From Salinivirga cyanobacteriivorans (GTDB lineage: Bacteria; Bacteroidota; Bacteroidia; Bacteroidales; Salinivirgaceae): a stretch of 64,000 bases of DNA. Numbering within the stretch: the stretch's first letter is position 1; every line of letters starts with the position of its first letter. The stretch is taken from the NCBI RefSeq assembly GCF_001443605.1, contig NZ_CP013118.1, positions 3,157,501 through 3,221,500 on the forward strand, in the 5' to 3' direction. Under the pieces are notes generated by a model that was given only the letters and a program-made list of their open reading frames with translations, had not been told where the DNA came from and ran no database searches. Shown here piece by piece: positions 1 to 64,000 of the stretch. The translations under genes and the position numbers were made by a program.

Positions 1-506
1 AGAGTATGATAATATTTTCGCAGCTTGAGAGCGGGGAGGTTACAGTTAGCAATCAAAAGGTTGATTTGAATGAACTTATGGACTCCGTAGTTATGAAATT
101 CAAAGAAATGGTTCCGGATAAATTAAGCAAGATTGATTTTAAAGCAGAATATGCATTAGAAGCTTATATGCTGCAAACAGACCCGTTTTATTTTCGGAAA
201 ATGCTGAGCCTTTTAATTGATAACTCATTTAAGTTTACTGAAGCGGGTGAGGTTGTTATAGGATATAAATTAATTCATAATACACTACAGGTGTTTGTGA
301 GAGATACCGGATCAGGAATTGATCCTGAGCAGTTGCCCAAAATTTTTGATAAGTTTCATAAGTTTTCAATCCATAATGATCGTTTCTACAGCGGTACAGG
401 GGTCGGTCTTACTATTGTCATGGGCCTGGCCCATTTATTGGGTTTTGCAATTGATGTGGAATCTACACCGGGGAATGGCACTACGTTTTACCTAAATAAG
501 ATTTAA
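1..506 (+). CDS. Sensor histidine kinase, C-terminal part (5' end outside window)
   Basis: This is the C-terminal end of a histidine kinase that autophosphorylates and relays signals to a response regulator. The reading frame is open at the left edge, so the Met at position 6 is probably internal. Visible are the end of a dimerisation helix (SQLESGEV) and a complete HATPase_c domain. That domain has an N-box (LLIDNSFKFTE), a G1 box (VRDTGSGID), an F-box-like IFDKFHKF and a G2 box (SGTGVGLTI). No receiver domain follows before the stop. The sensor input region and the partner regulator lie outside the window, so the stimulus cannot be inferred. A bidirectional terminator follows directly. Confidence 0.9.
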   Translation, partial: SMIIFSQLESGEVTVSNQKVDLNELMDSVVMKFKEMVPDKLSKIDFKAEYALEAYMLQTDPFYFRKMLSLLIDNSFKFTEAGEVVIGYKLIHNTLQVFVRDTGSGIDPEQLPKIFDKFHKFSIHNDRFYSGTGVGLTIVMGLAHLLGFAIDVESTPGNGTTFYLNKI

Positions 507-510
507 GAAA

Positions 511-556
511 AGAGGCTCCAATCTATTGAAACGAAAGAAGCCTCTATTGTTTTTTA
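511..556. terminator. Bidirectional rho-independent terminator
   Basis: AGAGGCT (511-517) pairs with AGCCTCT (539-545). A T-rich run follows on the plus strand (TTGTTTTTT), and TTTTCTT follows on the minus strand. It sits between two convergent genes, the histidine kinase end and the hydro-lyase, and probably serves both. Confidence 0.65.
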
Positions 557-558
557 CA

Positions 559-2346
559 TTATGCCTGGGCTTTTATCCAATTCACCAGACCTTTCTTTTC
601 AATAACTTCCATTAATTTTTCAGGTAATGGCGGGATATCAAAAGTATTATCTCCCACTGTAACTTTCCCTTTAGCCAGGTTGGCTTCTATCTGATCACCG
701 GGGTTGTATTGTTCAACTATATCTTTGTTTACAATAAGTAATAGCCCCTGGTTGATACACGACCTGTAAAAAATTCTGTTTACAGATTTTACAATTACGG
801 CCTTTACGCCTGCATGAGCTAGTCCGACTGCAGGGTGCTCCCTGGAACTACCACAACCAAAGTTTTCTCCGGCTACAATAATATCTCCTTCCTGTACATT
901 TTTGGCGAAATTTTCATCGAAACCAGCAAAGAGGTGCTCCATAATAGCCTCAGGGTCAGAGCTCATAATGTTGTAGGTGAGGTTTCCGGCAAACATCTGG
1001 TCTGTGTTCAGGTTGTCTGCATCGGCATAGTTCCACACACCGTTGAGGTGCCTGTTGTCGCCGGGTTGTATTTCAATGGTATTGCCTTCAGCTTTTGGAT
1101 AGGGGAATTTTTCGTTTCCTGGCTTATCACGTGGATCAGTTATTTCTCCATTTAAGGCACTTAGTGCCACGGCAGCCGGGGAAGCAAGATAAATTTCTGC
1201 GTTTTTATTACCCATGCGTCCTTTGAAATTTCTATTGGCAGTTGATATCACGGTATAATCGTCGGCTGGTATGCCCTGGCCTGTACCCAAACAAGGCCCG
1301 CAGCTTGCTCCAAGCACGTTGGCACCTGCTTCAATAAAGTCGCTGATCAGACCTTCTTTTATGGCCTGCAGATATATTTTTTTCGAGGCCGGGGCTATGA
1401 GTAATTGCACATCTGCGGGAACTTTTTTGCCACGTAATATCTTTGCTGCAATTCTCAGATCCTCAATGCGGCCGTTTGTGCAGGTTCCTATCAGTGCCTG
1501 CTGTATGGCTTTCCCTTTGACTTCGGCAATAGCCTTTACATTATCCACATGGTGTGGAGCTGCAGTAAGCGGGTATAACTCTGAGAGGTTAATGTGTATT
1601 TCGCGAGCATAACTGGCTCCTTCGTCTGCCCAGAAACCATTGGTTACTTTTTTGCCAAGCCATGCCTCCAGTACCTCATCAGGAGGAAATACTGCATTCT
1701 TACCACCCATTTCTGATGCCAGATTCGCAATGGTCATACGTTCTGATATGTCAAGGGTTTTTACGCCCTCTCCATGATACTCTATGCTCATATAGTTGGC
1801 TCCGGCAGAACCTATCATACCAATGATATACAGCGAAAGGTCTTTGGCATAAACACCTTCGGGTAATTTTCCTGAGAGGTTTATTTTGATTGTTTCTGGT
1901 ACCCTGAACCATGTTTCTCCGCGTCGCCAAATCCCTGCAGCTTCTGTTCTGTCAATACCCGCAGCCAGTGCATTAAATGCTCCTGCTGTACAGGTGTGGC
2001 TGTCGCTCCCAACGATAATCATTCCGGGTTTGGCATGGTCGGCCATGATTTGATGGCATATACCATCACCTACATCATGGAATTTATTAACCGATTGTTC
2101 TGATGCAAAGTCCCGGATGGTTTGATATTGCGTAGCCAGTTTTGCATTGGTGGGAGGGGCATTATGGTCCAATACCATTAAGAGTTGGTCGGGATTGGCT
2201 ACCTTTTGTCCACCCATTTTCTCAAAAGTGCCTTTTATACTGGCGCTATTATCGTGTGTCAGTACCAGGTCGGGCTTTTTAAAAACGATGCTACCCACTG
2301 GTGCGTCCAGAATTTTTTCTACAAAAGTTTGTTTATTGTTGCTCAT
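559..2346 (-). CDS. Aconitase/isopropylmalate isomerase family hydro-lyase, large and small domains fused (paralogue A)
   Basis: This is a 595-residue member of the aconitase superfamily. It probably isomerises a hydroxy-di- or tricarboxylic acid by dehydration and rehydration at a [4Fe-4S] cluster in the cytoplasm. Three cluster cysteines are visible: C289 in GTCTNGR, and C349 and C352 in ASCGPCLG. The LeuD-like swivel domain is fused at the C-terminus (ENFGCGSSREH). LeuC and LeuD are normally separate proteins, and this arrangement joins both in one chain. The substrate loop region after NTDQMF reads AGNLTYN, which is not the YLRT-type loop of isopropylmalate isomerase, so the substrate is unclear (aconitate, homoaconitate, methylated malates). 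It lies 16 bp downstream of paralogue B in a two-gene operon. Confidence 0.8.
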   Translation of the reverse strand: MSNNKQTFVEKILDAPVGSIVFKKPDLVLTHDNSASIKGTFEKMGGQKVANPDQLLMVLDHNAPPTNAKLATQYQTIRDFASEQSVNKFHDVGDGICHQIMADHAKPGMIIVGSDSHTCTAGAFNALAAGIDRTEAAGIWRRGETWFRVPETIKINLSGKLPEGVYAKDLSLYIIGMIGSAGANYMSIEYHGEGVKTLDISERMTIANLASEMGGKNAVFPPDEVLEAWLGKKVTNGFWADEGASYAREIHINLSELYPLTAAPHHVDNVKAIAEVKGKAIQQALIGTCTNGRIEDLRIAAKILRGKKVPADVQLLIAPASKKIYLQAIKEGLISDFIEAGANVLGASCGPCLGTGQGIPADDYTVISTANRNFKGRMGNKNAEIYLASPAAVALSALNGEITDPRDKPGNEKFPYPKAEGNTIEIQPGDNRHLNGVWNYADADNLNTDQMFAGNLTYNIMSSDPEAIMEHLFAGFDENFAKNVQEGDIIVAGENFGCGSSREHPAVGLAHAGVKAVIVKSVNRIFYRSCINQGLLLIVNKDIVEQYNPGDQIEANLAKGKVTVGDNTFDIPPLPEKLMEVIEKKGLVNWIKAQA

Positions 2347-2362
2347 AACTTATTGGTTTTCA

Positions 2363-4171
2363 TTAAAACAATCCACCTCTTTGGTATATTTCCATTTGTA
2401 CTTCGCTAAAGGGTTTAATCTGGGTTTGTTTATTTTTTGTGAGGTTCTCCATCAGCCCTGTTTCGAAGTTTACTTTCACGCTGTCACCGGTTGAAAGGTC
2501 CAGTTTTGAAATATCATCATAAGCAAGAATGGGCATTGCAGCATTAATTGCGTTTCGCTCATAAATAGCACCAAATGATTCTGCAATTATGGCTTGTATA
2601 CCAAGTACTTTAAAGCAGTCTACAGCTTGCTGTCGCGAACTACCGCTACCAAAGTTTTTACCTGTAACCACAATATCACCTGGTTCAGATTGTGAGGCAA
2701 ATTTTTCATAACCTTCAAGGTTGTCGAAGGCGTATTGACCCATTTCCTCGGGATCTGTAATAGATAAATACCGGTTATGGAAAATCATGTCAGTATCGAT
2801 ATTGTCTCTTTCAATAAACCAGACCCGGCCTTCAACCACAGTTTTTTTCTCATTTACGGCCTTGTCTTTTTCTGTTTTGCTTTTAGGTGCGGGTGCGTAA
2901 TTGGTGTCGAAAAGTAAGGGTTCGTCTGGTATATTTTCAGGTGTGGTAATGTAACCAGCCACTGCTGATGCGGCTACTACAGCCGGCGAGGCCAGGTAAA
3001 CTTCTCCTTTACCCTGTTTTCCCGGGAAGTTTCTGTTACCAGTGCTAATAGTAATTTCTCCGGGGCCATTTTGCCCTACCTGTCCGGCAGCACATCCTGC
3101 ACACCCGGCATTTGAGATTAATGCTCCTGCATTTTTAAAGATTTGTAGCAGGCCGTCTTCTAAGGCCTGTTCCCAAACTTCATTTGTCGAAGGCACGATT
3201 TTAAATACAACACCCGGTGCAACCTGTCGTCCTTTGAGGATAGCTGCAGCAGTTCTCAGGTCTTCGATACGTCCGTTAGTGCAACTGCCAAGAAAAGCAG
3301 AGTCTATTTTGATTTTGTCTAGCTTGTCAATGTTTTGTGTGTCATGCGGAGCCCCGGGTAATGAAACTTTAGGGGTGAATTTACTGATATCCAGAGATAT
3401 TTCCTGGTCATACTCGGCATCATCGTCTGCGTAAACAGGTTCTATTTTGTGGCCAGCGCGTGCTTCACTATATTTTAATATTTCTGCTGTAGGAGGAAAT
3501 ATAAGTGTAATGGCACCCATTTCAGTACCCATCGAAGCAATGGTGATACGTTCATCAAGTGTGAGCTCGTCAATTGCTTCTCCATAAAACTCCACGGAGT
3601 ATCCAAGTAGGGTATTTGCCCCAAATTTTTCAAGCAGGTTAAGTACGATATCCTTTGCAGTGACTTTCTCCGGACGTTTACCTGTAAAATTAAGTTTAAT
3701 TGATTTTGGAGTCTTAAACCAAATCATACCATTTGCCCATGCTGCAGCTATATCTTTATCGCCCATGCCCTGACCGAAGGCTCCTACAGCACCCAGTATA
3801 TTAGCATGCGAGTCTGTTGTAATGGCTGTGCGTCCTGAATATACCAGACCTTCGTGAATCATGGTATGGGTTCCGATTCCATTATCGATATCATAAACTT
3901 TTATGCCATATTCGCGGGCAAATTGTCTGCAAATTTGCTGGTTAACGGCATATTTTTGGTCCGATCCGGTTGGATTGGTATCAAAAGTAAAGAAGGTTTT
4001 ATCCGGATCTACAATCGTAAGGTTGTTGTCTCTGATGTTTTTTACAACATTGGCACCACCAAAGTCTCTGGCAGCTCGTACATCAATTTCAATATCTACA
4101 ATGTCTCCGGGTTTTACATCATATTTGGCAGAATGCGAAGCCAGTATTTTTTCAATTATTGTTTTTCCCAT
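2363..4171 (-). CDS. Aconitase/isopropylmalate isomerase family hydro-lyase, large and small domains fused (paralogue B)
   Basis: This is the second fused aconitase-superfamily hydro-lyase, about 602 residues from the preferred start. Cluster cysteines are C297 (GSCTNGR) and C357 and C360 (GCAGCAAG). The C-terminal swivel domain shows GKNFGSGSSRQQ, and the substrate loop region reads DTDMIFHNRYLSI. The Met at 4171 (MGKTIIEKIL) is chosen over one nine codons upstream. It matches the family N-terminus, and a TATATTTG promoter element at 4200-4207 would place the transcript start close to the upstream Met. It heads a two-gene operon with paralogue A. The divergence of the two copies suggests different substrates rather than redundancy. 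I cannot decide between aconitase, homoaconitase-like and isopropylmalate-like roles. Confidence 0.8.
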   Translation of the reverse strand: MGKTIIEKILASHSAKYDVKPGDIVDIEIDVRAARDFGGANVVKNIRDNNLTIVDPDKTFFTFDTNPTGSDQKYAVNQQICRQFAREYGIKVYDIDNGIGTHTMIHEGLVYSGRTAITTDSHANILGAVGAFGQGMGDKDIAAAWANGMIWFKTPKSIKLNFTGKRPEKVTAKDIVLNLLEKFGANTLLGYSVEFYGEAIDELTLDERITIASMGTEMGAITLIFPPTAEILKYSEARAGHKIEPVYADDDAEYDQEISLDISKFTPKVSLPGAPHDTQNIDKLDKIKIDSAFLGSCTNGRIEDLRTAAAILKGRQVAPGVVFKIVPSTNEVWEQALEDGLLQIFKNAGALISNAGCAGCAAGQVGQNGPGEITISTGNRNFPGKQGKGEVYLASPAVVAASAVAGYITTPENIPDEPLLFDTNYAPAPKSKTEKDKAVNEKKTVVEGRVWFIERDNIDTDMIFHNRYLSITDPEEMGQYAFDNLEGYEKFASQSEPGDIVVTGKNFGSGSSRQQAVDCFKVLGIQAIIAESFGAIYERNAINAAMPILAYDDISKLDLSTGDSVKVNFETGLMENLTKNKQTQIKPFSEVQMEIYQRGGLF

Positions 4172-4199
4172 GGTAAGTTTGGTTTTGTTTTGTTTCAAA

Positions 4200-4207
4200 C
4201 AAATATA
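4200..4207 (-). promoter_or_regulatory. Putative -7 element (TATATTTG) of the hydro-lyase operon
   Basis: On the minus strand the sequence reads TATATTTG, an exact match to the Bacteroidota TAnnTTTG -7 consensus. It lies about 29 nt upstream of the chosen start at 4171. No clear TTTG -33 box was found at the usual spacing. Confidence 0.45.
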
Positions 4208-4388
4208 ATATTTTAGCCTTGGAAAAGGTAATTCTTTTAATATTTTGGTTGAGGCTATGATTATTATGACATTTTAAACCTGATGCTTTTGCAATAGGGA
4301 GTTCACAGAGCATGATTTGTGAAATTAAAATGTGGTATTGATTTAAAAAAAAACGATTTTTTTGATACTAATCAGAGATATTACGGAA

Positions 4389-4504
4389 CAAATGAAACTT
4401 TTTGTATGTTTCATTGTTTGAATATAGCATCCAAAAAAAATATAGGTGTTGAATAGTTATTGGGATGCTGCGAGGAATGGTTAGTCACCATTCCTCTTTT
4501 TTTT
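4389..4504 (+). ncRNA. Candidate structured small RNA ending in a strong terminator
   Basis: Three inverted repeats lie in succession in a gene-free stretch. AATGAAAC (4391-4398) pairs with GTTTCATT (4408-4415). AGCATCC (4426-4432) pairs with GGATGCT (4463-4469). The terminator hairpin is at 4472-4496 with a T-run. No plus-strand gene lies upstream that needs terminating, because the flanking gene starts on the minus strand at 4171. The EamA gene has its own promoter motif after the terminator. A short non-coding transcript would explain this arrangement; the alternative is a leader or attenuator of the EamA gene. No promoter for it was identified, so confidence is low. Confidence 0.3.
4472..4504 (+). 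terminator. Strong rho-independent terminator upstream of the EamA gene
   Basis: GAGGAATGGT (4472-4481) and ACCATTCCTC (4487-4496) form a perfect 10-bp stem with a 5-nt loop, followed by eight T (4497-4504). It points in the plus direction. Confidence 0.8.
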
Positions 4505-4526
4505 AGTTCTTATACAACAAAAAAAA

Positions 4527-4534
4527 TAACTTTG
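4527..4534 (+). promoter_or_regulatory. Putative -7 element (TAACTTTG) of the EamA gene
   Basis: TAACTTTG matches TAnnTTTG exactly and lies 18 nt upstream of the ATG at 4553. Because it lies downstream of an alternative ATG at 4460, it supports the later start. Confidence 0.5.
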
Positions 4535-4552
4535 CATGCACATTTTGAGCTT

Positions 4553-5425
4553 ATGTGGTTTTATTTTGCTTTAAGTTCAGCTTTGTTATCTGCAACAGCG
4601 GCTATTTTTGAAAAGCGGGTGCTTTTTGAAACAGGAGCACTGTCGTTCTCATTTTTACTTGCTTTATTTAATGCCGTTTTTTCTTTGCCTTTTTTGCTCT
4701 TTATTGACTTGTCTGCCGTTACGTTGACCACATATTTGTATGTGGCGTTAAAATCTTTGTTAGGGAGTATATCCTTCTTGCTGGTTATGTCGGGTATTAA
4801 ACGTCTTGAATTGAGCAGTGCCCTGCCACTTTTGGTGCTGACACCGGGATTGGTGGCTGTGTTTGCCTGGATGTTTTTGGGCGATATATTAACCGGAGCC
4901 GAAATATTTGGTATGATTTTGCTATTAGCCGGCACCTATATGTTGCAAACTGGTGGTTTTAGCAATTTGCTTAAGCCGTTGCGTATTACATTTATTAAAA
5001 AAGGGTACTGGTATATTGTTGGAGCGCTGGCAGTTTTTACATTGACATCACTGCTCGATAAATGGTTGCTTAGTTCTTATAAGTTAAGTCCTGAGGTTTT
5101 TCTGCCTCTACAGCATTTTTTTATGGCTCTGTTTTATACTGTTTTTGCCGCTACAGGTAAAGTATTAAGACAAGCTTTACATTTCGATTTAAAAAAAGTG
5201 TGGCGATTGGTTCTGTTAGTGGCAGTTGTAACCATTTTATATCGTTATGCACACATATGGGCTGTAAAAACAGGTGCTGTGGCTTTGGCCCTTTCGGTAA
5301 AGCGCACGTCAGTTTTTTTTGCAGCACTTATTGGTGGGTATATCTTTAAAGAGGAGCGGTTAATGTTTAAGGCTATAGCGATCTCAATAATGGTATTCGG
5401 AGCTATTATGGTTATATTGGATTAG
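4553..5425 (+). CDS. EamA/DMT-family transporter
   Basis: This is an inner-membrane transporter of the drug/metabolite (EamA) superfamily, 290 residues from the ATG at 4553. That start fits both the usual two-times-five transmembrane architecture and the promoter just upstream; an earlier in-frame ATG at 4460 lies within the preceding terminator region. About ten hydrophobic segments are visible. Repeat 1 begins WFYFALSSALLSATAAIFEK. The second half ends with KRTSVFFAALIGGYIFKEE, typical of the EamA C-terminal repeat. The substrate cannot be inferred. It is monocistronic, with convergent neighbours downstream. Confidence 0.85.
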   Translation: MWFYFALSSALLSATAAIFEKRVLFETGALSFSFLLALFNAVFSLPFLLFIDLSAVTLTTYLYVALKSLLGSISFLLVMSGIKRLELSSALPLLVLTPGLVAVFAWMFLGDILTGAEIFGMILLLAGTYMLQTGGFSNLLKPLRITFIKKGYWYIVGALAVFTLTSLLDKWLLSSYKLSPEVFLPLQHFFMALFYTVFAATGKVLRQALHFDLKKVWRLVLLVAVVTILYRYAHIWAVKTGAVALALSVKRTSVFFAALIGGYIFKEERLMFKAIAISIMVFGAIMVILD

Positions 5426-5437
5426 TGGCCTAAGAAC

Positions 5438-6058
5438 TTATAATTTGAGTTCTCCAATTCCTTCACGAATTATTTCTACACCGCCTGATGAGCAATCAAC
5501 TACAGTTGAGGGTTTTATATGACCCAATCCGCCATCAACAACCATATCGACCTGTTTTTCGTATTGCTCATAAATTAATTCCGGGTCGGTTGTATATTCG
5601 AGTATCTCATCATCGTCTTTTACAGATGTAACGATTACAGCCCGCCCGAGTTCACCTACTATTTGTCGGGTAATATTATTATCGGGAATCCGTATCCCTA
5701 CTGTCTTTTTGTTTTTCTTGAAGATTTTCGGGATATTATTGTTGGCTTCGAGTATGAAGGTGAACGGTCCCGGGAGATTCTTTTTCAATAATTTAAAAAT
5801 CTGATTATTGATAGGTTTACAATAATCTGAAAGTTGACTAAGGTTTTCGCATATAATTGAGAATTCAGCTTCTTTTAACTTCAGCCCCTTAAGCCGGGCC
5901 ATTTTCTCTAATGCGCGCTCATTTTGAATATCACATGCCAGACTATACACTGAGTCAGTAGGCAATATTACTATTGCCCCTTCTTCAAGTATTTCGGCCA
6001 CATTTCTTACAAGGCCCTGATCAGTTGCCTCCTGGTAGAGTTTAATATAGTCTGACAT
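5438..6058 (-). CDS. YrdC/Sua5-family protein (YciO-like)
   Basis: This 206-residue YrdC-domain protein belongs to the family of L-threonylcarbamoyladenylate synthases, which make the precursor of tRNA t6A37. The nucleotide-binding region is recognisable: ILPTDSVYSLACD, LPGPFTFILEAN, VGIRIPDN and PSTVVDCS. It looks closer to the YciO branch than to TsaC, and a second YrdC-family gene lies at 54526-55089. The branch assignment is by eye. If the second copy is the true TsaC, this one may have a different or auxiliary role. It follows the transaldolase gene after 9 bp, probably in one operon. Confidence 0.8.
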   Translation of the reverse strand: MSDYIKLYQEATDQGLVRNVAEILEEGAIVILPTDSVYSLACDIQNERALEKMARLKGLKLKEAEFSIICENLSQLSDYCKPINNQIFKLLKKNLPGPFTFILEANNNIPKIFKKNKKTVGIRIPDNNITRQIVGELGRAVIVTSVKDDDEILEYTTDPELIYEQYEKQVDMVVDGGLGHIKPSTVVDCSSGGVEIIREGIGELKL

Positions 6059-6067
6059 GTGCTAAAG

Positions 6068-6724
6068 CTATCCGTTAAGTTTTTTGTAATCAGCAAGGAA
6101 TTTTTCTAACCCAGCATCTGTCAATGGGTGTTTTAACAGGCCAAGAATTGCATTCAGCGGACATGTAGCGACATCAGCACCGGCTTCAACACATTGTATA
6201 ATGTGCATGGTGTGCCTGATAGATGCTGCCAGCACTTCAGTTTCAAATCCATAATAGTTGTACATGTCGGCTATTTGCCTGATTAGCTCTACTCCATCGG
6301 TAGAAATATCGTCAAGACGGCCAATGAAAGGTGATACGTAAGTTGCACCAGCTTTTGCAGCAAGTAATGCCTGGCCGGGTGAAAATACCAATGTGCAGTT
6401 TGTGCGTATTCCTTTGTCGGAGAAATATTTAATGGCTTTTATTCCATCTTTGATCATCGGAACCTTAACTACGATTTGCTCATGAAGTGCAGCTAAAGCT
6501 TCTCCTTCTTTAACAATACCGTCAAAATCAGTAGCAATTACTTCAGCGCTAACGTCGCCATCAACAATGTCGCAAATGGTTTTATAATGGTTCTTGATAT
6601 TGTCTTCGCCTTTGATGCCCTCTTTGGCCATTAAAGAAGGATTTGTTGTTACACCGTCCAGCACACCAAGGTCCTGGGCTTCGCGAATTTGATCAAGATT
6701 TGCAGTGTCAATAAAAAATTTCAT
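6068..6724 (-). CDS. tal: Small transaldolase (TalC/FSA-like family)
   Basis: This is a 218-residue class I aldolase of the short transaldolase/fructose-6-phosphate aldolase family, acting in the cytosolic pentose phosphate pathway. Motifs are FIDTANL at the N-terminus, GVTTNPSL, and the Schiff-base lysine K87 in VVKVPM. E61 (SAEVIAT) and F133 (YVSPFIGR) occupy positions where fructose-6-phosphate aldolase is known to carry Gln and Tyr. I therefore favour transaldolase activity (sedoheptulose-7-P plus glyceraldehyde-3-P exchange) over fructose-6-phosphate aldolase. It heads an operon with the YciO-like gene. Confidence 0.85.
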
Positions 6725-6773
6725 GTTGTAACGTTTTTGTGTTGAAAAATTTATATAAAGCTAATGTGTCGGG

Positions 6774-6781
6774 CAAAAATA
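6774..6781 (-). promoter_or_regulatory. Putative -7 element (TATTTTTG) of the transaldolase operon
   Basis: The minus strand reads TATTTTTG, which fits TAnnTTTG, about 50 nt upstream of the ATG at 6724. A TTG at 6804-6806 (minus) lies near the expected -33 distance. Confidence 0.45.
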
Positions 6782-6824
6782 TAATTTAATTAGGAATAAA
6801 AGACAATACTTATGCCAAAATAAT

Positions 6825-6856
6825 AGCGCATAATGTATGAAGCTCTTATGTGCGCT
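6825..6856. repeat. Inverted repeat between divergent tal and rpsO promoters
   Basis: AGCGCATAA (6825-6833) pairs with TTATGTGCGCT (6846-6856) if two bases bulge. TTATTTTTAT follows on the plus strand. It sits between the two divergent promoters and could insulate them or bind a regulator. There is no stronger evidence. Confidence 0.35.
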
Positions 6857-6940
6857 TATTTTTATAAGTATCAAACCAATACTCAAAAGCACAATTTTGG
6901 ATTTTTATATGGTTTTTGGTTGATTTTGTAAAAATTATTC

Positions 6941-6948
6941 TATCTTTG
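6941..6948 (+). promoter_or_regulatory. Putative -7 element (TATCTTTG) of rpsO
   Basis: TATCTTTG matches TAnnTTTG exactly and lies 40 nt upstream of the rpsO ATG at 6989. TTTTTGG at 6913-6919 may supply the -33 box. Confidence 0.55.
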
Positions 6949-6988
6949 CGGTCTGTAAAATATGAAATTAAATAAGGTTAAGAGCGAT

Positions 6989-7258
6989 ATGAATTTGACA
7001 GTAGAAAAGAAAAGAGAGCTTTTCAAAAAGTTCGGTAAGGATGAGAACGACTCTGGCGCTACAGAAGCACAAATTGCGCTTTTTACAGAACGTATTAGTC
7101 ATCTTACGCAACATTTGAAAACAAACCGTAAGGATTTTGGTACGCAGCGTGCGCTACTTGCTATGGTAGGGAAGCGTCGTAGTTTGCTTGATTACCTTAA
7201 GAAGAAAGATATTGAAAAATATCGTTCCTTAATTAAAGAACTCAAGATTCGCAAGTAA
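6989..7258 (+). CDS. rpsO: 30S ribosomal protein S15
   Basis: Small-subunit protein S15 binds 16S rRNA early in assembly. The ATG at 6989 gives exactly 89 residues, the usual S15 length, starting MNLTVEKKRELF. An ATG nine codons earlier (6962) would start almost at the predicted transcript start and adds non-conserved residues. Family motifs include GATEAQIALFTERISHLT, HLKTNRKDFGTQRAL and GKRRSLLDYLKKKD. It is followed by a terminator and then pnp, the same rpsO-pnp order known from many bacteria. Confidence 0.97.
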   Translation: MNLTVEKKRELFKKFGKDENDSGATEAQIALFTERISHLTQHLKTNRKDFGTQRALLAMVGKRRSLLDYLKKKDIEKYRSLIKELKIRK

Positions 7259-7260
7259 TA

Positions 7261-7288
7261 AAAAAGGCAATGGAAATTGCCTTTTTTT
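7261..7288 (+). terminator. Terminator/attenuator between rpsO and pnp
   Basis: GGCAAT (7266-7271) and ATTGCC (7276-7281) form the stem, extended by an A-run pairing with a T-run, with the loop GGAA and seven T. It lies 3 nt after the rpsO stop and ends 30 nt before the pnp start. It probably makes pnp expression partly dependent on read-through. Confidence 0.75.
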
Positions 7289-7318
7289 GTATATAATTAC
7301 CAAATTAACAATTTTTAT

Positions 7319-9433
7319 ATGAACATTATTCAAAAAACAATTCCCCTGGCAGACGGCAGAGAAATTACGCTCGAAACAGGGAAGTTGGCCAAGCAAGCTG
7401 ATGGTTCAGTTGTTTTGCGCTTAGGTGATACTATGTTGCTCGCAACAGTTGTGTCAGCTCAAGAGGCCAAAGAAGACGTGGATTTTATGCCACTCTCAGT
7501 AGAATACAAAGAAAAATTTGCAGCAGCAGGTCGTTTCCCAGGCGGGTTTTTACGTCGCGAGGGACGTCCGGGAGATAATGAAATACTTATTGCCCGTCTC
7601 GTAGACCGGGCGCTGAGACCATTGTTTCCTGATGATTATCATGCTGATACTTTTGTAACAATTGAGTTGATCAGTGCTGAAGCAGGAGTAATGCCAGATG
7701 CATTGGCCGGATTGGCAGCATCAGCAGCATTAGCCGTTTCAGATGTACCGTTTCACGGCCCTATTTCAGAGTGCCGCGTAGCACGCATTGATGGGCAGCT
7801 TAAGGTTAATCCTACTTCCGAAGAGGTTGAAAACGCTGATATTGACCTCCTTGTAGGCGCAACCATAGACAATATTCTGATGGTTGAAGGCGAAATGGAT
7901 GAGGTCAGTGAAGAAGAGATGATTGAAGCAATTGGTTTTGCTCACGAAGAAATTAAGAAGCAATGCCAGGTGCAAATTGAAATGGCTGAAGAATTAGGTA
8001 CAACTGAAAAACGCACCTATTCGCACGAGGAAAACGACGAAGACCTTGAGAAAAAAGTCTGGGACGAAACTTATGATAAAGTGTATGCTGTTGCACAAAA
8101 GGCAATGGCCGATAAGCAGGAGCGTTCAGAAGCTTTTGCTGCAGTTAAAGATGAATTTCTAGAGCAGTTTACAGAAGAAGATGAAGTTAATGAATCACTT
8201 GTAGGCCGATACTTTCACGATGTAGAGAAAAAAGCTGTACGTAATCTCATTCTTGATGAGAAAATTCGCCTCGATGGCCGCAAAACAGATGAAATACGAC
8301 CCATTTGGAGTGAGGTAGATTATTTACCAACAGCTCACGGATCAGCCATCTTTACAAGGGGTGAAACTCAGTCTTTAACCACAGTTACGCTGGGAACTAA
8401 ACTCGACGATAAAATAATTGATGAGGTGATGCGCCAGGGGAAAGATAAATTCTTGTTGCATTACAACTTTCCACCATATTCAACAGGTGACGCACGTCCG
8501 GCAAGAGGTGTCAGTCGTCGTGAAGTAGGTCACGGAAACCTTGCTCACAGAGCATTGAAACGTATGTTGCCCAATGACGATTTTCCCTATGCTGTTCGCG
8601 TAGTATCTGACATTCTAGAGTCAAATGGTTCGTCATCGATGGCTACCGTATGCGCTGGAACTTTGGCACTTATGGATGCCGGAATTCAGATTCGTAAGCC
8701 TGTGTCAGGTATTGCCATGGGACTAATTACAGATTCAGATGACCGTTGGGCTGTGCTTAGCGATATTCTGGGTGATGAGGATCATCTTGGCGACATGGAC
8801 TTTAAAGTTGCAGGTACGCGTGATGGTATTCTGGCCACTCAAATGGATATTAAAGTCGACGGACTATCATTTGATGTGCTTAAAAAAGCGCTTGAACAGG
8901 CCAAAGCAGGTCGTCTGCATATACTTGATCGTATGGCAGAAACCATTGAAGAGCCGCGCAAAGCACTTAAACCACATGCACCGCATATTGAGCAAATGGT
9001 TATCCCAACCGAATCTATTGGTGCATTAATTGGCCCCGGAGGAAAAATTGTTCAGGAAATACAAAAGCAAACTAATACCACCATCGTTATCGAAGAGCGC
9101 GACGATAGCGGGTACGTTGAAGTGGTTGCTTCCGACCTTGAAGCCATCAACAATGCTATTGAAAGCATAAAAGAGGCCATCGGTATTCTTGAAGTTGGTG
9201 CTACTTACAAAGGAAAAGTGAAATCTATTCAAACCTATGGTGCTTTTGTAGAGATTACACCGAATAAAGATGGGTTGCTTCATATTTCTGAAATCGACTG
9301 GAATCGCATTCGTAAAGTAGAGGATGTACTCGAAGTTGGTCAGGAAATCGAAGTAAAACTGTTAAATATTGACGACAATGGTAAGTTAAAGCTTTCGCGC
9401 AAAGCATTACTTCCAAAGCCTAATAAAAGCTAA
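7319..9433 (+). CDS. pnp: Polyribonucleotide nucleotidyltransferase (PNPase)
   Basis: PNPase is a phosphorolytic 3'-5' exoribonuclease that degrades mRNA as a homotrimer. The ATG at 7319 gives 704 residues; an earlier in-frame ATG lies inside the rpsO terminator and is unlikely. There are two RNase PH-like domains, with [18 protein letters not shown] in the first and [19 protein letters not shown] in the second. A KH domain ([17 protein letters not shown]) and a C-terminal S1 domain ([15 protein letters not shown]) follow. The acidic insert between the core domains is long but within the Bacteroidota range. No separate TAnnTTTG box was found, so transcription may come from rpsO. Confidence 0.98.
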
Positions 9434-9455
9434 AACCTTATATAGTTTATAAAGT

Positions 9456-9489
9456 GGCCGTCCATTAAATTTTGGACGGCCTTTTTTTT
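9456..9489 (+). terminator. Rho-independent terminator of rpsO-pnp
   Basis: GGCCGTCCA (9456-9464) pairs perfectly with TGGACGGCC (9473-9481), followed by eight T. It is located 23 nt after the pnp stop. Confidence 0.9.
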
Positions 9490-9510
9490 GTTACTTACAA
9501 TGCATTCATT

Positions 9511-9518
9511 TATTTTTG
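9511..9518 (+). promoter_or_regulatory. Putative -7 element (TATTTTTG) of comEC
   Basis: TATTTTTG fits TAnnTTTG and lies 19 nt upstream of the comEC ATG, immediately after the pnp terminator. Confidence 0.5.
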
Positions 9519-9537
9519 GTGCAAACAAGTTGATTGA

Positions 9538-11580
9538 ATGCAGGATATTATTCGCAATAATCCGTTTCTGCGGTTGCTTATACCTTTCCTTGCAGGCATA
9601 TTGCTGGGATTTTGCTTTAACTCATCCTTTGATGAGGTTACTACCTATATCATTTATGTTCTGATTGGCATCTTGGGGTTTACATTATTGTTTGCAATAA
9701 ACAGATTTATCTGGCTACAGGATCTGCTTATAATCTCGATATTCTTTTTATTTGGAGTTAGCCGTACAGCAGATACATATGTTGAGCCGCAACAATATGA
9801 AGATAAAGTGGTTTTTTCAGCTCAAATTTCTGATTACCCCGATAGCACAAAGAATAGTCTCAAATTAGAACTGGATTTGGGCTGGCAAATTACGGATTCA
9901 GGAAGACAAGAGATGAGGGGCAATGCATTTGTTTACCTTTCCAGGGAGGATTCAATAAGCCTCGATTTAGGCGATTACCTTTTATTGAAAGCTAAACCAG
10001 ATTTAATTGCCAATCAGGGAAACCCGGGAGAGTTTGATTTCAGTGGCTGGGCTGCATCTAAAGGTTTTTTTTATCAGTTTTATGTGAATGATGAGAACTG
10101 GGTCAGGCTCAATAAAACCCCGGAATTTAATCTATCAATATATCTGAAAAAGCTTCGCCGGCAAATCTTTAATTATTATCGTAAGTCTGGCATAAGCGAC
10201 AAACAACTGGCAGTTTTTTCGGCACTTACCCTCGGCGATAAATCTATGCTCGAACATGATTTGCGGCAAGGCTATGTGGCAGCAGGATTAATGCATGTGT
10301 TGGCTGTTAGTGGTTTACATGTGGGTATTATTTATCTTGTGATTTCGCATTTATTAAAACCACTTTCAAAAACCCAATGGGGCAAAATACTTCGGTTTAT
10401 AATTTCAGTATTTGTGCTGTGGGGTTATGCAATGTTTACAGGTATGTCTCCCTCTGTTTCACGAGCTGCTACAATGTTTACAGTATTTGTAATCGGAGAC
10501 TTGCTGGGTAGGCGTTATGCAGTTTATAATTCCATTGCGCTTGCTGCATTTATTCTACTTTTTAATAATCCTTTATTAATTGCCAGTGTAGGTTTTCAAA
10601 TGTCTTTTCTTGCCGTTATTGGAATTGTAGGGTTTTACCCAATTGTTTACCGGTGGATTTACATTCCCTGGAAAACGCTCGACAAAATTTGGCAACTTAT
10701 GGCAGTTTCTATTGCTGCCCAAATCATAACCACACCGCTTAGCTTATATTATTTTCATCAATTCCCACTGCTATTTTTATTGTCGAATTTATTAATGGTT
10801 CCATTGGCTACCTTATTAATGTATTTGTTCGTATTGCTACTGGTGTTTATGCCATTCCCTTTTATTGCTTTGCGCATAGGGCAGGTGGTAGATTTTTTTG
10901 CTTCATTAATGAATGCTTTTACAGGCTGGATAAAAGCTTTAGACTGGTCTACAGTAAGCTCTGTGTACATATCTGATATACAGCTAGTATTGCTTTATTT
11001 GTTAGTAGCTGTTAGTACATATTGGGGCATTAGAACCAATTATAGGAATCTTAAGAAAGTTTTTATCGTATTGTTTTTATTTGTAATAACAGTTTTTTGG
11101 CAAAATTTCATACGAACAAATAATCATTCTTTTATAGTGTTTAATACTTTTGGAGAGCCATTAACCATGCAAATTAGCGGGCAAAACTACCAACTTTATA
11201 ATCCTGATAGTATTGAAAACACAACCTGGTTCACCGATCCGCTTAAAGTAAAATTTGGGCTTAATCAAAGTGAAACCCGAAATGCTGAATTAGTCAATAG
11301 TTCGCCTTATGTTGTATGGGGTAAAATGCCAAATAGAGCCATTTTTTTCGATGCCGACCTCTATCCGGAGCATGAGAAAATTAAATGTAAATGGTTGGTC
11401 TTATCTTCTGGCAGTCCATTCAAATTATTGCCATTGCTTGAAAAAATCGAGGCCGTTAAAGTAATAGCTGATGCTTCTGTTTCGCAATTTAAGGTAGAAA
11501 AGTGGCAGGAGCAACTCAAAGATTCTAACATTGATTTTCATAATGTTAAAAGTGAGGGGGCTTTTGTCGCAAAATGGTGA
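9538..11580 (+). CDS. comEC: ComEC/Rec2-family DNA uptake channel protein
   Basis: This 680-residue polytopic membrane protein probably carries single-stranded DNA across the inner membrane during natural transformation. It has an N-terminal DUF4131-like region with three membrane segments and then a soluble OB-like stretch. The Competence domain follows, marked by FSALTLGDKSML and LMHVLAVSGLHVGII, with about eight more membrane segments. The C-terminal 130 or so residues lack the HxHxDH motif of the metallo-beta-lactamase domain found in longer ComEC proteins, a short form I associate with this phylum. No other competence gene is visible nearby. Confidence 0.9.
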   Translation: MQDIIRNNPFLRLLIPFLAGILLGFCFNSSFDEVTTYIIYVLIGILGFTLLFAINRFIWLQDLLIISIFFLFGVSRTADTYVEPQQYEDKVVFSAQISDYPDSTKNSLKLELDLGWQITDSGRQEMRGNAFVYLSREDSISLDLGDYLLLKAKPDLIANQGNPGEFDFSGWAASKGFFYQFYVNDENWVRLNKTPEFNLSIYLKKLRRQIFNYYRKSGISDKQLAVFSALTLGDKSMLEHDLRQGYVAAGLMHVLAVSGLHVGIIYLVISHLLKPLSKTQWGKILRFIISVFVLWGYAMFTGMSPSVSRAATMFTVFVIGDLLGRRYAVYNSIALAAFILLFNNPLLIASVGFQMSFLAVIGIVGFYPIVYRWIYIPWKTLDKIWQLMAVSIAAQIITTPLSLYYFHQFPLLFLLSNLLMVPLATLLMYLFVLLLVFMPFPFIALRIGQVVDFFASLMNAFTGWIKALDWSTVSSVYISDIQLVLLYLLVAVSTYWGIRTNYRNLKKVFIVLFLFVITVFWQNFIRTNNHSFIVFNTFGEPLTMQISGQNYQLYNPDSIENTTWFTDPLKVKFGLNQSETRNAELVNSSPYVVWGKMPNRAIFFDADLYPEHEKIKCKWLVLSSGSPFKLLPLLEKIEAVKVIADASVSQFKVEKWQEQLKDSNIDFHNVKSEGAFVAKW

Positions 11581-11676
11581 AGGGCTTTTCATTGTTGATA
11601 TAAAGCATTAAATTCAATGGCATTATTGTTTTCTAATTGAAATGAATTGTTTAATATTGCCCTGATGCGGCAATTC

Positions 11677-11684
11677 TATTTTTG
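11677..11684 (+). promoter_or_regulatory. Putative -7 element (TATTTTTG) of trkA-trkH
   Basis: TATTTTTG fits TAnnTTTG and lies 22 nt upstream of the trkA ATG at 11707. Confidence 0.5.
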
Positions 11685-11706
11685 ATTGCCTAATTAATTG
11701 AATACG

Positions 11707-13047
11707 ATGAAGATAATAATTGCAGGTGTTGGTGAAGTAGGGATGTATCTGGCCAAAATGTTGGCAACAGAACACCATCAGATTGTGGTAATAGATACTC
11801 AGGAGGATAGATTGGAAGATGTTAGTACACATTTTGATGTACTTACAGTGCAGGGGTCTGCAACATCTTTTGAGAAGTTAAAAGAGGCAGGCGTAAAGAA
11901 TGCCGACCTATTTGTGGCAGTTACACATGAGCTTGAGGTGAACATTACTGCATGTATTTTAAGTAAAAAACTAGGAGCGAAACGCACCATTGCACGCATC
12001 GATAATCGTGAATATCTACTTCCAATAAATAAAGCTCAGTTTATAGCACTTGGAATTGATTCGCTGGTATATCCGCAGATGCTTGCTGCCAGAGAGATTG
12101 TAAATCTTTTGAGTCAGACAGGAACATCAGAGGTATTTAATTTTTCAGGCGGTTCGTTGTCGCTTTTTGTGTTAAAGCTCGATGAAAATGCGCCAGTAAT
12201 AAATAAAACTTTACAAGAAGCTGCGACGATTGATAATGAACTTATTTATCGTGCAGTTGCAATTTCGAGAGATGGCCAAACAATTATACCGCGTGGTAAT
12301 GATGTTTTTTTGCCCAATGATATTGTGTATGTAATTACTAATCAGAAAGGCGTTTCTAAAATGATGAAGTATTCGGGTCAGAAGAAACTCGATACGCATA
12401 ACATTATGATTTTGGGAGGTAGTCGTATAGGTCGGAGAACAGCCATTACATTGCAAGAGTCGAGTAATGTTAAACTTATTGAGTTTGACAAGGAGAAATG
12501 CTTTCAGCTGGCCGATGAACTGCCACGCGCCATGATAATTAATGGTGATGGTCGTAATATAGATCTGTTACGCGAAGAAGGGGTCGATAAGATGGATGTG
12601 TTTGTGGCTGTTACTGGAGATTCGGAAACCAATATTCTGACTTGCATTCAGGCTAAACGTCTCGGTGTTCAGAAAACAATTGCGGCGGTAGAAAATACAG
12701 ATTATATTAATTTGGCTGAGAACCTGGGCATCGATGCCATGATTAATAAAAAACTAATATCGGCAAGTTACATTATGCGTTTTACAGTAAATGCCGATGT
12801 CCCATCATTTGTATGTCTTACAGGATCAGATGCTGAGGTGCTTGAATTTGTAGTGCGCCCGGGTGCCAAAATTACCAAGGCAAGTTTAAAGGAGGTGAAT
12901 TTTCCAAAAGAAGCAATTATTGGCGGCGTAATTCGCGACAAAAAAGGTTTTATTGCACGCGGCAATACGCATGTCATGGCCAATGACCGTGTTGTTGTGT
13001 TTGCACTGCCATCAATTATTCATCGGATAGAACGCTTTTTTAACTAG
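11707..13047 (+). CDS. trkA: Trk potassium uptake regulatory subunit TrkA
   Basis: TrkA is the cytoplasmic nucleotide-binding ring that gates the TrkH potassium channel. The ATG at 11707 gives 446 residues (MKIIIAGVGEVG); a TTG three codons earlier is less likely. There are two RCK_N/RCK_C repeats. The first Rossmann glycine motif is GVGEVGMYLA and the second is GGSRIGRRTA, each followed by a TrkA_C domain. It is separated from trkH by 3 bp and is clearly co-transcribed. Confidence 0.97.
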   Translation: MKIIIAGVGEVGMYLAKMLATEHHQIVVIDTQEDRLEDVSTHFDVLTVQGSATSFEKLKEAGVKNADLFVAVTHELEVNITACILSKKLGAKRTIARIDNREYLLPINKAQFIALGIDSLVYPQMLAAREIVNLLSQTGTSEVFNFSGGSLSLFVLKLDENAPVINKTLQEAATIDNELIYRAVAISRDGQTIIPRGNDVFLPNDIVYVITNQKGVSKMMKYSGQKKLDTHNIMILGGSRIGRRTAITLQESSNVKLIEFDKEKCFQLADELPRAMIINGDGRNIDLLREEGVDKMDVFVAVTGDSETNILTCIQAKRLGVQKTIAAVENTDYINLAENLGIDAMINKKLISASYIMRFTVNADVPSFVCLTGSDAEVLEFVVRPGAKITKASLKEVNFPKEAIIGGVIRDKKGFIARGNTHVMANDRVVVFALPSIIHRIERFFN

Positions 13048-13050
13048 GTT

Positions 13051-14502
13051 ATGCTTAATCGTAAGATCATTTTACTCATTCTCGGCATTTTGCTCCTGAT
13101 CGAAGCTTTTTTTCTATTTGTTTCAGGTTTAGTTTCACTTGGTTTTGAGGGTACCGACGCCCCGGCATTTTTTATTTCGGGCGGGATTGCTTTTTTAGTT
13201 GGAAGTGTTTCATTCTATTACAATAGAACAGCCAATAAAGAACTTGGTAAACGTGAAGGATTTCTGATTGTTAGCCTTGTTTGGGTTGTTTTCTCACTGT
13301 TTGGTTCATTACCGTTTATAATTAGCGGCGAAATACCTTCTTTTACCGATGCATTTTTTGAAACCATATCCGGGTTTACCACAACAGGAGCTTCAATTTT
13401 GAATGATATTGAATCCATGCCTCACGGATTGCTGTTTTGGAGAAGTCTCACACAATGGCTTGGTGGTATGGGGATTATTGTGCTTAGCCTTTCCATTTTG
13501 CCTTTTTTAGGAATAGGCGGCATGCAGTTGTTTAGTGCTGAAGTGCCCGGACTTACACCAGATAAGTTACACCCCAAAGTAAAGGAAACTGCTAAACGGC
13601 TATGGGTAATTTATTCGCTTTTTACGCTTGCCGAGTTTTTATTATTGCTGGGTGGTGGAATGGGTTGGTTCGACGCACTTAATCATAGTTTTACTACAAT
13701 GGCAACAGGTGGTTATTCTACAAAACAGGCCAGTATAGCCTATTTTAACTCTCCCTACATCCATTATGTGATAGCCATATTCATGTTTATTGCCGGGACA
13801 AACTTTACTTTATCATATTTTGCATTACATGGTAAGTTGGGCAAAGTCTGGAAAAACGAAGAGTTTAGATATTACCTGGGGTTTGTACTAGCCTTTACCA
13901 TATTGGTTACGTTAGGCCTTTATTACATTATGGATTCGTTGACACTCGAAAAATCTTTCCGTGATGCTTTGTTCCAGGTTGTCTCTATCGTAACTACAAC
14001 CGGTTTTGCAACGGCCGATTATGCTGTATGGGGGCAGTTCTTATTGTTTGTAATATTTGCATTGATGTTTTTTGGTGGCTCTGCCGGGTCAACAGGAGGT
14101 GGAATAAAAATAGTAAGAATTGTAGTGGTGATTAAAAACAGTTACTACGAGGTCAAGCGCCTATTGCATCCCAAAGCCGTATTACCTGTAAGGCTGAATA
14201 GAAAAGTTATGTCGGAAAAGGTAGTTATGAATGTGCTGGCATTCATTGTTTTTTATTTTGTCATATTTGTACTGGGTGTGGGCATTATGTCTTCCATAGG
14301 GCTCGATTTTAAAACAGCCATGGGGGCGGTTGCAGCCTCACTTGGAAATATCGGGCCGGGTATTGGTGGTGTAGGGCCCACAGAAAATTTTGCCTTTATT
14401 CCTGATGCGGGTAAATGGTTTCTTGCTTTTTTAATGCTTTTAGGCCGTCTGGAACTTTTTACAGTTTTGGCAATATTGACACCTGTATTTTGGCGCAGTT
14501 AG
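13051..14502 (+). CDS. trkH: Trk potassium uptake channel subunit TrkH
   Basis: This is the 483-residue K+-translocating membrane subunit. Four pore-loop signatures are visible: TTTGAS, MATGGYSTK, TTTGFATAD and GNIGPGIG. They lie between paired hydrophobic segments, as in TrkH/KtrB. The GSAGSTGGGIK gate-loop region is present between the third and fourth repeats. It partners with TrkA immediately upstream. Its stop lies 1 bp from the stop of the convergent HAD gene. Confidence 0.97.
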   Translation: MLNRKIILLILGILLLIEAFFLFVSGLVSLGFEGTDAPAFFISGGIAFLVGSVSFYYNRTANKELGKREGFLIVSLVWVVFSLFGSLPFIISGEIPSFTDAFFETISGFTTTGASILNDIESMPHGLLFWRSLTQWLGGMGIIVLSLSILPFLGIGGMQLFSAEVPGLTPDKLHPKVKETAKRLWVIYSLFTLAEFLLLLGGGMGWFDALNHSFTTMATGGYSTKQASIAYFNSPYIHYVIAIFMFIAGTNFTLSYFALHGKLGKVWKNEEFRYYLGFVLAFTILVTLGLYYIMDSLTLEKSFRDALFQVVSIVTTTGFATADYAVWGQFLLFVIFALMFFGGSAGSTGGGIKIVRIVVVIKNSYYEVKRLLHPKAVLPVRLNRKVMSEKVVMNVLAFIVFYFVIFVLGVGIMSSIGLDFKTAMGAVAASLGNIGPGIGGVGPTENFAFIPDAGKWFLAFLMLLGRLELFTVLAILTPVFWRS

Positions 14503-14503
14503 T

Positions 14504-15199
14504 TTAAAGTATTTCAATTAGTTCTTTTAGGGAGTAAATTGCGGGCGTTGAATTGAAAAGTGAATCGCGTCTGCCGGGGTTAAACCAAATATAATTCATG
14601 CCTGCTTTACTGGCGCCCAGAATATCAGTTTTTTCATCATCCCCAATCATTAAGCTTTTTTCAGAAATTGTATCTGCTGTTTGTAGCGCATATTCAAATA
14701 TTCTAACATCTGGCTTTTGAAAACCGACATCTTCTGAGGTTATAAGGTGATTAAAATATTGACCAATATTGCAATTTTTCAGCTTTCCGGTTTGCACCTC
14801 TTTAAAACCATTAGTTATGATGTGTAACTCGTATTTTTTATTCAAATAGCTGAGGGTTTCATGCGTATGTGGAAATAAATGTGTTTTTTGAGCACTCAGT
14901 TCCAGGTATAGTTGACCTGCAGCTTTCCCTTGCTGTTGGCTATCGAAACCAAGTGTCTTGAAAGTTTTGTAAAAGCGCTCGGTGGTAAGTTTTTCTTTTG
15001 TAATAAGGCCATTCCGGTACTTTTCCCAAAGCTGCTCATTTATTTTTTTATATGTAATGTGGAAGTTTTCCAGCGTAATGTCACGGCTTTTGAGGTTGAA
15101 ATGTGTGTGGATGTCTGCAATAGCCTCTTTAGCATTAGTTTCAAAGTCCCAAATGGTTCTGTCAAGGTCAAAAAACAGGTGCTGGTATGATCGATTCAT
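14504..15199 (-). CDS. HAD-family hydrolase, YjjG-like nucleotidase
   Basis: This 231-residue haloacid dehalogenase-superfamily phosphatase resembles YjjG, a house-cleaning pyrimidine nucleotidase. Motif I is FFDLDRTIWDFE, the motif II threonine is in IITNGF, the motif III lysine lies near FQKPD, and motif IV is MIGDDEKTD. The ATG at 15199 begins MNRSYQHLFFDLD and matches the family. An upstream extension of about 36 codons would run through a promoter-like and terminator-like region and is rejected. The exact substrate cannot be read from the sequence. Confidence 0.85.
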   Translation of the reverse strand: MNRSYQHLFFDLDRTIWDFETNAKEAIADIHTHFNLKSRDITLENFHITYKKINEQLWEKYRNGLITKEKLTTERFYKTFKTLGFDSQQQGKAAGQLYLELSAQKTHLFPHTHETLSYLNKKYELHIITNGFKEVQTGKLKNCNIGQYFNHLITSEDVGFQKPDVRIFEYALQTADTISEKSLMIGDDEKTDILGASKAGMNYIWFNPGRRDSLFNSTPAIYSLKELIEIL

Positions 15200-15244
15200 A
15201 GCGCGTTTTTTCAAATTTGTAGTGCGTGGAGTGCAAATTACGTG

Positions 15245-15252
15245 CAAATTTA
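15245..15252 (-). promoter_or_regulatory. Putative -7 element (TAAATTTG) of the HAD gene
   Basis: The minus strand reads TAAATTTG about 46 nt upstream of the ATG at 15199, just after the terminator hairpin at 15262-15288. Confidence 0.45.
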
Positions 15253-15288
15253 AAAGAAAGAGGGGCATTTGTAACCAGCAAATGCCCC
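15252..15288 (-). terminator. Terminator of the LytTR/histidine kinase operon
   Basis: GGGGCATTTG (15262-15271) and CAAATGCCCC (15279-15288) form a perfect 10-bp stem. On the minus strand it is followed by TCTTTCTTTT. It would end minus-strand transcription about 230 nt after the lytT-like stop, leaving a long 3' untranslated region. Confidence 0.65.
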
Positions 15289-15312
15289 GGAATTTGAAAT
15301 AAACCAACTAAA

Positions 15313-15366
15313 AACCAGACAATAATATGGTATAAGGATAGATTACCATAATGAATTTGTCTGGTT
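15313..15366. repeat. Two-stem palindrome in the gap between HAD and LytTR genes
   Basis: The outer arms AACCAGACAA (15313-15322) and TTGTCTGGTT (15357-15366) pair perfectly. The inner arms TATGGTA (15326-15332) and TACCATA (15344-15350) also pair. On the minus strand this lies in the 3' untranslated region of the lytT-like gene. The rest of the 319-bp gap (15200-15518) holds the terminator and the HAD promoter; nothing else was seen. Confidence 0.6.
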
Positions 15367-15518
15367 CAAATATATGTAAAAACCTATGACTATTTTGAGC
15401 GGATGTATTATCGGTTTTGTTAGATGTATAAACGGTTTTACTTTTTTAATATTCGGTATATTTTACCTTTTATAACAATGGTACAGGTAGGTTTTGTGCT
15501 TGCACCACTGGTTCGGAT

Positions 15519-16265
15519 TTATTGTGCGAGGAATACATTTATTGCTTCAAAGAATTCATTTTTCTTTCTTCTGGAGATGTAAGCCAGGTTGTTGTCTACC
15601 ATTTCTATGTAATTCTGGTTTTTGTATACCTTTTTAATATGTTTAAAGTTAATGAGGTGAGATTTGTGACAACGAAAAAAACTTGGTGTGGTCAACAGTT
15701 CTTCATATTCTTTAATTGAACGCGAAACAACTATAGGTTTATTATTTAGTGTGTATACCTTGGTGTAATTTCCTTCGGCTTCGAACTGAATTATATCATC
15801 GGTGTACACAATTTCAATAGAGTCCTGGGTACTTAATGCTATTCTTTGAGGTTTTTCATTTTCGATACTTTCCTGCAGTATACTAAGTTTGTCCGGATTG
15901 TTCTGGGCTTTTGAGCTATCAATGCGCTCAATTGCGTTTGAGAGTGTGTTGATATCTACCGGTTTAAGAATATAGTCTACTGCAGCGTATTTAAAAGCTT
16001 TTATTGCATATTGATTAAATGCAGTTATGAAAATAATGTCAAAATTTATATTGTCAATTCGGTCTAATAAATCAAAACCCGATCCATTGGGCATTTCAAT
16101 ATCAAGAAATACTACATCTGGATTGATATTGGATATTGTGCGGTGGGCATCGTCAATATTTGATGCTTTCCCTGCAACAATAATATCTTGTTTGCAGTTG
16201 TTTAGCAATATTTCAAGGGAATCAATTGCAGCTATTTCGTCGTCTACAATAACAGCTTTTAGCAT
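15519..16265 (-). CDS. LytTR-family response regulator
   Basis: This 248-residue response regulator has an N-terminal receiver (acidic pair in VIVDDE, phospho-acceptor D55 in VFLDIEMP, conserved Lys in ILKPVD). A C-terminal LytTR DNA-binding domain follows (VYTDDIIQFEAEGNYTKVY, FFRCHKSHLINFKHI). It lies 3 bp after the histidine kinase gene and is surely its partner. Regulators of this type bind direct repeats upstream of target genes, often for envelope or extracellular functions. The targets here are unknown. Confidence 0.93.
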   Translation of the reverse strand: MLKAVIVDDEIAAIDSLEILLNNCKQDIIVAGKASNIDDAHRTISNINPDVVFLDIEMPNGSGFDLLDRIDNINFDIIFITAFNQYAIKAFKYAAVDYILKPVDINTLSNAIERIDSSKAQNNPDKLSILQESIENEKPQRIALSTQDSIEIVYTDDIIQFEAEGNYTKVYTLNNKPIVVSRSIKEYEELLTTPSFFRCHKSHLINFKHIKKVYKNQNYIEMVDNNLAYISRRKKNEFFEAINVFLAQ

Positions 16266-16268
16266 AAT

Positions 16269-19058
16269 TTATTTATAGTTTATCGGAAAACTCAATATAA
16301 CTTTGGTTCCGATTGCATTTCCTTCGTGATTAATCATGTCCTCCTTCTGGACGGAAATTTTGCGACTTTTTAACTTATTATAAAGATCTATACGCTGTTC
16401 AGCAATATGTGTTCCATTTTTAACATTTATTTTTCCTTTTTGTGTGTGTTGTTCAAAAACATCTGGTCTGCCAATACCATCGTCTATTATGGTACATTGA
16501 ATAGAGCTTTTGACATACCTGATATTTAGCAGTATATTGCCCTTGCCCGGTTTATTTATTATACCTTCTCTCAGTGCACTCTCAACAAAGGGTTGCAAAA
16601 TAAAGGGAGGTAACATCAAGCGGTTTTTATCAATGTCGGGTGCCAGGTTAATCGAATAAGTAAATCTGTCTTTAAATCTTAATAATTCAAGATCGAGATA
16701 TACTTTTAACGTTTCAAGCTCTTCTGCCAGGGGAATTAATGCTTCTTTTGAATTATCCAGAATGTTTCTGATCAAAACAGAAAATTTCGTCAGATAACGA
16801 CTGGAGTCCATGGCTTTATTTTGCAAAATAAAATGATTTATTGAGGTAAGGGAATTGAATATAAAATGCGGATTCATCTGCTGTTGAAGCACAGTTTGCA
16901 TCTGAGCTATTTGTGCAGCTTCAAGTGTATTTTTTTGTTTAATAGTTTTTATTCTATGTCGCAAAAACAAAAGTATTAGCCCAAAAAATACTACAAGTGA
17001 TCCAATTTGAAAAGCTAAGGTTTGGTGTAGTTGCTTTTCTTTTTTTATGATCACATGGTAAATTTGTTCGCTTTCATTAAATGTGGGATCGAATGATAAC
17101 TGCAATTGCGATACTCCGCGACTCAATTTGCTTATTGCCAGGTAATTTTCAGATAGAGCATATATTGCTGTGTCGTTGTGCAATTTGTAATATAGTTTCG
17201 GCTCTGTGCTATTTGTGAAATTCAGTTTATTTATCTCAATATTAAGGTTTTCAGTATTTTTGTCAACATTAAAAAAGAATTCGCGTTGCTTGTGCCTGGT
17301 TAAATACGGTGAGTTTAGTTGCAGCCTGTACTGCTGTTGCCTCTTAATTTTATCAAAGGGCACACTCAACAGTCCATTTTTATGTAATGCATAAAGCTTA
17401 TTATTATAAATAATCGTTTTTTTGATGTTTAATCCTGCAGTTTCATTTATTAAATCGCAGTTTAACCATGTTTTTTTATTTGGAATGGAACAAATGAAGG
17501 CCCCTTCTGAAGTGCTAATTAGAAAAATGCTGTCATGTTTTTCTATTGAATTTATCGCCTTCGGTTTTATTTTATAAATACTTTTTTCGTCTTTTTCATT
17601 TATTATTGATATTTTATTTTGTGTATCCCTTAAAAACAAAGTTTTATTACTCTGTCCCAGGGAAACCACTCGCTGATTGCTTATTTTATGGCATTTGCCC
17701 TCATTGTTTAATTCCCAAATGCCATTGTCATTGGTTATAATGATATTTCCACGGTGGTTCGAAATGTTTGTAAAATGTTTTTTGGGTAAGCATTTTTTCT
17801 TCCACCTGGCAGAGTCAATGCTATAAACATTCAGACCGTTAGTTCCGATGGTAAATATTTGATTTTCGAGAACTGAATATTTATTAATATGATCATGCTT
17901 AAGACTCGCTTTCTGCAATAATTTAAGATTATTATTTTCCATTAAAAGCAAATGGATTTTTCTTTCTCCCAGCACTAATAATTTGTTGGAATCTATAAAA
18001 TGAAGCCGATTAACCTGGAAAGGTATCTTCCCAATTTGCTTTATTTTACTATCTTCTAAGGCGTAGAGTGCCCCGCTTTTTTCAGATAACACAACTTTAC
18101 TTTTGTATGTGGCAATGTCTGAAAAAGGATACTGGTAGTGATCCGATTCTATGTTTTGAATGTAGAAGAGGTCTCCATTGTCGCTGCCTGCCCAGATTCC
18201 ATTTTTCCTGTCTGCAAAAAGTTTCGTAATTGTATGGTTGGTTAAAATTGTATCTGGGTTTTGTTCAGGTCTTTGAATAATGAGCCCAATTCCAGAAATA
18301 CTTTTCAGTACAGTACCTTCTACTTGTATCATTTCAAGTATGATGTTGGTACTGAAGCTGTATTTAATTTCTTCACTATTTGCTGTAATGGTTAAGTTAC
18401 CAAAACTTATTGTGGCCTGGTTGCCATTACTGAAAAGCATGATATTGCCTTTCTTAAACCGTTTATCATTGTATAAATCAACCAGATTGAGTTGCAGGAA
18501 CAAGGCAACTTTTTGCTGCCATTGTGATTTTAAGTTTTTAACAAGATCAAAAGCAATGGAAAGATAATTAACGGTGTCTTTTGTAACTAAAGAACCATTA
18601 GAAAAGGTATATTCTTCCAATCCATAAGTATAGAAACTCAGCGTCGTATCTGTCTCTTTGAAGCTGTGTTGAATAGGTGCTCCTTTCGATGTTGCCGAAT
18701 ATTGTCCCTTATTTAAGGATTTAATTTTTGTGTTTTTTATTTGCCACGCTCTTCCATTTGTTGCTGTTACCCACAAACTGCTATCGAGCTTACTTACATA
18801 AAGGGCTGCAATATTGGAGTATTCGAGTGTAGTGCTTCGTCCGTAAAGCTTGTGTTTACGGCCGTCGAATTGATACAGTCCTTTTGAAGTGGCTAACCAA
18901 ACAAAACCCTTATAATCTTGTGCAATGTCATTGATCCTGACCTGCGGTAGCGCTTCAATATTATCGAAATTAATAACGCGAGGAGGTTGGCCCGGCAAAA
19001 GATATGGGGCAATAAGAAAAATTAATGTTATGAGTAAATTACGTATTTGCACCTTCAA
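16269..19058 (-). CDS. LytS-type sensor histidine kinase with periplasmic propeller
   Basis: This protein of about 929 residues has an N-terminal signal segment (LLITLIFLIAPYLLPG). A long periplasmic beta-propeller follows, with two-component-regulator repeats such as DIAQDYKGFVWLATSKGLY, and then a Y_Y_Y-like domain. One membrane helix lies near residues 680-705, and then come a His_kinase domain (MNPHFIFNSL, H731) and an HATPase domain. No ATG is available: the start is TTG at 19058 or GTG at 19052, both overlapping the end of rsmI. It pairs with the LytTR regulator downstream. Propeller sensors of this kind often detect extracellular polymers, but the ligand is unknown here. Confidence 0.92.
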   Translation of the reverse strand: MKVQIRNLLITLIFLIAPYLLPGQPPRVINFDNIEALPQVRINDIAQDYKGFVWLATSKGLYQFDGRKHKLYGRSTTLEYSNIAALYVSKLDSSLWVTATNGRAWQIKNTKIKSLNKGQYSATSKGAPIQHSFKETDTTLSFYTYGLEEYTFSNGSLVTKDTVNYLSIAFDLVKNLKSQWQQKVALFLQLNLVDLYNDKRFKKGNIMLFSNGNQATISFGNLTITANSEEIKYSFSTNIILEMIQVEGTVLKSISGIGLIIQRPEQNPDTILTNHTITKLFADRKNGIWAGSDNGDLFYIQNIESDHYQYPFSDIATYKSKVVLSEKSGALYALEDSKIKQIGKIPFQVNRLHFIDSNKLLVLGERKIHLLLMENNNLKLLQKASLKHDHINKYSVLENQIFTIGTNGLNVYSIDSARWKKKCLPKKHFTNISNHRGNIIITNDNGIWELNNEGKCHKISNQRVVSLGQSNKTLFLRDTQNKISIINEKDEKSIYKIKPKAINSIEKHDSIFLISTSEGAFICSIPNKKTWLNCDLINETAGLNIKKTIIYNNKLYALHKNGLLSVPFDKIKRQQQYRLQLNSPYLTRHKQREFFFNVDKNTENLNIEINKLNFTNSTEPKLYYKLHNDTAIYALSENYLAISKLSRGVSQLQLSFDPTFNESEQIYHVIIKKEKQLHQTLAFQIGSLVVFFGLILLFLRHRIKTIKQKNTLEAAQIAQMQTVLQQQMNPHFIFNSLTSINHFILQNKAMDSSRYLTKFSVLIRNILDNSKEALIPLAEELETLKVYLDLELLRFKDRFTYSINLAPDIDKNRLMLPPFILQPFVESALREGIINKPGKGNILLNIRYVKSSIQCTIIDDGIGRPDVFEQHTQKGKINVKNGTHIAEQRIDLYNKLKSRKISVQKEDMINHEGNAIGTKVILSFPINYK

Positions 19059-19707
19059 TAATTATAACAAACTCACCTTTAGGGGGTTTGTTTTTAAAGT
19101 GTTCAATTAATTCGATTAAATTTCCTCTTATTGTTTCTTCATATATCTTCGATATTTCCCTGCTGACAGAAGCTTTCCGACCCTGTCCAAAAAATTCCGA
19201 TAATTGTTCCAGTGTTTTTACTATACGATAGGGTGATTCATACAATACTATGGTTTGATCCAACTCTTTCAGGTAATTAAGTCTTTTTTGGCGTCCTTTT
19301 TTGTGCGGCAGAAACCCTTCAAAATAGAATTTGTCGCATGGCAGTCCGGAGTTTACGAGTGCAGGCACAAAGGCGGTTGCACCGGGTAGTGTAAGTACCT
19401 GGATACCTTCTTTCAGGCATTCCCTGATAAGTAAAAAGCCGGGATCGCTGATGCCCGGAGTCCCTGCATCGGTAACTAAAGCAACATTTTTTGCTTGTGC
19501 AAGCTCCACAAATTTCTGAAGCTGCTTGTGTTCATTAAATTTATGATATGCAATTAACTCGTCATAAGTTATTTCGTAGTGTTCTAGAAGGTTTTTTGTT
19601 TTTCGGGTATCTTCTGCCAGAATCACCTCAGCAGCTTTAAGCACGTTGATTGCGCGAAAAGTCATATCTTCCAGGTTGCCAATAGGTGTGGGAACAATGT
19701 TTAACAT
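19039..19707 (-). CDS. rsmI: 16S rRNA (cytidine-1402-2'-O)-methyltransferase RsmI
   Basis: RsmI methylates the ribose of C1402 in 16S rRNA, using S-adenosylmethionine. This 222-residue protein has the family signatures IVPTPIGNLEDMTFRA, AEDTRKTKNLL, VTDAGTPGISDPG and LPGATAFVPALVNSGLP. It lies 3 bp downstream of the acidic hypothetical gene. It overlaps the start of the histidine kinase gene by up to 20 bp, which suggests translational coupling or at least co-transcription. Confidence 0.96.
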   Translation of the reverse strand: MLNIVPTPIGNLEDMTFRAINVLKAAEVILAEDTRKTKNLLEHYEITYDELIAYHKFNEHKQLQKFVELAQAKNVALVTDAGTPGISDPGFLLIRECLKEGIQVLTLPGATAFVPALVNSGLPCDKFYFEGFLPHKKGRQKRLNYLKELDQTIVLYESPYRIVKTLEQLSEFFGQGRKASVSREISKIYEETIRGNLIELIEHFKNKPPKGEFVIIIEGANT

Positions 19708-19710
19708 AAG

Positions 19711-20526
19711 CTATTTGAGGTATCTGCGATAAATGAATTCTATGAATGATTTAAAACTTTCTTTATCCTGATCAAAGTCAAAATTATTTTCAAGAAATAT
19801 CAATGCACTTTCCAGGTCATCCATTGAATTTAATTTACTAATGGTATCCCGGTATAAATCAGCGTTACCCTCGAAAAGATCATTGATAAACCATATTTTA
19901 TCGTTGAGCTTAATGGCTTTTGTTAAATCTTCAATGGGGTGCTGTTGCAACTTAGAGGCAAGGTCCTTCTGGTCAAAGTGCATTGCAATTTTTTCGTTTA
20001 TTGAATTTTTCACACCCGTATATTTATCTGCAATGGTTTTTTTGGGCTCATCTGATTCAGTAGCTGTATCTGCATACTCTATTTCATCCTGTATTTTTTC
20101 TTCTATTTCTTCATTTAAATCTGTGGGCTCTTCTTCAGGTACAGGGTCAGTGTTATGATCAGGTTCTTCCGGTTTTTCTTTGGGGGCAGCTTCAATATCC
20201 AGATTGTAACTGGTTGGTTCTTGCTGCTCTGCAGGTTCAGTAGGCTGCGTTTTTTTAGTAGTTGATTCCGTTTTTTTTGAGCTGACTTGAGGTTCACTAT
20301 CTGACGTTTCTTTAATCTTTTCGGTTTGCCCTTCTTTTGCTTTTGGGAGCGTATCTGTAAGCCCATTTTCCAGCATATCAAACTCCTCAGAGATCGATCT
20401 TATTCGTGAATGAATAAGCTTTATATCCATTTCGGTCAAAGTTTTACCAGGCTTTAAATCTCCCAGTATTTCAGTCAACTCATACACATCATTTTTTATG
20501 TAACGCAAAAGGCTCTTAAAATTCAT
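19711..20526 (-). CDS. Hypothetical acidic protein with conserved C-terminal domain
   Basis: This 271-residue protein of unknown function starts at the ATG at 20526; a TTG one codon earlier is less likely. The N-terminal 50 residues look helical (SLLRYIKNDVYELTEILG). Residues of about 55-165 form a low-complexity Glu/Pro/Lys/Thr-rich linker. The C-terminal 90 residues form a compact domain (LNDKIWFINDLFEGNADLY, FLENNFDFDQ, FIEFIYRRYLK). I recall this kind of C-terminal domain in other Bacteroidota proteins but cannot name a function. It is the first gene of an operon with rsmI and probably the LytS/LytT-like pair. Confidence 0.8.
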   Translation of the reverse strand: MNFKSLLRYIKNDVYELTEILGDLKPGKTLTEMDIKLIHSRIRSISEEFDMLENGLTDTLPKAKEGQTEKIKETSDSEPQVSSKKTESTTKKTQPTEPAEQQEPTSYNLDIEAAPKEKPEEPDHNTDPVPEEEPTDLNEEIEEKIQDEIEYADTATESDEPKKTIADKYTGVKNSINEKIAMHFDQKDLASKLQQHPIEDLTKAIKLNDKIWFINDLFEGNADLYRDTISKLNSMDDLESALIFLENNFDFDQDKESFKSFIEFIYRRYLK

Positions 20527-20561
20527 CAATATGATCTAATTTGATTATTTATATTAACATG

Positions 20562-20569
20562 CAAATTTA
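20562..20569 (-). promoter_or_regulatory. Putative -7 element (TAAATTTG) of the rsmI operon
   Basis: The minus strand reads TAAATTTG 35 nt upstream of the ATG at 20526. It is the only exact TAnnTTTG match seen upstream of the minus-strand operon. Confidence 0.45.
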
Positions 20570-20652
20570 TTGGAAATATTCCAATTATACAGAAGTTACT
20601 TCTTTTTTCAATGCTTTTTTAAATATCCCCCTCTCTTCTGTCAATAAAATTA

Positions 20653-20660
20653 TAATTTTG
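20653..20660 (+). promoter_or_regulatory. Putative -7 element (TAATTTTG) of tdk
   Basis: TAATTTTG fits TAnnTTTG and lies 70 nt upstream of the tdk ATG. It is divergent from the rsmI operon promoter. Confidence 0.4.
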
Positions 20661-20730
20661 TTTAGTACAAACGACTTTTTTTGACATATATTTAATATTT
20701 ATAATTGAATGATTTTTAAGGAATAAATTA

Positions 20731-21312
20731 ATGTTGAGACATTCCGAAATAATAGAGACCCATCGGTCGGGTTGGGTGGAGGTAATAGTTGGTTCTATGT
20801 TTAGTGGTAAAACAGAAGAGCTTATCAGAAGACTCAAGCGCGCACAAATTGCAAAGTTAAAGGTCGAGATATTTAAGCCCAAAATCGATGTACGGTATTC
20901 AGACAGCGATGTTGTTTCACATGATTCCACTGCTATACGTTCAACACCTGTTGATGCTGCAGAAAATTTACTAATGCTTGCCTCTGGTAACGATGTGGTT
21001 GGAATTGATGAAGCACAATTTTTTGATTCAAACCTGGTAAGAGTTTGTAATCAGTTGGCAAATCAGGGCGTGCGGGTTATAGTGGCGGGTTTGGATATGG
21101 ATTTTCAGGGCAATCCTTTTGGGCCAATGCCTCAGTTACTGGCTATGGCTGAATATGTATCGAAAGTGCATGCCATCTGTGTAAAATGCGGAGGGTTAGC
21201 CCAGTTTTCTCACCGCGTGGTAAAAAATCAGGACTTAGTGGTTTTAGGCGAAAAAGACGAATATGAGCCACTTTGCCGCAATTGCTATTTAGAAGTCACA
21301 AAGCAGAAATAG
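20731..21312 (+). CDS. tdk: Thymidine kinase
   Basis: This type II thymidine kinase phosphorylates thymidine in the pyrimidine salvage pathway. It is 193 residues long, with the P-loop [15 protein letters not shown], the Mg-binding [10 protein letters not shown], the [13 protein letters not shown] lid region and a zinc site formed by CVKCGG and CRNC. It is followed 21 bp later by murF-alr and may be co-transcribed with it. Confidence 0.96.
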
Positions 21313-21333
21313 TGCATATTTCAATTGTATGAT

Positions 21334-23766
21334 ATGTTGAATCTAAAGAAAGTAGCAGAAATATCGCAAGGTGAATGCCTGGGGTCGTGTAGCGGTCAGG
21401 TAAAATATTTGCTAACCGACAGCAGAAAGCTCACCCTGCCAGAACAGGTATTGTTTTTTGCTATCCCCGGCAAGTATCACAATGGCCATGCATACATCCC
21501 TGCATTAATTAAAAAAGGTGTCAGCCAATTTGTGGTTTCAGAATTGCCCGAAAAGCAATGGCTTGAAAAGGCAGATTTCGTCAAAGTCCATGATGTGATT
21601 AGTGCCTTGCAGTCGGTTGCTGCATGGTGGAGGTCGTATTTTAGTTTACCGGTTATTGGTGTAACCGGAAGCAACGGTAAAACAATTGTTAAAGAGTGGA
21701 TTGCCCAGAGCCTGGGAGACACCGTAAGGATGACCAGGACCCCTGGTAGCTATAATTCACAAATTGGTGTTCCGCTCTCTGTTTGGATGCTCAGCGATGG
21801 TGCCCAGTTTGGCCTTTTTGAAGCGGGTATTTCTTTTCCGGGCGAAATGGAAAAATTACAGACTATTATAAAGCCTACAATTGGTCTGTTTACCAATCTT
21901 GGTGATGCTCATCAGGAAAACTTCAGTTCATTTACTCAAAAACTTGAGGAAAAATTAAAGCTATTCAAAAATGCTGATGTGGTAATTTATCGTAATGAGG
22001 GCGATTGGGTAAGTGAGAAAATTGAAGCTTATTGCACTGAGAGGAAGAAGTTTACATGGTCTTTTAAAGAAGAGGCCGATGTAGAGGCGCAACTCGATGA
22101 TGGTGTGTTAAAAGTTCAATATGCAAATCAAAAACTAAGCCTTTCAATACCATTTAGCGATAAAGCATCAGTAGAGAACCTAATGCACACCATTACACTA
22201 TTGTGCTATTTAGGATATGATTCAGATTTTATTTACAGGGCAGTAGCCAAAATCAGAGCTGTTCCTATGCGTTTGGAGCAAAAATCGGGAAGGGCACATA
22301 ATACTATTATCAACGATAGTTATAACTCCGATTTAGGGTCGCTTTCTAATGCACTTGATTTTCTTGAACAGCAAAAACAGCATCCACGAAAGGTTTTAGT
22401 GCTATCAGATATTTTTCAGAGTGGGTATGCAAAAGAGAACCTGTACAAAGAAGTATCAGTGCTAGTTAATGCTCATAAGCCTGATTTAATGCTGGGAGTC
22501 GGGAAAGACCTGATGCCATACAGAGAGCTTTTCCATCTCGAGAGCCATTTTTTTAAATCGACCACTGAATTAATTGCAGCCCTGGGCGATTTTGATTTAA
22601 CAGATACTACTATACTGCTTAAAGGCAGCCGTGCCTTCCATTTTGAAGAGGTTGATAAAATTCTGGAAGAAAAAACACACCGTACAGTACTGGAGGTAAA
22701 CCTCAATGCCTTAACACACAATTTAAACTACTTTAAGTCATTGCTAAAGCCCGATGCAGACATAATTGTGATGGTTAAAGCATTCTCGTATGGTAGTGGT
22801 TCGCACGAAATTGCTAATATTTTACAGTACCACCGGGTAGCTTACCTGGCAGTTGCTTTTGCCGATGAGGGTGTGGATTTACGTGCACGTGGCATCGATT
22901 TGCCTATTATGGTCATGAATCCGCACATTTCTGATTTTGATAGCCTGGTACGATACCGGCTTGAACCTGTGGTTTTCGATTATGGAATGCTTTCGAGCCT
23001 GGGTAAATACCTGGTGCAGCAAGGAGAAAGAAGGTTTTCAGTGCACCTTAAATTAAATACAGGCATGAACAGGTCCGGGTTTAATCCTTCTGATATAGAT
23101 AACCTGATAGATGAGCTGAAAAAACAGCCGGCCATGTATGTGCAAACTGCTTTTTCTCATTTAGCTTCAAGCGATGAGCCAATGCATGACAAATTTACCC
23201 ACGACCAGGCCAGGGTTTATAATACAATGTGCAAGAAACTGGAATTAGCTTTTGATAGAAACATTAAAAAACACCTTTTAAACAGTGCCGGGATTGAGCG
23301 TTTTCGCGAATACCAGTTTGATTATGTGCGCCTTGGAATTGGCTTATATGGAATAAGTGTAGCAGATGCTGACCTAAAGCAGGTTGGCAGGCTCCGGACA
23401 AGTATTGCTCAAATCAGAGATGTAATGCCGGGTGAAACTGTTGGTTATGGCCGCAGTGGAGAAGTCGAAAATCCGAAAAAAATTGCTACAATACCCATCG
23501 GTTACGCCGACGGATTCAGGCGAATACTTAGTAATGGCAGAGGTAAAGTTTTTATAAGCGGTAATTTATATCCAGTGATTGGTAATGTATGTATGGATAT
23601 GACTATGATAGACATTACGGGTGCTAATGTGGAAGTTGGAGATGAGGTTGTAATATTTGGACCAGAATTACCAATTGAGGAAGTTGCAGGATGGTTAGAA
23701 ACCATACCTTATGAAGTGCTTACCAGTGTGGCTGCAAGGGTTAAAAGAATTTATGTAAAAGATTAA
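21334..23766 (+). CDS. murF-alr: Bifunctional MurF ligase / alanine racemase
   Basis: This 810-residue fusion acts in cytoplasmic peptidoglycan precursor synthesis. The N-terminal half (about 1-445) is a MurF-type ligase that adds D-Ala-D-Ala to the UDP-MurNAc-tripeptide, with ATP-binding VTGSNGKT around K116. The C-terminal half (about 450-810) is a PLP-dependent alanine racemase with the Schiff-base lysine K482 in VMVKAFSYGSG, plus HLKLNTGMNR and IPIGYADGFRR. One chain thus makes D-Ala and uses its dipeptide. The ATG at 21334 is preferred over a TTG three codons upstream. This fusion is characteristic of Bacteroidota. Confidence 0.95.
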   Translation: MLNLKKVAEISQGECLGSCSGQVKYLLTDSRKLTLPEQVLFFAIPGKYHNGHAYIPALIKKGVSQFVVSELPEKQWLEKADFVKVHDVISALQSVAAWWRSYFSLPVIGVTGSNGKTIVKEWIAQSLGDTVRMTRTPGSYNSQIGVPLSVWMLSDGAQFGLFEAGISFPGEMEKLQTIIKPTIGLFTNLGDAHQENFSSFTQKLEEKLKLFKNADVVIYRNEGDWVSEKIEAYCTERKKFTWSFKEEADVEAQLDDGVLKVQYANQKLSLSIPFSDKASVENLMHTITLLCYLGYDSDFIYRAVAKIRAVPMRLEQKSGRAHNTIINDSYNSDLGSLSNALDFLEQQKQHPRKVLVLSDIFQSGYAKENLYKEVSVLVNAHKPDLMLGVGKDLMPYRELFHLESHFFKSTTELIAALGDFDLTDTTILLKGSRAFHFEEVDKILEEKTHRTVLEVNLNALTHNLNYFKSLLKPDADIIVMVKAFSYGSGSHEIANILQYHRVAYLAVAFADEGVDLRARGIDLPIMVMNPHISDFDSLVRYRLEPVVFDYGMLSSLGKYLVQQGERRFSVHLKLNTGMNRSGFNPSDIDNLIDELKKQPAMYVQTAFSHLASSDEPMHDKFTHDQARVYNTMCKKLELAFDRNIKKHLLNSAGIERFREYQFDYVRLGIGLYGISVADADLKQVGRLRTSIAQIRDVMPGETVGYGRSGEVENPKKIATIPIGYADGFRRILSNGRGKVFISGNLYPVIGNVCMDMTMIDITGANVEVGDEVVIFGPELPIEEVAGWLETIPYEVLTSVAARVKRIYVKD

Positions 23767-23769
23767 AAC

Positions 23770-24075
23770 ATGATAGAAGCAATATTTATTATAGGCATTA
23801 CCGGCATAGCTTTTATAATTGGTCGCAGTATACGCGATCTCTTTAAAAAGCGCCCGGTACGTCAGAAAAAGGCTCGTCGCCGGGGTATTACAAAGCTGTT
23901 TGCCGCAATTGCATTGTTGATTGTAGCTTTGCTGATTATTACCATTTCTCTTGTCTCAGGAATCGGCGTTTTTTATGATAAGATTACCTGGGAGCAACTC
24001 CTGCTTTATTTTCTGATTGATGGTTTTGCAGTTTATATTTTTATTTTAATCATTGGTTTCTTGAAAAAGTATTAA
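23770..24075 (+). CDS. Small membrane protein of unknown function
   Basis: This 101-residue protein has three predicted membrane segments (about 3-18, 43-65 and 75-98). A strongly basic stretch (KKRPVRQKKARRRG) lies between the first and second. I do not recognise a family. It follows murF-alr after 3 bp and precedes the AmmeMemoRadiSam genes by 34 bp, so it is probably co-transcribed with one or both. The basic loop should lie on the cytoplasmic side by the positive-inside rule. Confidence 0.7.
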   Translation: MIEAIFIIGITGIAFIIGRSIRDLFKKRPVRQKKARRRGITKLFAAIALLIVALLIITISLVSGIGVFYDKITWEQLLLYFLIDGFAVYIFILIIGFLKKY

Positions 24076-24109
24076 ATAATTAGTATCTTTTTTTGAAATC
24101 GATGATGAG

Positions 24110-24631
24110 ATGGAGCAAAAACACATATACGTATTAACAGCAGAGCAAGCAGTCAGAAAGTTTGTGGTAGATGGTGTTCGCCTGAAAAAACCTGAAGATG
24201 TTGATGAAAGATTGTTACTAAAGAGAGGATGTTTTGTTTCATTGCATCTTGAGAACGGCGACCTGAGAGGCTGCATTGGGACAATTGAACCCAGATTTAA
24301 GACCCTTTTTGAGGAAATTGTGCAAAATGCGATATCAGCATCTTCAACAGATCCCAGATTTCGGCCAGTAGCACCCGAAGAATTATCCGAAATTAAAGTA
24401 TCGGTTGATGTGCTATCCCCATTTGAGGAGGTAACCCCAGATCAGCTCGATCCGGCTGTGTATGGATTAATAATATCTGACGGGCACCGGAAAGGCGTGT
24501 TGCTGCCTGCTTTAGAAAGTGTCGATACCGTAGAAAAGCAAATTGATATTGTAAAGAAAAAAGCCAGACTCCAAATGGTTGACAATGACCAACTAAAATT
24601 TTACCGTTTTAGAAGTGATAGGTTTGAGTAA
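24110..24631 (+). CDS. amrA: AmmeMemoRadiSam system protein A (AMMECR1 domain)
   Basis: This 173-residue AMMECR1-domain protein shows the conserved core GDLRGCIGTIE, AISASSTDPRF and ISDGHRKGVLLPALE. AMMECR1 proteins are conserved from bacteria to humans. In many prokaryotes the gene lies beside a MEMO1-like gene and a radical SAM gene. To my knowledge no firm enzymatic reaction is established for the set. The stop codon overlaps the next ATG by one base, so translation is probably coupled to the radical SAM gene. Confidence 0.92.
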   Translation: MEQKHIYVLTAEQAVRKFVVDGVRLKKPEDVDERLLLKRGCFVSLHLENGDLRGCIGTIEPRFKTLFEEIVQNAISASSTDPRFRPVAPEELSEIKVSVDVLSPFEEVTPDQLDPAVYGLIISDGHRKGVLLPALESVDTVEKQIDIVKKKARLQMVDNDQLKFYRFRSDRFE

Positions 24632-25626
24632 TGAAAGAAGCCAGTTTTTATACAATCAGGGCGGACAGGGTAGAGTGCCAACTATGCCCCCATAATTGTA
24701 AATTAAAAGATCGGCAATGGGGAATTTGTAATGTTCGTCAGGCTCGTGATAACAAGCTTTTTGATATGGGTTACGGCAGAATTAGCTCCCTGGCAATTGA
24801 TGCGGTTGAAAAAAAACCACTATACCATTTTTATCCGGGAGCCCAGATCTTATCTGTTGGCGGCCTGGGGTGTAACTTTAATTGTAGTTTTTGTCAGAAC
24901 CACCAAATTTCGCAAATTCAACATCAAATGCTTGCCAGAGCTGAGTATTTAAGCCCTCAGGAGGTTATAGACATTGCCCTTGAGAAAGCCCCAAAAGCCG
25001 GCATTGCATTTACCTATAACGAACCTATGATTAATTATGATTTTATGATTGATGTTGCCAGTTTGGCCAAATCACATGAAATCCCAACTGTTGTCGTTAG
25101 CAATGGTTATATTAATCATGCACCCCTTGAGAAGTTAATTGAAGTTATTGATGCATTTAATATTGACCTGAAAGGTTTTAATAACCAGTTTTATAAGAAA
25201 TTTGCCGGTGGCCAGCTTTCACCTGTTCTGAATGCCTTAAAGCAAATAAAGAAAGCTGATCGTCACCTTGAAATCACACATTTAATAGTAACAAATGCTA
25301 ACGATAATTTTGATGAGTACAGGGTTATGTTGAACTGGATTGTCGAAAATCTCGGGCAAAGGATCCCTTTCCATATTAGTCGTTACTACCCACAATATAA
25401 ATATAGCCAACCTGCGACTGAATTAACACTGATAAATGATTATGTTGCAGCAGCCAGGGAGAAATTGCAGTTTGTATATCCCGGTAATGTGCATGCAGAT
25501 GCATCAACTTATTGCCCTGAGTGTGGGGAGCTTCTTATAAGCAGGAGTGGGTATAGTACAAAAACTGTTGCACTTTCTGAAAAATATTGTTTAAATTGCC
25601 ATTATGAACTCCCTATAATCATTTAA
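24631..25626 (+). CDS. amrS: AmmeMemoRadiSam system radical SAM enzyme
   Basis: This 331-residue radical SAM protein resembles pyruvate formate-lyase activating enzymes. The cluster motif CxxxCxxC is seen in GCNFNCSFCQNHQIS. Extra cysteine pairs lie at the N-terminus (CQLCPHNCKL) and near the C-terminus (YCPECGE, YCLNCHYE), suggesting further metal sites. ITYNEP-like FTYNEPMINYDF and NIDLKGFN match the family. It sits between proteins A and B, overlapping A by 1 bp. The substrate is unknown; the partner proteins may be substrates or co-factors. Confidence 0.93.
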   Translation: MKEASFYTIRADRVECQLCPHNCKLKDRQWGICNVRQARDNKLFDMGYGRISSLAIDAVEKKPLYHFYPGAQILSVGGLGCNFNCSFCQNHQISQIQHQMLARAEYLSPQEVIDIALEKAPKAGIAFTYNEPMINYDFMIDVASLAKSHEIPTVVVSNGYINHAPLEKLIEVIDAFNIDLKGFNNQFYKKFAGGQLSPVLNALKQIKKADRHLEITHLIVTNANDNFDEYRVMLNWIVENLGQRIPFHISRYYPQYKYSQPATELTLINDYVAAAREKLQFVYPGNVHADASTYCPECGELLISRSGYSTKTVALSEKYCLNCHYELPIII

Positions 25627-25628
25627 CT

Positions 25629-26474
25629 ATGACTACAAGATATGCGCAATTTTCTGGTAAATTCTATCCTTCAAGTCATATTGAAACCAGAAAGCTCATT
25701 GAGTATATTGAAAAGAAAGAAGCCAACAACCTAAGACATATCGTCGATGCAAAACTGAATGTTTTCGGTGGCGTGGTGCCACATGCCGGGTATATGTTTA
25801 GTGGTTACCAGGCTGTGCATTTTTTTCACCATATCATTCATCAGGTATTTGACAGTGTTGTAATCTTATCTCCCAGTCATAGAGGCCTGGGACCTGAGAT
25901 TTCGATTGATGGTCATGATCAATGGGAAATACCCGGAGCTGACTTTCAAACAGATAAGGAATTGTTAAACAGTGGCTTGTTTGATGTCTCATCTGATGCG
26001 CAGTATGAGGAGCATGCAGCAGAGGTTATGCTACCTTACCTCAGCCACTATCGACCTGATTTAAATAAAATTGCGGTTATTACTATCCGTAACCCGAAGC
26101 TGCAAAATATTAGAAATGTGGCAGAAAAACTTTACAGGTATGAACAGGATTCAGGGCAAAAGCTTCTGGTAATTGCATCATCTGATTTTAACCATTTCGA
26201 AAGCGCCGAAAAAGGACGAGAAAAGGATGATTATATTCTGGAGGCCATTAAGAATCTTGATGAGGCTGAGGTGATTGAACGCGTTAGAAAATATAATGTC
26301 AGTGTATGTGGATATGGCCCAATCGCAGCACTCATGGCTTATGGTAAGATGAAAAATGAAAAGGTGAACTTTAGTATTTTGCGACGGGGGCATTCCGGCG
26401 AAATAATGCCTTCTGATGAAGTTGTCGATTACGTCAGTCTTTTATGTGCAGCACCCCTGGAGGTAAAACCTTAA
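25629..26474 (+). CDS. amrB: AmmeMemoRadiSam system protein B (MEMO1 family)
   Basis: This 281-residue MEMO1-family protein has an extradiol-dioxygenase-like fold, with histidines placed as in metal-binding relatives (GVVPHAGYMFSG, LSPSHRG, EEHAAEVMLPYL, SSDFNHFES). Human MEMO1 has been reported to bind iron or copper; the bacterial role is unsettled. It is separated from the radical SAM gene by 2 bp, completing the A-rS-B triad in one operon. Confidence 0.93.
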   Translation: MTTRYAQFSGKFYPSSHIETRKLIEYIEKKEANNLRHIVDAKLNVFGGVVPHAGYMFSGYQAVHFFHHIIHQVFDSVVILSPSHRGLGPEISIDGHDQWEIPGADFQTDKELLNSGLFDVSSDAQYEEHAAEVMLPYLSHYRPDLNKIAVITIRNPKLQNIRNVAEKLYRYEQDSGQKLLVIASSDFNHFESAEKGREKDDYILEAIKNLDEAEVIERVRKYNVSVCGYGPIAALMAYGKMKNEKVNFSILRRGHSGEIMPSDEVVDYVSLLCAAPLEVKP

Positions 26475-26598
26475 ATTCTTTATAATCTTGATTTTGTCTG
26501 TAATAAGACGCTTTCATAGGGGTTTGGCAAAATATTAATACTATTTAACTTTTCTATCACAAATATGACGTTAAATTAGATTCGTACTATAAAGCGAT

Positions 26599-26606
26599 TA
26601 TATTTG
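26599..26606 (+). promoter_or_regulatory. Putative -7 element (TATATTTG) of the glycosyltransferase gene
   Basis: TATATTTG matches TAnnTTTG exactly, 57 nt upstream of the ATG at 26664. Confidence 0.45.
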
Positions 26607-26663
26607 CATGCCTAATTAAAGGAAATAGATAAAGTGCATTATTTGCGCGAAGACTAATGTTTG

Positions 26664-27755
26664 ATGGAAAATAGGACAAAAAAGCGAATAGTATGTGTCC
26701 ACCTGTATAACGATTACAGTGGAGCGCCATTGGTATTGTCAGAAGTCATTAACGGATTAAGTGCCCGGGGGCATCAAATAGATTTATTTACATCGGGCAA
26801 AAATGCGAAAGGTTTTTTGAGCAATTTGGAGGGCGTTAAACACCATTATTTTCATTACCGGTGGACAGCCACGAAGTATATCAACTTTTTTCGTTTCTTT
26901 TTCAATCAATTTTTTCTGTTTTTTATTTTTTTACGCTATTGGCGCAAAGACGTAATTTTTTATGTAAATACTCTATGGCCTTTTGCGGCTGCACTCGCGG
27001 GTAAGCTCACAGGTAAAAAAGTTATTTACCATCTACACGAAACTTCTGTGAAACCTAAAAGATTAAAGCGGTTCTTATTCAGAATACTTGATAAGTCAGC
27101 CTCTGATGTGATTTATGTATCTAAATATCTAAAGCAAAAAGATCCGGTAAAGCAAACCCACCCGCACGTTGTTTATAATGCATTGTCACCAGATTTTACC
27201 GACAATATAAAACCCCGGGGCAAAACAGACGAGTTTACAGTATTAATGCTATGTTCGCTTAAAAAGTATAAGGGAATAAAAGAATTTATCCAGCTGGCTG
27301 CACGGTTGTCTAATGTCCATTTTGATTTGGTCGTTAGTGCCTCTGAAGAAGATCTCAATGCGTACTTTAAAAATGACCGGTTTCCTGAAAACATGTCGCT
27401 ATACCCTGCACAGGTTGATGTGCATCCATTCTATTCGAAGGCCTCGCTGGTTATTAATTTAAGTCACCCTGATAAATGGCTTGAATCGTTTGGATTGACC
27501 GTGCTGGAAGCCATGAATTATGGCATCCCGGCTATTGTTCCACCGCATGGAGGAATTAGTGAATTAGTTGAAGACGGCTACAATGGTTATAAAATCAGTG
27601 TTAAAAAGATGGACAAAATTACAGAGGTAATCCATGAAATATCTCAGGATACAGCTTTACACCAAAAATTATCGAAAAACGCCCGTGAAATGGCAAGAAA
27701 ATTTGATTATAAGAGTATGATCGATAGTATTGAAGCTATTGTACTAAGCGATTAA
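26664..27755 (+). CDS. Glycosyltransferase family 4 protein
   Basis: This 363-residue GT-B-fold glycosyltransferase probably transfers a sugar from a nucleotide donor onto a surface glycan or glycolipid at the inner membrane. The N-terminal acceptor domain begins KKRIVCVHLYNDYSGAP. A hydrophobic patch near residues 70-95 may associate with the membrane. The C-terminal donor domain has the E-x7-E motif in ESFGLTVLEAMNYGIPAI. The ATG at 26664 is preferred to the adjacent TTG. It stands alone rather than in a polysaccharide cluster, so its product cannot be guessed. Confidence 0.88.
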   Translation: MENRTKKRIVCVHLYNDYSGAPLVLSEVINGLSARGHQIDLFTSGKNAKGFLSNLEGVKHHYFHYRWTATKYINFFRFFFNQFFLFFIFLRYWRKDVIFYVNTLWPFAAALAGKLTGKKVIYHLHETSVKPKRLKRFLFRILDKSASDVIYVSKYLKQKDPVKQTHPHVVYNALSPDFTDNIKPRGKTDEFTVLMLCSLKKYKGIKEFIQLAARLSNVHFDLVVSASEEDLNAYFKNDRFPENMSLYPAQVDVHPFYSKASLVINLSHPDKWLESFGLTVLEAMNYGIPAIVPPHGGISELVEDGYNGYKISVKKMDKITEVIHEISQDTALHQKLSKNAREMARKFDYKSMIDSIEAIVLSD

Positions 27756-27924
27756 TGTAAATACGCCCTAATTACAAGGTTTCACTTGTAGAGATATGCA
27801 AATTTTACTACTTTTAAGCAATGAATGTATATGGTGCCCATGTTCTGAATAAAGCAACCGGGGATTTTTAGTCAAAATACATCAACACACAGTGCATATC
27901 GAATTAAAATTAAAATTATAAAAT

Positions 27925-28479
27925 ATGAAAGAAGAAGTTTTAAAGTTATGGGGCGAGGAACTGGAATGGATTCAGGATAATGATCTTCGTGAAAAAACTA
28001 TGCGGGTATGGGAAATAGCCCTTCAAAGAAGTGTTTTGAATGGAGATGACCTGAATCGCATACCTTTTACACTCCTGGTCGGTCCTGATTTAAAGGTAAC
28101 CTTTATGGATCATAAGCGCGCTGTAGTGCATATCTCACGCGAAAGTGGTTTAAAAGTCAATCAGTTTTTTAAAGACGAGCTACCTGTAAATATGGATGTG
28201 CTAATTTCAGGAGCTATTCTGTGCGATGTTGGAAAGTTGCTCGAATATGTGCTTGATGATAATGGAAATGCCGTGCAGGGTACATACGGCAAGTATCTTC
28301 GCCACCCCTTTAGCGGTGTTGCACTGGCAGAAGAGGTTGGGTTACCGCCGGAAGTTAACCATATTATTGCAACGCATGCCGGAGAGGGTGATATGGTAAA
28401 GCGCAGCACTGAAGCCTATATTGTGCATCACTCAGATTTTATGACGTTCCTGCCTTTTAAAAATGGTTTAAAACTTTGA
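27925..28479 (+). CDS. HD-domain protein with altered metal motif
   Basis: This 184-residue protein resembles small HD-superfamily phosphohydrolases. The expected ligand series can be followed: H69, then C100-D101 in ILCDVGKL where His-Asp is normal, H127, H151 and D171 (HHSDF). The replacement of the HD histidine by cysteine may alter or abolish metal-dependent hydrolysis, though some relatives may share it. The substrate is unknown. It precedes the cyclic-nucleotide-binding histidine kinase by 54 bp, so a link to nucleotide signalling is possible but speculative. Confidence 0.75.
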   Translation: MKEEVLKLWGEELEWIQDNDLREKTMRVWEIALQRSVLNGDDLNRIPFTLLVGPDLKVTFMDHKRAVVHISRESGLKVNQFFKDELPVNMDVLISGAILCDVGKLLEYVLDDNGNAVQGTYGKYLRHPFSGVALAEEVGLPPEVNHIIATHAGEGDMVKRSTEAYIVHHSDFMTFLPFKNGLKL

Positions 28480-28533
28480 GGTGAAGTTATAAATTGTTAT
28501 TTTGCAAGTTTATAATTAGGATTTTTTAGTTGT

Positions 28534-29754
28534 ATGATTCGAAAATCAGCGCATGCATTGGATGATAAAGTTAAGTTTCTGAGGAACGTATCTTTATTCA
28601 TAGATGCTCCGGCTGCAATTCTTGAGAAGATTGCCCGGAACTTAAAGCATATAAAAATTGAGCAGGGAGAGTCTATCTTTCATAAGGGAGATAGAATGCG
28701 TGCGCTTTATATTGTAATAAAGGGTAGCCTACAAGTGCACGATGGCGAGTATATTTTCTCCAATTTCGATGAAAATGATTTCTTTGGTGAATATTCGCTC
28801 ATTGATGAGGAGACGAGGAGCGCAAGCGTTACAGCAATAATTCCTTCTGAACTCTATGAATTAAGTTATGAAGCCTTTAGTGATGCACTAGAAGGAGAGC
28901 CATTACTCGCACGTTCATTGCTTAAGGGATTTGTAAAACGTTTGCGCGATAATAACATATTGGAGGAGCGGCTTACAAAGCGCACCCTGGACATACAGAA
29001 GCAAAAAAATGAAATAATAAGAGAGCGCGATGAGCTGGAAAATCAAAAAAAAGAGCTTGTAAGCTTAAATAACACAAAAGATAAGTTTTTTTCTATAATC
29101 GGTCATGACTTAAAGAATCCTTTTAGTACAGTAATTGGCTTATCTGAGTTGCTGTTAGACGATTTTGATTCTTTTGAAAAGGAGCGTTTAAAAGTTTTTA
29201 TTGAGCAGATATATAAATTTTCAAGTAATGCCTATGCTTTGCTCGAGAACCTTTTACAATGGGCCAGGAGCCAAACCGGAAAGTTGAAACTTGCAAAGAA
29301 CCTGTATAATTTAAAAGATGTAGTTGAAGACAATGTAGAATTACTGAATGGTAATGCCAGACAAAAAAACATTAAAATCAATTACCCGGAGGATTCTGCA
29401 TATTGGCATTTCGATATAAACATGATTAGTACTGTGATGCGTAATTTGATATCAAATGCTATTAAGTTTACCGAAGAGAATGGGAACATAGATATAAACT
29501 ACGAAGAACGAAACCAAAAACTCTACGTGTCTATTTCAGATACAGGGGTAGGCATAGCCAAGAAAGATGCCCAACGTTTGTTTAAACTCGATGTTAATCC
29601 ATCTACAATCGGCACTTCAGATGAAAAAGGTACGGGTTTAGGGCTCATTTTGTGCAATGAGTTCATATCAAGACACGGAGGAGAAATTTGGGTGGAAAGT
29701 GAACCAGGAGAGGGCAGCATATTTAAGTTTTATTTACCGGCTGGTGGCGAATAA
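28534..29754 (+). CDS. Cyclic-nucleotide-binding-domain histidine kinase
   Basis: This 406-residue soluble histidine kinase has a cNMP-binding domain at about 15-135 (GESIFHKGDRMRALYIVIKG, FGEYSLIDEETRSASVTA) and a coiled coil at about 145-180. A HisKA domain follows with the phospho-acceptor H191 (FFSIIGHDLKNPF), then HATPase_c (NLISNAIKFTE, DTGVGI, GTGLGLILC). No membrane segment is present, so it should sense a cytoplasmic ligand or partner. The phosphate-binding arginine expected in the cassette is not obvious at FGEYSLIDEETRSA, so cyclic nucleotide binding is uncertain. No response regulator lies next to it. Confidence 0.9.
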   Translation: MIRKSAHALDDKVKFLRNVSLFIDAPAAILEKIARNLKHIKIEQGESIFHKGDRMRALYIVIKGSLQVHDGEYIFSNFDENDFFGEYSLIDEETRSASVTAIIPSELYELSYEAFSDALEGEPLLARSLLKGFVKRLRDNNILEERLTKRTLDIQKQKNEIIRERDELENQKKELVSLNNTKDKFFSIIGHDLKNPFSTVIGLSELLLDDFDSFEKERLKVFIEQIYKFSSNAYALLENLLQWARSQTGKLKLAKNLYNLKDVVEDNVELLNGNARQKNIKINYPEDSAYWHFDINMISTVMRNLISNAIKFTEENGNIDINYEERNQKLYVSISDTGVGIAKKDAQRLFKLDVNPSTIGTSDEKGTGLGLILCNEFISRHGGEIWVESEPGEGSIFKFYLPAGGE

Positions 29755-29893
29755 TCATTACCAACAATATTTTTACCCTTGTTTATTCTAAAAAGCTATC
29801 CCCTTGCCAGTATAATTTGAGCTGATATTTAAGCTATTACAAAACAAGGTTGTGGAAATCTTCCCTTTTCACTTGAATTTTTTTTAAAAGCAC

Positions 29894-29901
29894 TATTTTT
29901 G
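29894..29901 (+). promoter_or_regulatory. Putative -7 element (TATTTTTG) of gldF-gldG
   Basis: TATTTTTG fits TAnnTTTG, 24 nt upstream of the gldF ATG. Confidence 0.5.
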
Positions 29902-29925
29902 CATTTCTATTAAAAAATTAAGCTA

Positions 29926-30657
29926 ATGTGGACACTCTTCAGGAAAGAACTTAGCAGTTTTTTTACCTCACTTACAGGTTATATTGTCGTAATCATTTTT
30001 TTATTGATTAACAGTTTATTTATGTGGGTTTTTCCCGGAACAATAAATGTTGTCGAGTCAGGTTACGCTAACCTGGATGCTTTATTTATTATGGCGCCCT
30101 GGGTATTCTTGTTTTTAGTACCTGCAGTTACCATGCGCTTGTTTAGTGAGGAAAAGAAAACAGGCACAATTGATTTATTGCTTACGCGACCGCTATCCGA
30201 TATGCAAATCGTGCTGGCCAAATATTTGGCTGGAACAGGAATTGTAATCATTTCGTTAATTCCCACTTTTGTATATTTTTATTCTATCTGGCAACTTGGG
30301 GACCCGGTTGGAAATCTGGATCTTGGTGGTACCTGGGGAGCATACATTGGTTTGCTGTTTCTGGCCAGCATTTATGTTGCTATTGGCGTATTTGCCTCTT
30401 CTTTGAGTGACAACCAAATTATATCATTTCTAATTGCTGTGAGTTTATCCTTTGTTTTTTACGTTGGTTTTGATTCACTGGCACAATTAAGCTCAGCCGA
30501 TCAGCTTGCATTTTATATTAAAAACCTAGGAATCAATGAACATTACAGCTCAATCAGCAGAGGTGTAATCGATAGTCGCGATATCATATATTTTCTGGCA
30601 GTTATTACCATTTTTTTATTGTTCACACGCACAGTCTTGCAAAGCCGAAAGTGGTAA
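29926..30657 (+). CDS. gldF: GldF-type ABC transporter permease
   Basis: This 243-residue ABC-2 permease with six membrane segments (MWTLFRKELSSFFTSLTGYI) carries the EEKKTGTIDLLLTRPLSD signature of GldF and related permeases. In Flavobacterium, GldA, GldF and GldG form an ABC transporter needed for gliding. In non-gliding Bacteroidota the same genes persist with unclear cargo. No ATPase gene (gldA) lies nearby in this window. It is co-transcribed with gldG, 18 bp downstream. Confidence 0.9.
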   Translation: MWTLFRKELSSFFTSLTGYIVVIIFLLINSLFMWVFPGTINVVESGYANLDALFIMAPWVFLFLVPAVTMRLFSEEKKTGTIDLLLTRPLSDMQIVLAKYLAGTGIVIISLIPTFVYFYSIWQLGDPVGNLDLGGTWGAYIGLLFLASIYVAIGVFASSLSDNQIISFLIAVSLSFVFYVGFDSLAQLSSADQLAFYIKNLGINEHYSSISRGVIDSRDIIYFLAVITIFLLFTRTVLQSRKW

Positions 30658-30675
30658 ACGAAAAAATTATACACA

Positions 30676-32421
30676 ATGAAACGTAGTCGATTAAAAAGAA
30701 ATCATATTATACAACTTTTGCTGAGCATACTCACCGTATTACTCATTGGGTTTGTCTCTTCAAGAGTGTTTTTCCGTATCGATCTCACTACAGATAATCG
30801 TTACTCAATAAACGAGAGTACAAAAACGGCCCTTCAGGATCTCGATGATATAGTATATGTAAAAGTATACCTTGATGGAGACCTGCCGGCTGCATTTGAA
30901 GAGTTAAGGCGTTCGGTTCTGGAAACGATGGAAGAATTCAGAGCATATGCTGGATCAAATATACAATATGAATTTATCAATCCGGCAGAAAGCGAAGATC
31001 AGAAAACCAGAAATGAAATTGCAAGGCAGCTGGTCGATAAAGGATTAAATCCACGCACCATTAGGGTAGAAGATAAAGATGGATATAAAACTAAATACCT
31101 TTTTCCCGGAGCAGTTATTATGTATAGGCAGGAAGAGGTGGTGTTAAATTTTATAGACAGTAAAGCTAGTGGACGTACTGCGGTAGAGAGATTGATTAAT
31201 GATGCTCAGGAAAAACTAGAATATAATTTTTTAAATAAAATAAGAGAAGTAACAAGTGTTTTCCCAGCCACAATAGCCTTTATAACGGGGCATGGAGAAT
31301 TAGAGCGGAGTCAAAGCATATCTTTTGCGCGGGAGCTTTCTGATATGTATTCGATAAAGCTTGTGGATCCCGATGAGTATATCTATGCGCTACGGGATTC
31401 AATGCGCTTAAAATATGATGCAATAGTTGTAGCTAAACCCAGAACCAGGTTTTCTGAGAAGGATAAGTTTATTATCGATCAATACATAATGCATGGTGGT
31501 AAAGTGCTGTGGCTTGTCGATTATAATGATGTCCATATGGATAGCCTTGCAAGAAAAAGTACAACCCAGGCAATTCCAATACAGCGACAGCTTAATTTAA
31601 ATGACATGTTATTTAGCTATGGGGTGAGAATTAATACCGGTATAATTCAGGATTTACGGTCTGCTCCAATTCCAGTAAATACAGCTGCAATGGGTGCAGA
31701 ACCACAATTTACTCCAACACCATGGGTTTATTTTCCTGTAATAGCACCAAGGCCGATTCATCCGATAACAACCAATATCGGACCAATCAAAACTGAGTTT
31801 ACAAATCCACTGGATACAGTAGGTAGAAACCCTGATGTGGAAAAGCAAATATTACTGAAAACATCACAATATTCTCGCGTAATAAGTTCACCAGCTTTAA
31901 TTGATCTTAGTATAATTAATGAAAAGCCAGATCCGCAGAGATTCAGGTCGGGACCACAAAATGTGGCAGTATTACTCGAAGGCAACTTCCAATCAGCTTT
32001 CAAAAACAGATTGGTAGATGATTTTACAGAAAACACATTTTTCGATTTTAAAGAAAAAAGTAAAAAAACAAAAATGATTGTAGTTTCAGATGGGGATGTC
32101 GCCAAGAACCCGGTAATTACTCGAAATGGCGACCAACAATCGTTACCTTTAGGATCAGATAAATGGTTTGAGGATATAAATTTTAGCGGGAATAAACCAT
32201 TTTTGCTCAATGCTGTTAATTACCTCACTGATGATAATGAACTTGTAACTTTACGTGGCCGAAAATTTGAATTACGCTTACTTGACAGGCAAAAACTCAG
32301 AAATGAGAAAACGTTCTGGCGAGCTTTAAATATTGGCTTACCAATTGTGGTTATGCTTATCTTAGCTTTTGTATTTCATTTCTTAAGAAGATTAAAATAC
32401 ACCAAAAAAAGCAGTCAGTAA
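30676..32421 (+). CDS. gldG: GldG-type ABC transporter auxiliary protein
   Basis: This 581-residue partner of GldF has one N-terminal membrane helix (about 12-32), a large periplasmic region and a C-terminal helix (about 550-572). The domain is typical of ABC_transp_aux/GldG (DLTTDNRYSINESTKTAL, ITGHGELERS, GGKVLWLVDYND, YLTDDNELVTLRGR). It probably couples the permease to an envelope substrate. Followed by the DUF4340 gene, as is common in the phylum. Confidence 0.9.
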   Translation: MKRSRLKRNHIIQLLLSILTVLLIGFVSSRVFFRIDLTTDNRYSINESTKTALQDLDDIVYVKVYLDGDLPAAFEELRRSVLETMEEFRAYAGSNIQYEFINPAESEDQKTRNEIARQLVDKGLNPRTIRVEDKDGYKTKYLFPGAVIMYRQEEVVLNFIDSKASGRTAVERLINDAQEKLEYNFLNKIREVTSVFPATIAFITGHGELERSQSISFARELSDMYSIKLVDPDEYIYALRDSMRLKYDAIVVAKPRTRFSEKDKFIIDQYIMHGGKVLWLVDYNDVHMDSLARKSTTQAIPIQRQLNLNDMLFSYGVRINTGIIQDLRSAPIPVNTAAMGAEPQFTPTPWVYFPVIAPRPIHPITTNIGPIKTEFTNPLDTVGRNPDVEKQILLKTSQYSRVISSPALIDLSIINEKPDPQRFRSGPQNVAVLLEGNFQSAFKNRLVDDFTENTFFDFKEKSKKTKMIVVSDGDVAKNPVITRNGDQQSLPLGSDKWFEDINFSGNKPFLLNAVNYLTDDNELVTLRGRKFELRLLDRQKLRNEKTFWRALNIGLPIVVMLILAFVFHFLRRLKYTKKSSQ

Positions 32422-32587
32422 ATATATTATGCTCGTCATTAAAAGATTAAAATTATAAACAGATGAAACAAGCATGATTAAAATAATTATTAAACACACA
32501 CGCAGGAATGATTATTTTACCTCATGCGGTTCCATCCCGATTGGCATCGGGACAGGTAATGACCACTAAAATCAAAACTATAAACAG
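32422..32587 (+). other. Gap with duplicated leader and vestigial mini-ORF
   Basis: Two near-copies of the same leader occur here. AAAATTATAAACAGATG ends with an ATG at 32463, and AAAACTATAAACAGATG ends at the true start at 32588. The first ATG opens only a four-codon frame (Met-Lys-Gln-Ala, then stop). It could be a relic of a duplicated 5' end or a short upstream ORF that modulates the next gene. Confidence 0.5.
32535..32552. repeat. Short palindrome TCCCGAT-TGGC-ATCGGGA
   Basis: A perfect 7-bp stem with a 4-nt loop lies in the gldG-DUF4340 gap. It resembles in design the TTCCGAT/ATCGGAA palindrome at 49453-49469 inside the insertion-like element. It may belong to a small dispersed repeat family; this is by-eye only. 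Confidence 0.5.
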
Positions 32588-33616
32588 ATGAAAAAATACA
32601 TTATACAAATACTTGTTATTATAGTACTGGTTGGATTAATAGTAGCTGCCCAGTTAGCTCCATATGGCACCTCCAGATTGTTCGATATGCTTAAAATTGG
32701 CAAGCAGGCGACTATTCGTGAACTCCGGGATTTTAATATTGAGGATACTGCTAAAATAGACCGTATTTTTATGGTCGATAAAGAAAATAACATTGTTGAG
32801 CTTACCGAATCAGAACAAGGGAAATGGTATGTGAATGAGGAGTTTCTTGCAAAGAAAAATAATGTTCAACTCCTTTTAAAAACTTTGCATAGAATGCGGA
32901 TTAAAACTCCCGTGGCCAAGGCTGCTGAGGAAAACATTCTCAAAAGTCTGGCTACAAAATCAGTTAAAGTTGAAGTTTATAGCGATGATGATCTGATGAA
33001 AACCATATACATTGGGGGAGTTACACAGAATCAACTTGGAACATATGCCCTCCTGGAAGGTTCGAATAGGCCTTTTGTAATAGAAATACCAGGATTTCGG
33101 GGGTATTTATCGAGCAGGTTTACCACTAACCCGGTTTCATGGAGGTCGACAAGAATTTTTTATTATGATCAGTCCCAGATTGATGAAATAGGTGTTAGAG
33201 TTGGAGATAAGCCGGAGGAGTCTTTTAAAATATACGTGAATGGTCGCAATGAATATGAGCTATACGGAGAGGGAAAGAAGGCTAAGGTTTTTGATACCCT
33301 GGCTGTTAGAAGGTTTGTAAAAGAGTTTGAGCATAAATACCACAGTCACTTTGTATTGGGTAAAAGCCCCAAACAAGTAGATTCAGTATTTAATAGCTCA
33401 TTTTTTTATCGGTTTAGTGTGAAATTGAATAATGACGAAAGTGTTGAGTTGAGCTTACATCGAAATAAAAATATTAGTCCAAATGTAACAGATGATGATA
33501 TTTTTACCGTGAACCAACTTAATGGTATAATCAACCGAAACACATGGGTACTGGTGCAAACACATGTTTTTGCCACCATGTTTAAGGAACTTAGCGACTT
33601 TAAACCACAATTCTGA
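32588..33616 (+). CDS. DUF4340 domain-containing protein
   Basis: This 342-residue protein has an N-terminal membrane anchor (IIQILVIIVLVGLIVAAQL) and a periplasmic DUF4340 region (WYVNEEFLAKKNNVQLLL, KTIYIGGVTQ, SRFTTNPVSWRS). Its function is unknown, but the gene is repeatedly found next to GldG-like genes, so it may be an accessory part of that ABC system. dnaN follows after 41 bp with its own promoter-like motif. Confidence 0.82.
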   Translation: MKKYIIQILVIIVLVGLIVAAQLAPYGTSRLFDMLKIGKQATIRELRDFNIEDTAKIDRIFMVDKENNIVELTESEQGKWYVNEEFLAKKNNVQLLLKTLHRMRIKTPVAKAAEENILKSLATKSVKVEVYSDDDLMKTIYIGGVTQNQLGTYALLEGSNRPFVIEIPGFRGYLSSRFTTNPVSWRSTRIFYYDQSQIDEIGVRVGDKPEESFKIYVNGRNEYELYGEGKKAKVFDTLAVRRFVKEFEHKYHSHFVLGKSPKQVDSVFNSSFFYRFSVKLNNDESVELSLHRNKNISPNVTDDDIFTVNQLNGIINRNTWVLVQTHVFATMFKELSDFKPQF

Positions 33617-33627
33617 AAAGTTTTTCT

Positions 33628-33635
33628 TAATTTTG
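33628..33635 (+). promoter_or_regulatory. Putative -7 element (TAATTTTG) of dnaN
   Basis: TAATTTTG fits TAnnTTTG, 22 nt upstream of the dnaN ATG. Confidence 0.45.
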
Positions 33636-33657
33636 AGGAAATAAAAAAGAAAGTATA

Positions 33658-34785
33658 ATGAATTTTGTAGTATCGAGTACAGATTTACTAAATCATTTAC
33701 AAGCTATTGCTAAAGTGATTAGTAGCAAGAACACACTGCCTATTTTGGATAACTTTTTGTTTGAACTAAAAGGCAATGTGCTAACAATAACAGCCTCCGA
33801 CCTGGAAACAACACTTGTGACTTCTATGGAAGTGGACAATGCAGAAGGGGAAGGTGTTATTGCTGTAGACGCACGCCGTCTTTTAAAATTAAAAGATACT
33901 TCGGAACAGCCTTTGACATTCAATATCAATACTGAATCACTTTCAGTAGATATTTTGAGCGAAAGCGGTAAGTTCACAAAGGTTGAACAAAAGGGAGAAG
34001 ATTATCCTAAACACCAGGAGATAGACGACGCCCAAAAAACAGAAATTACTTTAAAATCCGAAGCATTGCTTTCTGCCATCAACAAAACCATCTTTGCCAC
34101 AGCAGAAGATGATTTAAGGCCAGTCATGAACGGAATTTTGTTTGCTTTTTCTCCTGATTACCTTACAGCCGTTGCCTCAGATGCCCATAAAATGGTTAGG
34201 TACCGCCGATTGGATGTGAAAGCCGACCAGGAAGCATCATTTATTCTACCGCAGAAACCAGCTCAAATGCTAAAGAATTTGCTTCCTAACGACGAAACCG
34301 AAGTGAAAGTTACATTTGACCAGCAAAATGCCATTATTGAGTTTGGCAACTTTCTTCAGGTTTGTAGGTTGGTAGAAGGTAAATATCCAAATTACGAAGC
34401 GGTTATTCCAAAAGATAATCCGTATAAAATGACAGTCGACCGGCTGGATTTGCACAATAAACTTAAAATGGTTTCAGGTTATGCCAATCCGGCTTCTAAC
34501 CTTGTGAAATTGAGTGTTGCACCAAACGAACTCAAAGTTTCGGCACAAGACCTTGACTTCTCAATGTCGGCTTTCGAGCGTTTGAAATGTGAGTACGAAG
34601 GTCAGGAGATGGAGATTGGATTTAAGGCGCTATTTATGATTGAAATAGTAGCAAATATTTCATCGCCTGATATTTTTATAGAACTCTCTGATCCTTCGAG
34701 AGCTGCTCTTTTTCTACCAGTAGAAAAAGAGGACGAAAACGAAGACTTATTGATGTTGCTAATGCCAATGATGGTGAATCAATAA
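33658..34785 (+). CDS. dnaN: DNA polymerase III sliding clamp (beta subunit)
   Basis: The 375-residue beta clamp forms a dimeric ring that tethers DNA polymerases and repair proteins. Three clamp domains are seen, with SSKNTLPILDNFLFE near the start, FATAEDDLRPVMNGILF in the middle and SPDIFIELSDPSRAALFLP near the end. The C-terminal LLMLLMPMMVNQ matches Bacteroidota clamps. It is not next to dnaA here but downstream of gldFG-DUF4340, a neighbourhood I recall from Flavobacterium. Confidence 0.97.
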   Translation: MNFVVSSTDLLNHLQAIAKVISSKNTLPILDNFLFELKGNVLTITASDLETTLVTSMEVDNAEGEGVIAVDARRLLKLKDTSEQPLTFNINTESLSVDILSESGKFTKVEQKGEDYPKHQEIDDAQKTEITLKSEALLSAINKTIFATAEDDLRPVMNGILFAFSPDYLTAVASDAHKMVRYRRLDVKADQEASFILPQKPAQMLKNLLPNDETEVKVTFDQQNAIIEFGNFLQVCRLVEGKYPNYEAVIPKDNPYKMTVDRLDLHNKLKMVSGYANPASNLVKLSVAPNELKVSAQDLDFSMSAFERLKCEYEGQEMEIGFKALFMIEIVANISSPDIFIELSDPSRAALFLPVEKEDENEDLLMLLMPMMVNQ

Positions 34786-34810
34786 TTATAATATATTTTC
34801 AATTTTGAAT

Positions 34811-34843
34811 AAGAGGGAGTGTTAGATGCGTTTCCTCTTTTTT
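34811..34843 (+). terminator. Rho-independent terminator of dnaN
   Basis: AAGAGGGA (34811-34818) pairs with TTCCTCTT (34832-34839) with one G-T pair, followed by a T-run. It lies 26 nt after the dnaN stop. Confidence 0.6.
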
Positions 34844-34982
34844 AATGCTGTAAAACAGATAAATATGCTCAGAAAAAACCAATAATTGATAGAGATTTGT
34901 ATACCATTTGTTACTTAAATTTTAATTTTTTAACTACTTACAAAATTGTTTCATACGCCTTTCGGCAATAAATTATAGAGTT

Positions 34983-36860
34983 ATGACAAAAAATGAACTT
35001 ACAGCTTTCATAAGGCAGGTCAGCTTGTTTAAAGGGCTTAGCAATGATGAAATTCAGGTTGTTGCAGAGCATGTTAAACGCAAAACTTTTAGCAAAGGTG
35101 CATATTTGTTTAAACAGCATTGTCACAGAGAAGCGATTTATTTTATTGCAGGGGGCGAGGTTGAACTGTTTAGCAAAACTACATACGGGGCTGAAAAACG
35201 ACTTGCATATTTTGGGGCGTATGACTTTATGGGTGAAGGTTCACTGCTCGATCATTCTCCCCACAGTACAAATGCAAGAGCAATCACCGATGTTGTTGGC
35301 TACAGCATTGAAAAAGCTGATCTGGAGCATCTCACAGAAAACCATAATGGCATTACCTCAAAAATATATGCTAATCTGGCCAAAGTAATTACACGTCGCA
35401 TGCATCAGGCCAATGCACAACTTATAAATGCAGGAGCACAATACGCCTCAGGTTCTACAAGACATGAACATGATTTGCTGGGCGACCGCGATGTACCTGA
35501 TCATGTTTATTATGGAATACAAACGCTCCGGGCCCTTGAAAACTTTAATATTTCAGGTGTTTCATTGCAATTTTTCCCAACACTGATTAGTAGCCTGGGC
35601 ATTGTGAAAATGGCAGCTGCAAAAGCAAATCACGATCTGGGCTTATTAGAAGACGATGTAACCGATGCTATGGTGCAGGCTTGTGATGAAATAATGAAAG
35701 GGAAGTATCACCGGCATTTTGTGGTTGATATGATTCAGGGCGGTGCCGGTACATCTACTAATATGAATGCCAATGAGGTAATTGCCAATCGTGCCCTTGA
35801 AATTATGGGGCACAAAAAAGGTGCATACGAATATTGTCACCCAAATAATCATGTGAACCTGTCACAATCGACCAATGATGCATACCCTACAGCCATTAAA
35901 ATAGCGCTGTTGTATTCAAATATCAAGTTTGTAGAAGTTTTAAAAGATCTTGTTGATTCATTTCGTCAAAAAGGGCAGGAGTTTGCCGATGTTATTAAAA
36001 TGGGGCGGACTCAACTTCAGGACGCAGTGCCAATGACACTCGGACAAGAGTTTGAAGCTTATGCTACCATGCTTGAGGAGGAAGTTGAGCGTTTGGAAAA
36101 TAACGCAGATTTATTTCTGGAGGTCAATATGGGCGCAACTGCTATTGGAACAGGTATAAATGCCGATCCTGATTACAGTGAGAAATGCGTAAATCACCTT
36201 CGCGATATTACCGGCCTGGATATTAAGCTGGCTAAGAATTTAGTTGAAGCAACACAGGATACAGGTGCATTTATTATGTATTCTTCTGCAGTAAAGCGTT
36301 TGGCTGTTAAATTAAGCAAAATAAGTAACGACCTCAGGCTGCTGTCATCAGGTCCCCGCACCGGATTTAATGAAATTAATTTGCCACCAATGCAACCTGG
36401 CTCATCAATAATGCCCGGTAAAGTAAATCCGGTAATCCCAGAAGTCGTAAACCAAATCGCATTTAAAGTTATTGGTAACGATTTAACCGTTAACCTGGCT
36501 TCTGAAGCAGGGCAGCTTGAGCTTAATGTGATGGAACCAATTATTGTACAAAGCCTTTTTGAAAACATCGAGATGCTTAAAAATGGCATGGAAGTGCTGA
36601 AATACAGATGCATTGATGGAATTACAGCCAATAAGGAGCATTGTATGAATCTTGTCCATAACAGTATTGGGCTTGTAACAGCCTTAAATCCTGTTTTAGG
36701 ATATGAGATTTGCACGAAACTTGCTAAAAAAGCACTCGAAGAAAATCGAAGCGTATATGATTTGGTGTTAGAACAGAAGCTATTGTCAAAAGAAGAACTG
36801 GACAGGGTATTGGCACCTGAAAACATGGTAAAACCGCATAAATTAACATTAAATAAATAG
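34983..36860 (+). CDS. aspA: Aspartate ammonia-lyase with N-terminal cyclic-nucleotide-binding domain
   Basis: This 625-residue fusion has a CRP-like cNMP-binding domain at residues of about 10-130 (FSKGAYLFKQHCHREAIYFI, MGEGSLLDHSPHSTNARAI). A complete aspartase of about 470 residues follows (DLLGDRDVPDHVYYGIQTLR, GGAGTSTNMNANEV, SQSTNDAYPTAIK). The lyase signature is GSSIMPGKVNP (residues 473-483), with the catalytic serine in the SS pair. Aspartase interconverts aspartate with fumarate and ammonia, feeding anaerobic fumarate respiration. The extra domain suggests allosteric control by a nucleotide or redox ligand. The ATG at 34983 is well supported because the regulatory domain is intact. 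Confidence 0.95.
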   Translation: MTKNELTAFIRQVSLFKGLSNDEIQVVAEHVKRKTFSKGAYLFKQHCHREAIYFIAGGEVELFSKTTYGAEKRLAYFGAYDFMGEGSLLDHSPHSTNARAITDVVGYSIEKADLEHLTENHNGITSKIYANLAKVITRRMHQANAQLINAGAQYASGSTRHEHDLLGDRDVPDHVYYGIQTLRALENFNISGVSLQFFPTLISSLGIVKMAAAKANHDLGLLEDDVTDAMVQACDEIMKGKYHRHFVVDMIQGGAGTSTNMNANEVIANRALEIMGHKKGAYEYCHPNNHVNLSQSTNDAYPTAIKIALLYSNIKFVEVLKDLVDSFRQKGQEFADVIKMGRTQLQDAVPMTLGQEFEAYATMLEEEVERLENNADLFLEVNMGATAIGTGINADPDYSEKCVNHLRDITGLDIKLAKNLVEATQDTGAFIMYSSAVKRLAVKLSKISNDLRLLSSGPRTGFNEINLPPMQPGSSIMPGKVNPVIPEVVNQIAFKVIGNDLTVNLASEAGQLELNVMEPIIVQSLFENIEMLKNGMEVLKYRCIDGITANKEHCMNLVHNSIGLVTALNPVLGYEICTKLAKKALEENRSVYDLVLEQKLLSKEELDRVLAPENMVKPHKLTLNK

Positions 36861-36880
36861 TTTTTGGTTTTTACAATTGA

Positions 36881-36913
36881 GCGGATGTCATGTTTATGAT
36901 GTCCGCTTTTTTT
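36881..36913 (+). terminator. Rho-independent terminator of aspA
   Basis: GCGGATGTCAT and ATGATGTCCGC form a stem with a 2x2 internal mismatch and a GTTT loop, followed by seven T (36907-36913). Confidence 0.7.
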
Positions 36914-37004
36914 ATTTTTTTAACAATTGTTTTTATTGTAAGTATATATTTTCAATATATTGCATTATTATTGTATTTTAGATGCTTAAACAGAATGCCT
37001 TATT

Positions 37005-39176
37005 GTGAGAAATAGGTCGATATATTTTTTTAAAGCTTGCTTTCTTTTAGTTTCACTTATTTGGGTGAAAACCTTAATTGCCAACCCCGATAGTTTGTTG
37101 AGAAAGCTGCACACTTACCCAAAAGATTCATCGCGCGTACAGCTGCTGTTCAAAATAGCGCAACATTATGAGAACCATAATGAAGACTCCTTGTTTTTGC
37201 AATATATTGAAGAGACACTGGAAGCGGCTGAAAATATCGGATATATTCAAGGGATGATTTGGGCACTCGACGAGAAAGGATACTTTCTACGGCAGAGTGC
37301 TGATTACACGGAGGCTTTAAATGCGCACTTTCATGCCCTAAGATTGGCCGAAGAGCTAAAATATAAAAAATACCTTCCACGAATAAATAATAATATTGGC
37401 GTTGTGTACCGTAGGCTCGATGATTATAGCAGTGCAGTAAACTACCATTTAAAAGCACTTAAGTATGGTGAACAATACAAAGATTTCAGGAGCACAATGT
37501 ATGCCCGCAACAGCCTTGGGAATGTATTCGCCCTTATGAAGCAGTATGACCAGGCCATGGAATATTTTAATCAGGCCCTGGAACAGGCCAAGCAAAGAAA
37601 CAATTTACGAAGTCTGGCAATTAACTACAATAACATTGGGGAACTGCTTGAAACGAAAGGAGAGCTGGAGAAAGCTTTAAGATATTATTTTAAATCGTTG
37701 GAGTTTAACCAACAAATTGAGAGTAAGCGTGGTATAGCAATTAGTTATGACTGTATAGGTTCAGTCTATGTAAAAACAAAAAAGTATGAAAAGGCCATTG
37801 ATTATTTCAAGAAAGCAATGGAAATAGACCAAACACTTGGTGATGATTTTTATGTGGCCGTTAGCAGTTTAAATATAGGCAAGGCTTACATGAAGCTTAA
37901 TCGTTTTGAGGAAGCCCTGCATTATTTAAAAAGAGCCCTGAAACTTTCAAGAGATATTGGAGCAAAAAGCACCAGCAGAGATGCACACAAATACTTATCA
38001 ACGCTGTATGAGAATTCAGGCATGGCTTTAATGGCTTTGAGGCATTATAAAGACTTTACTACCTATACAGATTCAATTCTCAATGAAAAGAACAGCCAGA
38101 ATATAAGCAAGCTTCAAACCTTATATGAAACCGAGAAACAACGCAAAGAAATTGCACTGTTGGAGCAGGAAAAATCGCAAAGAGAAAAGTCGAACAAACG
38201 AAAAACCATTTTTCTTTTAGTTTTGGCCATTGCATTTGTGTTACTTGCAATTTTAGCATTTGCATTATTCAGAGCCAATTTAATAAAACGTAAAAACAAT
38301 AAGGTGCTCGAAAAACAGGCCATAGTCATTCGTGATAAAAACAATGAGTTACAGTTACAGAAACGTAAGCTTGAGCAAACCAATAATAAAATTACCGATA
38401 GCCTGTTATATGCGCAAAAAATTCAGCAAGCATTGCTGCCCAGAAAATCTCTTTTGCAAAACTTATTCGACGATTACTTTATTCTTTACCATCCCCTGAG
38501 TGTTGTAAGCGGCGATTTTTACTGGGCCGGAGAATTTGAGGATAAAATTATATTTACAGTTGCCGATTGCACAGGCCATGGAGTCCCGGGAGCCATGATG
38601 AGTATGTTAGGAAACTCCTATCTGAATGAGACCATTCGTAACCCAAAGGTGCGGCATGCCAGTCAAATTCTTAATGAAATGCGCAGCATGATTATTTCTT
38701 CACTTCATCAACAAGGCCTTCCAGGAGAATCAAAAGACGGTATGGAGATGTCGTTGTGTATTTATGATAAAAAGAGCCATATTTTGGAATTCGCAGGTGC
38801 CCATATTTCCATTTATATTGCAAAATATAAGCCCATGGCCGGCAAAAATTACGAGCTAATAGAGTTGAAAGGTAATAAGATGCCCGTTGGTTATTATCGT
38901 AAAATGAGTTCTTTTACAGACCAAACTTATAAAATTGAACCTGAAGATATCATTTATATGTTCACCGATGGGTATGTTGATCAATTTGGAGGAAAAAAAG
39001 GGCAAAAGTTTCAAAGTAAGACTTTTAGAAATGTTTTAATTGATAATGCCCATAAACCGCTGAATGAGCAGCAAGAGTTAATAGAAAAGACTTTTTTAAC
39101 CTGGAAAAATGATTACGAACAGATTGATGATGTGTTAGTTATGGGTGTTAAGCCAATCAGTAAATCCACTGAATAA
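37005..39176 (+). CDS. TPR-repeat protein with SpoIIE-type phosphatase domain
   Basis: This 723-residue membrane-anchored signalling protein starts at GTG 37005, because a stop codon lies in frame at 36987 and no ATG fits. It has a signal-like segment (about 8-25) and about seven periplasmic TPR repeats (about 40-350, e.g. KKYEKAIDYFKKAMEIDQ). A coiled coil, one membrane helix (about 400-422) and a second coiled coil follow. The C-terminal PP2C/SpoIIE domain has VSGDFYWAGE, VADCTGHGVPGAMMS and DDVLVMG. It probably dephosphorylates an anti-sigma-antagonist or similar partner in response to an envelope signal. No such partner is encoded nearby. Confidence 0.9.
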   Translation: MRNRSIYFFKACFLLVSLIWVKTLIANPDSLLRKLHTYPKDSSRVQLLFKIAQHYENHNEDSLFLQYIEETLEAAENIGYIQGMIWALDEKGYFLRQSADYTEALNAHFHALRLAEELKYKKYLPRINNNIGVVYRRLDDYSSAVNYHLKALKYGEQYKDFRSTMYARNSLGNVFALMKQYDQAMEYFNQALEQAKQRNNLRSLAINYNNIGELLETKGELEKALRYYFKSLEFNQQIESKRGIAISYDCIGSVYVKTKKYEKAIDYFKKAMEIDQTLGDDFYVAVSSLNIGKAYMKLNRFEEALHYLKRALKLSRDIGAKSTSRDAHKYLSTLYENSGMALMALRHYKDFTTYTDSILNEKNSQNISKLQTLYETEKQRKEIALLEQEKSQREKSNKRKTIFLLVLAIAFVLLAILAFALFRANLIKRKNNKVLEKQAIVIRDKNNELQLQKRKLEQTNNKITDSLLYAQKIQQALLPRKSLLQNLFDDYFILYHPLSVVSGDFYWAGEFEDKIIFTVADCTGHGVPGAMMSMLGNSYLNETIRNPKVRHASQILNEMRSMIISSLHQQGLPGESKDGMEMSLCIYDKKSHILEFAGAHISIYIAKYKPMAGKNYELIELKGNKMPVGYYRKMSSFTDQTYKIEPEDIIYMFTDGYVDQFGGKKGQKFQSKTFRNVLIDNAHKPLNEQQELIEKTFLTWKNDYEQIDDVLVMGVKPISKSTE

Positions 39177-39275
39177 TTCAGGACATAAATATTCTTTCCA
39201 GACATATTATTAAATCTATATGCTAAAAGTTTGTAAACTCGTTGAATTTATGCTTTCATTCAATGCTTTTTCATG

Positions 39276-39303
39276 TATTTTTGTATGCAAAATTGTAAAT
39301 TTG
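39276..39303 (+). promoter_or_regulatory. Two tandem putative -7 elements before purH
   Basis: TATTTTTG (39276-39283) and TAAATTTG (39296-39303) both fit TAnnTTTG and lie 48 and 28 nt upstream of the purH ATG. Which one is used cannot be told from the sequence. Confidence 0.45.
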
Positions 39304-39331
39304 CTTATTTTTAACCGATAAAGCTTTTCGC

Positions 39332-40852
39332 ATGGGGACAAAAAAAATCACTTCGGCATTAATATCAGTATTTAATAAAGATGGACTCGAACCTCTAGTC
39401 AGGAAACTGGATCAATTAGGCGTAAAATTGATTTCAACAGGAGGCACACAAAAATTTATCAGCGACCTTGGTTGTGAGGTTCAGCCAGTTGAGGATTTGA
39501 CAGATTATCCATCGATATTAGGTGGCCGGGTAAAAACGTTGCACCCGAAAGTTTTTGGAGGGATATTAGCTCGCCGTGACAATGATACTGATAAGACCGA
39601 TATGCAGAAGTATGCAATTCTTGAAATTGATTTAGTGATTGTAGACCTTTATCCTTTTGAAGAGACCCTTGCAGAGAATGCAGCACATCAGGAGATTATA
39701 GAGAAAATAGATATTGGAGGAATTTCACTCATTAGAGCTGCGGCTAAAAATTATAACGATACCCTTGTGGTAAGTTCACGCAATCAATATGTACTGCTTC
39801 AGGGTATTTTGGAAGAACAAAATGGAGATATTACCGAAGCCCAGCGCAAAATATTTGCTGCCCAGGCATTTAATATCTCATCACATTATGATACAGCCAT
39901 ATATAATTACCTCTCCGGAGAAAATGAAAATGTATTTAAGCAAAGTATCATTCAAAGCAAAAAACTGCGTTATGGCGAAAATCCGCATCAAAAAGGTTTC
40001 TTCTATGGCGATTTAAATAGTTTGTTCGACCAGCTCAATGGGAAAGAAATATCATATAATAATTTACTTGATATAGATGCTGCCGTAAATCTCATTGATG
40101 AGTTTGATGAAACTACTTTCGCTATTTTAAAGCACAACAATGCTTGTGGAATAGCCTCAAGAGAAAAGCTGATCGATGCATGGACCGATGCTTTAGCAGG
40201 GGACCCCGTATCAGCATTTGGTGGCATTTTGATTACGAATCGTGAGGTAAACGTAGAGACAGCCTTGAAAATAAATAAATTGTTTTTCGAGGTAATTATA
40301 GCTCCGGGTTACCAGGCAGAAGCATTTGAAATATTAAAACAAAATAAGAAACGAATTATATTGCGAAGAAAGGACAGGGGACTGCCCGTGAAGCAGTTCC
40401 GCTCGCTGCTTAATGGAGTTTTGGGGCAGGAAAAGGACCTTTCAATTGAAGGAATAAATGATTTTGAAACTGTCACAGAAAAGGGACCCACATCCACAGA
40501 GGCACAAGACCTTGTTTTTGCAAATAAAATTGTGAAACACACAAAGTCTAATGCCATTGTTTTAGCAAAAAACAAACAATTAACTGCCAGTGGAGTTGGT
40601 CAAACCAGCAGAGTTGATGCATTGAAACAGGCCATAGAAAAAGCCAGAAACTTTAAACTTGATTTGAATGGGGCCGTTATGGCTTCCGATGCATTTTTCC
40701 CATTTTCTGACTCTGTTGAAATAGCAGATAAGGCAGGAGTAAAAGCAGTAATTCAACCCGGTGGAAGTATTCGCGATAAAGAATCAATAGAATATTGTAA
40801 TAAAGCCGGAATGGCTATGGTTTTTACAGGAAAAAGACATTTTAAGCATTAA
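39332..40852 (+). CDS. purH: Bifunctional AICAR transformylase / IMP cyclohydrolase
   Basis: PurH catalyses the last two steps of IMP synthesis. This 506-residue protein has the N-terminal MGS-like IMP cyclohydrolase domain (SVFNKDGLEPLVRKL, LISTGGTQKF, GGRVKTLHPKVFGGILAR). The C-terminal AICAR transformylase domain has KLRYGENPHQKG, LKHNNACGIA, SAFGGILITN and MASDAFFPFSDSVE. It lies 18 bp upstream of mreB, so purine synthesis and cell-shape genes may share a transcript. Confidence 0.97.
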   Translation: MGTKKITSALISVFNKDGLEPLVRKLDQLGVKLISTGGTQKFISDLGCEVQPVEDLTDYPSILGGRVKTLHPKVFGGILARRDNDTDKTDMQKYAILEIDLVIVDLYPFEETLAENAAHQEIIEKIDIGGISLIRAAAKNYNDTLVVSSRNQYVLLQGILEEQNGDITEAQRKIFAAQAFNISSHYDTAIYNYLSGENENVFKQSIIQSKKLRYGENPHQKGFFYGDLNSLFDQLNGKEISYNNLLDIDAAVNLIDEFDETTFAILKHNNACGIASREKLIDAWTDALAGDPVSAFGGILITNREVNVETALKINKLFFEVIIAPGYQAEAFEILKQNKKRIILRRKDRGLPVKQFRSLLNGVLGQEKDLSIEGINDFETVTEKGPTSTEAQDLVFANKIVKHTKSNAIVLAKNKQLTASGVGQTSRVDALKQAIEKARNFKLDLNGAVMASDAFFPFSDSVEIADKAGVKAVIQPGGSIRDKESIEYCNKAGMAMVFTGKRHFKH

Positions 40853-40870
40853 AATTAAATTATATATAAC

Positions 40871-41893
40871 ATGGGTTTGTTTTCATTTTTAACGCAGGAG
40901 ATAGCCATTGATTTGGGTACTGCAAACACCATTATTATTCACAACGATAAGATTGTAGTGGACGAACCATCTATTGTTGCCCTGGATAAAAATTCCGGAA
41001 AGCTGATAGCTATTGGAGAAAAAGCCAGGCAGATGCATGGTAAGACTCACGAAAACATCAGTACAATACGTCCTCTAAGGGATGGAGTTATAGCAGATTT
41101 TCACGCAGCTGAACAGATGATCCGGGGAATGATTAAAATGATCAATTCTAAAGCGAGATTAATGTCTCCGTCACTTCGAATTGTGATTTGTATACCATCG
41201 GGAAGTACTGAAGTAGAAATGCGAGCAGTGCGTGATTCATCTGAGCATGCCGGAGGACGCGAGGTGTTTATGATTTATGAACCAATGGCTGCAATGCTTG
41301 GAATAGGTATTGATGTGGAAGCTCCAGAAGGAAACATGGTAGTTGACATTGGTGGTGGTACTACAGAAATTGCCGTCATTTCATTGGGTGGTATTGTTAG
41401 TAATAAATCAATTCGTATTGCTGGTGATGATTTTACCGCAGATATTAAAGAATATATGCGCCACCAGCATAACATTAAAATTGGCGAGAAAACCGCTGAA
41501 GATATTAAACTTAAAGTAGGCTCAGCCCTGCCAGACCTGGAGGATCCACCACCAGATTTCATTGTACGTGGCCCACACCAAATGACAGCCCTGCCAATGG
41601 AAATTCCTGTATCATATCAGGAGATAGCACATTGTCTGGACAGATCAATAACTAAAGTGGAAGCTGCAATTTTAGCAACACTGGAGCATACACCTCCTGA
41701 ATTGTATGCTGATATATACCAAAAAGGAATTTGGTTAACAGGCGGTGGATCATTATTACGAGGGTTGGAACGTCGTTTAGAGGAAAAAACAAAAATTCCA
41801 TTCCATATTTCTGATGATCCCTTGCATGCAGTTGCAAGAGGAACCGGGATTGCCCTCAAAAATGTGGATATGTTCCAGTTTCTTATGCGCTAA
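40871..41893 (+). CDS. mreB: Rod shape-determining actin homologue MreB
   Basis: MreB forms membrane-bound filaments that organise lateral wall synthesis. It is 340 residues long, with actin-fold signatures EIAIDLGTANTIII (phosphate 1), VVDIGGGTTEIAVISLGG (phosphate 2) and ITKVEAAILATLEHTPPEL. The adenosine loop is in WLTGGGSLLRGLERRL. The N-terminal MGLFSFLTQ is a plausible amphipathic membrane-binding segment. It is the first gene of the elongasome cluster. Confidence 0.98.
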   Translation: MGLFSFLTQEIAIDLGTANTIIIHNDKIVVDEPSIVALDKNSGKLIAIGEKARQMHGKTHENISTIRPLRDGVIADFHAAEQMIRGMIKMINSKARLMSPSLRIVICIPSGSTEVEMRAVRDSSEHAGGREVFMIYEPMAAMLGIGIDVEAPEGNMVVDIGGGTTEIAVISLGGIVSNKSIRIAGDDFTADIKEYMRHQHNIKIGEKTAEDIKLKVGSALPDLEDPPPDFIVRGPHQMTALPMEIPVSYQEIAHCLDRSITKVEAAILATLEHTPPELYADIYQKGIWLTGGGSLLRGLERRLEEKTKIPFHISDDPLHAVARGTGIALKNVDMFQFLMR

Positions 41894-41961
41894 TTTTAAA
41901 AGTGTAACCTGATTATGGTTATGGTTTATGCTAATTCAATAGCCAGGCCGTTTTTTAATGA

Positions 41962-41982
41962 AGCCAGATAAAACATCTGGCT
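41962..41982. repeat. Hairpin in the mreB-mreC gap
   Basis: AGCCAGAT (41962-41969) and ATCTGGCT (41975-41982) form a perfect 8-bp stem with a 5-nt loop. No strong T-run follows on either strand, so it may be an RNA processing or attenuation element within the operon rather than a full terminator. Confidence 0.5.
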
Positions 41983-42059
41983 AACAATTTTACCGATCAT
42001 GGGGAGTTATTTTCAGTTTCAGGGAGCAACCCGGCAACTAAAACTAAAATTATAAATGG

Positions 42060-42893
42060 ATGAATAATCTTATTCGTTTCATTGTACGGAATCACCATTT
42101 TTTTATCTTTCTGATTATTGAATTTATTGCTTTCTCTTTGCTTATTCAATATAATCAGTACCATAGATCTACTTTTCTTAATAAATCAGGCACAGCCTTA
42201 AGCGCAGTACATAGTTTTACAAATGATCTGGAAGACTTTTTTTACCTTCGGGATGCCAATCAGGAATTAGCCAGACAAAATGCACATATTTTAAATACGT
42301 TAAAAAAATCATACAAATCCAATAAGGTTTCATACAAGGAGATATATGATTCAGTATATTTTAAAAAATGGCATTACATGGTAGCCAGGGTGCTTAATAA
42401 TTCCGTAAACAAACAAAATAACTTCCTTACTATTGATAAAGGCCGGCGACATGGTGTTGGTGAATCTATGGGAGTTGTAGGGCCAAATGGTGTTGTCGGG
42501 GTCGTACGACATACATCAAAGAATTATGCTACGGTAATATCGCTTTTAAACCCTAACTTTAGTCTCTCGGCCAGGCTAAGTAATACAAAGTATTTTGGGT
42601 CATTGCAATGGGGTGGGGCCGATCCCCAAGTGTGTTGGCTCGACGACATACCAAATCATATTACTGTGGATGTGGGAGATAAGGTGGAAACGAGCGGTTA
42701 TAGCGCTATTTTTCCAGCAGGCATCCCGGTAGGAGAAGTTATAGAGGCACAAAAAGATAAAAACAGTAATTTTTATCACATCAAGGTTAAGCTATTTATA
42801 GAGATGCAAAGTCTTACACATGTGTATGTGATTAAAAATAAGTTGAGAGAGGAAATAGAGGAACTCGAGAAAAAAACACAACCCAATGATTAG
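42060..42893 (+). CDS. mreC: Rod shape-determining protein MreC
   Basis: This 277-residue bitopic protein links MreB to periplasmic wall synthases. It has one N-terminal membrane helix (FFIFLIIEFIAFSLLIQY), a coiled coil near residues 50-90 and a beta-rich MreC core (ARVLNNSVNKQNNFLTIDKG, GVVGPNGVVGVVRHTS, DKVETSGYSAIFPAGIPVG). The ATG at 42060 is chosen; the ATG four bases earlier opens only three codons. It overlaps mreD by 8 bp. Confidence 0.95.
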   Translation: MNNLIRFIVRNHHFFIFLIIEFIAFSLLIQYNQYHRSTFLNKSGTALSAVHSFTNDLEDFFYLRDANQELARQNAHILNTLKKSYKSNKVSYKEIYDSVYFKKWHYMVARVLNNSVNKQNNFLTIDKGRRHGVGESMGVVGPNGVVGVVRHTSKNYATVISLLNPNFSLSARLSNTKYFGSLQWGGADPQVCWLDDIPNHITVDVGDKVETSGYSAIFPAGIPVGEVIEAQKDKNSNFYHIKVKLFIEMQSLTHVYVIKNKLREEIEELEKKTQPND

Positions 42894-43392
42894 AGTCTTT
42901 TCCCGAAATATTGTCAGGTTTTTATTGCTGGTACTCATTCAGGTCCTGGTGCTCAATAATATTCAGTTGAGTGGCTACATTAATCCATATTTTTATGTGC
43001 TGTTTATTTTACTAATGCCTTTCGAAACACCGGGTTGGGTTGTTACCTTAATGGGATTTTTCCTGGGGCTTACCATTGACTTATTTGCTAACACACCGGG
43101 AATGCATGCCGCAGCAACAGCATTTATGGGATATTTACGACTTTTTGTGCTGCGCTATATGGAGCCGCGAGATGGTTATGAACCAGGTTCCTTTCCACGG
43201 GTATATTATTATGGATTCAATTGGTTTTTGCGATATACCCTGTTCCTTACGTTTGTACATCACCTCGCACTCTTTTTTATTGAGGCATTTCATTTTACTG
43301 CAGCCGGTCATGTTCTCCTGAGAGTTGTTTTAAGCACATTTTTTTCAGTGCTGCTCATTATGATTAGTCAATATTTGGTATTCAGAAAGTAG
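42886..43392 (+). CDS. mreD: Rod shape-determining protein MreD
   Basis: This 168-residue inner-membrane protein with about five hydrophobic segments is poorly conserved in sequence. It is identified mainly by position between mreC and mrdA and by the pattern LLVLIQVLVLNNIQLSGYIN and LGLTIDLFANTPGMHAAA. The start overlaps mreC, indicating translational coupling. It acts with MreB, MreC, PBP2 and RodA in the elongasome. Confidence 0.88.
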   Translation: MIRVFSRNIVRFLLLVLIQVLVLNNIQLSGYINPYFYVLFILLMPFETPGWVVTLMGFFLGLTIDLFANTPGMHAAATAFMGYLRLFVLRYMEPRDGYEPGSFPRVYYYGFNWFLRYTLFLTFVHHLALFFIEAFHFTAAGHVLLRVVLSTFFSVLLIMISQYLVFRK

Positions 43393-43396
43393 TATT

Positions 43397-45232
43397 ATGT
43401 CCAATACACTAAATAATACACGAACCTTCGTAATTATCGGTATTATAGTACTGATAGTTATAATTTATATTGGCAAACTCTTCTCATTACAGGTGGTCGA
43501 CAATCAATATAAAACATCTGCGAGTTCGAATGTGCTTAGGTATGTTACACAGTATCCGGTGCGGGGGCTTATTTATGACCGTGATAAGGAGCTAATGGTT
43601 TATAATGAGGCAGCATACGACTTAATGATTATCCCAAGACAACTTGAAGAATTTGACACAACGGAGCTTTGCAATATTTTAGATATAACGAAGGAATTTG
43701 CTGTAGAGCGCTTAAAGAAAGCAAAAGCATATAGTGTTTATAAACCCTCAATTTTTCTTAAGCAAGTCTCAGCTAAAACATATGCTGAACTCCAGGAAAA
43801 GATGTATAAATACCCTGGTTTTTTCACACAAACACGTACGCTGCGAAAATATCCAGCTTCAGTTGCCGCCCATGCAATTGGCTATGTCGGTGAAGTAAAT
43901 GAACAGGTTGTAAAAAACAATTCATATTACAAAAGCGGCGATTATATTGGCATAAGTGGAATTGAGCGATCATATGAGAAAGAGCTCCGTGGTAAAAAAG
44001 GAGTTAATGTCTACATGGTAGACGTGCACAATCGCATAAAAGGAGCCTACAATGATGGTGAACTCGATAAGGATGCAGTTCCGGGTAAAAACCTTACACT
44101 CACCTTAGATATGGAGCTCCAGGCCTACGGTGAGAAATTAATGCATAATAAAAAGGGAAGCATCGTAGCAATTGAGCCTTCAACTGGCGAAATATTATGC
44201 ATGGTCAGTGCACCTTCATACGATCCGGTTCTATTGAGTGGAAGACCAAGAACGAAGAATTACAGAAAATTACAGAATGATACACTTAAACCTCTTTTTA
44301 ACAGGGCTCTTCAGGCACAATATCCGCCAGGTTCTACCTTTAAACCTTTAAATGCCTTAATTGGTCTGGAAGAAGGTGTTGTTAATTTGAATACCGAATA
44401 TTCATGCAACTATGGCTATCATGTTGGAAATTTTTCTGTAGGATGTCATGGGCACCCATCTCCATTAGATTTTATTGAATCTATCCAATATAGTTGTAAT
44501 GCATACTATTGCCATGTATATCGCAATATTCTTGACCATGCATCTGATGCAGGTATAAGCACAAATTATAAGAACTGGCGGAAAAAAGTACTATCATTTG
44601 GCTACGGTAAAAAACTTGATATCGACTTTCCTTTTGAACTTAAAGGTTCAATCCCTAAAGCCTCATATTTTGAGGATCTTTATAAGAGTGCATGGAACTC
44701 ACTTAATATAGTTTCAATGGCAATTGGTCAGGGTGAGATACTTGTTACCCCTTTGCAAATGGCTAATTTTTCTGCCGTCATTGCCAACCGTGGTTTTTAC
44801 ATGATTCCGCATTTGGTTAAAGAAATTCAGGGCGAAGCCGATATTGAGCCAAAATATAAAGTTAAAAGATATGCAGATGTGGATCAAAAGCATTTTGAAC
44901 CAGTCGTTGAAGGGATGTACAGGGTAGTGCATGGTGGTAAAGGCAGTACCGCAAGAAATGCCAGGGTCGACAGTCTTGAAATTTGTGGTAAAACAGGTAC
45001 AGCTGAAAACCCTCATGGAGAAGATCACAGTATATTCATTGCCTTTGCCCCGAAAGATGATCCAAAGATTGCCATTTCAGTTTATGTTGAAAATGGTAGT
45101 TATGGTGCTACATATGCCGCACCAATTGCAAGTTTCATGATAGAAAAATATTTAAAGGGAAGCGTTAGTCGTACCTGGTATGAAAACTATATTCTTAAAG
45201 CAAATCTGTTAGATGGTGCAAAGAAAGATTAA
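43397..45232 (+). CDS. mrdA: Penicillin-binding protein 2 (elongation transpeptidase)
   Basis: This 611-residue class B PBP cross-links lateral peptidoglycan. It has an N-terminal membrane helix (TFVIIGIIVLIVIIYIGKLF), a PBP dimer/pedestal domain and a transpeptidase domain. The active-site serine is S313 in PGSTFKP, the SxN motif is in QYSCNAYY, and KTG is at 532-534 (CGKTGTAEN). It lies 4 bp after mreD and overlaps rodA by 20 bp, so the synthase pair is translationally coupled. Confidence 0.97.
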   Translation: MSNTLNNTRTFVIIGIIVLIVIIYIGKLFSLQVVDNQYKTSASSNVLRYVTQYPVRGLIYDRDKELMVYNEAAYDLMIIPRQLEEFDTTELCNILDITKEFAVERLKKAKAYSVYKPSIFLKQVSAKTYAELQEKMYKYPGFFTQTRTLRKYPASVAAHAIGYVGEVNEQVVKNNSYYKSGDYIGISGIERSYEKELRGKKGVNVYMVDVHNRIKGAYNDGELDKDAVPGKNLTLTLDMELQAYGEKLMHNKKGSIVAIEPSTGEILCMVSAPSYDPVLLSGRPRTKNYRKLQNDTLKPLFNRALQAQYPPGSTFKPLNALIGLEEGVVNLNTEYSCNYGYHVGNFSVGCHGHPSPLDFIESIQYSCNAYYCHVYRNILDHASDAGISTNYKNWRKKVLSFGYGKKLDIDFPFELKGSIPKASYFEDLYKSAWNSLNIVSMAIGQGEILVTPLQMANFSAVIANRGFYMIPHLVKEIQGEADIEPKYKVKRYADVDQKHFEPVVEGMYRVVHGGKGSTARNARVDSLEICGKTGTAENPHGEDHSIFIAFAPKDDPKIAISVYVENGSYGATYAAPIASFMIEKYLKGSVSRTWYENYILKANLLDGAKKD

Positions 45233-46637
45233 CATATACAAAGATATTGACTGGTTTACAGTTATACTTTACCTGGTATTGGTTATAATGGGTTGGCTTA
45301 ATATTTATGCAGCTGTATATAATGAAGAACACAGCAGTATTTTTGATTTGACCCAAAGGTATGGTAAGCAATTATTATGGATTGTGGCTTCCATTGGAAT
45401 AATTATCGCCATCATGCTGCTTGATAGTAAGTTCTATGCATTCTTTGCCTATCCATTTTACCTGTTTGTTGTTTTATTACTTATTGCAGTACTGCTTTTC
45501 GGCACAGAAGTAAATGCCTCCCGGTCGTGGTTTACAATTGGTAGTTTTCGTTTTCAACCCGGCGAATTTGCAAAGTTTGCCACAGCCCTTGCCCTGGCCA
45601 GGTTTATGAGTGCCTTTAATTTTAAAATACACAAATTAAAAAACCTCTTAAGTATTGCAGCCATTATTATTGTCCCTGCCGCATTGATATTGTTGCAAAA
45701 CGATACCGGGTCAGCATTGGTTTATGCTACATTTATAATTGTATTATTCCGGGAAGGGTTATCTTCAGCAGTAATGCTTTTAGGCCTATTTGCTGCAATT
45801 CTTTTTATTATGTCACTTACACTGCCACTTCTTTACATTCTAATATTTATATTAATTGTATCAGCAAGTGTTGCCTTCTTTCATTTTCATGATAAGAAGC
45901 AGGTTATTAAAGGTGTGTTTTCTTTCTTAATGGTATTTGCACTTATCTATCTAACCAATACGTTGTTTTTTAGTTATGAGGTTTCATGGCTCATCATTGC
46001 TACTGCCATTGTTTTTTCGCTTTTGTTAGGAATCAGGGCTTTAGTTTATCGTTATTACTACTTGTTTTTTATAGTAGGTATGGGACTTGGTTCAATCGCT
46101 TTTACCTATTCAGTCGATTATTTTTTTGACAACGTGCTGGAAAAACATCAGCGTAGTCGTATTAATCATTTATTAGGTATAGAGTCTGACCCACTGGGAG
46201 CTGGTTATAATGTAAACCAAAGTAAAATTGCAATTGGGTCAGGAGGCCTTTCAGGTAAAGGGTTTTTAAGGGGTACACAAACCAAATATGATTTTGTTCC
46301 CGAGCAGAGTACTGATTTTATTTTTTGCACGGTAGGCGAGGAATGGGGATTTATGGGTACCTCTTTTGTACTTTTGTTGTTTTTAACCTTACTTGTAAGA
46401 CTAATAATATTAGCCGAACGCCAACGTTCCTCTTTTAGTCGAATTTATGGTTATGCAGTAGTATCTATCCTGTTTTTTCACATTGCAATTAACACCGGAA
46501 TGACTATCGGGCTGGCTCCCGTAATTGGAATACCCCTGCCTTTATTTAGCTATGGAGGCTCTTCATTATGGGCTTTTACTGCCTTGTTATTTGTTTTTCT
46601 GCGCATTGACGCTTCAAGGCGCGAACTGCTCCGTTAA
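45213..46637 (+). CDS. rodA: Rod shape SEDS glycosyltransferase RodA
   Basis: This 474-residue SEDS-family peptidoglycan glycan-strand polymerase with about ten membrane segments partners with PBP2. Signatures are SRSWFTIGSFRFQPGEFAK, ILLQNDTGSALVY, EWGFMGT and GIPLPLFSYGGSS. The large loop after LEKHQRSRI carries the conserved SEDS residues. The ATG at 45213 overlaps the end of mrdA. It ends the elongasome operon. Confidence 0.96.
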   Translation: MVQRKINIYKDIDWFTVILYLVLVIMGWLNIYAAVYNEEHSSIFDLTQRYGKQLLWIVASIGIIIAIMLLDSKFYAFFAYPFYLFVVLLLIAVLLFGTEVNASRSWFTIGSFRFQPGEFAKFATALALARFMSAFNFKIHKLKNLLSIAAIIIVPAALILLQNDTGSALVYATFIIVLFREGLSSAVMLLGLFAAILFIMSLTLPLLYILIFILIVSASVAFFHFHDKKQVIKGVFSFLMVFALIYLTNTLFFSYEVSWLIIATAIVFSLLLGIRALVYRYYYLFFIVGMGLGSIAFTYSVDYFFDNVLEKHQRSRINHLLGIESDPLGAGYNVNQSKIAIGSGGLSGKGFLRGTQTKYDFVPEQSTDFIFCTVGEEWGFMGTSFVLLLFLTLLVRLIILAERQRSSFSRIYGYAVVSILFFHIAINTGMTIGLAPVIGIPLPLFSYGGSSLWAFTALLFVFLRIDASRRELLR

Positions 46638-46643
46638 ATATAA

Positions 46644-46675
46644 TTTGGATTTGGCTTGAATAATTTGTACTTTTG
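46644..46675 (+). promoter_or_regulatory. Well-formed Bacteroidota promoter of the KamA-family gene
   Basis: A -33 TTTG (46644-46647) is followed by a 20-nt spacer and the -7 element TACTTTTG (46668-46675). This is the best match to the two-part consensus in the window. It predicts a 5' leader of about 100 nt before the ATG at 46784. The -33 box lies 7 nt after the rodA stop. Confidence 0.6.
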
Positions 46676-46783
46676 CGCGAATTTGGCGGGAACTTTTTTC
46701 GTTTTATTCCCTGAGCGATTTATCGAACTTCCGTGTGTAGTATTTGTTTATATAGTAAATCAACCAATAAAATTTGAAGCATA

Positions 46784-48970
46784 ATGGATAGAGACCTTAA
46801 CAAAGTTGCAATTAGACCAAAGGCCCAGCGTGTTTTTCATACTTTGCTGGAGGAGAATCCTCGATTAAAGGATATATTAAAGAATGCAGAGAGTGCTGAT
46901 CAGGCCCGTGAAGCCATGGAAGCATGGGCAAAAGAGTTGATAAACAAGAGTAAACCGGCAAGCGATTTTTTGTTTAAGGATATTGATAAACGCGTAGCTT
47001 TCGAGAAGCTGAACTGGCAGGATAAAGCTGCTATCAGACTTTATGACTATATACAGCATACCGGACGACGCATACAGGACCCAAGCTTATTCCTGGCCGA
47101 GGAATCTGTACTCGACCCGTTTGGGATTATGTGGGAGGCTTTTAAAACCGGGCGTGGTGGTGCTATGTATTATTTCTATCTGGATATGTTATATCTTTTC
47201 CGTCAGCTAAATGGAACGCTTAAGGAGGAGAAACCAACCCTGGATAAGGTAAGAAACTGGATGGACCGTCACCCTTCAGGTCTTGAGGATGATATACTTA
47301 AGGAACACAACAAAAACCGGGACCGTATTTTATCTGTTTTTTTAAGAAAAATGGAATCAGGTGAAATAAACGATCCGAAATATAATTACGATCAATCGAA
47401 ATCATTCGAAGAAAACTTGCAAAATGCACGTGATGTGTGGTGGAACGACCGTGTTTTTCATTTAAAATTTGCTGCACGTACCCCTGAGCTTATTGATGAG
47501 TTGCTTGATCATTCGCTCAATAAAGAAACTTTATCTATTATGCAGGATGCCAAAGATGCTGGTATTCCATTTTTCGTTAATCCCTATTACCTGTCACTTA
47601 TTAGTGTGGATCATACAGAACACGTGGGTGCCGATTTACCAATTCGTGACTATATTTTTTATTCTCGTCAGCTCGTTGACGAGTTTGGTGAAATCCAGGC
47701 ATGGGAGAAAGAAGATATTGTTGAGCCCGGAAAGCCCAACGCCGCCGGGTGGATACTACCTTCACAGCATAATGTGCACAGACGTTATCCCGAAGTTGCC
47801 ATTCTAATTCCCGATACCGTCGGACGGGCATGTGCAGGATTGTGTTCATCGTGTCAAAGAATGTACGATTTTCAGAGTGGTCATTTGAATTTCAACCTGG
47901 ATAAACTCCAGCCGAATGAGAAATGGTCTGATAAATTAAAGCGCCTGATGCAATATTTTGAAGAGGATTCGCAGCTTCGCGATATTCTTATTACAGGTGG
48001 TGATGCCTTAATGAGTAGCGATCGTTCGCTCAAGCACATACTGGATGAAGTATATCAAATGGCATTGCGCAAGCGCAAAGCCAATGAGCAGCGCCCAGAG
48101 GGAGATAAATATGCAGAAATGGTGCGTATTCGTCTTGGTACAAGGTTGCCCATTTATTTGCCACAAAGAATTACACCGGAATTAATTGAAATATTGTCGG
48201 AGTTCAAGCAAAAAGCTGCAAAAATTGGATTTAAGCAGTTCGTCATTCAAACACACTTTGAGTCTGCTATGGAGGTAACACCTGTTGTGAAGCAAGGTGT
48301 TGAAAGGTTGATTTCTGCCGGCTGGACCGTTACTAATCAGCAGGTATTTACTACAGCAGCCTCACGTCGCGGCCATACTGCTAAACTTCGCAAGGTACTA
48401 AACGATATTGGCGTACTAACTTACTATACCTTTTCTGTAAAAGGGTTTATGGAGAACAGTCACAATTTTGCCACTAATGAGCGAGCCATGCAGGAGCAGC
48501 AAGAAGAGAAGTTGCTGGGTAAAATTCCGGAAGAAGAGTATGATACCATACGCTCATTCCCTGTTAATGCAGAAAATATGATCAGCCAGATTGAAAAGTT
48601 GAGAAATAAACTCAATATTCCCTTTTTAGCGACTGACCGTAATGTGTTGAACCTTCCGGGAGTGGGTAAAAGTCTCACATACCGTGTAATTGGCGTAACC
48701 CGTTTTGGTAAACGGGTGTTGGAGTTTGACCATGATCATACGCGTACACACAGCCCTATTATTGAGAAAATGGGTAAGTTCTATATTGTTGAATCAAAAC
48801 CCATTGGCCAGTATCTTGAAGAATTAGAGGAGATGGGTGAGGACATAAATGAATATCTCTCTGTTTATGGTTATTCAATTGGTGAAACTGAGCACAGAAT
48901 GCCAATTTATGAGTATCCGGAGTACGATTTTGAAATGACAGGTAAAATGACAAACCTTGAAATAGGATAA
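46784..48970 (+). CDS. Large KamA-family radical SAM aminomutase
   Basis: This 728-residue radical SAM protein is related to lysine 2,3-aminomutase, which moves an amino group using S-adenosylmethionine and PLP. The cluster motif is C350-x3-C354-x2-C357 (CAGLCSSC). The PLP-binding lysine corresponds to K629 in LPGVGKS. Other matches are LITGGDALMSSD and IRLGTRLPIYLPQRI. Typical KamA proteins have about 420 residues; this one has about 250 extra N-terminal, mainly helical residues and a longer tail. The substrate may be lysine, glutamate or a larger molecule. The gene stands alone, without lysine-fermentation genes. Confidence 0.9.
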   Translation: MDRDLNKVAIRPKAQRVFHTLLEENPRLKDILKNAESADQAREAMEAWAKELINKSKPASDFLFKDIDKRVAFEKLNWQDKAAIRLYDYIQHTGRRIQDPSLFLAEESVLDPFGIMWEAFKTGRGGAMYYFYLDMLYLFRQLNGTLKEEKPTLDKVRNWMDRHPSGLEDDILKEHNKNRDRILSVFLRKMESGEINDPKYNYDQSKSFEENLQNARDVWWNDRVFHLKFAARTPELIDELLDHSLNKETLSIMQDAKDAGIPFFVNPYYLSLISVDHTEHVGADLPIRDYIFYSRQLVDEFGEIQAWEKEDIVEPGKPNAAGWILPSQHNVHRRYPEVAILIPDTVGRACAGLCSSCQRMYDFQSGHLNFNLDKLQPNEKWSDKLKRLMQYFEEDSQLRDILITGGDALMSSDRSLKHILDEVYQMALRKRKANEQRPEGDKYAEMVRIRLGTRLPIYLPQRITPELIEILSEFKQKAAKIGFKQFVIQTHFESAMEVTPVVKQGVERLISAGWTVTNQQVFTTAASRRGHTAKLRKVLNDIGVLTYYTFSVKGFMENSHNFATNERAMQEQQEEKLLGKIPEEEYDTIRSFPVNAENMISQIEKLRNKLNIPFLATDRNVLNLPGVGKSLTYRVIGVTRFGKRVLEFDHDHTRTHSPIIEKMGKFYIVESKPIGQYLEELEEMGEDINEYLSVYGYSIGETEHRMPIYEYPEYDFEMTGKMTNLEIG

Positions 48971-48990
48971 TTAAGAAATGATTCAAATAT

Positions 48991-49017
48991 AAAGGTGGTA
49001 GCAAAACCACCTTTTTA
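48991..49017 (+). terminator. Rho-independent terminator of the KamA-family gene
   Basis: AAAGGTGGT (48991-48999) and ACCACCTTT (49006-49014) form a perfect 9-bp stem, followed by T's. Its right arm lies inside the first copy of the 38-bp direct repeat. Confidence 0.75.
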
Positions 49018-49037
49018 TATCGCAAAAAAAACTCCGG
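49000..49037 (+). repeat. Direct repeat, left copy (38 bp)
   Basis: The 38 bases at 49000-49037 match 49717-49754 with a single difference (T versus C at the seventeenth base). The copy begins AGCAAAACCACC and ends AAACTCCGG. It contains the right arm of the KamA-gene terminator and the left half of the next terminator, as expected for a duplicated target site. Confidence 0.9.
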
Positions 49038-49162
49038 TTCCTGTTTTGTGCAATGGGGCACCCAAACTGCAGAATGCACTAGTATGGAAAGCTCTATTTT
49101 TACTTACAATCTTTAATTTTACTTTTTTTGCTACAGGTCAAAAAAAGTAAACAAAAAAAAAC

Positions 49163-49310
49163 GCCGCTTACAGAAAAATGCTAAAAACCTGGTCATTATG
49201 GCTAAAGTTTACGAACTCACACCGATTTTTTTGAAAAATCGGTGCTCAAACAGCGCAAACTTTGACGCCATAATAACAAGGTTTTCTTAACGCATTTTTC
49301 TTCATGCGGC
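49163..49310. repeat. Large imperfect hairpin inside the insertion-like element
   Basis: Paired blocks from outside in are 49163-49167 with 49306-49310 (GCCGC), 49173-49181 with 49292-49300, and 49184-49189 with 49280-49285. Further in are 49195-49202 with 49267-49274, and 49204-49210 with 49257-49263. The apex ACCGATTTTT (49221-49230) pairs perfectly with 49234-49243 around a 3-nt loop. This is about 45 paired bases in total. Confidence 0.8.
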
Positions 49311-49364
49311 TAGCTGGCAAACCTTTTACTGCTGATCAACGACCATACTAAATTACTCTTAAAT

Positions 49365-49528
49365 TCGTGAGGGCTAAAGCCATTGGCGGACCGGCGCAGG
49401 AATGAATGTTCTACTCGAATAATCCATTGAATAAAGCGCGGTAAACAGCCTGTTCCGATAGAATCGGAAGCGAAGCCCTCATGAGCAAATAGACGAATAA
49501 TCGTAATTTGGTCTTGATTTCCGCCAAT
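49365..49528. repeat. Crossing inverted repeats in the right half of the element
   Basis: TCGTGAGGGCT (49365-49375) pairs with AGCCCTCATGA (49474-49484) with one mismatch. ATTGGCGGA (49382-49390) pairs perfectly with TCCGCCAAT (49520-49528). The two helices cross, so they would form a pseudoknot or exclude each other. A perfect TTCCGAT/ATCGGAA hairpin (49453-49469) lies within the first. Confidence 0.6.
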
Positions 49529-49716
49529 TGTCGGACAGGTTTGATCAAGGAAAAGGATAAGAGAAATCATTCATCACGGAGTCCCGGATTTATGTATCAT
49601 AGTTTAATTCTATTGAGCGAAATTGAACGGGTCACCCAAAACATCAAATTGAAACTCACAATAGACTGATAATCAGCGGTTTATTTTTAGGATGTCGATG
49701 TGGTGCACAAAACAGC

Positions 49717-49754
49717 AGCAAAACCACCTTTTCATATCGCAAAAAAAACTCCGG
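49717..49754 (+). repeat. Direct repeat, right copy (38 bp)
   Basis: This is the right-hand copy of the 38-bp repeat at 49000-49037, with one difference. It starts one base after the right terminal inverted repeat and runs into the bidirectional terminator. Confidence 0.9.
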
Positions 49755-49772
49755 CTAAACCGGAGTTTTTTT
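49741..49772. terminator. Bidirectional terminator between the KamA region and tonB
   Basis: AAACTCCGG (49746-49754) and CCGGAGTTT (49760-49768) form a perfect stem with loop CTAAA. It is flanked by A- and T-runs on both sides, so it works on both strands. It ends minus-strand transcription of the TonB gene, whose stop is at 49789. Confidence 0.85.
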
Positions 49773-49788
49773 GTTTTATATTGAAAAA

Positions 49789-50472
49789 CTATTGAAGTTT
49801 GAAATTAATTGGTACCTGATATCTTACATAAACTGGTTTACCGCGTTGCTTACCAGGCTTCCATTTAGGCATGTTTTTTACAACCCTAACAGCTTCCTTG
49901 TCTAATGATGGATCAACACCACGAAGTACTGTTACATTGGTAATCGAACCGTCTTTTCCAACAACAAACTGAATAAATACTTTACCCTGAATTCCGTTTT
50001 CTTTAGCAATAGCCGGATATTGAATATTCTGGCTAATGTATTTGAACAATTCTGCTTGTCCACCAGGGAATTCCGGCATTTGTTCCACAACCATGAAAAT
50101 TTCGGGCTCTTCTTCCTCAACCTCTTCTTCAATCATGATATCTGTTTGTTCAATCATGGTTTCTTCATCGGCCTCTGTATCGATATCAAGCTCATCGTCA
50201 AGCTCTTCTTCATTATCTACTACAGTAAGCTCTTCAATTACCTTTTTCTTTGGTGGTGGGGGTGGTGGTTCAACTTTCTCCTGACGTTGTGTCTGGATCA
50301 TTTCTTCCTCCATATTGACTTCCATTACTTGTCCCAGATCTTCAGCTGTTCCGGTTGAACTGTTCCAGTTGAAAGCTACAAGTAACAAGCCCAATACAGC
50401 TACAAGCCCTGCAAGCATGAGCGTACCGCGTCCCTTTTCAAGGCTTACTTTTGGATTCTTTTTTACTTCCAT
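49789..50472 (-). CDS. TonB-family energy transducer (copy 1)
   Basis: This 227-residue TonB-like protein carries proton-motive energy to outer-membrane transporters. It has one membrane helix (about 18-36, LMLAGLVAVLGLLLVAF), a Pro-rich PPPPPPKKK stretch near 68-77 and a very acidic periplasmic linker (about 80-125). The C-terminal TonB domain has FPGGQAELFKYISQNIQYPA, GKVFIQFVVGKDG and MPKWKPGKQRGKPV. It is a tandem paralogue of the gene at 50664-51341. No outer-membrane receptor or ExbB/ExbD gene is nearby. Confidence 0.93.
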   Translation of the reverse strand: MEVKKNPKVSLEKGRGTLMLAGLVAVLGLLLVAFNWNSSTGTAEDLGQVMEVNMEEEMIQTQRQEKVEPPPPPPKKKVIEELTVVDNEEELDDELDIDTEADEETMIEQTDIMIEEEVEEEEPEIFMVVEQMPEFPGGQAELFKYISQNIQYPAIAKENGIQGKVFIQFVVGKDGSITNVTVLRGVDPSLDKEAVRVVKNMPKWKPGKQRGKPVYVRYQVPINFKLQ

Positions 50473-50663
50473 AGTTTCTGTGATTTTGCTGCTAAAATAA
50501 TTAATACTTTTCTATTGGCAAAGAAAACGTTTTGTTGTTTTCCTGATCTAAAACATTTATGCTTTAACTACCTGTTGTCTAAATTAGTATACGATTAAGC
50601 ACATGTCTTGTTACAGCTAAAAGCACATATTCCGTACCAAACACAATGCATTATAGTCTCAAT

Positions 50664-51341
50664 TTACTGTAATGTGAAAACAATTGGAATGCTAACCAGC
50701 GTTATAACTCTTTTGCCACCTTGCTTTGCCGGTTCCCATTTTGGCATATTTTCAACGACCCTGAGCGCCTCTTTTGTCAATAACGGATCAGGGCTGCGAA
50801 GCACTTTTATATCCATTATTTCACCGTAGGCGCCAACTTTAAACTGTATGTCTACACGTCCTGAAATATCGTTTTCTTTTGCTAACCTGGGATACTTTAG
50901 TTCATCGCGTAAGTATTGTAATCTGGCCGATTCGCCCCCAGGGAATTGGGCTTTTTGTGAGGGAACCCATACAAAAGGGTGCGTTTCCTTTTCTTCTTTT
51001 TCGGGTTCGGGCATAATATCAGTTTGCGTTATGCCCTCATCATTGAAAAATTCCGTTTCAATGGTGAACTCGTCGTCGTCTTCGGTGTTGTCTATTACTT
51101 GTAATTCTGTAACAATTACTTCACGCGGTGGTGGCGGAGGTGGTTCGATTTCTTCCTGTATGGTACGCTGAACTACATCGTCTTCGAGTGGCACAGCTGT
51201 AGTAGTTCCTAGCTTTTCGACTACTCCTTGATTGGTATTCCAGTTGAATGCTACCAGGAGCAGAGCGAGCACGGGTACAAGACCCATTTCAAAGAAAAGC
51301 GTCTTTTTATTCTCGAGGTTACTGTTACGGTTTTTTCTCAT
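50664..51341 (-). CDS. TonB-family energy transducer (copy 2)
   Basis: This 225-residue paralogue of the next gene has the same layout: a membrane helix (about 18-36), PPPPPPREV, an acidic linker and a TonB C-terminal domain (FPGGESARLQYLRDELKYPR, MPKWEPAKQGGKRV). The start at 51341 (MRKNRNSNLENKK) gives the same length as copy 1; an upstream extension of 29 codons overlaps the mpl end and is rejected. It lies 65 bp downstream of mpl and may be transcribed with it. The diverged linkers suggest distinct partners. Confidence 0.9.
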   Translation of the reverse strand: MRKNRNSNLENKKTLFFEMGLVPVLALLLVAFNWNTNQGVVEKLGTTTAVPLEDDVVQRTIQEEIEPPPPPPREVIVTELQVIDNTEDDDEFTIETEFFNDEGITQTDIMPEPEKEEKETHPFVWVPSQKAQFPGGESARLQYLRDELKYPRLAKENDISGRVDIQFKVGAYGEIMDIKVLRSPDPLLTKEALRVVENMPKWEPAKQGGKRVITLVSIPIVFTLQ

Positions 51342-51406
51342 AGTTCCCACTTTTAGATGAATAAAAAGGAGCGCGCGCTTTATTTTAAAACGTAACAAAG
51401 TTCTTT

Positions 51407-52765
51407 TTATTGCCGGGTGGAAACCCATTCTTTGAAATCAACCCCGTCAAAGCTGCCTGATGTCATGATAACTACAACATTACTTTCTTTGTGTTCAGCT
51501 TCGATTTGCTTCAAAACTTCACTCGAATTAGTTGATATTGAAAGGTCTTTATGTCTGAATGCTGCGAATAGGAAATCTTTATCGAGCGAGGGCATTCCTT
51601 TATGCTCGAGTGTATGTGGGTTAAAATATACGATTGCTTTTTCAGCCGGATTCATGCTTCCTTCGTAATGAGGTATAAACGCTTTATTCAGACTACTGAA
51701 AGTATGCAGCTCCAAGCAGGCAAGAACTTTTTTGCGTGGATGCTTTTCTTTAATGGCTTTTATGGTAGCTGCCACTTTTGATGGTGCATGTGCAAAATCG
51801 AAATATACCGGGTTCTGCCCATCAATTAAGGTTTGCAATCTTCTTGATGCACCCTTGAAACTTTCAATGGCTGCTGAAAAAGTTTCATCTTCAATCCCGA
51901 GTTCTTTCAATACCAGGTAGGCTGCATGAAGGTTTTGTAAATTATGGTTTCCAAATATGGGTGCATGTATTGTTTTACCATTAACTTCAACAGTAGATCC
52001 ATTGCTGTTAAATTTGCCTGAAAAGCCCGAATATGAAATGGTTTGAATGTTTTGCTCTGCCTTTATGAGTCTGCGTAGTTCTGTGTCCTTTTCAAAATAA
52101 AACACCTTTCCCCGTTCAGGGAGGGTTTGCAGGAATTGTTTAAAGGTATTAAGATAGGAGTCAAAGGTTGGAAAAACATTAATGTGGTCCCATGCAATAC
52201 CTGTGACTACCGAAATGTGGGGCTTATACCAAAGGAATTTCGAACGCATGTCTATTGGTGATGACAAGTATTCATCGGCTTCAAAAATGGCAAGATCGTT
52301 TTTTTCTTCAAGGTTTACCATGGTGTCAAATCCATCTAATGAAGCCCCAACCATATAGTCGAATTTTATATCTGCATATTTCAGCACATGCATAATTAAT
52401 GCGGTTGTGGTGGTTTTACCATGGCTACCTGCAATTGCCACCCGTTTTTTATTTTTAGTTTGTTCATATAGATATTCTGGGTAGGAATATACCTTGATTC
52501 CAATTTTTTTTGCTTGTGCCAGTTCGGGGTTATCTTTTTTGGCATGCATACCTAAGATAACCGCATCCAGATCTCGCGTGATTCGTTCCGGGTGCCACCC
52601 TTCTTCTTTGGGCAGTAATTTAAATTTTTCAAGTCTACTACGCGACGGATCAAATATTTCATCATCGCTGCCTGTAATTTGAAGGCCCTTTTTATGAAGC
52701 GCAATGGCAAGGTTGTGCATTGCACTGCCACCAATAGCAATAAAATGTATTTTCTGTTTCTTCAT
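51407..52765 (-). CDS. mpl: UDP-N-acetylmuramate:tripeptide ligase Mpl
   Basis: This 452-residue Mur-ligase-family enzyme probably joins recycled L-Ala-gamma-D-Glu-meso-DAP to UDP-MurNAc in peptidoglycan recycling. It has an N-terminal Rossmann-like domain (IHFIAIGGSAMHNLAIALH), ATP-binding AIAGSHGKTTTTALI, AIFEADEY and VVTGIAWDHINVFPTFDSY. The C-terminal Mur ligase domain has YFDFAHAPSKVAATIKA. MurC is the close alternative, but the GSAMHNLA region and the domain spacing fit Mpl better. It is divergent from elbB. Confidence 0.88.
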   Translation of the reverse strand: MKKQKIHFIAIGGSAMHNLAIALHKKGLQITGSDDEIFDPSRSRLEKFKLLPKEEGWHPERITRDLDAVILGMHAKKDNPELAQAKKIGIKVYSYPEYLYEQTKNKKRVAIAGSHGKTTTTALIMHVLKYADIKFDYMVGASLDGFDTMVNLEEKNDLAIFEADEYLSSPIDMRSKFLWYKPHISVVTGIAWDHINVFPTFDSYLNTFKQFLQTLPERGKVFYFEKDTELRRLIKAEQNIQTISYSGFSGKFNSNGSTVEVNGKTIHAPIFGNHNLQNLHAAYLVLKELGIEDETFSAAIESFKGASRRLQTLIDGQNPVYFDFAHAPSKVAATIKAIKEKHPRKKVLACLELHTFSSLNKAFIPHYEGSMNPAEKAIVYFNPHTLEHKGMPSLDKDFLFAAFRHKDLSISTNSSEVLKQIEAEHKESNVVVIMTSGSFDGVDFKEWVSTRQ

Positions 52766-52853
52766 TATCGATTATTTCCGGTTTAAAGTTAATCTTTTTG
52801 TTTTGAAGTCGAAATTCTCTAAATTCGTATATAAACAATAAAAAAGTTAATAA

Positions 52854-53498
52854 ATGAATATAGCAATTGTTCTTTCGGGAAGTGGCGTTTATGATGGCGC
52901 TGAAGTTCATGAGTCAACATTGACCATGCTTGCCATTCATCAGGAAGGGTCAAGTTATCAGTGTTTTGCTCCGGATGTTGACCAAATGCATGTGATAAAC
53001 CATTACAGTGGCGCGGAGATGAAAGAGAGCCGCAACGTTTTGGTAGAATCTGCGCGAATAGCTCGTGGTGATATTAAACCGCTTGATGAGCTTGATATGA
53101 AGGATTATGATGCCTTAATTTTTCCGGGAGGTTTTGGTGCTGCAAAAAATTTATGCACGTTTGCCAAAGATGGCCCCGACTGTAAAGTCGATGCTGAGGT
53201 TGAACGCGTTGTACTTGCGGCACACGAGCAGAAGAAGCCAATCGGAGCAATATGCATTGCCCCGGTAATAATTACAAGTTTGATAAAAGATGTGAAGGTT
53301 ACAATTGGTTCTGATCCTGATACAATAAGCGCCATAAAAACTATGGGAGGCGAACATACCACAACAACTCATGGTGAGGTGGTTGTGGATGAGGATAATA
53401 AAATATACACAACACCCTGTTACATGCTTGATGCCAATATAGGTCAAATATATGCGGGTGCTTCGGCCATTGTTAAAAAGATTATTAACTCTAAATGA
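52854..53498 (+). CDS. elbB: ElbB-family glyoxalase (DJ-1/PfpI superfamily)
   Basis: This 214-residue class I glutamine amidotransferase-like protein of the ElbB family is linked in the literature to isoprenoid biosynthesis and glyoxalase activity. Motifs are VLSGSGVYDGAEVHES, DALIFPGGFGAAKNLC and the nucleophile cysteine in GAICIAPVI, with TTTHGEVVVDE near the end. It is monocistronic and followed by a long-stem terminator. Confidence 0.93.
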   Translation: MNIAIVLSGSGVYDGAEVHESTLTMLAIHQEGSSYQCFAPDVDQMHVINHYSGAEMKESRNVLVESARIARGDIKPLDELDMKDYDALIFPGGFGAAKNLCTFAKDGPDCKVDAEVERVVLAAHEQKKPIGAICIAPVIITSLIKDVKVTIGSDPDTISAIKTMGGEHTTTTHGEVVVDEDNKIYTTPCYMLDANIGQIYAGASAIVKKIINSK

Positions 53499-53510
53499 TA
53501 TTTTTTTATA

Positions 53511-53551
53511 AAAAGCGTTACTCTTGAGCATCCTCAAGGGTAACGCTTTTT
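53511..53551 (+). terminator. Long-stem terminator of elbB
   Basis: AAAAGCGTTACTCTTGAG and CTCAAGGGTAACGCTTTT form an 18-bp stem with one wobble pair and the loop CATC, followed by T's. It lies 12 nt after the elbB stop. Confidence 0.85.
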
Positions 53552-53647
53552 ATTATAAGTCTGCTTTTCAGTATTGTTTTATTATTAGGGAGCTTGGCAT
53601 ACAGTTTGTTTTAAGTATTGCGACAATTGTAAATTAAAAAGAGCGCT

Positions 53648-54154
53648 GTGAAACAATATTCTTACGCATTATTTTTATCGTTGCTCACCTTAAGCTTAAA
53701 TGCACAAGAGTCCTTTGATGTGGTGACTAAAGGTGACAATGCCCCTGGTTTTACAGTGAAGACTATCAATAAAAAAACAATTTGTCTCGATGATCTTGAA
53801 GGTAAATATGTTTTGGTAAACTTCTTTGCTACATGGTGTAAGCCCTGTATGGAAGAAATGCCATTAATGGAGAAACATATTCAGCAGCGGTTGGCCGGAG
53901 AAGATCTTGTTGTTATTGCCATTGGCCGCGAACATAATATCAATGAACTTGAATTGTTCAACGAACGAAAAAAGTTTACTTTTCACATAGCTGCGGACCC
54001 CAAGCGCAGTATTTACAAGCTATACGCCAGGAAATATATCCCACGTAATTATTTAATTGGTCCTTCAGGCAAACTAATTTATGCCCACAGTGGTTTTAAA
54101 AAGGGAGAGTTTCAAAAACTTGTAAAACTCATTGAAACAAAACTTGCCAAATAA
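53648..54154 (+). CDS. TlpA-like thiol-disulfide oxidoreductase
   Basis: This 168-residue exported thioredoxin-fold protein has a signal segment (YALFLSLLTLSLNAQ) and the active site W63-C64-K-P-C67, with the cis-proline at P132 (YIPRNYLI). It probably reduces or rearranges disulfides in the periplasm. The start is GTG at 53648. Its 3' end overlaps the DCC-family gene by 23 bp, suggesting the two thiol proteins are made together. Confidence 0.88.
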   Translation: MKQYSYALFLSLLTLSLNAQESFDVVTKGDNAPGFTVKTINKKTICLDDLEGKYVLVNFFATWCKPCMEEMPLMEKHIQQRLAGEDLVVIAIGREHNINELELFNERKKFTFHIAADPKRSIYKLYARKYIPRNYLIGPSGKLIYAHSGFKKGEFQKLVKLIETKLAK

Positions 54155-54539
54155 CCCCATTGTTTTTTTTGATGGTAACTGTGGTTTATGCAGCCGCAGC
54201 ATTAAATTTATCATCAAACATGACCGCTATCAACATTTTTTGTTTTGCCCTTTACAATCAAAAACGGCCAAAAAGTTTCTGGGAACTGATTTACTTAACG
54301 CAGAAAGTGTTGTGCTGTTGGAGCAGGGGGAGATATTTACAGAATCTGAAGCCGCATTTAATATCCTAAAGCATCTAAAAACGGTTTGGTCCTTTTTGTT
54401 GATTTTCAAATTTTTGCCTAAAATATTAACAAACGGCGTTTATCGTTGGGTCGCTCGCAACCGTAAAAAATGGTTTCCTGATCCTGAGACTTGCCAGTTA
54501 CCTTCACCAGAGGTTTCAAAGCGCATTATTCGCGAATAA
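54132..54539 (+). CDS. DCC-family thiol-disulfide oxidoreductase (DUF393)
   Basis: This 135-residue DUF393 protein carries the family motif FFDGNCGLC, with C17 and C20 as the likely redox pair, and FCPLQSKTAKKF. The start must be TTG at 54132 or TTG at 54144, as no ATG or GTG precedes the motif. A hydrophobic patch near residues 85-98 may touch the membrane. It overlaps the TlpA-like gene upstream and converges with a 14-bp overlap onto the Sua5-family gene. Confidence 0.85.
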   Translation: MKQNLPNNPIVFFDGNCGLCSRSIKFIIKHDRYQHFLFCPLQSKTAKKFLGTDLLNAESVVLLEQGEIFTESEAAFNILKHLKTVWSFLLIFKFLPKILTNGVYRWVARNRKKWFPDPETCQLPSPEVSKRIIRE

Positions 54540-55089
54540 TTTCAACCTCCCCTCCGGTTCCCAGCTTTATAATCGATGAGCTTTTACCGCTAATGATATT
54601 ATCACGGTCATATTCTGCTACATAGTCGCAATGGCTAAGTATTTGCTCGCTTATGTCGTCGTATATTTTGGCTGTGGAATCACCAGAAAAGTTGGCTGAA
54701 GTTGATACGATAGGTTTCTTAAATTGTTGGAGTAATTTATTGCACCATGGATGATCTATAATTCTCACTGCAATGCTGCCATCATCTGCAATGAGGTTTG
54801 GTGCCAGATTTTTTGCATTAGGTAAAATAAGTGTCAGCGGTGAGGTAGCAGTTTCAAAAAGGTCATAGGCAACATCCGGCATTTCCTCAATATATGAGGG
54901 TACACGTCCGATATCATTGAGCAATATCAGCATACTTTTCGATGTATCGCGTTTTTTTATTTTAAAGAGCTTTTCCACAGCTTCTGGATTTGTGGCATCA
55001 CACCCTAAACCCCAAATAGTGTCTGTCGGGTAACATATGATTCCACCAGCTATCAGTGTAGCTTTAGCTTTTTTTATGTCTTCGTTCAT
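54526..55089 (-). CDS. L-threonylcarbamoyladenylate synthase (TsaC/Sua5 family)
   Basis: This 187-residue YrdC-domain enzyme probably makes threonylcarbamoyl-AMP for tRNA t6A37 modification. Motifs are ICYPTDTIWGLGCDATN, KIKKRDTSKSMLILL, SPLTLILPN, VRIIDHPWC and VSTSANFSGD. It fits TsaC better than the YciO-like copy at 5438-6058. It lies 19 bp downstream of dapD and is the last gene of recJ-dapD-tsaC-like. Confidence 0.88.
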   Translation of the reverse strand: MNEDIKKAKATLIAGGIICYPTDTIWGLGCDATNPEAVEKLFKIKKRDTSKSMLILLNDIGRVPSYIEEMPDVAYDLFETATSPLTLILPNAKNLAPNLIADDGSIAVRIIDHPWCNKLLQQFKKPIVSTSANFSGDSTAKIYDDISEQILSHCDYVAEYDRDNIISGKSSSIIKLGTGGEVEIIRE

Positions 55090-55108
55090 ATCTGAGATTA
55101 GGTTTTTG

Positions 55109-55930
55109 TTATACAGCTACTTCATAATCTCTTAATGCATCGTTCAAAGAGGTTTTTTTATCAGTGCTTGGTTTGCGCTGACCAATAATGAGTGCACAGG
55201 GTACATTGTACGTTCCTGCACTGAAATTTTTGGGATAACTTCCGGGTATTACGACTGAGCGTTCGGGAATAATTCCCTTAAATTCTTTGGGCTCAGCACC
55301 GGTCACGTCAATAATTTTGGTTGATTTTGTTAAGACCACGTTGGCGCCCAAAACCGCTTCTTTTTTTATGTGCACTCCTTCTACTACAATGCAACGGCTT
55401 CCTATAAAAGCACCATCTTCAATAATTACGGGACTGGCTTGCAGGGGTTCCAATACTCCACCAATACCTACGCCGCCACTCAGGTGCACATCTCGTCCAA
55501 TTTGCGCACATGATCCAACAGTGGCCCAGGTGTCAACCATGGTTCCGCTATCTACATATGCCCCGATGTTTACATATGAAGGCATCATAATTACTCCCGG
55601 TGCCACGTAGCTACCGTGGCGTGCTATCGCGTGCGGCACAACGCGTACTTTCTTTTCTTTATAGCCTGTTTTTAGTGGTATTTTATCATGAAATTCAAAC
55701 GGATTCACATTAATGGTTTCCATTTCCCTTGTGGGAAAATAGAGCACAACAGCTTTTTTTACCCATTCATTAATTATCCATCCGCTATCAGTTGGTTCTG
55801 CAACTCTTATTTCGCCTTCGTCCAGCATTTTAATAACACGGGCAATTATTTCTTTATTATCTGTTTTTTCTATTTCAGTTCTGTTTTCCCAAAGGAAGTC
55901 AATGTGCGATTTCAGTTGTTCGGTGGTCAT
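55109..55930 (-). CDS. dapD: 2,3,4,5-tetrahydropyridine-2,6-dicarboxylate N-succinyltransferase
   Basis: DapD makes N-succinyl-2-amino-6-ketopimelate in the succinylase route to DAP and lysine. This 273-residue protein has a left-handed beta-helix of hexapeptide repeats (RHGSYVAPGVIMMPSYVNIG, GGVGIGGVLEPLQASPVIIE, GSRCIVVEGVHI). It feeds DAP to peptidoglycan, as do Mpl and MurF-Alr in this window. The start overlaps the recJ stop by 4 bp (ATGA). Confidence 0.97.
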   Translation of the reverse strand: MTTEQLKSHIDFLWENRTEIEKTDNKEIIARVIKMLDEGEIRVAEPTDSGWIINEWVKKAVVLYFPTREMETINVNPFEFHDKIPLKTGYKEKKVRVVPHAIARHGSYVAPGVIMMPSYVNIGAYVDSGTMVDTWATVGSCAQIGRDVHLSGGVGIGGVLEPLQASPVIIEDGAFIGSRCIVVEGVHIKKEAVLGANVVLTKSTKIIDVTGAEPKEFKGIIPERSVVIPGSYPKNFSAGTYNVPCALIIGQRKPSTDKKTSLNDALRDYEVAV

Positions 55931-57699
55931 GAGTTTTTATTTGTGCTTGAGTTCGTGATTTTTTCAGTCGCTTTCTGACTATGGTATTTGTTGAAATGAA
56001 TGTCTTTTATACGAAGCTGTATGGTTGTTTTGTTTCTGTAAGTGTTTTCGTCAATGCTGTAGCAAATATGGAAATTGGTTTTATCTGCAACTTTATGCCA
56101 GTGTTCAGCCTGATTAAACGCAATAGACGGGAAGAGCGTTTCGCCGCCTTTTTTGTCGGCAAGCATAAGCTTCAGGTGCTTTCCGTCCTTACCTACACAG
56201 CGACTAAACCCTGAGTCATATAGATTTTCAGTAATAAAAACCGGCGTCATGTTTTCTGGTCCGAAAGGTTCAAATTGCTTGAGTATACGGAAAAACTTGG
56301 GTGTGATTTGATCTAATGTTATTACCGCATCGGCGTGTATTTTCTGAACTGTTTGGTCTGGTTTTATGCGTTTGCGCACAACTTCTTCAAACCTTGATTT
56401 GAATATGTTAAAGTTTTCTTCTTTGATTGACAATCCAGCAGCATACATATGGCCACCATAATTTTCAAGCAAGTCGCCACACTCTGTGATTGCTTCATAA
56501 ATATTAAAACCAAATACCGATCTTGCAGACCCTGTAATTAGACCATTTGAACGGGTGAAAATAATAGTTGGTTTGTAGTAATGTTCGACCAGCCTTGATG
56601 CGACAATTCCAATTACCCCCTTGAGCCAGTTTGGATTAAATAATACGATAGACTTCTTTGAGTCTAAACCCTCTTGCATGACAAGGTCAAGTGCTTCATT
56701 GGTTATTTGCCGGTCTACATCTTTGCGGCTTTTGTTTTCATTGTCAATTTTTTGACTTATGGCCCTTGCCTCCTCAAGCTCTTTCGATACTAACAGATCA
56801 ACTGCCATTTGTCCACTATCCATGCGACCTGCTGCATTGAGCCTTGGGCCAATTTTGAAAACAATATCGGATATTACAATGTGTTTATCAAGTTCTGATA
56901 CTTCCATTATAGCTTTGAGTGCCACCGATGGATTGTCGTTGATTTTTTTAAGTCCATAGTGGGCAAGTACCCGGTTTTCACCAATGAGTGGTACGATATC
57001 TGAGGCTATACTTACTGCCAACATATCAAGGTACTCATAGGCTTTGCTCATATCCATATTATTGGCTGATAAAAAGGCCTGAATGAGTTTAAACCCAACC
57101 CCGCATCCCGATAGCTCTTTGAAGGGATACTGGCTATCTGCTCTTTTTGGATCTAAAATAGCGTAAGCATCAGGAAGCGTGTCTGCGGGTGTATGGTGAT
57201 CGCAGATAACGTAATCGATGTTTTTTTCATTGGCCATGGCAATTTTATCTATGGCCTTGATACCACAATCAAGTGCAACAACTAAAGAAACATTGTTTTT
57301 TTCGGCGTATTCAATACTTTTTTCCGAGATGCCGTAGCCTTCGCTATATCTGTCGGGGATATAGTAATCGATGTTTTTATGAAACTGATGCAGGAACGAA
57401 TACATCATGGCAACAGATGTAGTTCCATCCACATCATAATCACCATAAACCAGAATTCTCTCATTACGCTGCAGGGCGGTATTGATTCGTTCTACAGCTT
57501 TGTCCATATCAACCATTAGAAAAGGATCGTGAAGATCTTTGAGCTCGGGTCGGAAAAATGCCCTGGCCTGGTCGAAACTGGTAATGTTGCGCTGTATTAA
57601 TAATTGCGCCAGTATTTCGTCTATATTAAGTTCCTTTGCTAATTTTGAAATGACTTCGGGATCGCCTTTTTCCTTAATAACCCATTTTTTTTCTTCCAT
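55927..57699 (-). CDS. recJ: Single-stranded-DNA-specific exonuclease RecJ
   Basis: RecJ is a 5'-3' single-strand exonuclease for recombination and mismatch repair. From the start at 57699 (MEEKKWVIKEKG) it has 590 residues; a 60-codon upstream extension lacks family features and is rejected. DHH-family motifs are LVYGDYDVDGTTSVA, VVALDCGIK, CDHHTP and GPRLNAAGRM. DHHA1 region motifs are GVIGIVASRLVEH and YGGHMYAAGLS. It leads the operon with dapD. Confidence 0.95.
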   Translation of the reverse strand: MEEKKWVIKEKGDPEVISKLAKELNIDEILAQLLIQRNITSFDQARAFFRPELKDLHDPFLMVDMDKAVERINTALQRNERILVYGDYDVDGTTSVAMMYSFLHQFHKNIDYYIPDRYSEGYGISEKSIEYAEKNNVSLVVALDCGIKAIDKIAMANEKNIDYVICDHHTPADTLPDAYAILDPKRADSQYPFKELSGCGVGFKLIQAFLSANNMDMSKAYEYLDMLAVSIASDIVPLIGENRVLAHYGLKKINDNPSVALKAIMEVSELDKHIVISDIVFKIGPRLNAAGRMDSGQMAVDLLVSKELEEARAISQKIDNENKSRKDVDRQITNEALDLVMQEGLDSKKSIVLFNPNWLKGVIGIVASRLVEHYYKPTIIFTRSNGLITGSARSVFGFNIYEAITECGDLLENYGGHMYAAGLSIKEENFNIFKSRFEEVVRKRIKPDQTVQKIHADAVITLDQITPKFFRILKQFEPFGPENMTPVFITENLYDSGFSRCVGKDGKHLKLMLADKKGGETLFPSIAFNQAEHWHKVADKTNFHICYSIDENTYRNKTTIQLRIKDIHFNKYHSQKATEKITNSSTNKNS

Positions 57700-57891
57700 A
57701 ATGCTGCACTTTTCTGACACGTAGGTGTTCCGATTTGCCATAAACAGAGAATCAGACGGCACCCCAAAATTGAACGTAAAGATAGGCATAAAATCGCTGG
57801 TATTAAAATGCAAAAAGGTTAAATGGAGAAGATTTTTAGTAATTGCCTGTGAATTTTGGTTTTGAAATTTTCGACCCATTGAAAACTTAGC

Positions 57892-57899
57892 TATCTTTG
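57892..57899 (+). promoter_or_regulatory. Putative -7 element (TATCTTTG) of lysS
   Basis: TATCTTTG fits TAnnTTTG, 17 nt upstream of the lysS ATG. Confidence 0.5.
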
Positions 57900-57916
57900 C
57901 CGAAAATTTTTTTGAT

Positions 57917-59641
57917 ATGGGATTTTTAGAATTGAGCGAACAGGAAGTAATACGTCGAAAAGCTCTTGAGGAGCTTCAAAATTTGGGAATAGATCCCTAT
58001 CCGGCGGCGAAATATGAGGTAACCCACTATTCACAGGATATAAAGGATGGGTACCAAGAGGAAGAAGAAAATATGCAGGAGGTTACACTTGCCGGGCGTT
58101 TAATGTCCCGCAGAATTATGGGTAAGGCCTCTTTTGCTGAGTTGCAGGATGAAAAGGGCCGCATACAGCTATATTTTAACCGTGACGAATTGTGCCCCGA
58201 AGAAGATAAGGCGCTGTATAATAATGTGTTTAAAAAATTGCTCGATATTGGTGATATCATAGGAGTTAAAGGAAAGGTTTTTAAAACACGTATGGGGGAA
58301 ATATCGGTAAATGTGAACGATCTTACGGTTTTGAGCAAATCACTGCGCCCTCTGCCCGTTGTAAAGGAAAAAGACGGAATAACTTATGATGCTTTTGCCG
58401 ATCCCGAACAACGTTATCGTCAGCGTTATTTGGATCTAATTGTGAACACTCCTGTAAGGGATACCTTCAAGAAGCGTGCGCAATTAATTCAAACGATGCG
58501 CAACTTTTTAAATGATAAAGATTACCTGGAAGTAGAAACACCAATTTTGCAACCCATTTATGGAGGTGCTGCGGCAAAACCATTTAAGACACATCACAAT
58601 AAGCTCGATCAAACTTTATATCTGCGCATTGCCAATGAGCTGTATCTGAAGAAACTGATCGTTGGTGGTTATGATGGTGTTTTTGAATTTGCAAAAGACT
58701 TCCGTAATGAGGGTATGAGCCGTTTCCATAATCCGGAATTTACTCAAATGGAGCTTTACGTGGCTTATAAAGATTACAAGTGGATGATGGAACTCGTGGA
58801 AGAGATGGTTGAAAAAATCGCCCTTAAACTCCATGGATCTACAAAAGTGCAGGTTGGCGAGCATGAAATTGATTTTAAACGCCCATGGAAGCGATTCACT
58901 ATGTTCGAAGCCATTGAGCATTTTACAGGTATCGATATCAGTAAAATGGATGAAAAACAGCTTGCCGAAACAGCGAAAAAACTTGAAGTTGAGATTGACG
59001 ACTCAATGGGAAAAGGTAAGTTGATTGATGAAATATTTGGCGAAACCTGCGAGGCTAAACTTATTCAGCCCACTTTTATAACCGATTATCCTATAGAGAT
59101 GTCACCACTGGCCAAAAAACATCGCTCTGAGGAGGGCCTTGTGGAACGTTTTGAAGGAATTGTGAATGGTAAAGAGATTTGTAATGCCTATTCAGAGCTT
59201 AATGATCCTGTAGATCAGCGGAAACGCTTCGAAGAGCAGCTCATGCTGGCTAAGCGTGGCGATGATGAGGCTATGATGCTCGATGAAGATTTTCTTAAGT
59301 CAATTGAGTATGGTATGCCACCAACTGCCGGTCTGGGTATAGGTATCGATCGGCTCTCCATGATTATGACCAATTCCAACTCAATTCAGGATGTGTTGTT
59401 CTTCCCGCAAATGCGTCCGGAGAAAAAAATACAGATTGACCCTGCAGAGGTGTTTATGGAATTGGGTATTCCTGAAGAATGGGTGGAAGTTGTACAAAAA
59501 GTTGGTTTCCCCACGGTAGCAGAGCTAAAAGAGGCCAACCCTAATAAATTGCATCAGCAATTATGCGGCATGAACAAGAAACACAAAATGGGATTACAGA
59601 ACCCTAAACCTGAGGAAGTAAAAGGTTGGGTGGAATCCTGA
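57917..59641 (+). CDS. lysS: Lysyl-tRNA synthetase, class II
   Basis: This 574-residue class II synthetase charges tRNA-Lys. It has an N-terminal OB-fold anticodon-binding domain ([20 protein letters not shown]) and then the catalytic core. Motif 1 lies near [18 protein letters not shown], motif 2 near [18 protein letters not shown] and motif 3 in [11 protein letters not shown]. About 75 residues follow motif 3's usual end, a C-terminal tail I associate with Bacteroidota. Confidence 0.97.
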
Positions 59642-59661
59642 TTTATAAAATTTTTATAAGG

Positions 59662-59690
59662 AAGGCTGTCCATTTGGGGCAGCCTTTTTT
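59662..59690 (+). terminator. Rho-independent terminator of lysS
   Basis: AAGGCTGTCC (59662-59671) pairs with GGGCAGCCTT (59677-59686) with one wobble, followed by T's. It lies 20 nt after the lysS stop. Confidence 0.8.
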
Positions 59691-59743
59691 GTTATTATTT
59701 ATGGTTTTTTTCACTGAATTTTATCGTTAGGCCTCTTATTTGA

Positions 59744-59751
59744 TATATTTG
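59744..59751 (+). promoter_or_regulatory. Putative -7 element (TATATTTG) of the second TlpA-like gene
   Basis: TATATTTG fits TAnnTTTG, 19 nt upstream of the ATG at 59771. Confidence 0.5.
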
Positions 59752-59770
59752 CATCCAAAACTATCATTAT

Positions 59771-60310
59771 ATGAGACTATTCAATTCTTTATGTCTGGCG
59801 CTTTTTCTTATCACGGGTTCTTTATGTGCTCAGCAGGTTTATGAACATGGTTACAAGGTTAAAACTGGAGATATGGCACCTGATTTCACCATTAATGAAG
59901 TCGATGGGAAATCATATAAATTGTCTGATTTGCGCGGCCATGTTGTAATGTTGCAATTTACAGCATCCTGGTGTGGTGTTTGCCGTCGCGAAATGCCATT
60001 TATAGAAAAAGAAATTTGGCAAAAAGGTCAGGATAAAGGCTTGAAAGTAATTGCTCTGGACCGTGACGAGCCTGCTGAAAAAGCCAGGGAATTAGTCGAA
60101 AGCACCGGAATAACTTACCCCATCGCTTTGGACCCGGGTGCAGATATTTTTGGGCTTTATGCTTTGAAAAAGGCTGGTGTAACCCGCAATGTAATAATTG
60201 ACCGTAACGGCAAAATTATTTTTCTTACCAGGCTTTTCAAGCGTGAGGAGTTCGACAAGATGAAAGAGATAATTTTTAATGAGCTTGCGCAAAAAAAGAA
60301 GCCGGAATAG
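59771..60310 (+). CDS. TlpA-like thioredoxin-fold protein lacking the usual cis-proline
   Basis: This 179-residue exported protein has a signal peptide (LCLALFLITGSLCAQ) and an AhpC/TSA-Redoxin-type domain (GDMAPDFTINEVDGK). The redox site is W67-C68-G-V-C71. The position of the conserved cis-proline reads GVTRNVIID, with T138 instead of proline. That change may alter substrate release or allow a different partner. It is similar in length and plan to the protein at 53648-54154. Its last codons form half of the terminator for the convergent gene. Confidence 0.87.
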   Translation: MRLFNSLCLALFLITGSLCAQQVYEHGYKVKTGDMAPDFTINEVDGKSYKLSDLRGHVVMLQFTASWCGVCRREMPFIEKEIWQKGQDKGLKVIALDRDEPAEKARELVESTGITYPIALDPGADIFGLYALKKAGVTRNVIIDRNGKIIFLTRLFKREEFDKMKEIIFNELAQKKKPE

Positions 60311-60320
60311 TTCCGGCTTC
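60291..60320 (-). terminator. Terminator of the M64 peptidase gene, embedded in the neighbouring CDS end
   Basis: GAAGCCGGAA (60298-60307) and TTCCGGCTTC (60311-60320) form a perfect 10-bp stem; the 3-nt loop is the TAG stop of the plus-strand gene. On the minus strand it is followed by seven T (60297-60291). On the plus strand only a weak T-rich region follows. Confidence 0.8.
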
Positions 60321-60332
60321 AATCAAGTGTTT

Positions 60333-61748
60333 TTATTTTGTGTATTGATCAATCACTAGATTGATGGCCCGCTGGCAGGCCGGGCAAAAATGGTCTGTTC
60401 TGGTGAACATGATACAATTGGGTGCCGAGCGGTAAATACCATGGCTGTGATACTGGGCTCCTTCATACAATCCTGTTTTACCTGCATACTTAATATCTTT
60501 CAAATATGCTTCCTCCCATTCACGTTGGGCAATAAAAAACTCGTTCATCTCAGATTCCGGCGTTTTCGCAGCACGCAGTTTTTCCCGTTCTTTTTGGGTT
60601 TTAATGCTATGTTGGTCAAACTCCTTTTTACCCCATGGCGTAGGAAGCGGCATATCTTCATCAATCATGTCGCCCCATTTTATTTTATCTTTTTCTGTGT
60701 GGGTTGTAACGTTCAGCTCCCATGGTTCCTGAATCGATGATCCCATTTCATATGCCGTGGATGAAGCATAATATTCGTCGGCAAGGTCGGCAAAGTGGTG
60801 GCCAAATTCATGCACATAAAGATAATCTTTAAAAGCATTATCTGCAGCAGCAGTGATATAAAGATTGTAAATGCCTCCACCTCCGTAAATGCTATCGTTC
60901 ATTACAATTGCCGTATATTCGTATGGTACATTTGCAGCTGCATTACGAATGGTTTTATTATCGAATCCCAGTGCATATCGTTCTGAATCGAATGCACCGT
61001 ATGAAACGCTCAATGCCGAACGACGATAAATATCCTGATGTGGATGGGCTAACCCGGACTGGGGAGAGGGAACCTCTACCAGGCGAATATTGATGTCGTT
61101 TTTTCTTGATGCAAAAGGTTCAGTCGAAAGCAAAGCATCGGCAAAGTTCCGGGCATCTTTATTGAATTTATCCATTTCATTGGCAGTATATCCTTCGCTA
61201 AGTACAACAATATCAACCTTTTTCTTTGGGTCGCCACTTATGTGTATGTCTTTGGTCTTTAAATATGTACCAGCTTCAGCCTGATTTGTTCTCCAGTGTT
61301 CGAGCTGAATATTGTACTCCCATATCTTTTCAAATTTGTAATCTTTGTTTCGTTTCATCATAATTAGTTTGGCATCGCTTCTGGGCCATGGGAAACGCAC
61401 TGACTCATGATAAGCACCCCAGCCTTTTTTTGCTTCAGGTGTAGTTTCCCATTCTCCGTAGATGCTAGCAAAGCCTCTTGAATAAATTGTTTCGCCACTG
61501 GCCAAATCAATTACTTTAAAAAAATATTTGCCCAGTTTCAGATCATCAATGAGCTTATGTGTGCTTCCGGCCCATATTCCGTCTGATACGATTTGGTCAA
61601 AAGCAAAATGCTCTTCGTTGGCATTTCCTGTATGGAAATAGTCAAAGCGCATTGTTTTATCGTGGAAGTATTTTTGAAAGTCGGATCCTTGTGTGCAGGA
61701 TGAAACCAGGATCGCGATGGTGATGGAGAAAAGTTTGATGTACTTCAT
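60333..61748 (-). CDS. M64-family (IgA peptidase-like) metallopeptidase lipoprotein
   Basis: This 471-residue secreted lipoprotein has a signal peptide with the lipobox LVSSC (lipidated C18). An N-terminal M64 prodomain of about 130 residues precedes the catalytic domain. The zinc motif is H313-E314-F-G-H317 in HEFGHHFADLADEY. Additional motifs are DIVVLSEGYTANEMDKF, GGGGIYNLY and PNCIMFTRTDHFCPACQ. M64 peptidases include an IgA protease; in an environmental relative the substrate is more likely an extracellular or host protein that cannot be named. It is divergent from the LytTR gene. Confidence 0.93.
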   Translation of the reverse strand: MKYIKLFSITIAILVSSCTQGSDFQKYFHDKTMRFDYFHTGNANEEHFAFDQIVSDGIWAGSTHKLIDDLKLGKYFFKVIDLASGETIYSRGFASIYGEWETTPEAKKGWGAYHESVRFPWPRSDAKLIMMKRNKDYKFEKIWEYNIQLEHWRTNQAEAGTYLKTKDIHISGDPKKKVDIVVLSEGYTANEMDKFNKDARNFADALLSTEPFASRKNDINIRLVEVPSPQSGLAHPHQDIYRRSALSVSYGAFDSERYALGFDNKTIRNAAANVPYEYTAIVMNDSIYGGGGIYNLYITAAADNAFKDYLYVHEFGHHFADLADEYYASSTAYEMGSSIQEPWELNVTTHTEKDKIKWGDMIDEDMPLPTPWGKKEFDQHSIKTQKEREKLRAAKTPESEMNEFFIAQREWEEAYLKDIKYAGKTGLYEGAQYHSHGIYRSAPNCIMFTRTDHFCPACQRAINLVIDQYTK

Positions 61749-61780
61749 GGTATTTTAATTTTGAGATATTAACATGAACT

Positions 61781-61788
61781 CAAATTTA
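61781..61788 (-). promoter_or_regulatory. Putative -7 element (TAAATTTG) of the M64 gene
   Basis: The minus strand reads TAAATTTG 32 nt upstream of the ATG at 61748. Confidence 0.45.
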
Positions 61789-61983
61789 AAAAATATTATG
61801 GTACCCCTTGGTCATAACGAAGAAATGTTCATATGTGGACATAAAACAATGTTTAGTAATAAATTGCATTTGAGCTTATCAGGTAGGTGAAATTACCTGT
61901 ATTTTGGTTTTAATTATTGTTTTTTTTTAATGTTTATAAAAATATTCGTAATTTGTACTAGCCCTGATTAATATTTATTTTGC

Positions 61984-62337
61984 ATGATAAAAATACCTGA
62001 AACGGGATTTGTTACGGTAAGTAGTGATTATGAGCAGATGCGCATTCCTTTTGAATCAATAATGTACATCGAAGCTCGTAAGAACTATGTTATCTTACAT
62101 ACATTTCGCGAAAAAGTAATTTCTAACACGCCTTTGCGGGTATTGCTTTATGATTTGCCGGTCAGGCTATTCATTCAAACCCACCGCAACTATGTTGTAG
62201 CTATAAGTCAGGTTAATACCCTTGAACCCAGCCGGGTTACGTTAATTAATAATGAGAAGGTTCCACTTTCAAAGAATTACAGAAAACCATTAATCAATAC
62301 ACTACTTGAATTAGGTGTTATTGATAAGGGTTTTTAG
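61984..62337 (+). CDS. Stand-alone LytTR DNA-binding protein
   Basis: This 117-residue protein consists almost only of a LytTR domain (IMYIEARKNYVILHTF, FIQTHRNYVVAISQVNTLE, VPLSKNYRKPL). It has no receiver domain, so it cannot be phosphorylated in the usual way. It may act as a constitutive or ligand-controlled regulator. It stands in front of the YedK-like gene (24 bp) and divergent from the M64 peptidase. The 235-bp shared upstream region contains a small CAGGTA/TACCTG hairpin near the end. Confidence 0.88.
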   Translation: MIKIPETGFVTVSSDYEQMRIPFESIMYIEARKNYVILHTFREKVISNTPLRVLLYDLPVRLFIQTHRNYVVAISQVNTLEPSRVTLINNEKVPLSKNYRKPLINTLLELGVIDKGF

Positions 62338-62361
62338 AATTTACAACAGGATTATAGCTAT

Positions 62362-63150
62362 ATGTGTGGTAGGTTTATTTTAGCTCAAAAAATAGAGAAA
62401 CTGGGAGAAAGGTTCAATGTAACTATACCGGATGATATGGTTTTTGAGCCTGCATTTAATATAGCTCCCGGCGATTGGGCTCCGGTAATAGCAAGCAATA
62501 CACCTGATCAATTACAGATGTTTCGGTTTGGCCTTACGCCTTTTTGGGCCAAAAAGCCAATGTATTTATTTAATGCAAGATCAGAAGGAGACCGAAACAA
62601 GTCAAATGACCCACATTATAATGGGAGTAAAGACATTATTAATAAGCCTTCATTCAGAAAGCCAATAAGAACACAGCGCTGTCTGGTTCCCGCCGATGCT
62701 TTTATTGAGGGTACCACAAAAGAGGGTTTAAAGAAACCTTATGTGATATATTTAAAAAATAAGGTGCGACCATTTGCGTTTGCGGGAATTTGGGATGAAT
62801 GGAAAGATGAGCAAGCAGGCAAAACAATTTTGTCTTTTAGTATTATTACAACTACTGCTAATGCTTTACTTCAAAAACTACCACACCATAGAAGCCCGGT
62901 TATTTTAAGTCAGTCTGATGAACTGAGATGGTTAAATCCCGGGACACCTTTAAGCTCTATTACACAAATGCTCAGACCTTACAATGCGGAATTAATGAAT
63001 GCATACCCCATAGATAATAAAATAAGCCATCCAGGGGCAAGTGGGCGCGAGCTCATTGACCCGGCAGGACCTCCACTCACCCCGGATGCCCATTTTCAGT
63101 TTGGCGATCACATTGAAAAAAGAGGTTTTGGGCGTCGTAAAATTAGATAA
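62362..63150 (+). CDS. SRAP-family abasic-site shielding protein (YedK/HMCES-like)
   Basis: This 262-residue SOS-response-associated peptidase (SRAP) protein forms, in the family, a covalent thiazolidine bond between Cys2 and abasic sites in single-stranded DNA. The catalytic residues are visible: C2 (MCGRF), N71 (FNARSEG), E116 (DAFIEG) and H175 (PHHRSP). The ATG at 62362 is required because Cys2 must follow the initiator Met. It lies 24 bp after the LytTR gene. No LexA box was recognised. Confidence 0.93.
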   Translation: MCGRFILAQKIEKLGERFNVTIPDDMVFEPAFNIAPGDWAPVIASNTPDQLQMFRFGLTPFWAKKPMYLFNARSEGDRNKSNDPHYNGSKDIINKPSFRKPIRTQRCLVPADAFIEGTTKEGLKKPYVIYLKNKVRPFAFAGIWDEWKDEQAGKTILSFSIITTTANALLQKLPHHRSPVILSQSDELRWLNPGTPLSSITQMLRPYNAELMNAYPIDNKISHPGASGRELIDPAGPPLTPDAHFQFGDHIEKRGFGRRKIR

Positions 63151-63195
63151 TCAAGAAATTTCAGTCTCTTTTTTATATTTTAATAGATTGAAAAG

Positions 63196-63203
63196 TATAT
63201 TTG
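63196..63203 (+). promoter_or_regulatory. Putative -7 element (TATATTTG) of the CNNM gene
   Basis: TATATTTG fits TAnnTTTG but ends only 4 nt before the ATG at 63208. If used, the transcript would be leaderless or nearly so. Confidence 0.4.
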
Positions 63204-63207
63204 TGAT

Positions 63208-64000
63208 ATGGGATTATTGATTCTTTATTTATTCATTGCAATTGGCATTTCATTTCTGTGTTCGATTTTGGAGGCGGTATTGCTCTCAACTCCAGAGTCT
63301 TATATCGAGATTCTGATGACCGAGAAACGGGGCGGAGCAGAGAATTTAAAAAAATTGAAAAATGCTATTGACCGGCCATTATCGGCAATTCTATCTATAA
63401 ATACCATTGCACATACCATTGGCGCAGCAGGTGTAGGTGCGCAGGCCACGAAAGTTTTCGGAGAAGTCTATTTTGGGTTGGTCTCGGCTGTTCTTACACT
63501 GTTAATTTTAGTGTTGAGCGAAATTATTCCGAAAACAATTGGAGCCACCTATTGGCGCAGTCTGGCGCTCTTATCAGTACCTGTAATAAAAGTTTTTATG
63601 TATGTGGCCTATCCGTTTGTTGTTCTGTCAGAGCGTATAACCCGCATTATAGCTAAAAGGGGACAGGCTTATACTTTTAGCCGACAGGATTTGTCTACTA
63701 TGGCTTCAATTGGGTATAAAGAGGGCGTTATTGGAAAAGATGAATCTTATTTTATATACAATCTTATGAAACTCCGCGATGTATCGGTAGAAGATATAAT
63801 GACTCCGCGTACAGTTATGGTTAGTGTGCCGGAATCTATTACAACATCGGAGTTTTTTAAACAAATCGATGAATTGTATTTTTCCCGCATACCTGTTTAC
63901 CAGGGAAATAAGGAAAATATAACTGGTTATGTGCTAAAAGGCGATATTCTGGAAAGGGTTGCGAAAGATCAGCACGACGTAAAAATAGAATCGCTAAAGC
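63208..64000 (+). CDS. CNNM/DUF21-CBS membrane protein, 3' end outside window
   Basis: The frame starts at the ATG at 63208 (MGLLILYLFIAIGISFLCSI) and runs open to the window edge, giving about 264 residues. It has a CNNM transmembrane domain with about four segments and the family motifs LEAVLLSTPES, SINTIAHTIGAAGVGA and LSEIIPKTIGA. An acidic linker and the start of paired CBS domains follow (VEDIMTPRTVMVSVPE, RIPVYQGNKENITGYVLKGD). Relatives include CorC-type Mg or cation transporters and hemolysin-like proteins. Confidence 0.9.
   Translation, partial: MGLLILYLFIAIGISFLCSILEAVLLSTPESYIEILMTEKRGGAENLKKLKNAIDRPLSAILSINTIAHTIGAAGVGAQATKVFGEVYFGLVSAVLTLLILVLSEIIPKTIGATYWRSLALLSVPVIKVFMYVAYPFVVLSERITRIIAKRGQAYTFSRQDLSTMASIGYKEGVIGKDESYFIYNLMKLRDVSVEDIMTPRTVMVSVPESITTSEFFKQIDELYFSRIPVYQGNKENITGYVLKGDILERVAKDQHDVKIESLK

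Follow-up and report, generated by a model that had tools for sequence, protein, structure and literature searches.

The window, that is the whole stretch of 64,000 nucleotides analysed here, comes from Salinivirga cyanobacteriivorans (contig NZ_CP013118.1, positions 3,157,501 to 3,221,500), and the element under study lies in it between a kamA-like and a convergent tonB-like gene, whose names were taken over from the initial annotation (Table 1). That annotation had described a 679-bp segment (49038-49716) with perfect 12-bp terminal repeats, enclosed by 38-bp direct repeats with one mismatch. The direct repeats are present (49000-49037 and 49717-49754; 38 nt, 97%), as are the inverted 12-mers (49041-49052 and 49704-49715; 100% identity), whereas the boundaries were revised because most sister copies in the genome read C-CTG...CAG-G at their ends. 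The element thus spans 49040-49716 with 13-bp ends, CCTGTTTTGTGCA and TGCACAAAACAGC, the duplication measures 40 bp with 38 matches, and the asymmetry by which the terminal repeats had appeared to lie 3 and 1 bases inside the direct repeats vanishes. The right end finishes with C, compared with G in most copies. The duplication scored 32, while 2000 position pairs drawn at random from the window, 400-1000 bp apart and subjected to identical scoring of repeats of up to 400 bp, gave a maximum of 4 with none reaching 15, which rules out a chance repeat as its source.

Table 1. Features of the gap between the kamA-like and tonB-like genes (window positions)
Feature	Position	Strand	Remarks
kamA-like gene, left neighbour	46784..48970	+	ORF of 728 aa; encoded protein 78-79% identical in the two same-genus genomes
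Terminator-like hairpin after kamA-like gene	48987..49018	+	intact left of the element
Left copy of 40-bp target duplication	49000..49039	.	38/40 identical to right copy
Non-autonomous IS1634-type element (MITE), probable, 677 bp	49040..49716	.	family-shared ends; 72 own-genome BLAST matches
Left terminal inverted repeat CCTGTTTTGTGCA	49040..49052	+	11-12 bp behind it match 3' (downstream) end of L249 and L150
Large internal palindrome	49163..49310	.	blastn self-match to own reverse complement, 71%
Right terminal inverted repeat	49704..49716	-	final base C, not G; 38 bp inside it match 5' (upstream) end of L150
Right copy of 40-bp target duplication	49717..49756	.	
Second terminator-like hairpin, before 3' end of convergent tonB-like gene	49742..49772	.	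uninterrupted in G002 (L216) and G001 (L215)
tonB-like gene, right neighbour	49789..50472	-	ORF of 227 aa; 74% (G001) and 88% (G002) identical protein beside kamA-like gene

Both terminators previously noted at the insertion were found as well, with arms at 48987-48999/49006-49018 and 49742-49754/49760-49772. The insertion cut beside the loop of the second terminator hairpin, and the duplication rebuilt that hairpin. The search for an empty site in relatives, proposed in the initial annotation, was carried out in G001 and G002, both other genomes of the genus available for comparison. In G002 two terminators side by side separate the kamA-like gene (79% protein identity) from the convergent tonB-like gene (88%), and the element is absent. 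It is absent from G001 too, where a single terminator lies between the kamA-like (78%) and tonB-like (74%) genes and closely resembles the second one in the window (AAAAAAACTCCGG...GGAGTTTTTTT). The gaps of both relatives are only partly similar to that of the window, and the empty sites are recognised by gene order and terminators, not by base-for-base identity. These empty gaps, together with the dispersed copies described below, rule out an element fixed between kamA and tonB. The repeats could be taken for something other than a target duplication, namely an old intergenic unit between homologous terminators or a product of recombination, and they do overlap the terminator hairpins. However, the segment is missing from two relatives, one of which (G002) keeps both terminators, and other copies carry different duplications of many lengths, so that such an origin is extremely improbable. 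The earlier proposal that the direct repeats represent a duplicated target was thereby corroborated, by copies with differing flanks as well as by the two same-genus gaps without the element.

An 86-aa ORF lies inside the element (49310-49570, - strand), and no transposase remnant was found in the interior. When 20 copies were searched by tblastn with four IS1634-type transposases, there was no match at E<=1, in agreement with the previous statement that no transposase is encoded. In addition, the initial annotation had taken the long duplication and the missing transposase to suggest an unusual mechanism of transposition or recombination, or a mobile element of structured RNA or DNA moved in trans. 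The very long duplication, the lack of a detectable transposase inside the element and a strong predicted fold (z -6.8) would suit an unknown system or RNA of that kind. Nevertheless, the two strands fold about equally well (z -6.8 versus -6.4, with 20 shuffles per strand), as expected of a DNA palindrome, and both the ends and the duplications are common to IS1634-family DDE elements. With 0 Rfam matches in the window at gathering score and no strand-favoured fold, a structured RNA was rejected, and we consider any such system very unlikely, since the ends and the style of duplication are those of IS1634-family transposons, here and in relatives. A short hairpin, TTTACTTTTTTTG...CAAAAAAAGTAAA, was observed at window positions 49118-49151; the same or a similar hairpin occurs in three genomes of the same order (G007, G015, G086), without the window element's ends in the short stretches inspected.

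MITE copies without a transposase gene occur at several places in the genome, with common ends and different flanks. Many of the 72 own-genome blastn matches to the window element are partial. Allowing one mismatch, the 12-base end was counted 127 times in the genome, compared with 22 times for a reversed control. We catalogued 18 MITE-type insertions, comprising single copies, arrays and one composite (25 insertions when the seven insertion sequences described below are included); one-ended or truncated copies (L032, L035, L045, L051, L052, L054, L056, L057) were left out of this count, and so were L041 and L046 on account of mutated or interrupted ends. In 14 of the 18, direct repeats (40-284 bp) abut the ends by an ungapped measure (random control 0/2000), their lengths being 40, 65, 101, 44, 174, 77, 98, 60, 163, 168, 274, 105, 284, and 71 bp. 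The other four comprise two arrays with repeated unit boundaries and two insertions (2667762 and 3606428) that show none. Another copy, adjacent to a resident IS, is flanked by a repeat of 144 bp. For the array at 3634882, the outermost repeats match at 83/105 positions ungapped, and at 99% of 106 with gaps. The MITE at 2389155 carries a perfect 98-bp duplication, and some MITE movement is therefore recent. Single units are between 365 and 1006 bp long, and their interiors differ, with pairwise coverage from 0 to 100%. In ten 1.5-kb stretches around single one-mismatch matches (L059-L068), no convincing pair of ends was found.

Several insertions (L034, L037, L046, L047, L049, L053, L055) are arrays built as duplication-(element-duplication)n with two to four units, for which unequal crossing-over between long duplications would be the simplest cause; those at 2190161 and 3586026 have common flanks. 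Genes for IS701- and IS256-family transposases were noticed inside MITE copies or arrays (L034:3901-5271 and L046:4634-5800). Transposases of these two types were considered as mobilisers and rejected, as the genes look like insertions into the MITEs. The composite (L044:2784-10146, corresponding to G000:C1:2779283-2786645) is 7.4 kb long and consists of two MITEs bounding 5.9 kb of cargo with two large ORFs, one of 1144 and one of 407 aa; the C-termini of both we take to resemble T9SS sorting domains. The outer flanks form a 168-bp duplication with 167 identical positions, so that all 7.4 kb were most likely transposed together as one composite. The genes flanking it are adjacent and convergent without the composite in G002, and in G001 the right-hand one has another ORF as its neighbour. 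The 3' ends of both convergent neighbours are preserved, since they fall within the duplication, which illustrates that long duplications can spare genes upon insertion.

The genome also contains seven intact insertion sequences (ISs) of the IS1634 family and one broken copy (about 686671-689130) with a CCGGAT-type end. An IS of 1.6 kb adjoining the MITE copy L041 encodes a 496-aa IS1634-family transposase, and the resident transposase matches NF033559 above its curated cut-off (344.8 bits versus 100, E about 1e-102). Intact resident ISs are 1622 bp long with ends CCTGTTTTCCGGAT, beginning CCTGTTTT, and are flanked by duplications of 88-241 bp in six of seven cases; the seventh lies within a tandem repeat, on which the measure breaks down. 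One resident copy was seen inside an extended array whose repeats are about 66 bp long and have a constant part of 28-29 bp (L072, around 1395-4410). At L041 (1296-3970) the IS1634 copy and the MITE share the left target edge, give or take a base or two, and their duplications, about 98 and 144 bp long, are nested; the resident IS was inserted there at an edge already used by a MITE.

Turning to other genomes, 65 of 80 IS1634-type loci were analysed (the other 15 being partial, redundant or otherwise excluded), and 23 of them have repeats abutting both ends. For the 42 without such repeats it should be considered that many lie close to the end of a draft contig and that duplications of 5-6 bp fall below detection. 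Upon re-measurement of 22 relatives (L157, whose inverted repeat is not of the CCTG type, was excluded), ungapped duplications of 16-452 bp were obtained for 21, and only a gapped one of 564 bp for L169. This suggests that long duplications are common in IS1634-family members of Bacteroidota, and not a rarity of two elements. Comparison of the terminal inverted repeats with transposase-bearing members of the family revealed CCTGTTTTGTGC exactly at both ends of L129, L130 (duplication 222 bp) and L249, and exactly at one end, with one or two differences at the other, in L131 (452-453 bp), L132, L136, L150, and L220. The similarity extends beyond the inverted repeat: the DNA behind the left end of the window MITE resembles the 3' end of L249 (p 0.010) and L150 (p 0.012), that behind its right end resembles the 5' end of L150 (p 0.004), and sister copies reach p 0.001. 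When six MITE ends were paired with ten IS ends (1000 shuffles, p values given only below 0.02), 11 of 60 pairings fell below this threshold (0.001-0.014) against about one expected, and all 11 correspond in orientation, left-type MITE ends pairing with IS 3' ends (7) and right-type with IS 5' ends (4). At least one match was obtained for four of the six MITE ends; L050_b and L058_R gave none at p < 0.02. One matching IS end (G072) was also found by blastn with the window element.

Judging from these sequence comparisons, 49040-49716 is in all probability a MITE belonging to the IS1634 family (DDE transposons), moved by a transposase in trans that would join its two ends to opposite strands, and its mobiliser is most likely an IS1634-family transposase. 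Movement in trans, already suggested in the initial annotation, is supported by dispersed copies with common ends and different flanks and by the two same-genus gaps that lack the element. The repeats of 38-40 bases at the window element would arise because some IS1634 members duplicate long, variable target stretches. Which member supplied the transposase is less certain. One may suppose that the resident elements with ends CCTGTTTTCCGGAT move the MITEs themselves, in which case the system would be complete and active in this genome. They share CCTGTTTT and the target signature with the MITEs, a GGACACCCA-like subterminal motif is common to them and one end of the sister copy L058 (p 0.014; the window copy does not fall below 0.02), the resident IS at L041 sits at the target edge of a MITE within a base or two, and the 98-bp duplication at 2389155 speaks for recent movement. 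In contrast, the resident ISs and the window MITE share only CCTGTTTT of their ends and differ beyond it (GTGCA in the MITE versus CCGGA at positions 9-13 of the terminal inverted repeat), and better end matches are found in IS elements of other genomes. Mobilisation by the resident elements is thus rather unlikely in our view. We infer the identity of the mobiliser indirectly, because a CCTGTTTTGTGC-ended transposase, including a degraded one, was sought in the genome and not found; it was presumably a CCTGTTTTGTGC-type IS1634 element now absent here, with the resident CCGGAT-type being the less likely source, and the simplest reading is that it was lost or only transiently present in this genome.

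The target sites of the 25 insertions were then compared, the two copies inside the composite not being entered separately and the array at 2190161 being omitted for its identity in flanks with 3586026. Read toward the element, the base adjoining the cut is T for 44 of 50 ends (binomial p 2.4e-16 versus the base composition of the window), and it is preceded by a pyrimidine at 42 of 50. The same is observed for 22 elements of other genomes, with T at 38 of 44 ends and the preceding pyrimidine at 39 of 44. This YT signature is identical at both cuts whatever their distance, and hence would fit separate site choice by each of the two strand transfers. Long and variable duplications are shared by the MITEs (40-284 bp), the resident ISs (88-241 bp) and the relatives (16-452 bp and the gapped 564 bp). 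In the mechanism we propose, the transposase acting in trans would recognise the CCTGTTTTGTGC ends together with a subterminal motif and join the two element ends to opposite target strands; the sites of the two transfers may be selected independently of each other, at distances of tens to hundreds of bases, and repair synthesis would then duplicate all DNA between them. As a tentative generalisation, for which we claim less than even confidence, IS1634-family transposases of this kind might work without a fixed cut spacing: either end would be linked to a YT site of its own, the two sites lying on opposite strands and separated by anything from about 16 to more than 500 bp, and the host would then copy the intervening strand. 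For a test of this, the 25 insertions (18 MITE-type and seven IS), the arrays and the cargo composite would provide natural material.

The unusual duplication is thus real and belongs to a known family. According to the excerpt of a 2008 review used here (PMC2266710), IS1634-family duplications are typically 5-6 bp, with IS1549 and IS1634 as exceptions that have long variable ones of 8-514 bp, for which no mechanistic model had yet been proposed. The mechanism behind the long duplications is therefore unusual, as the initial annotation held, while an unknown or RNA-based element is no longer needed to account for it. The value of the present set lies in the many insertions within one genome, which bear on how IS1634 transposition makes long duplications: with short elements carrying IS1634-type ends and a distance-independent signature, this question becomes directly testable with a small donor. 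In a literature search that covered few subscription journals, no IS1634-family MITE with long duplications was recognisable from titles and the opening of abstracts; a MITE assigned to ISL3 has been reported (excerpt of PMC11448079). The elements described here resemble IS1634 and IS1549 in their long duplications of variable length, and the window MITE end CCTGTTTT fits the family pattern C-----YT given in the same review excerpt (PMC2266710), whereas typical members of the family make the short duplications mentioned above. With the Bacteroidota IS1634 members found here they share ends and subterminal motifs, and they differ from IS1634-family ISs, which are about 1.6-1.8 kb long, in that units of 365-1006 bp lack a transposase gene. 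MITEs whose parent IS has been recognised are well known; as far as the excerpts of PMC9769881 and PMC6382973 describe them, MITECca01/ISCca4 and MITEAba12/ISAba12 are comparable in being short and multi-copy with ends that match a transposase-bearing IS. However, the parent of MITECca01 belongs to the IS982 family (PMC9769881), the duplications of MITEAba12 are 9 bp (PMC6382973) compared with 40-284 bp here, and a transposase of the parent type was not found in the same genome in our case. The MITE-flanked class 1 integrons (MITE-297; excerpt of PMC6382973) likewise consist of two MITEs bounding cargo, the L044 unit being distinguished from these composites by its 168-bp target duplication and its two large ORFs (1144 and 407 aa).
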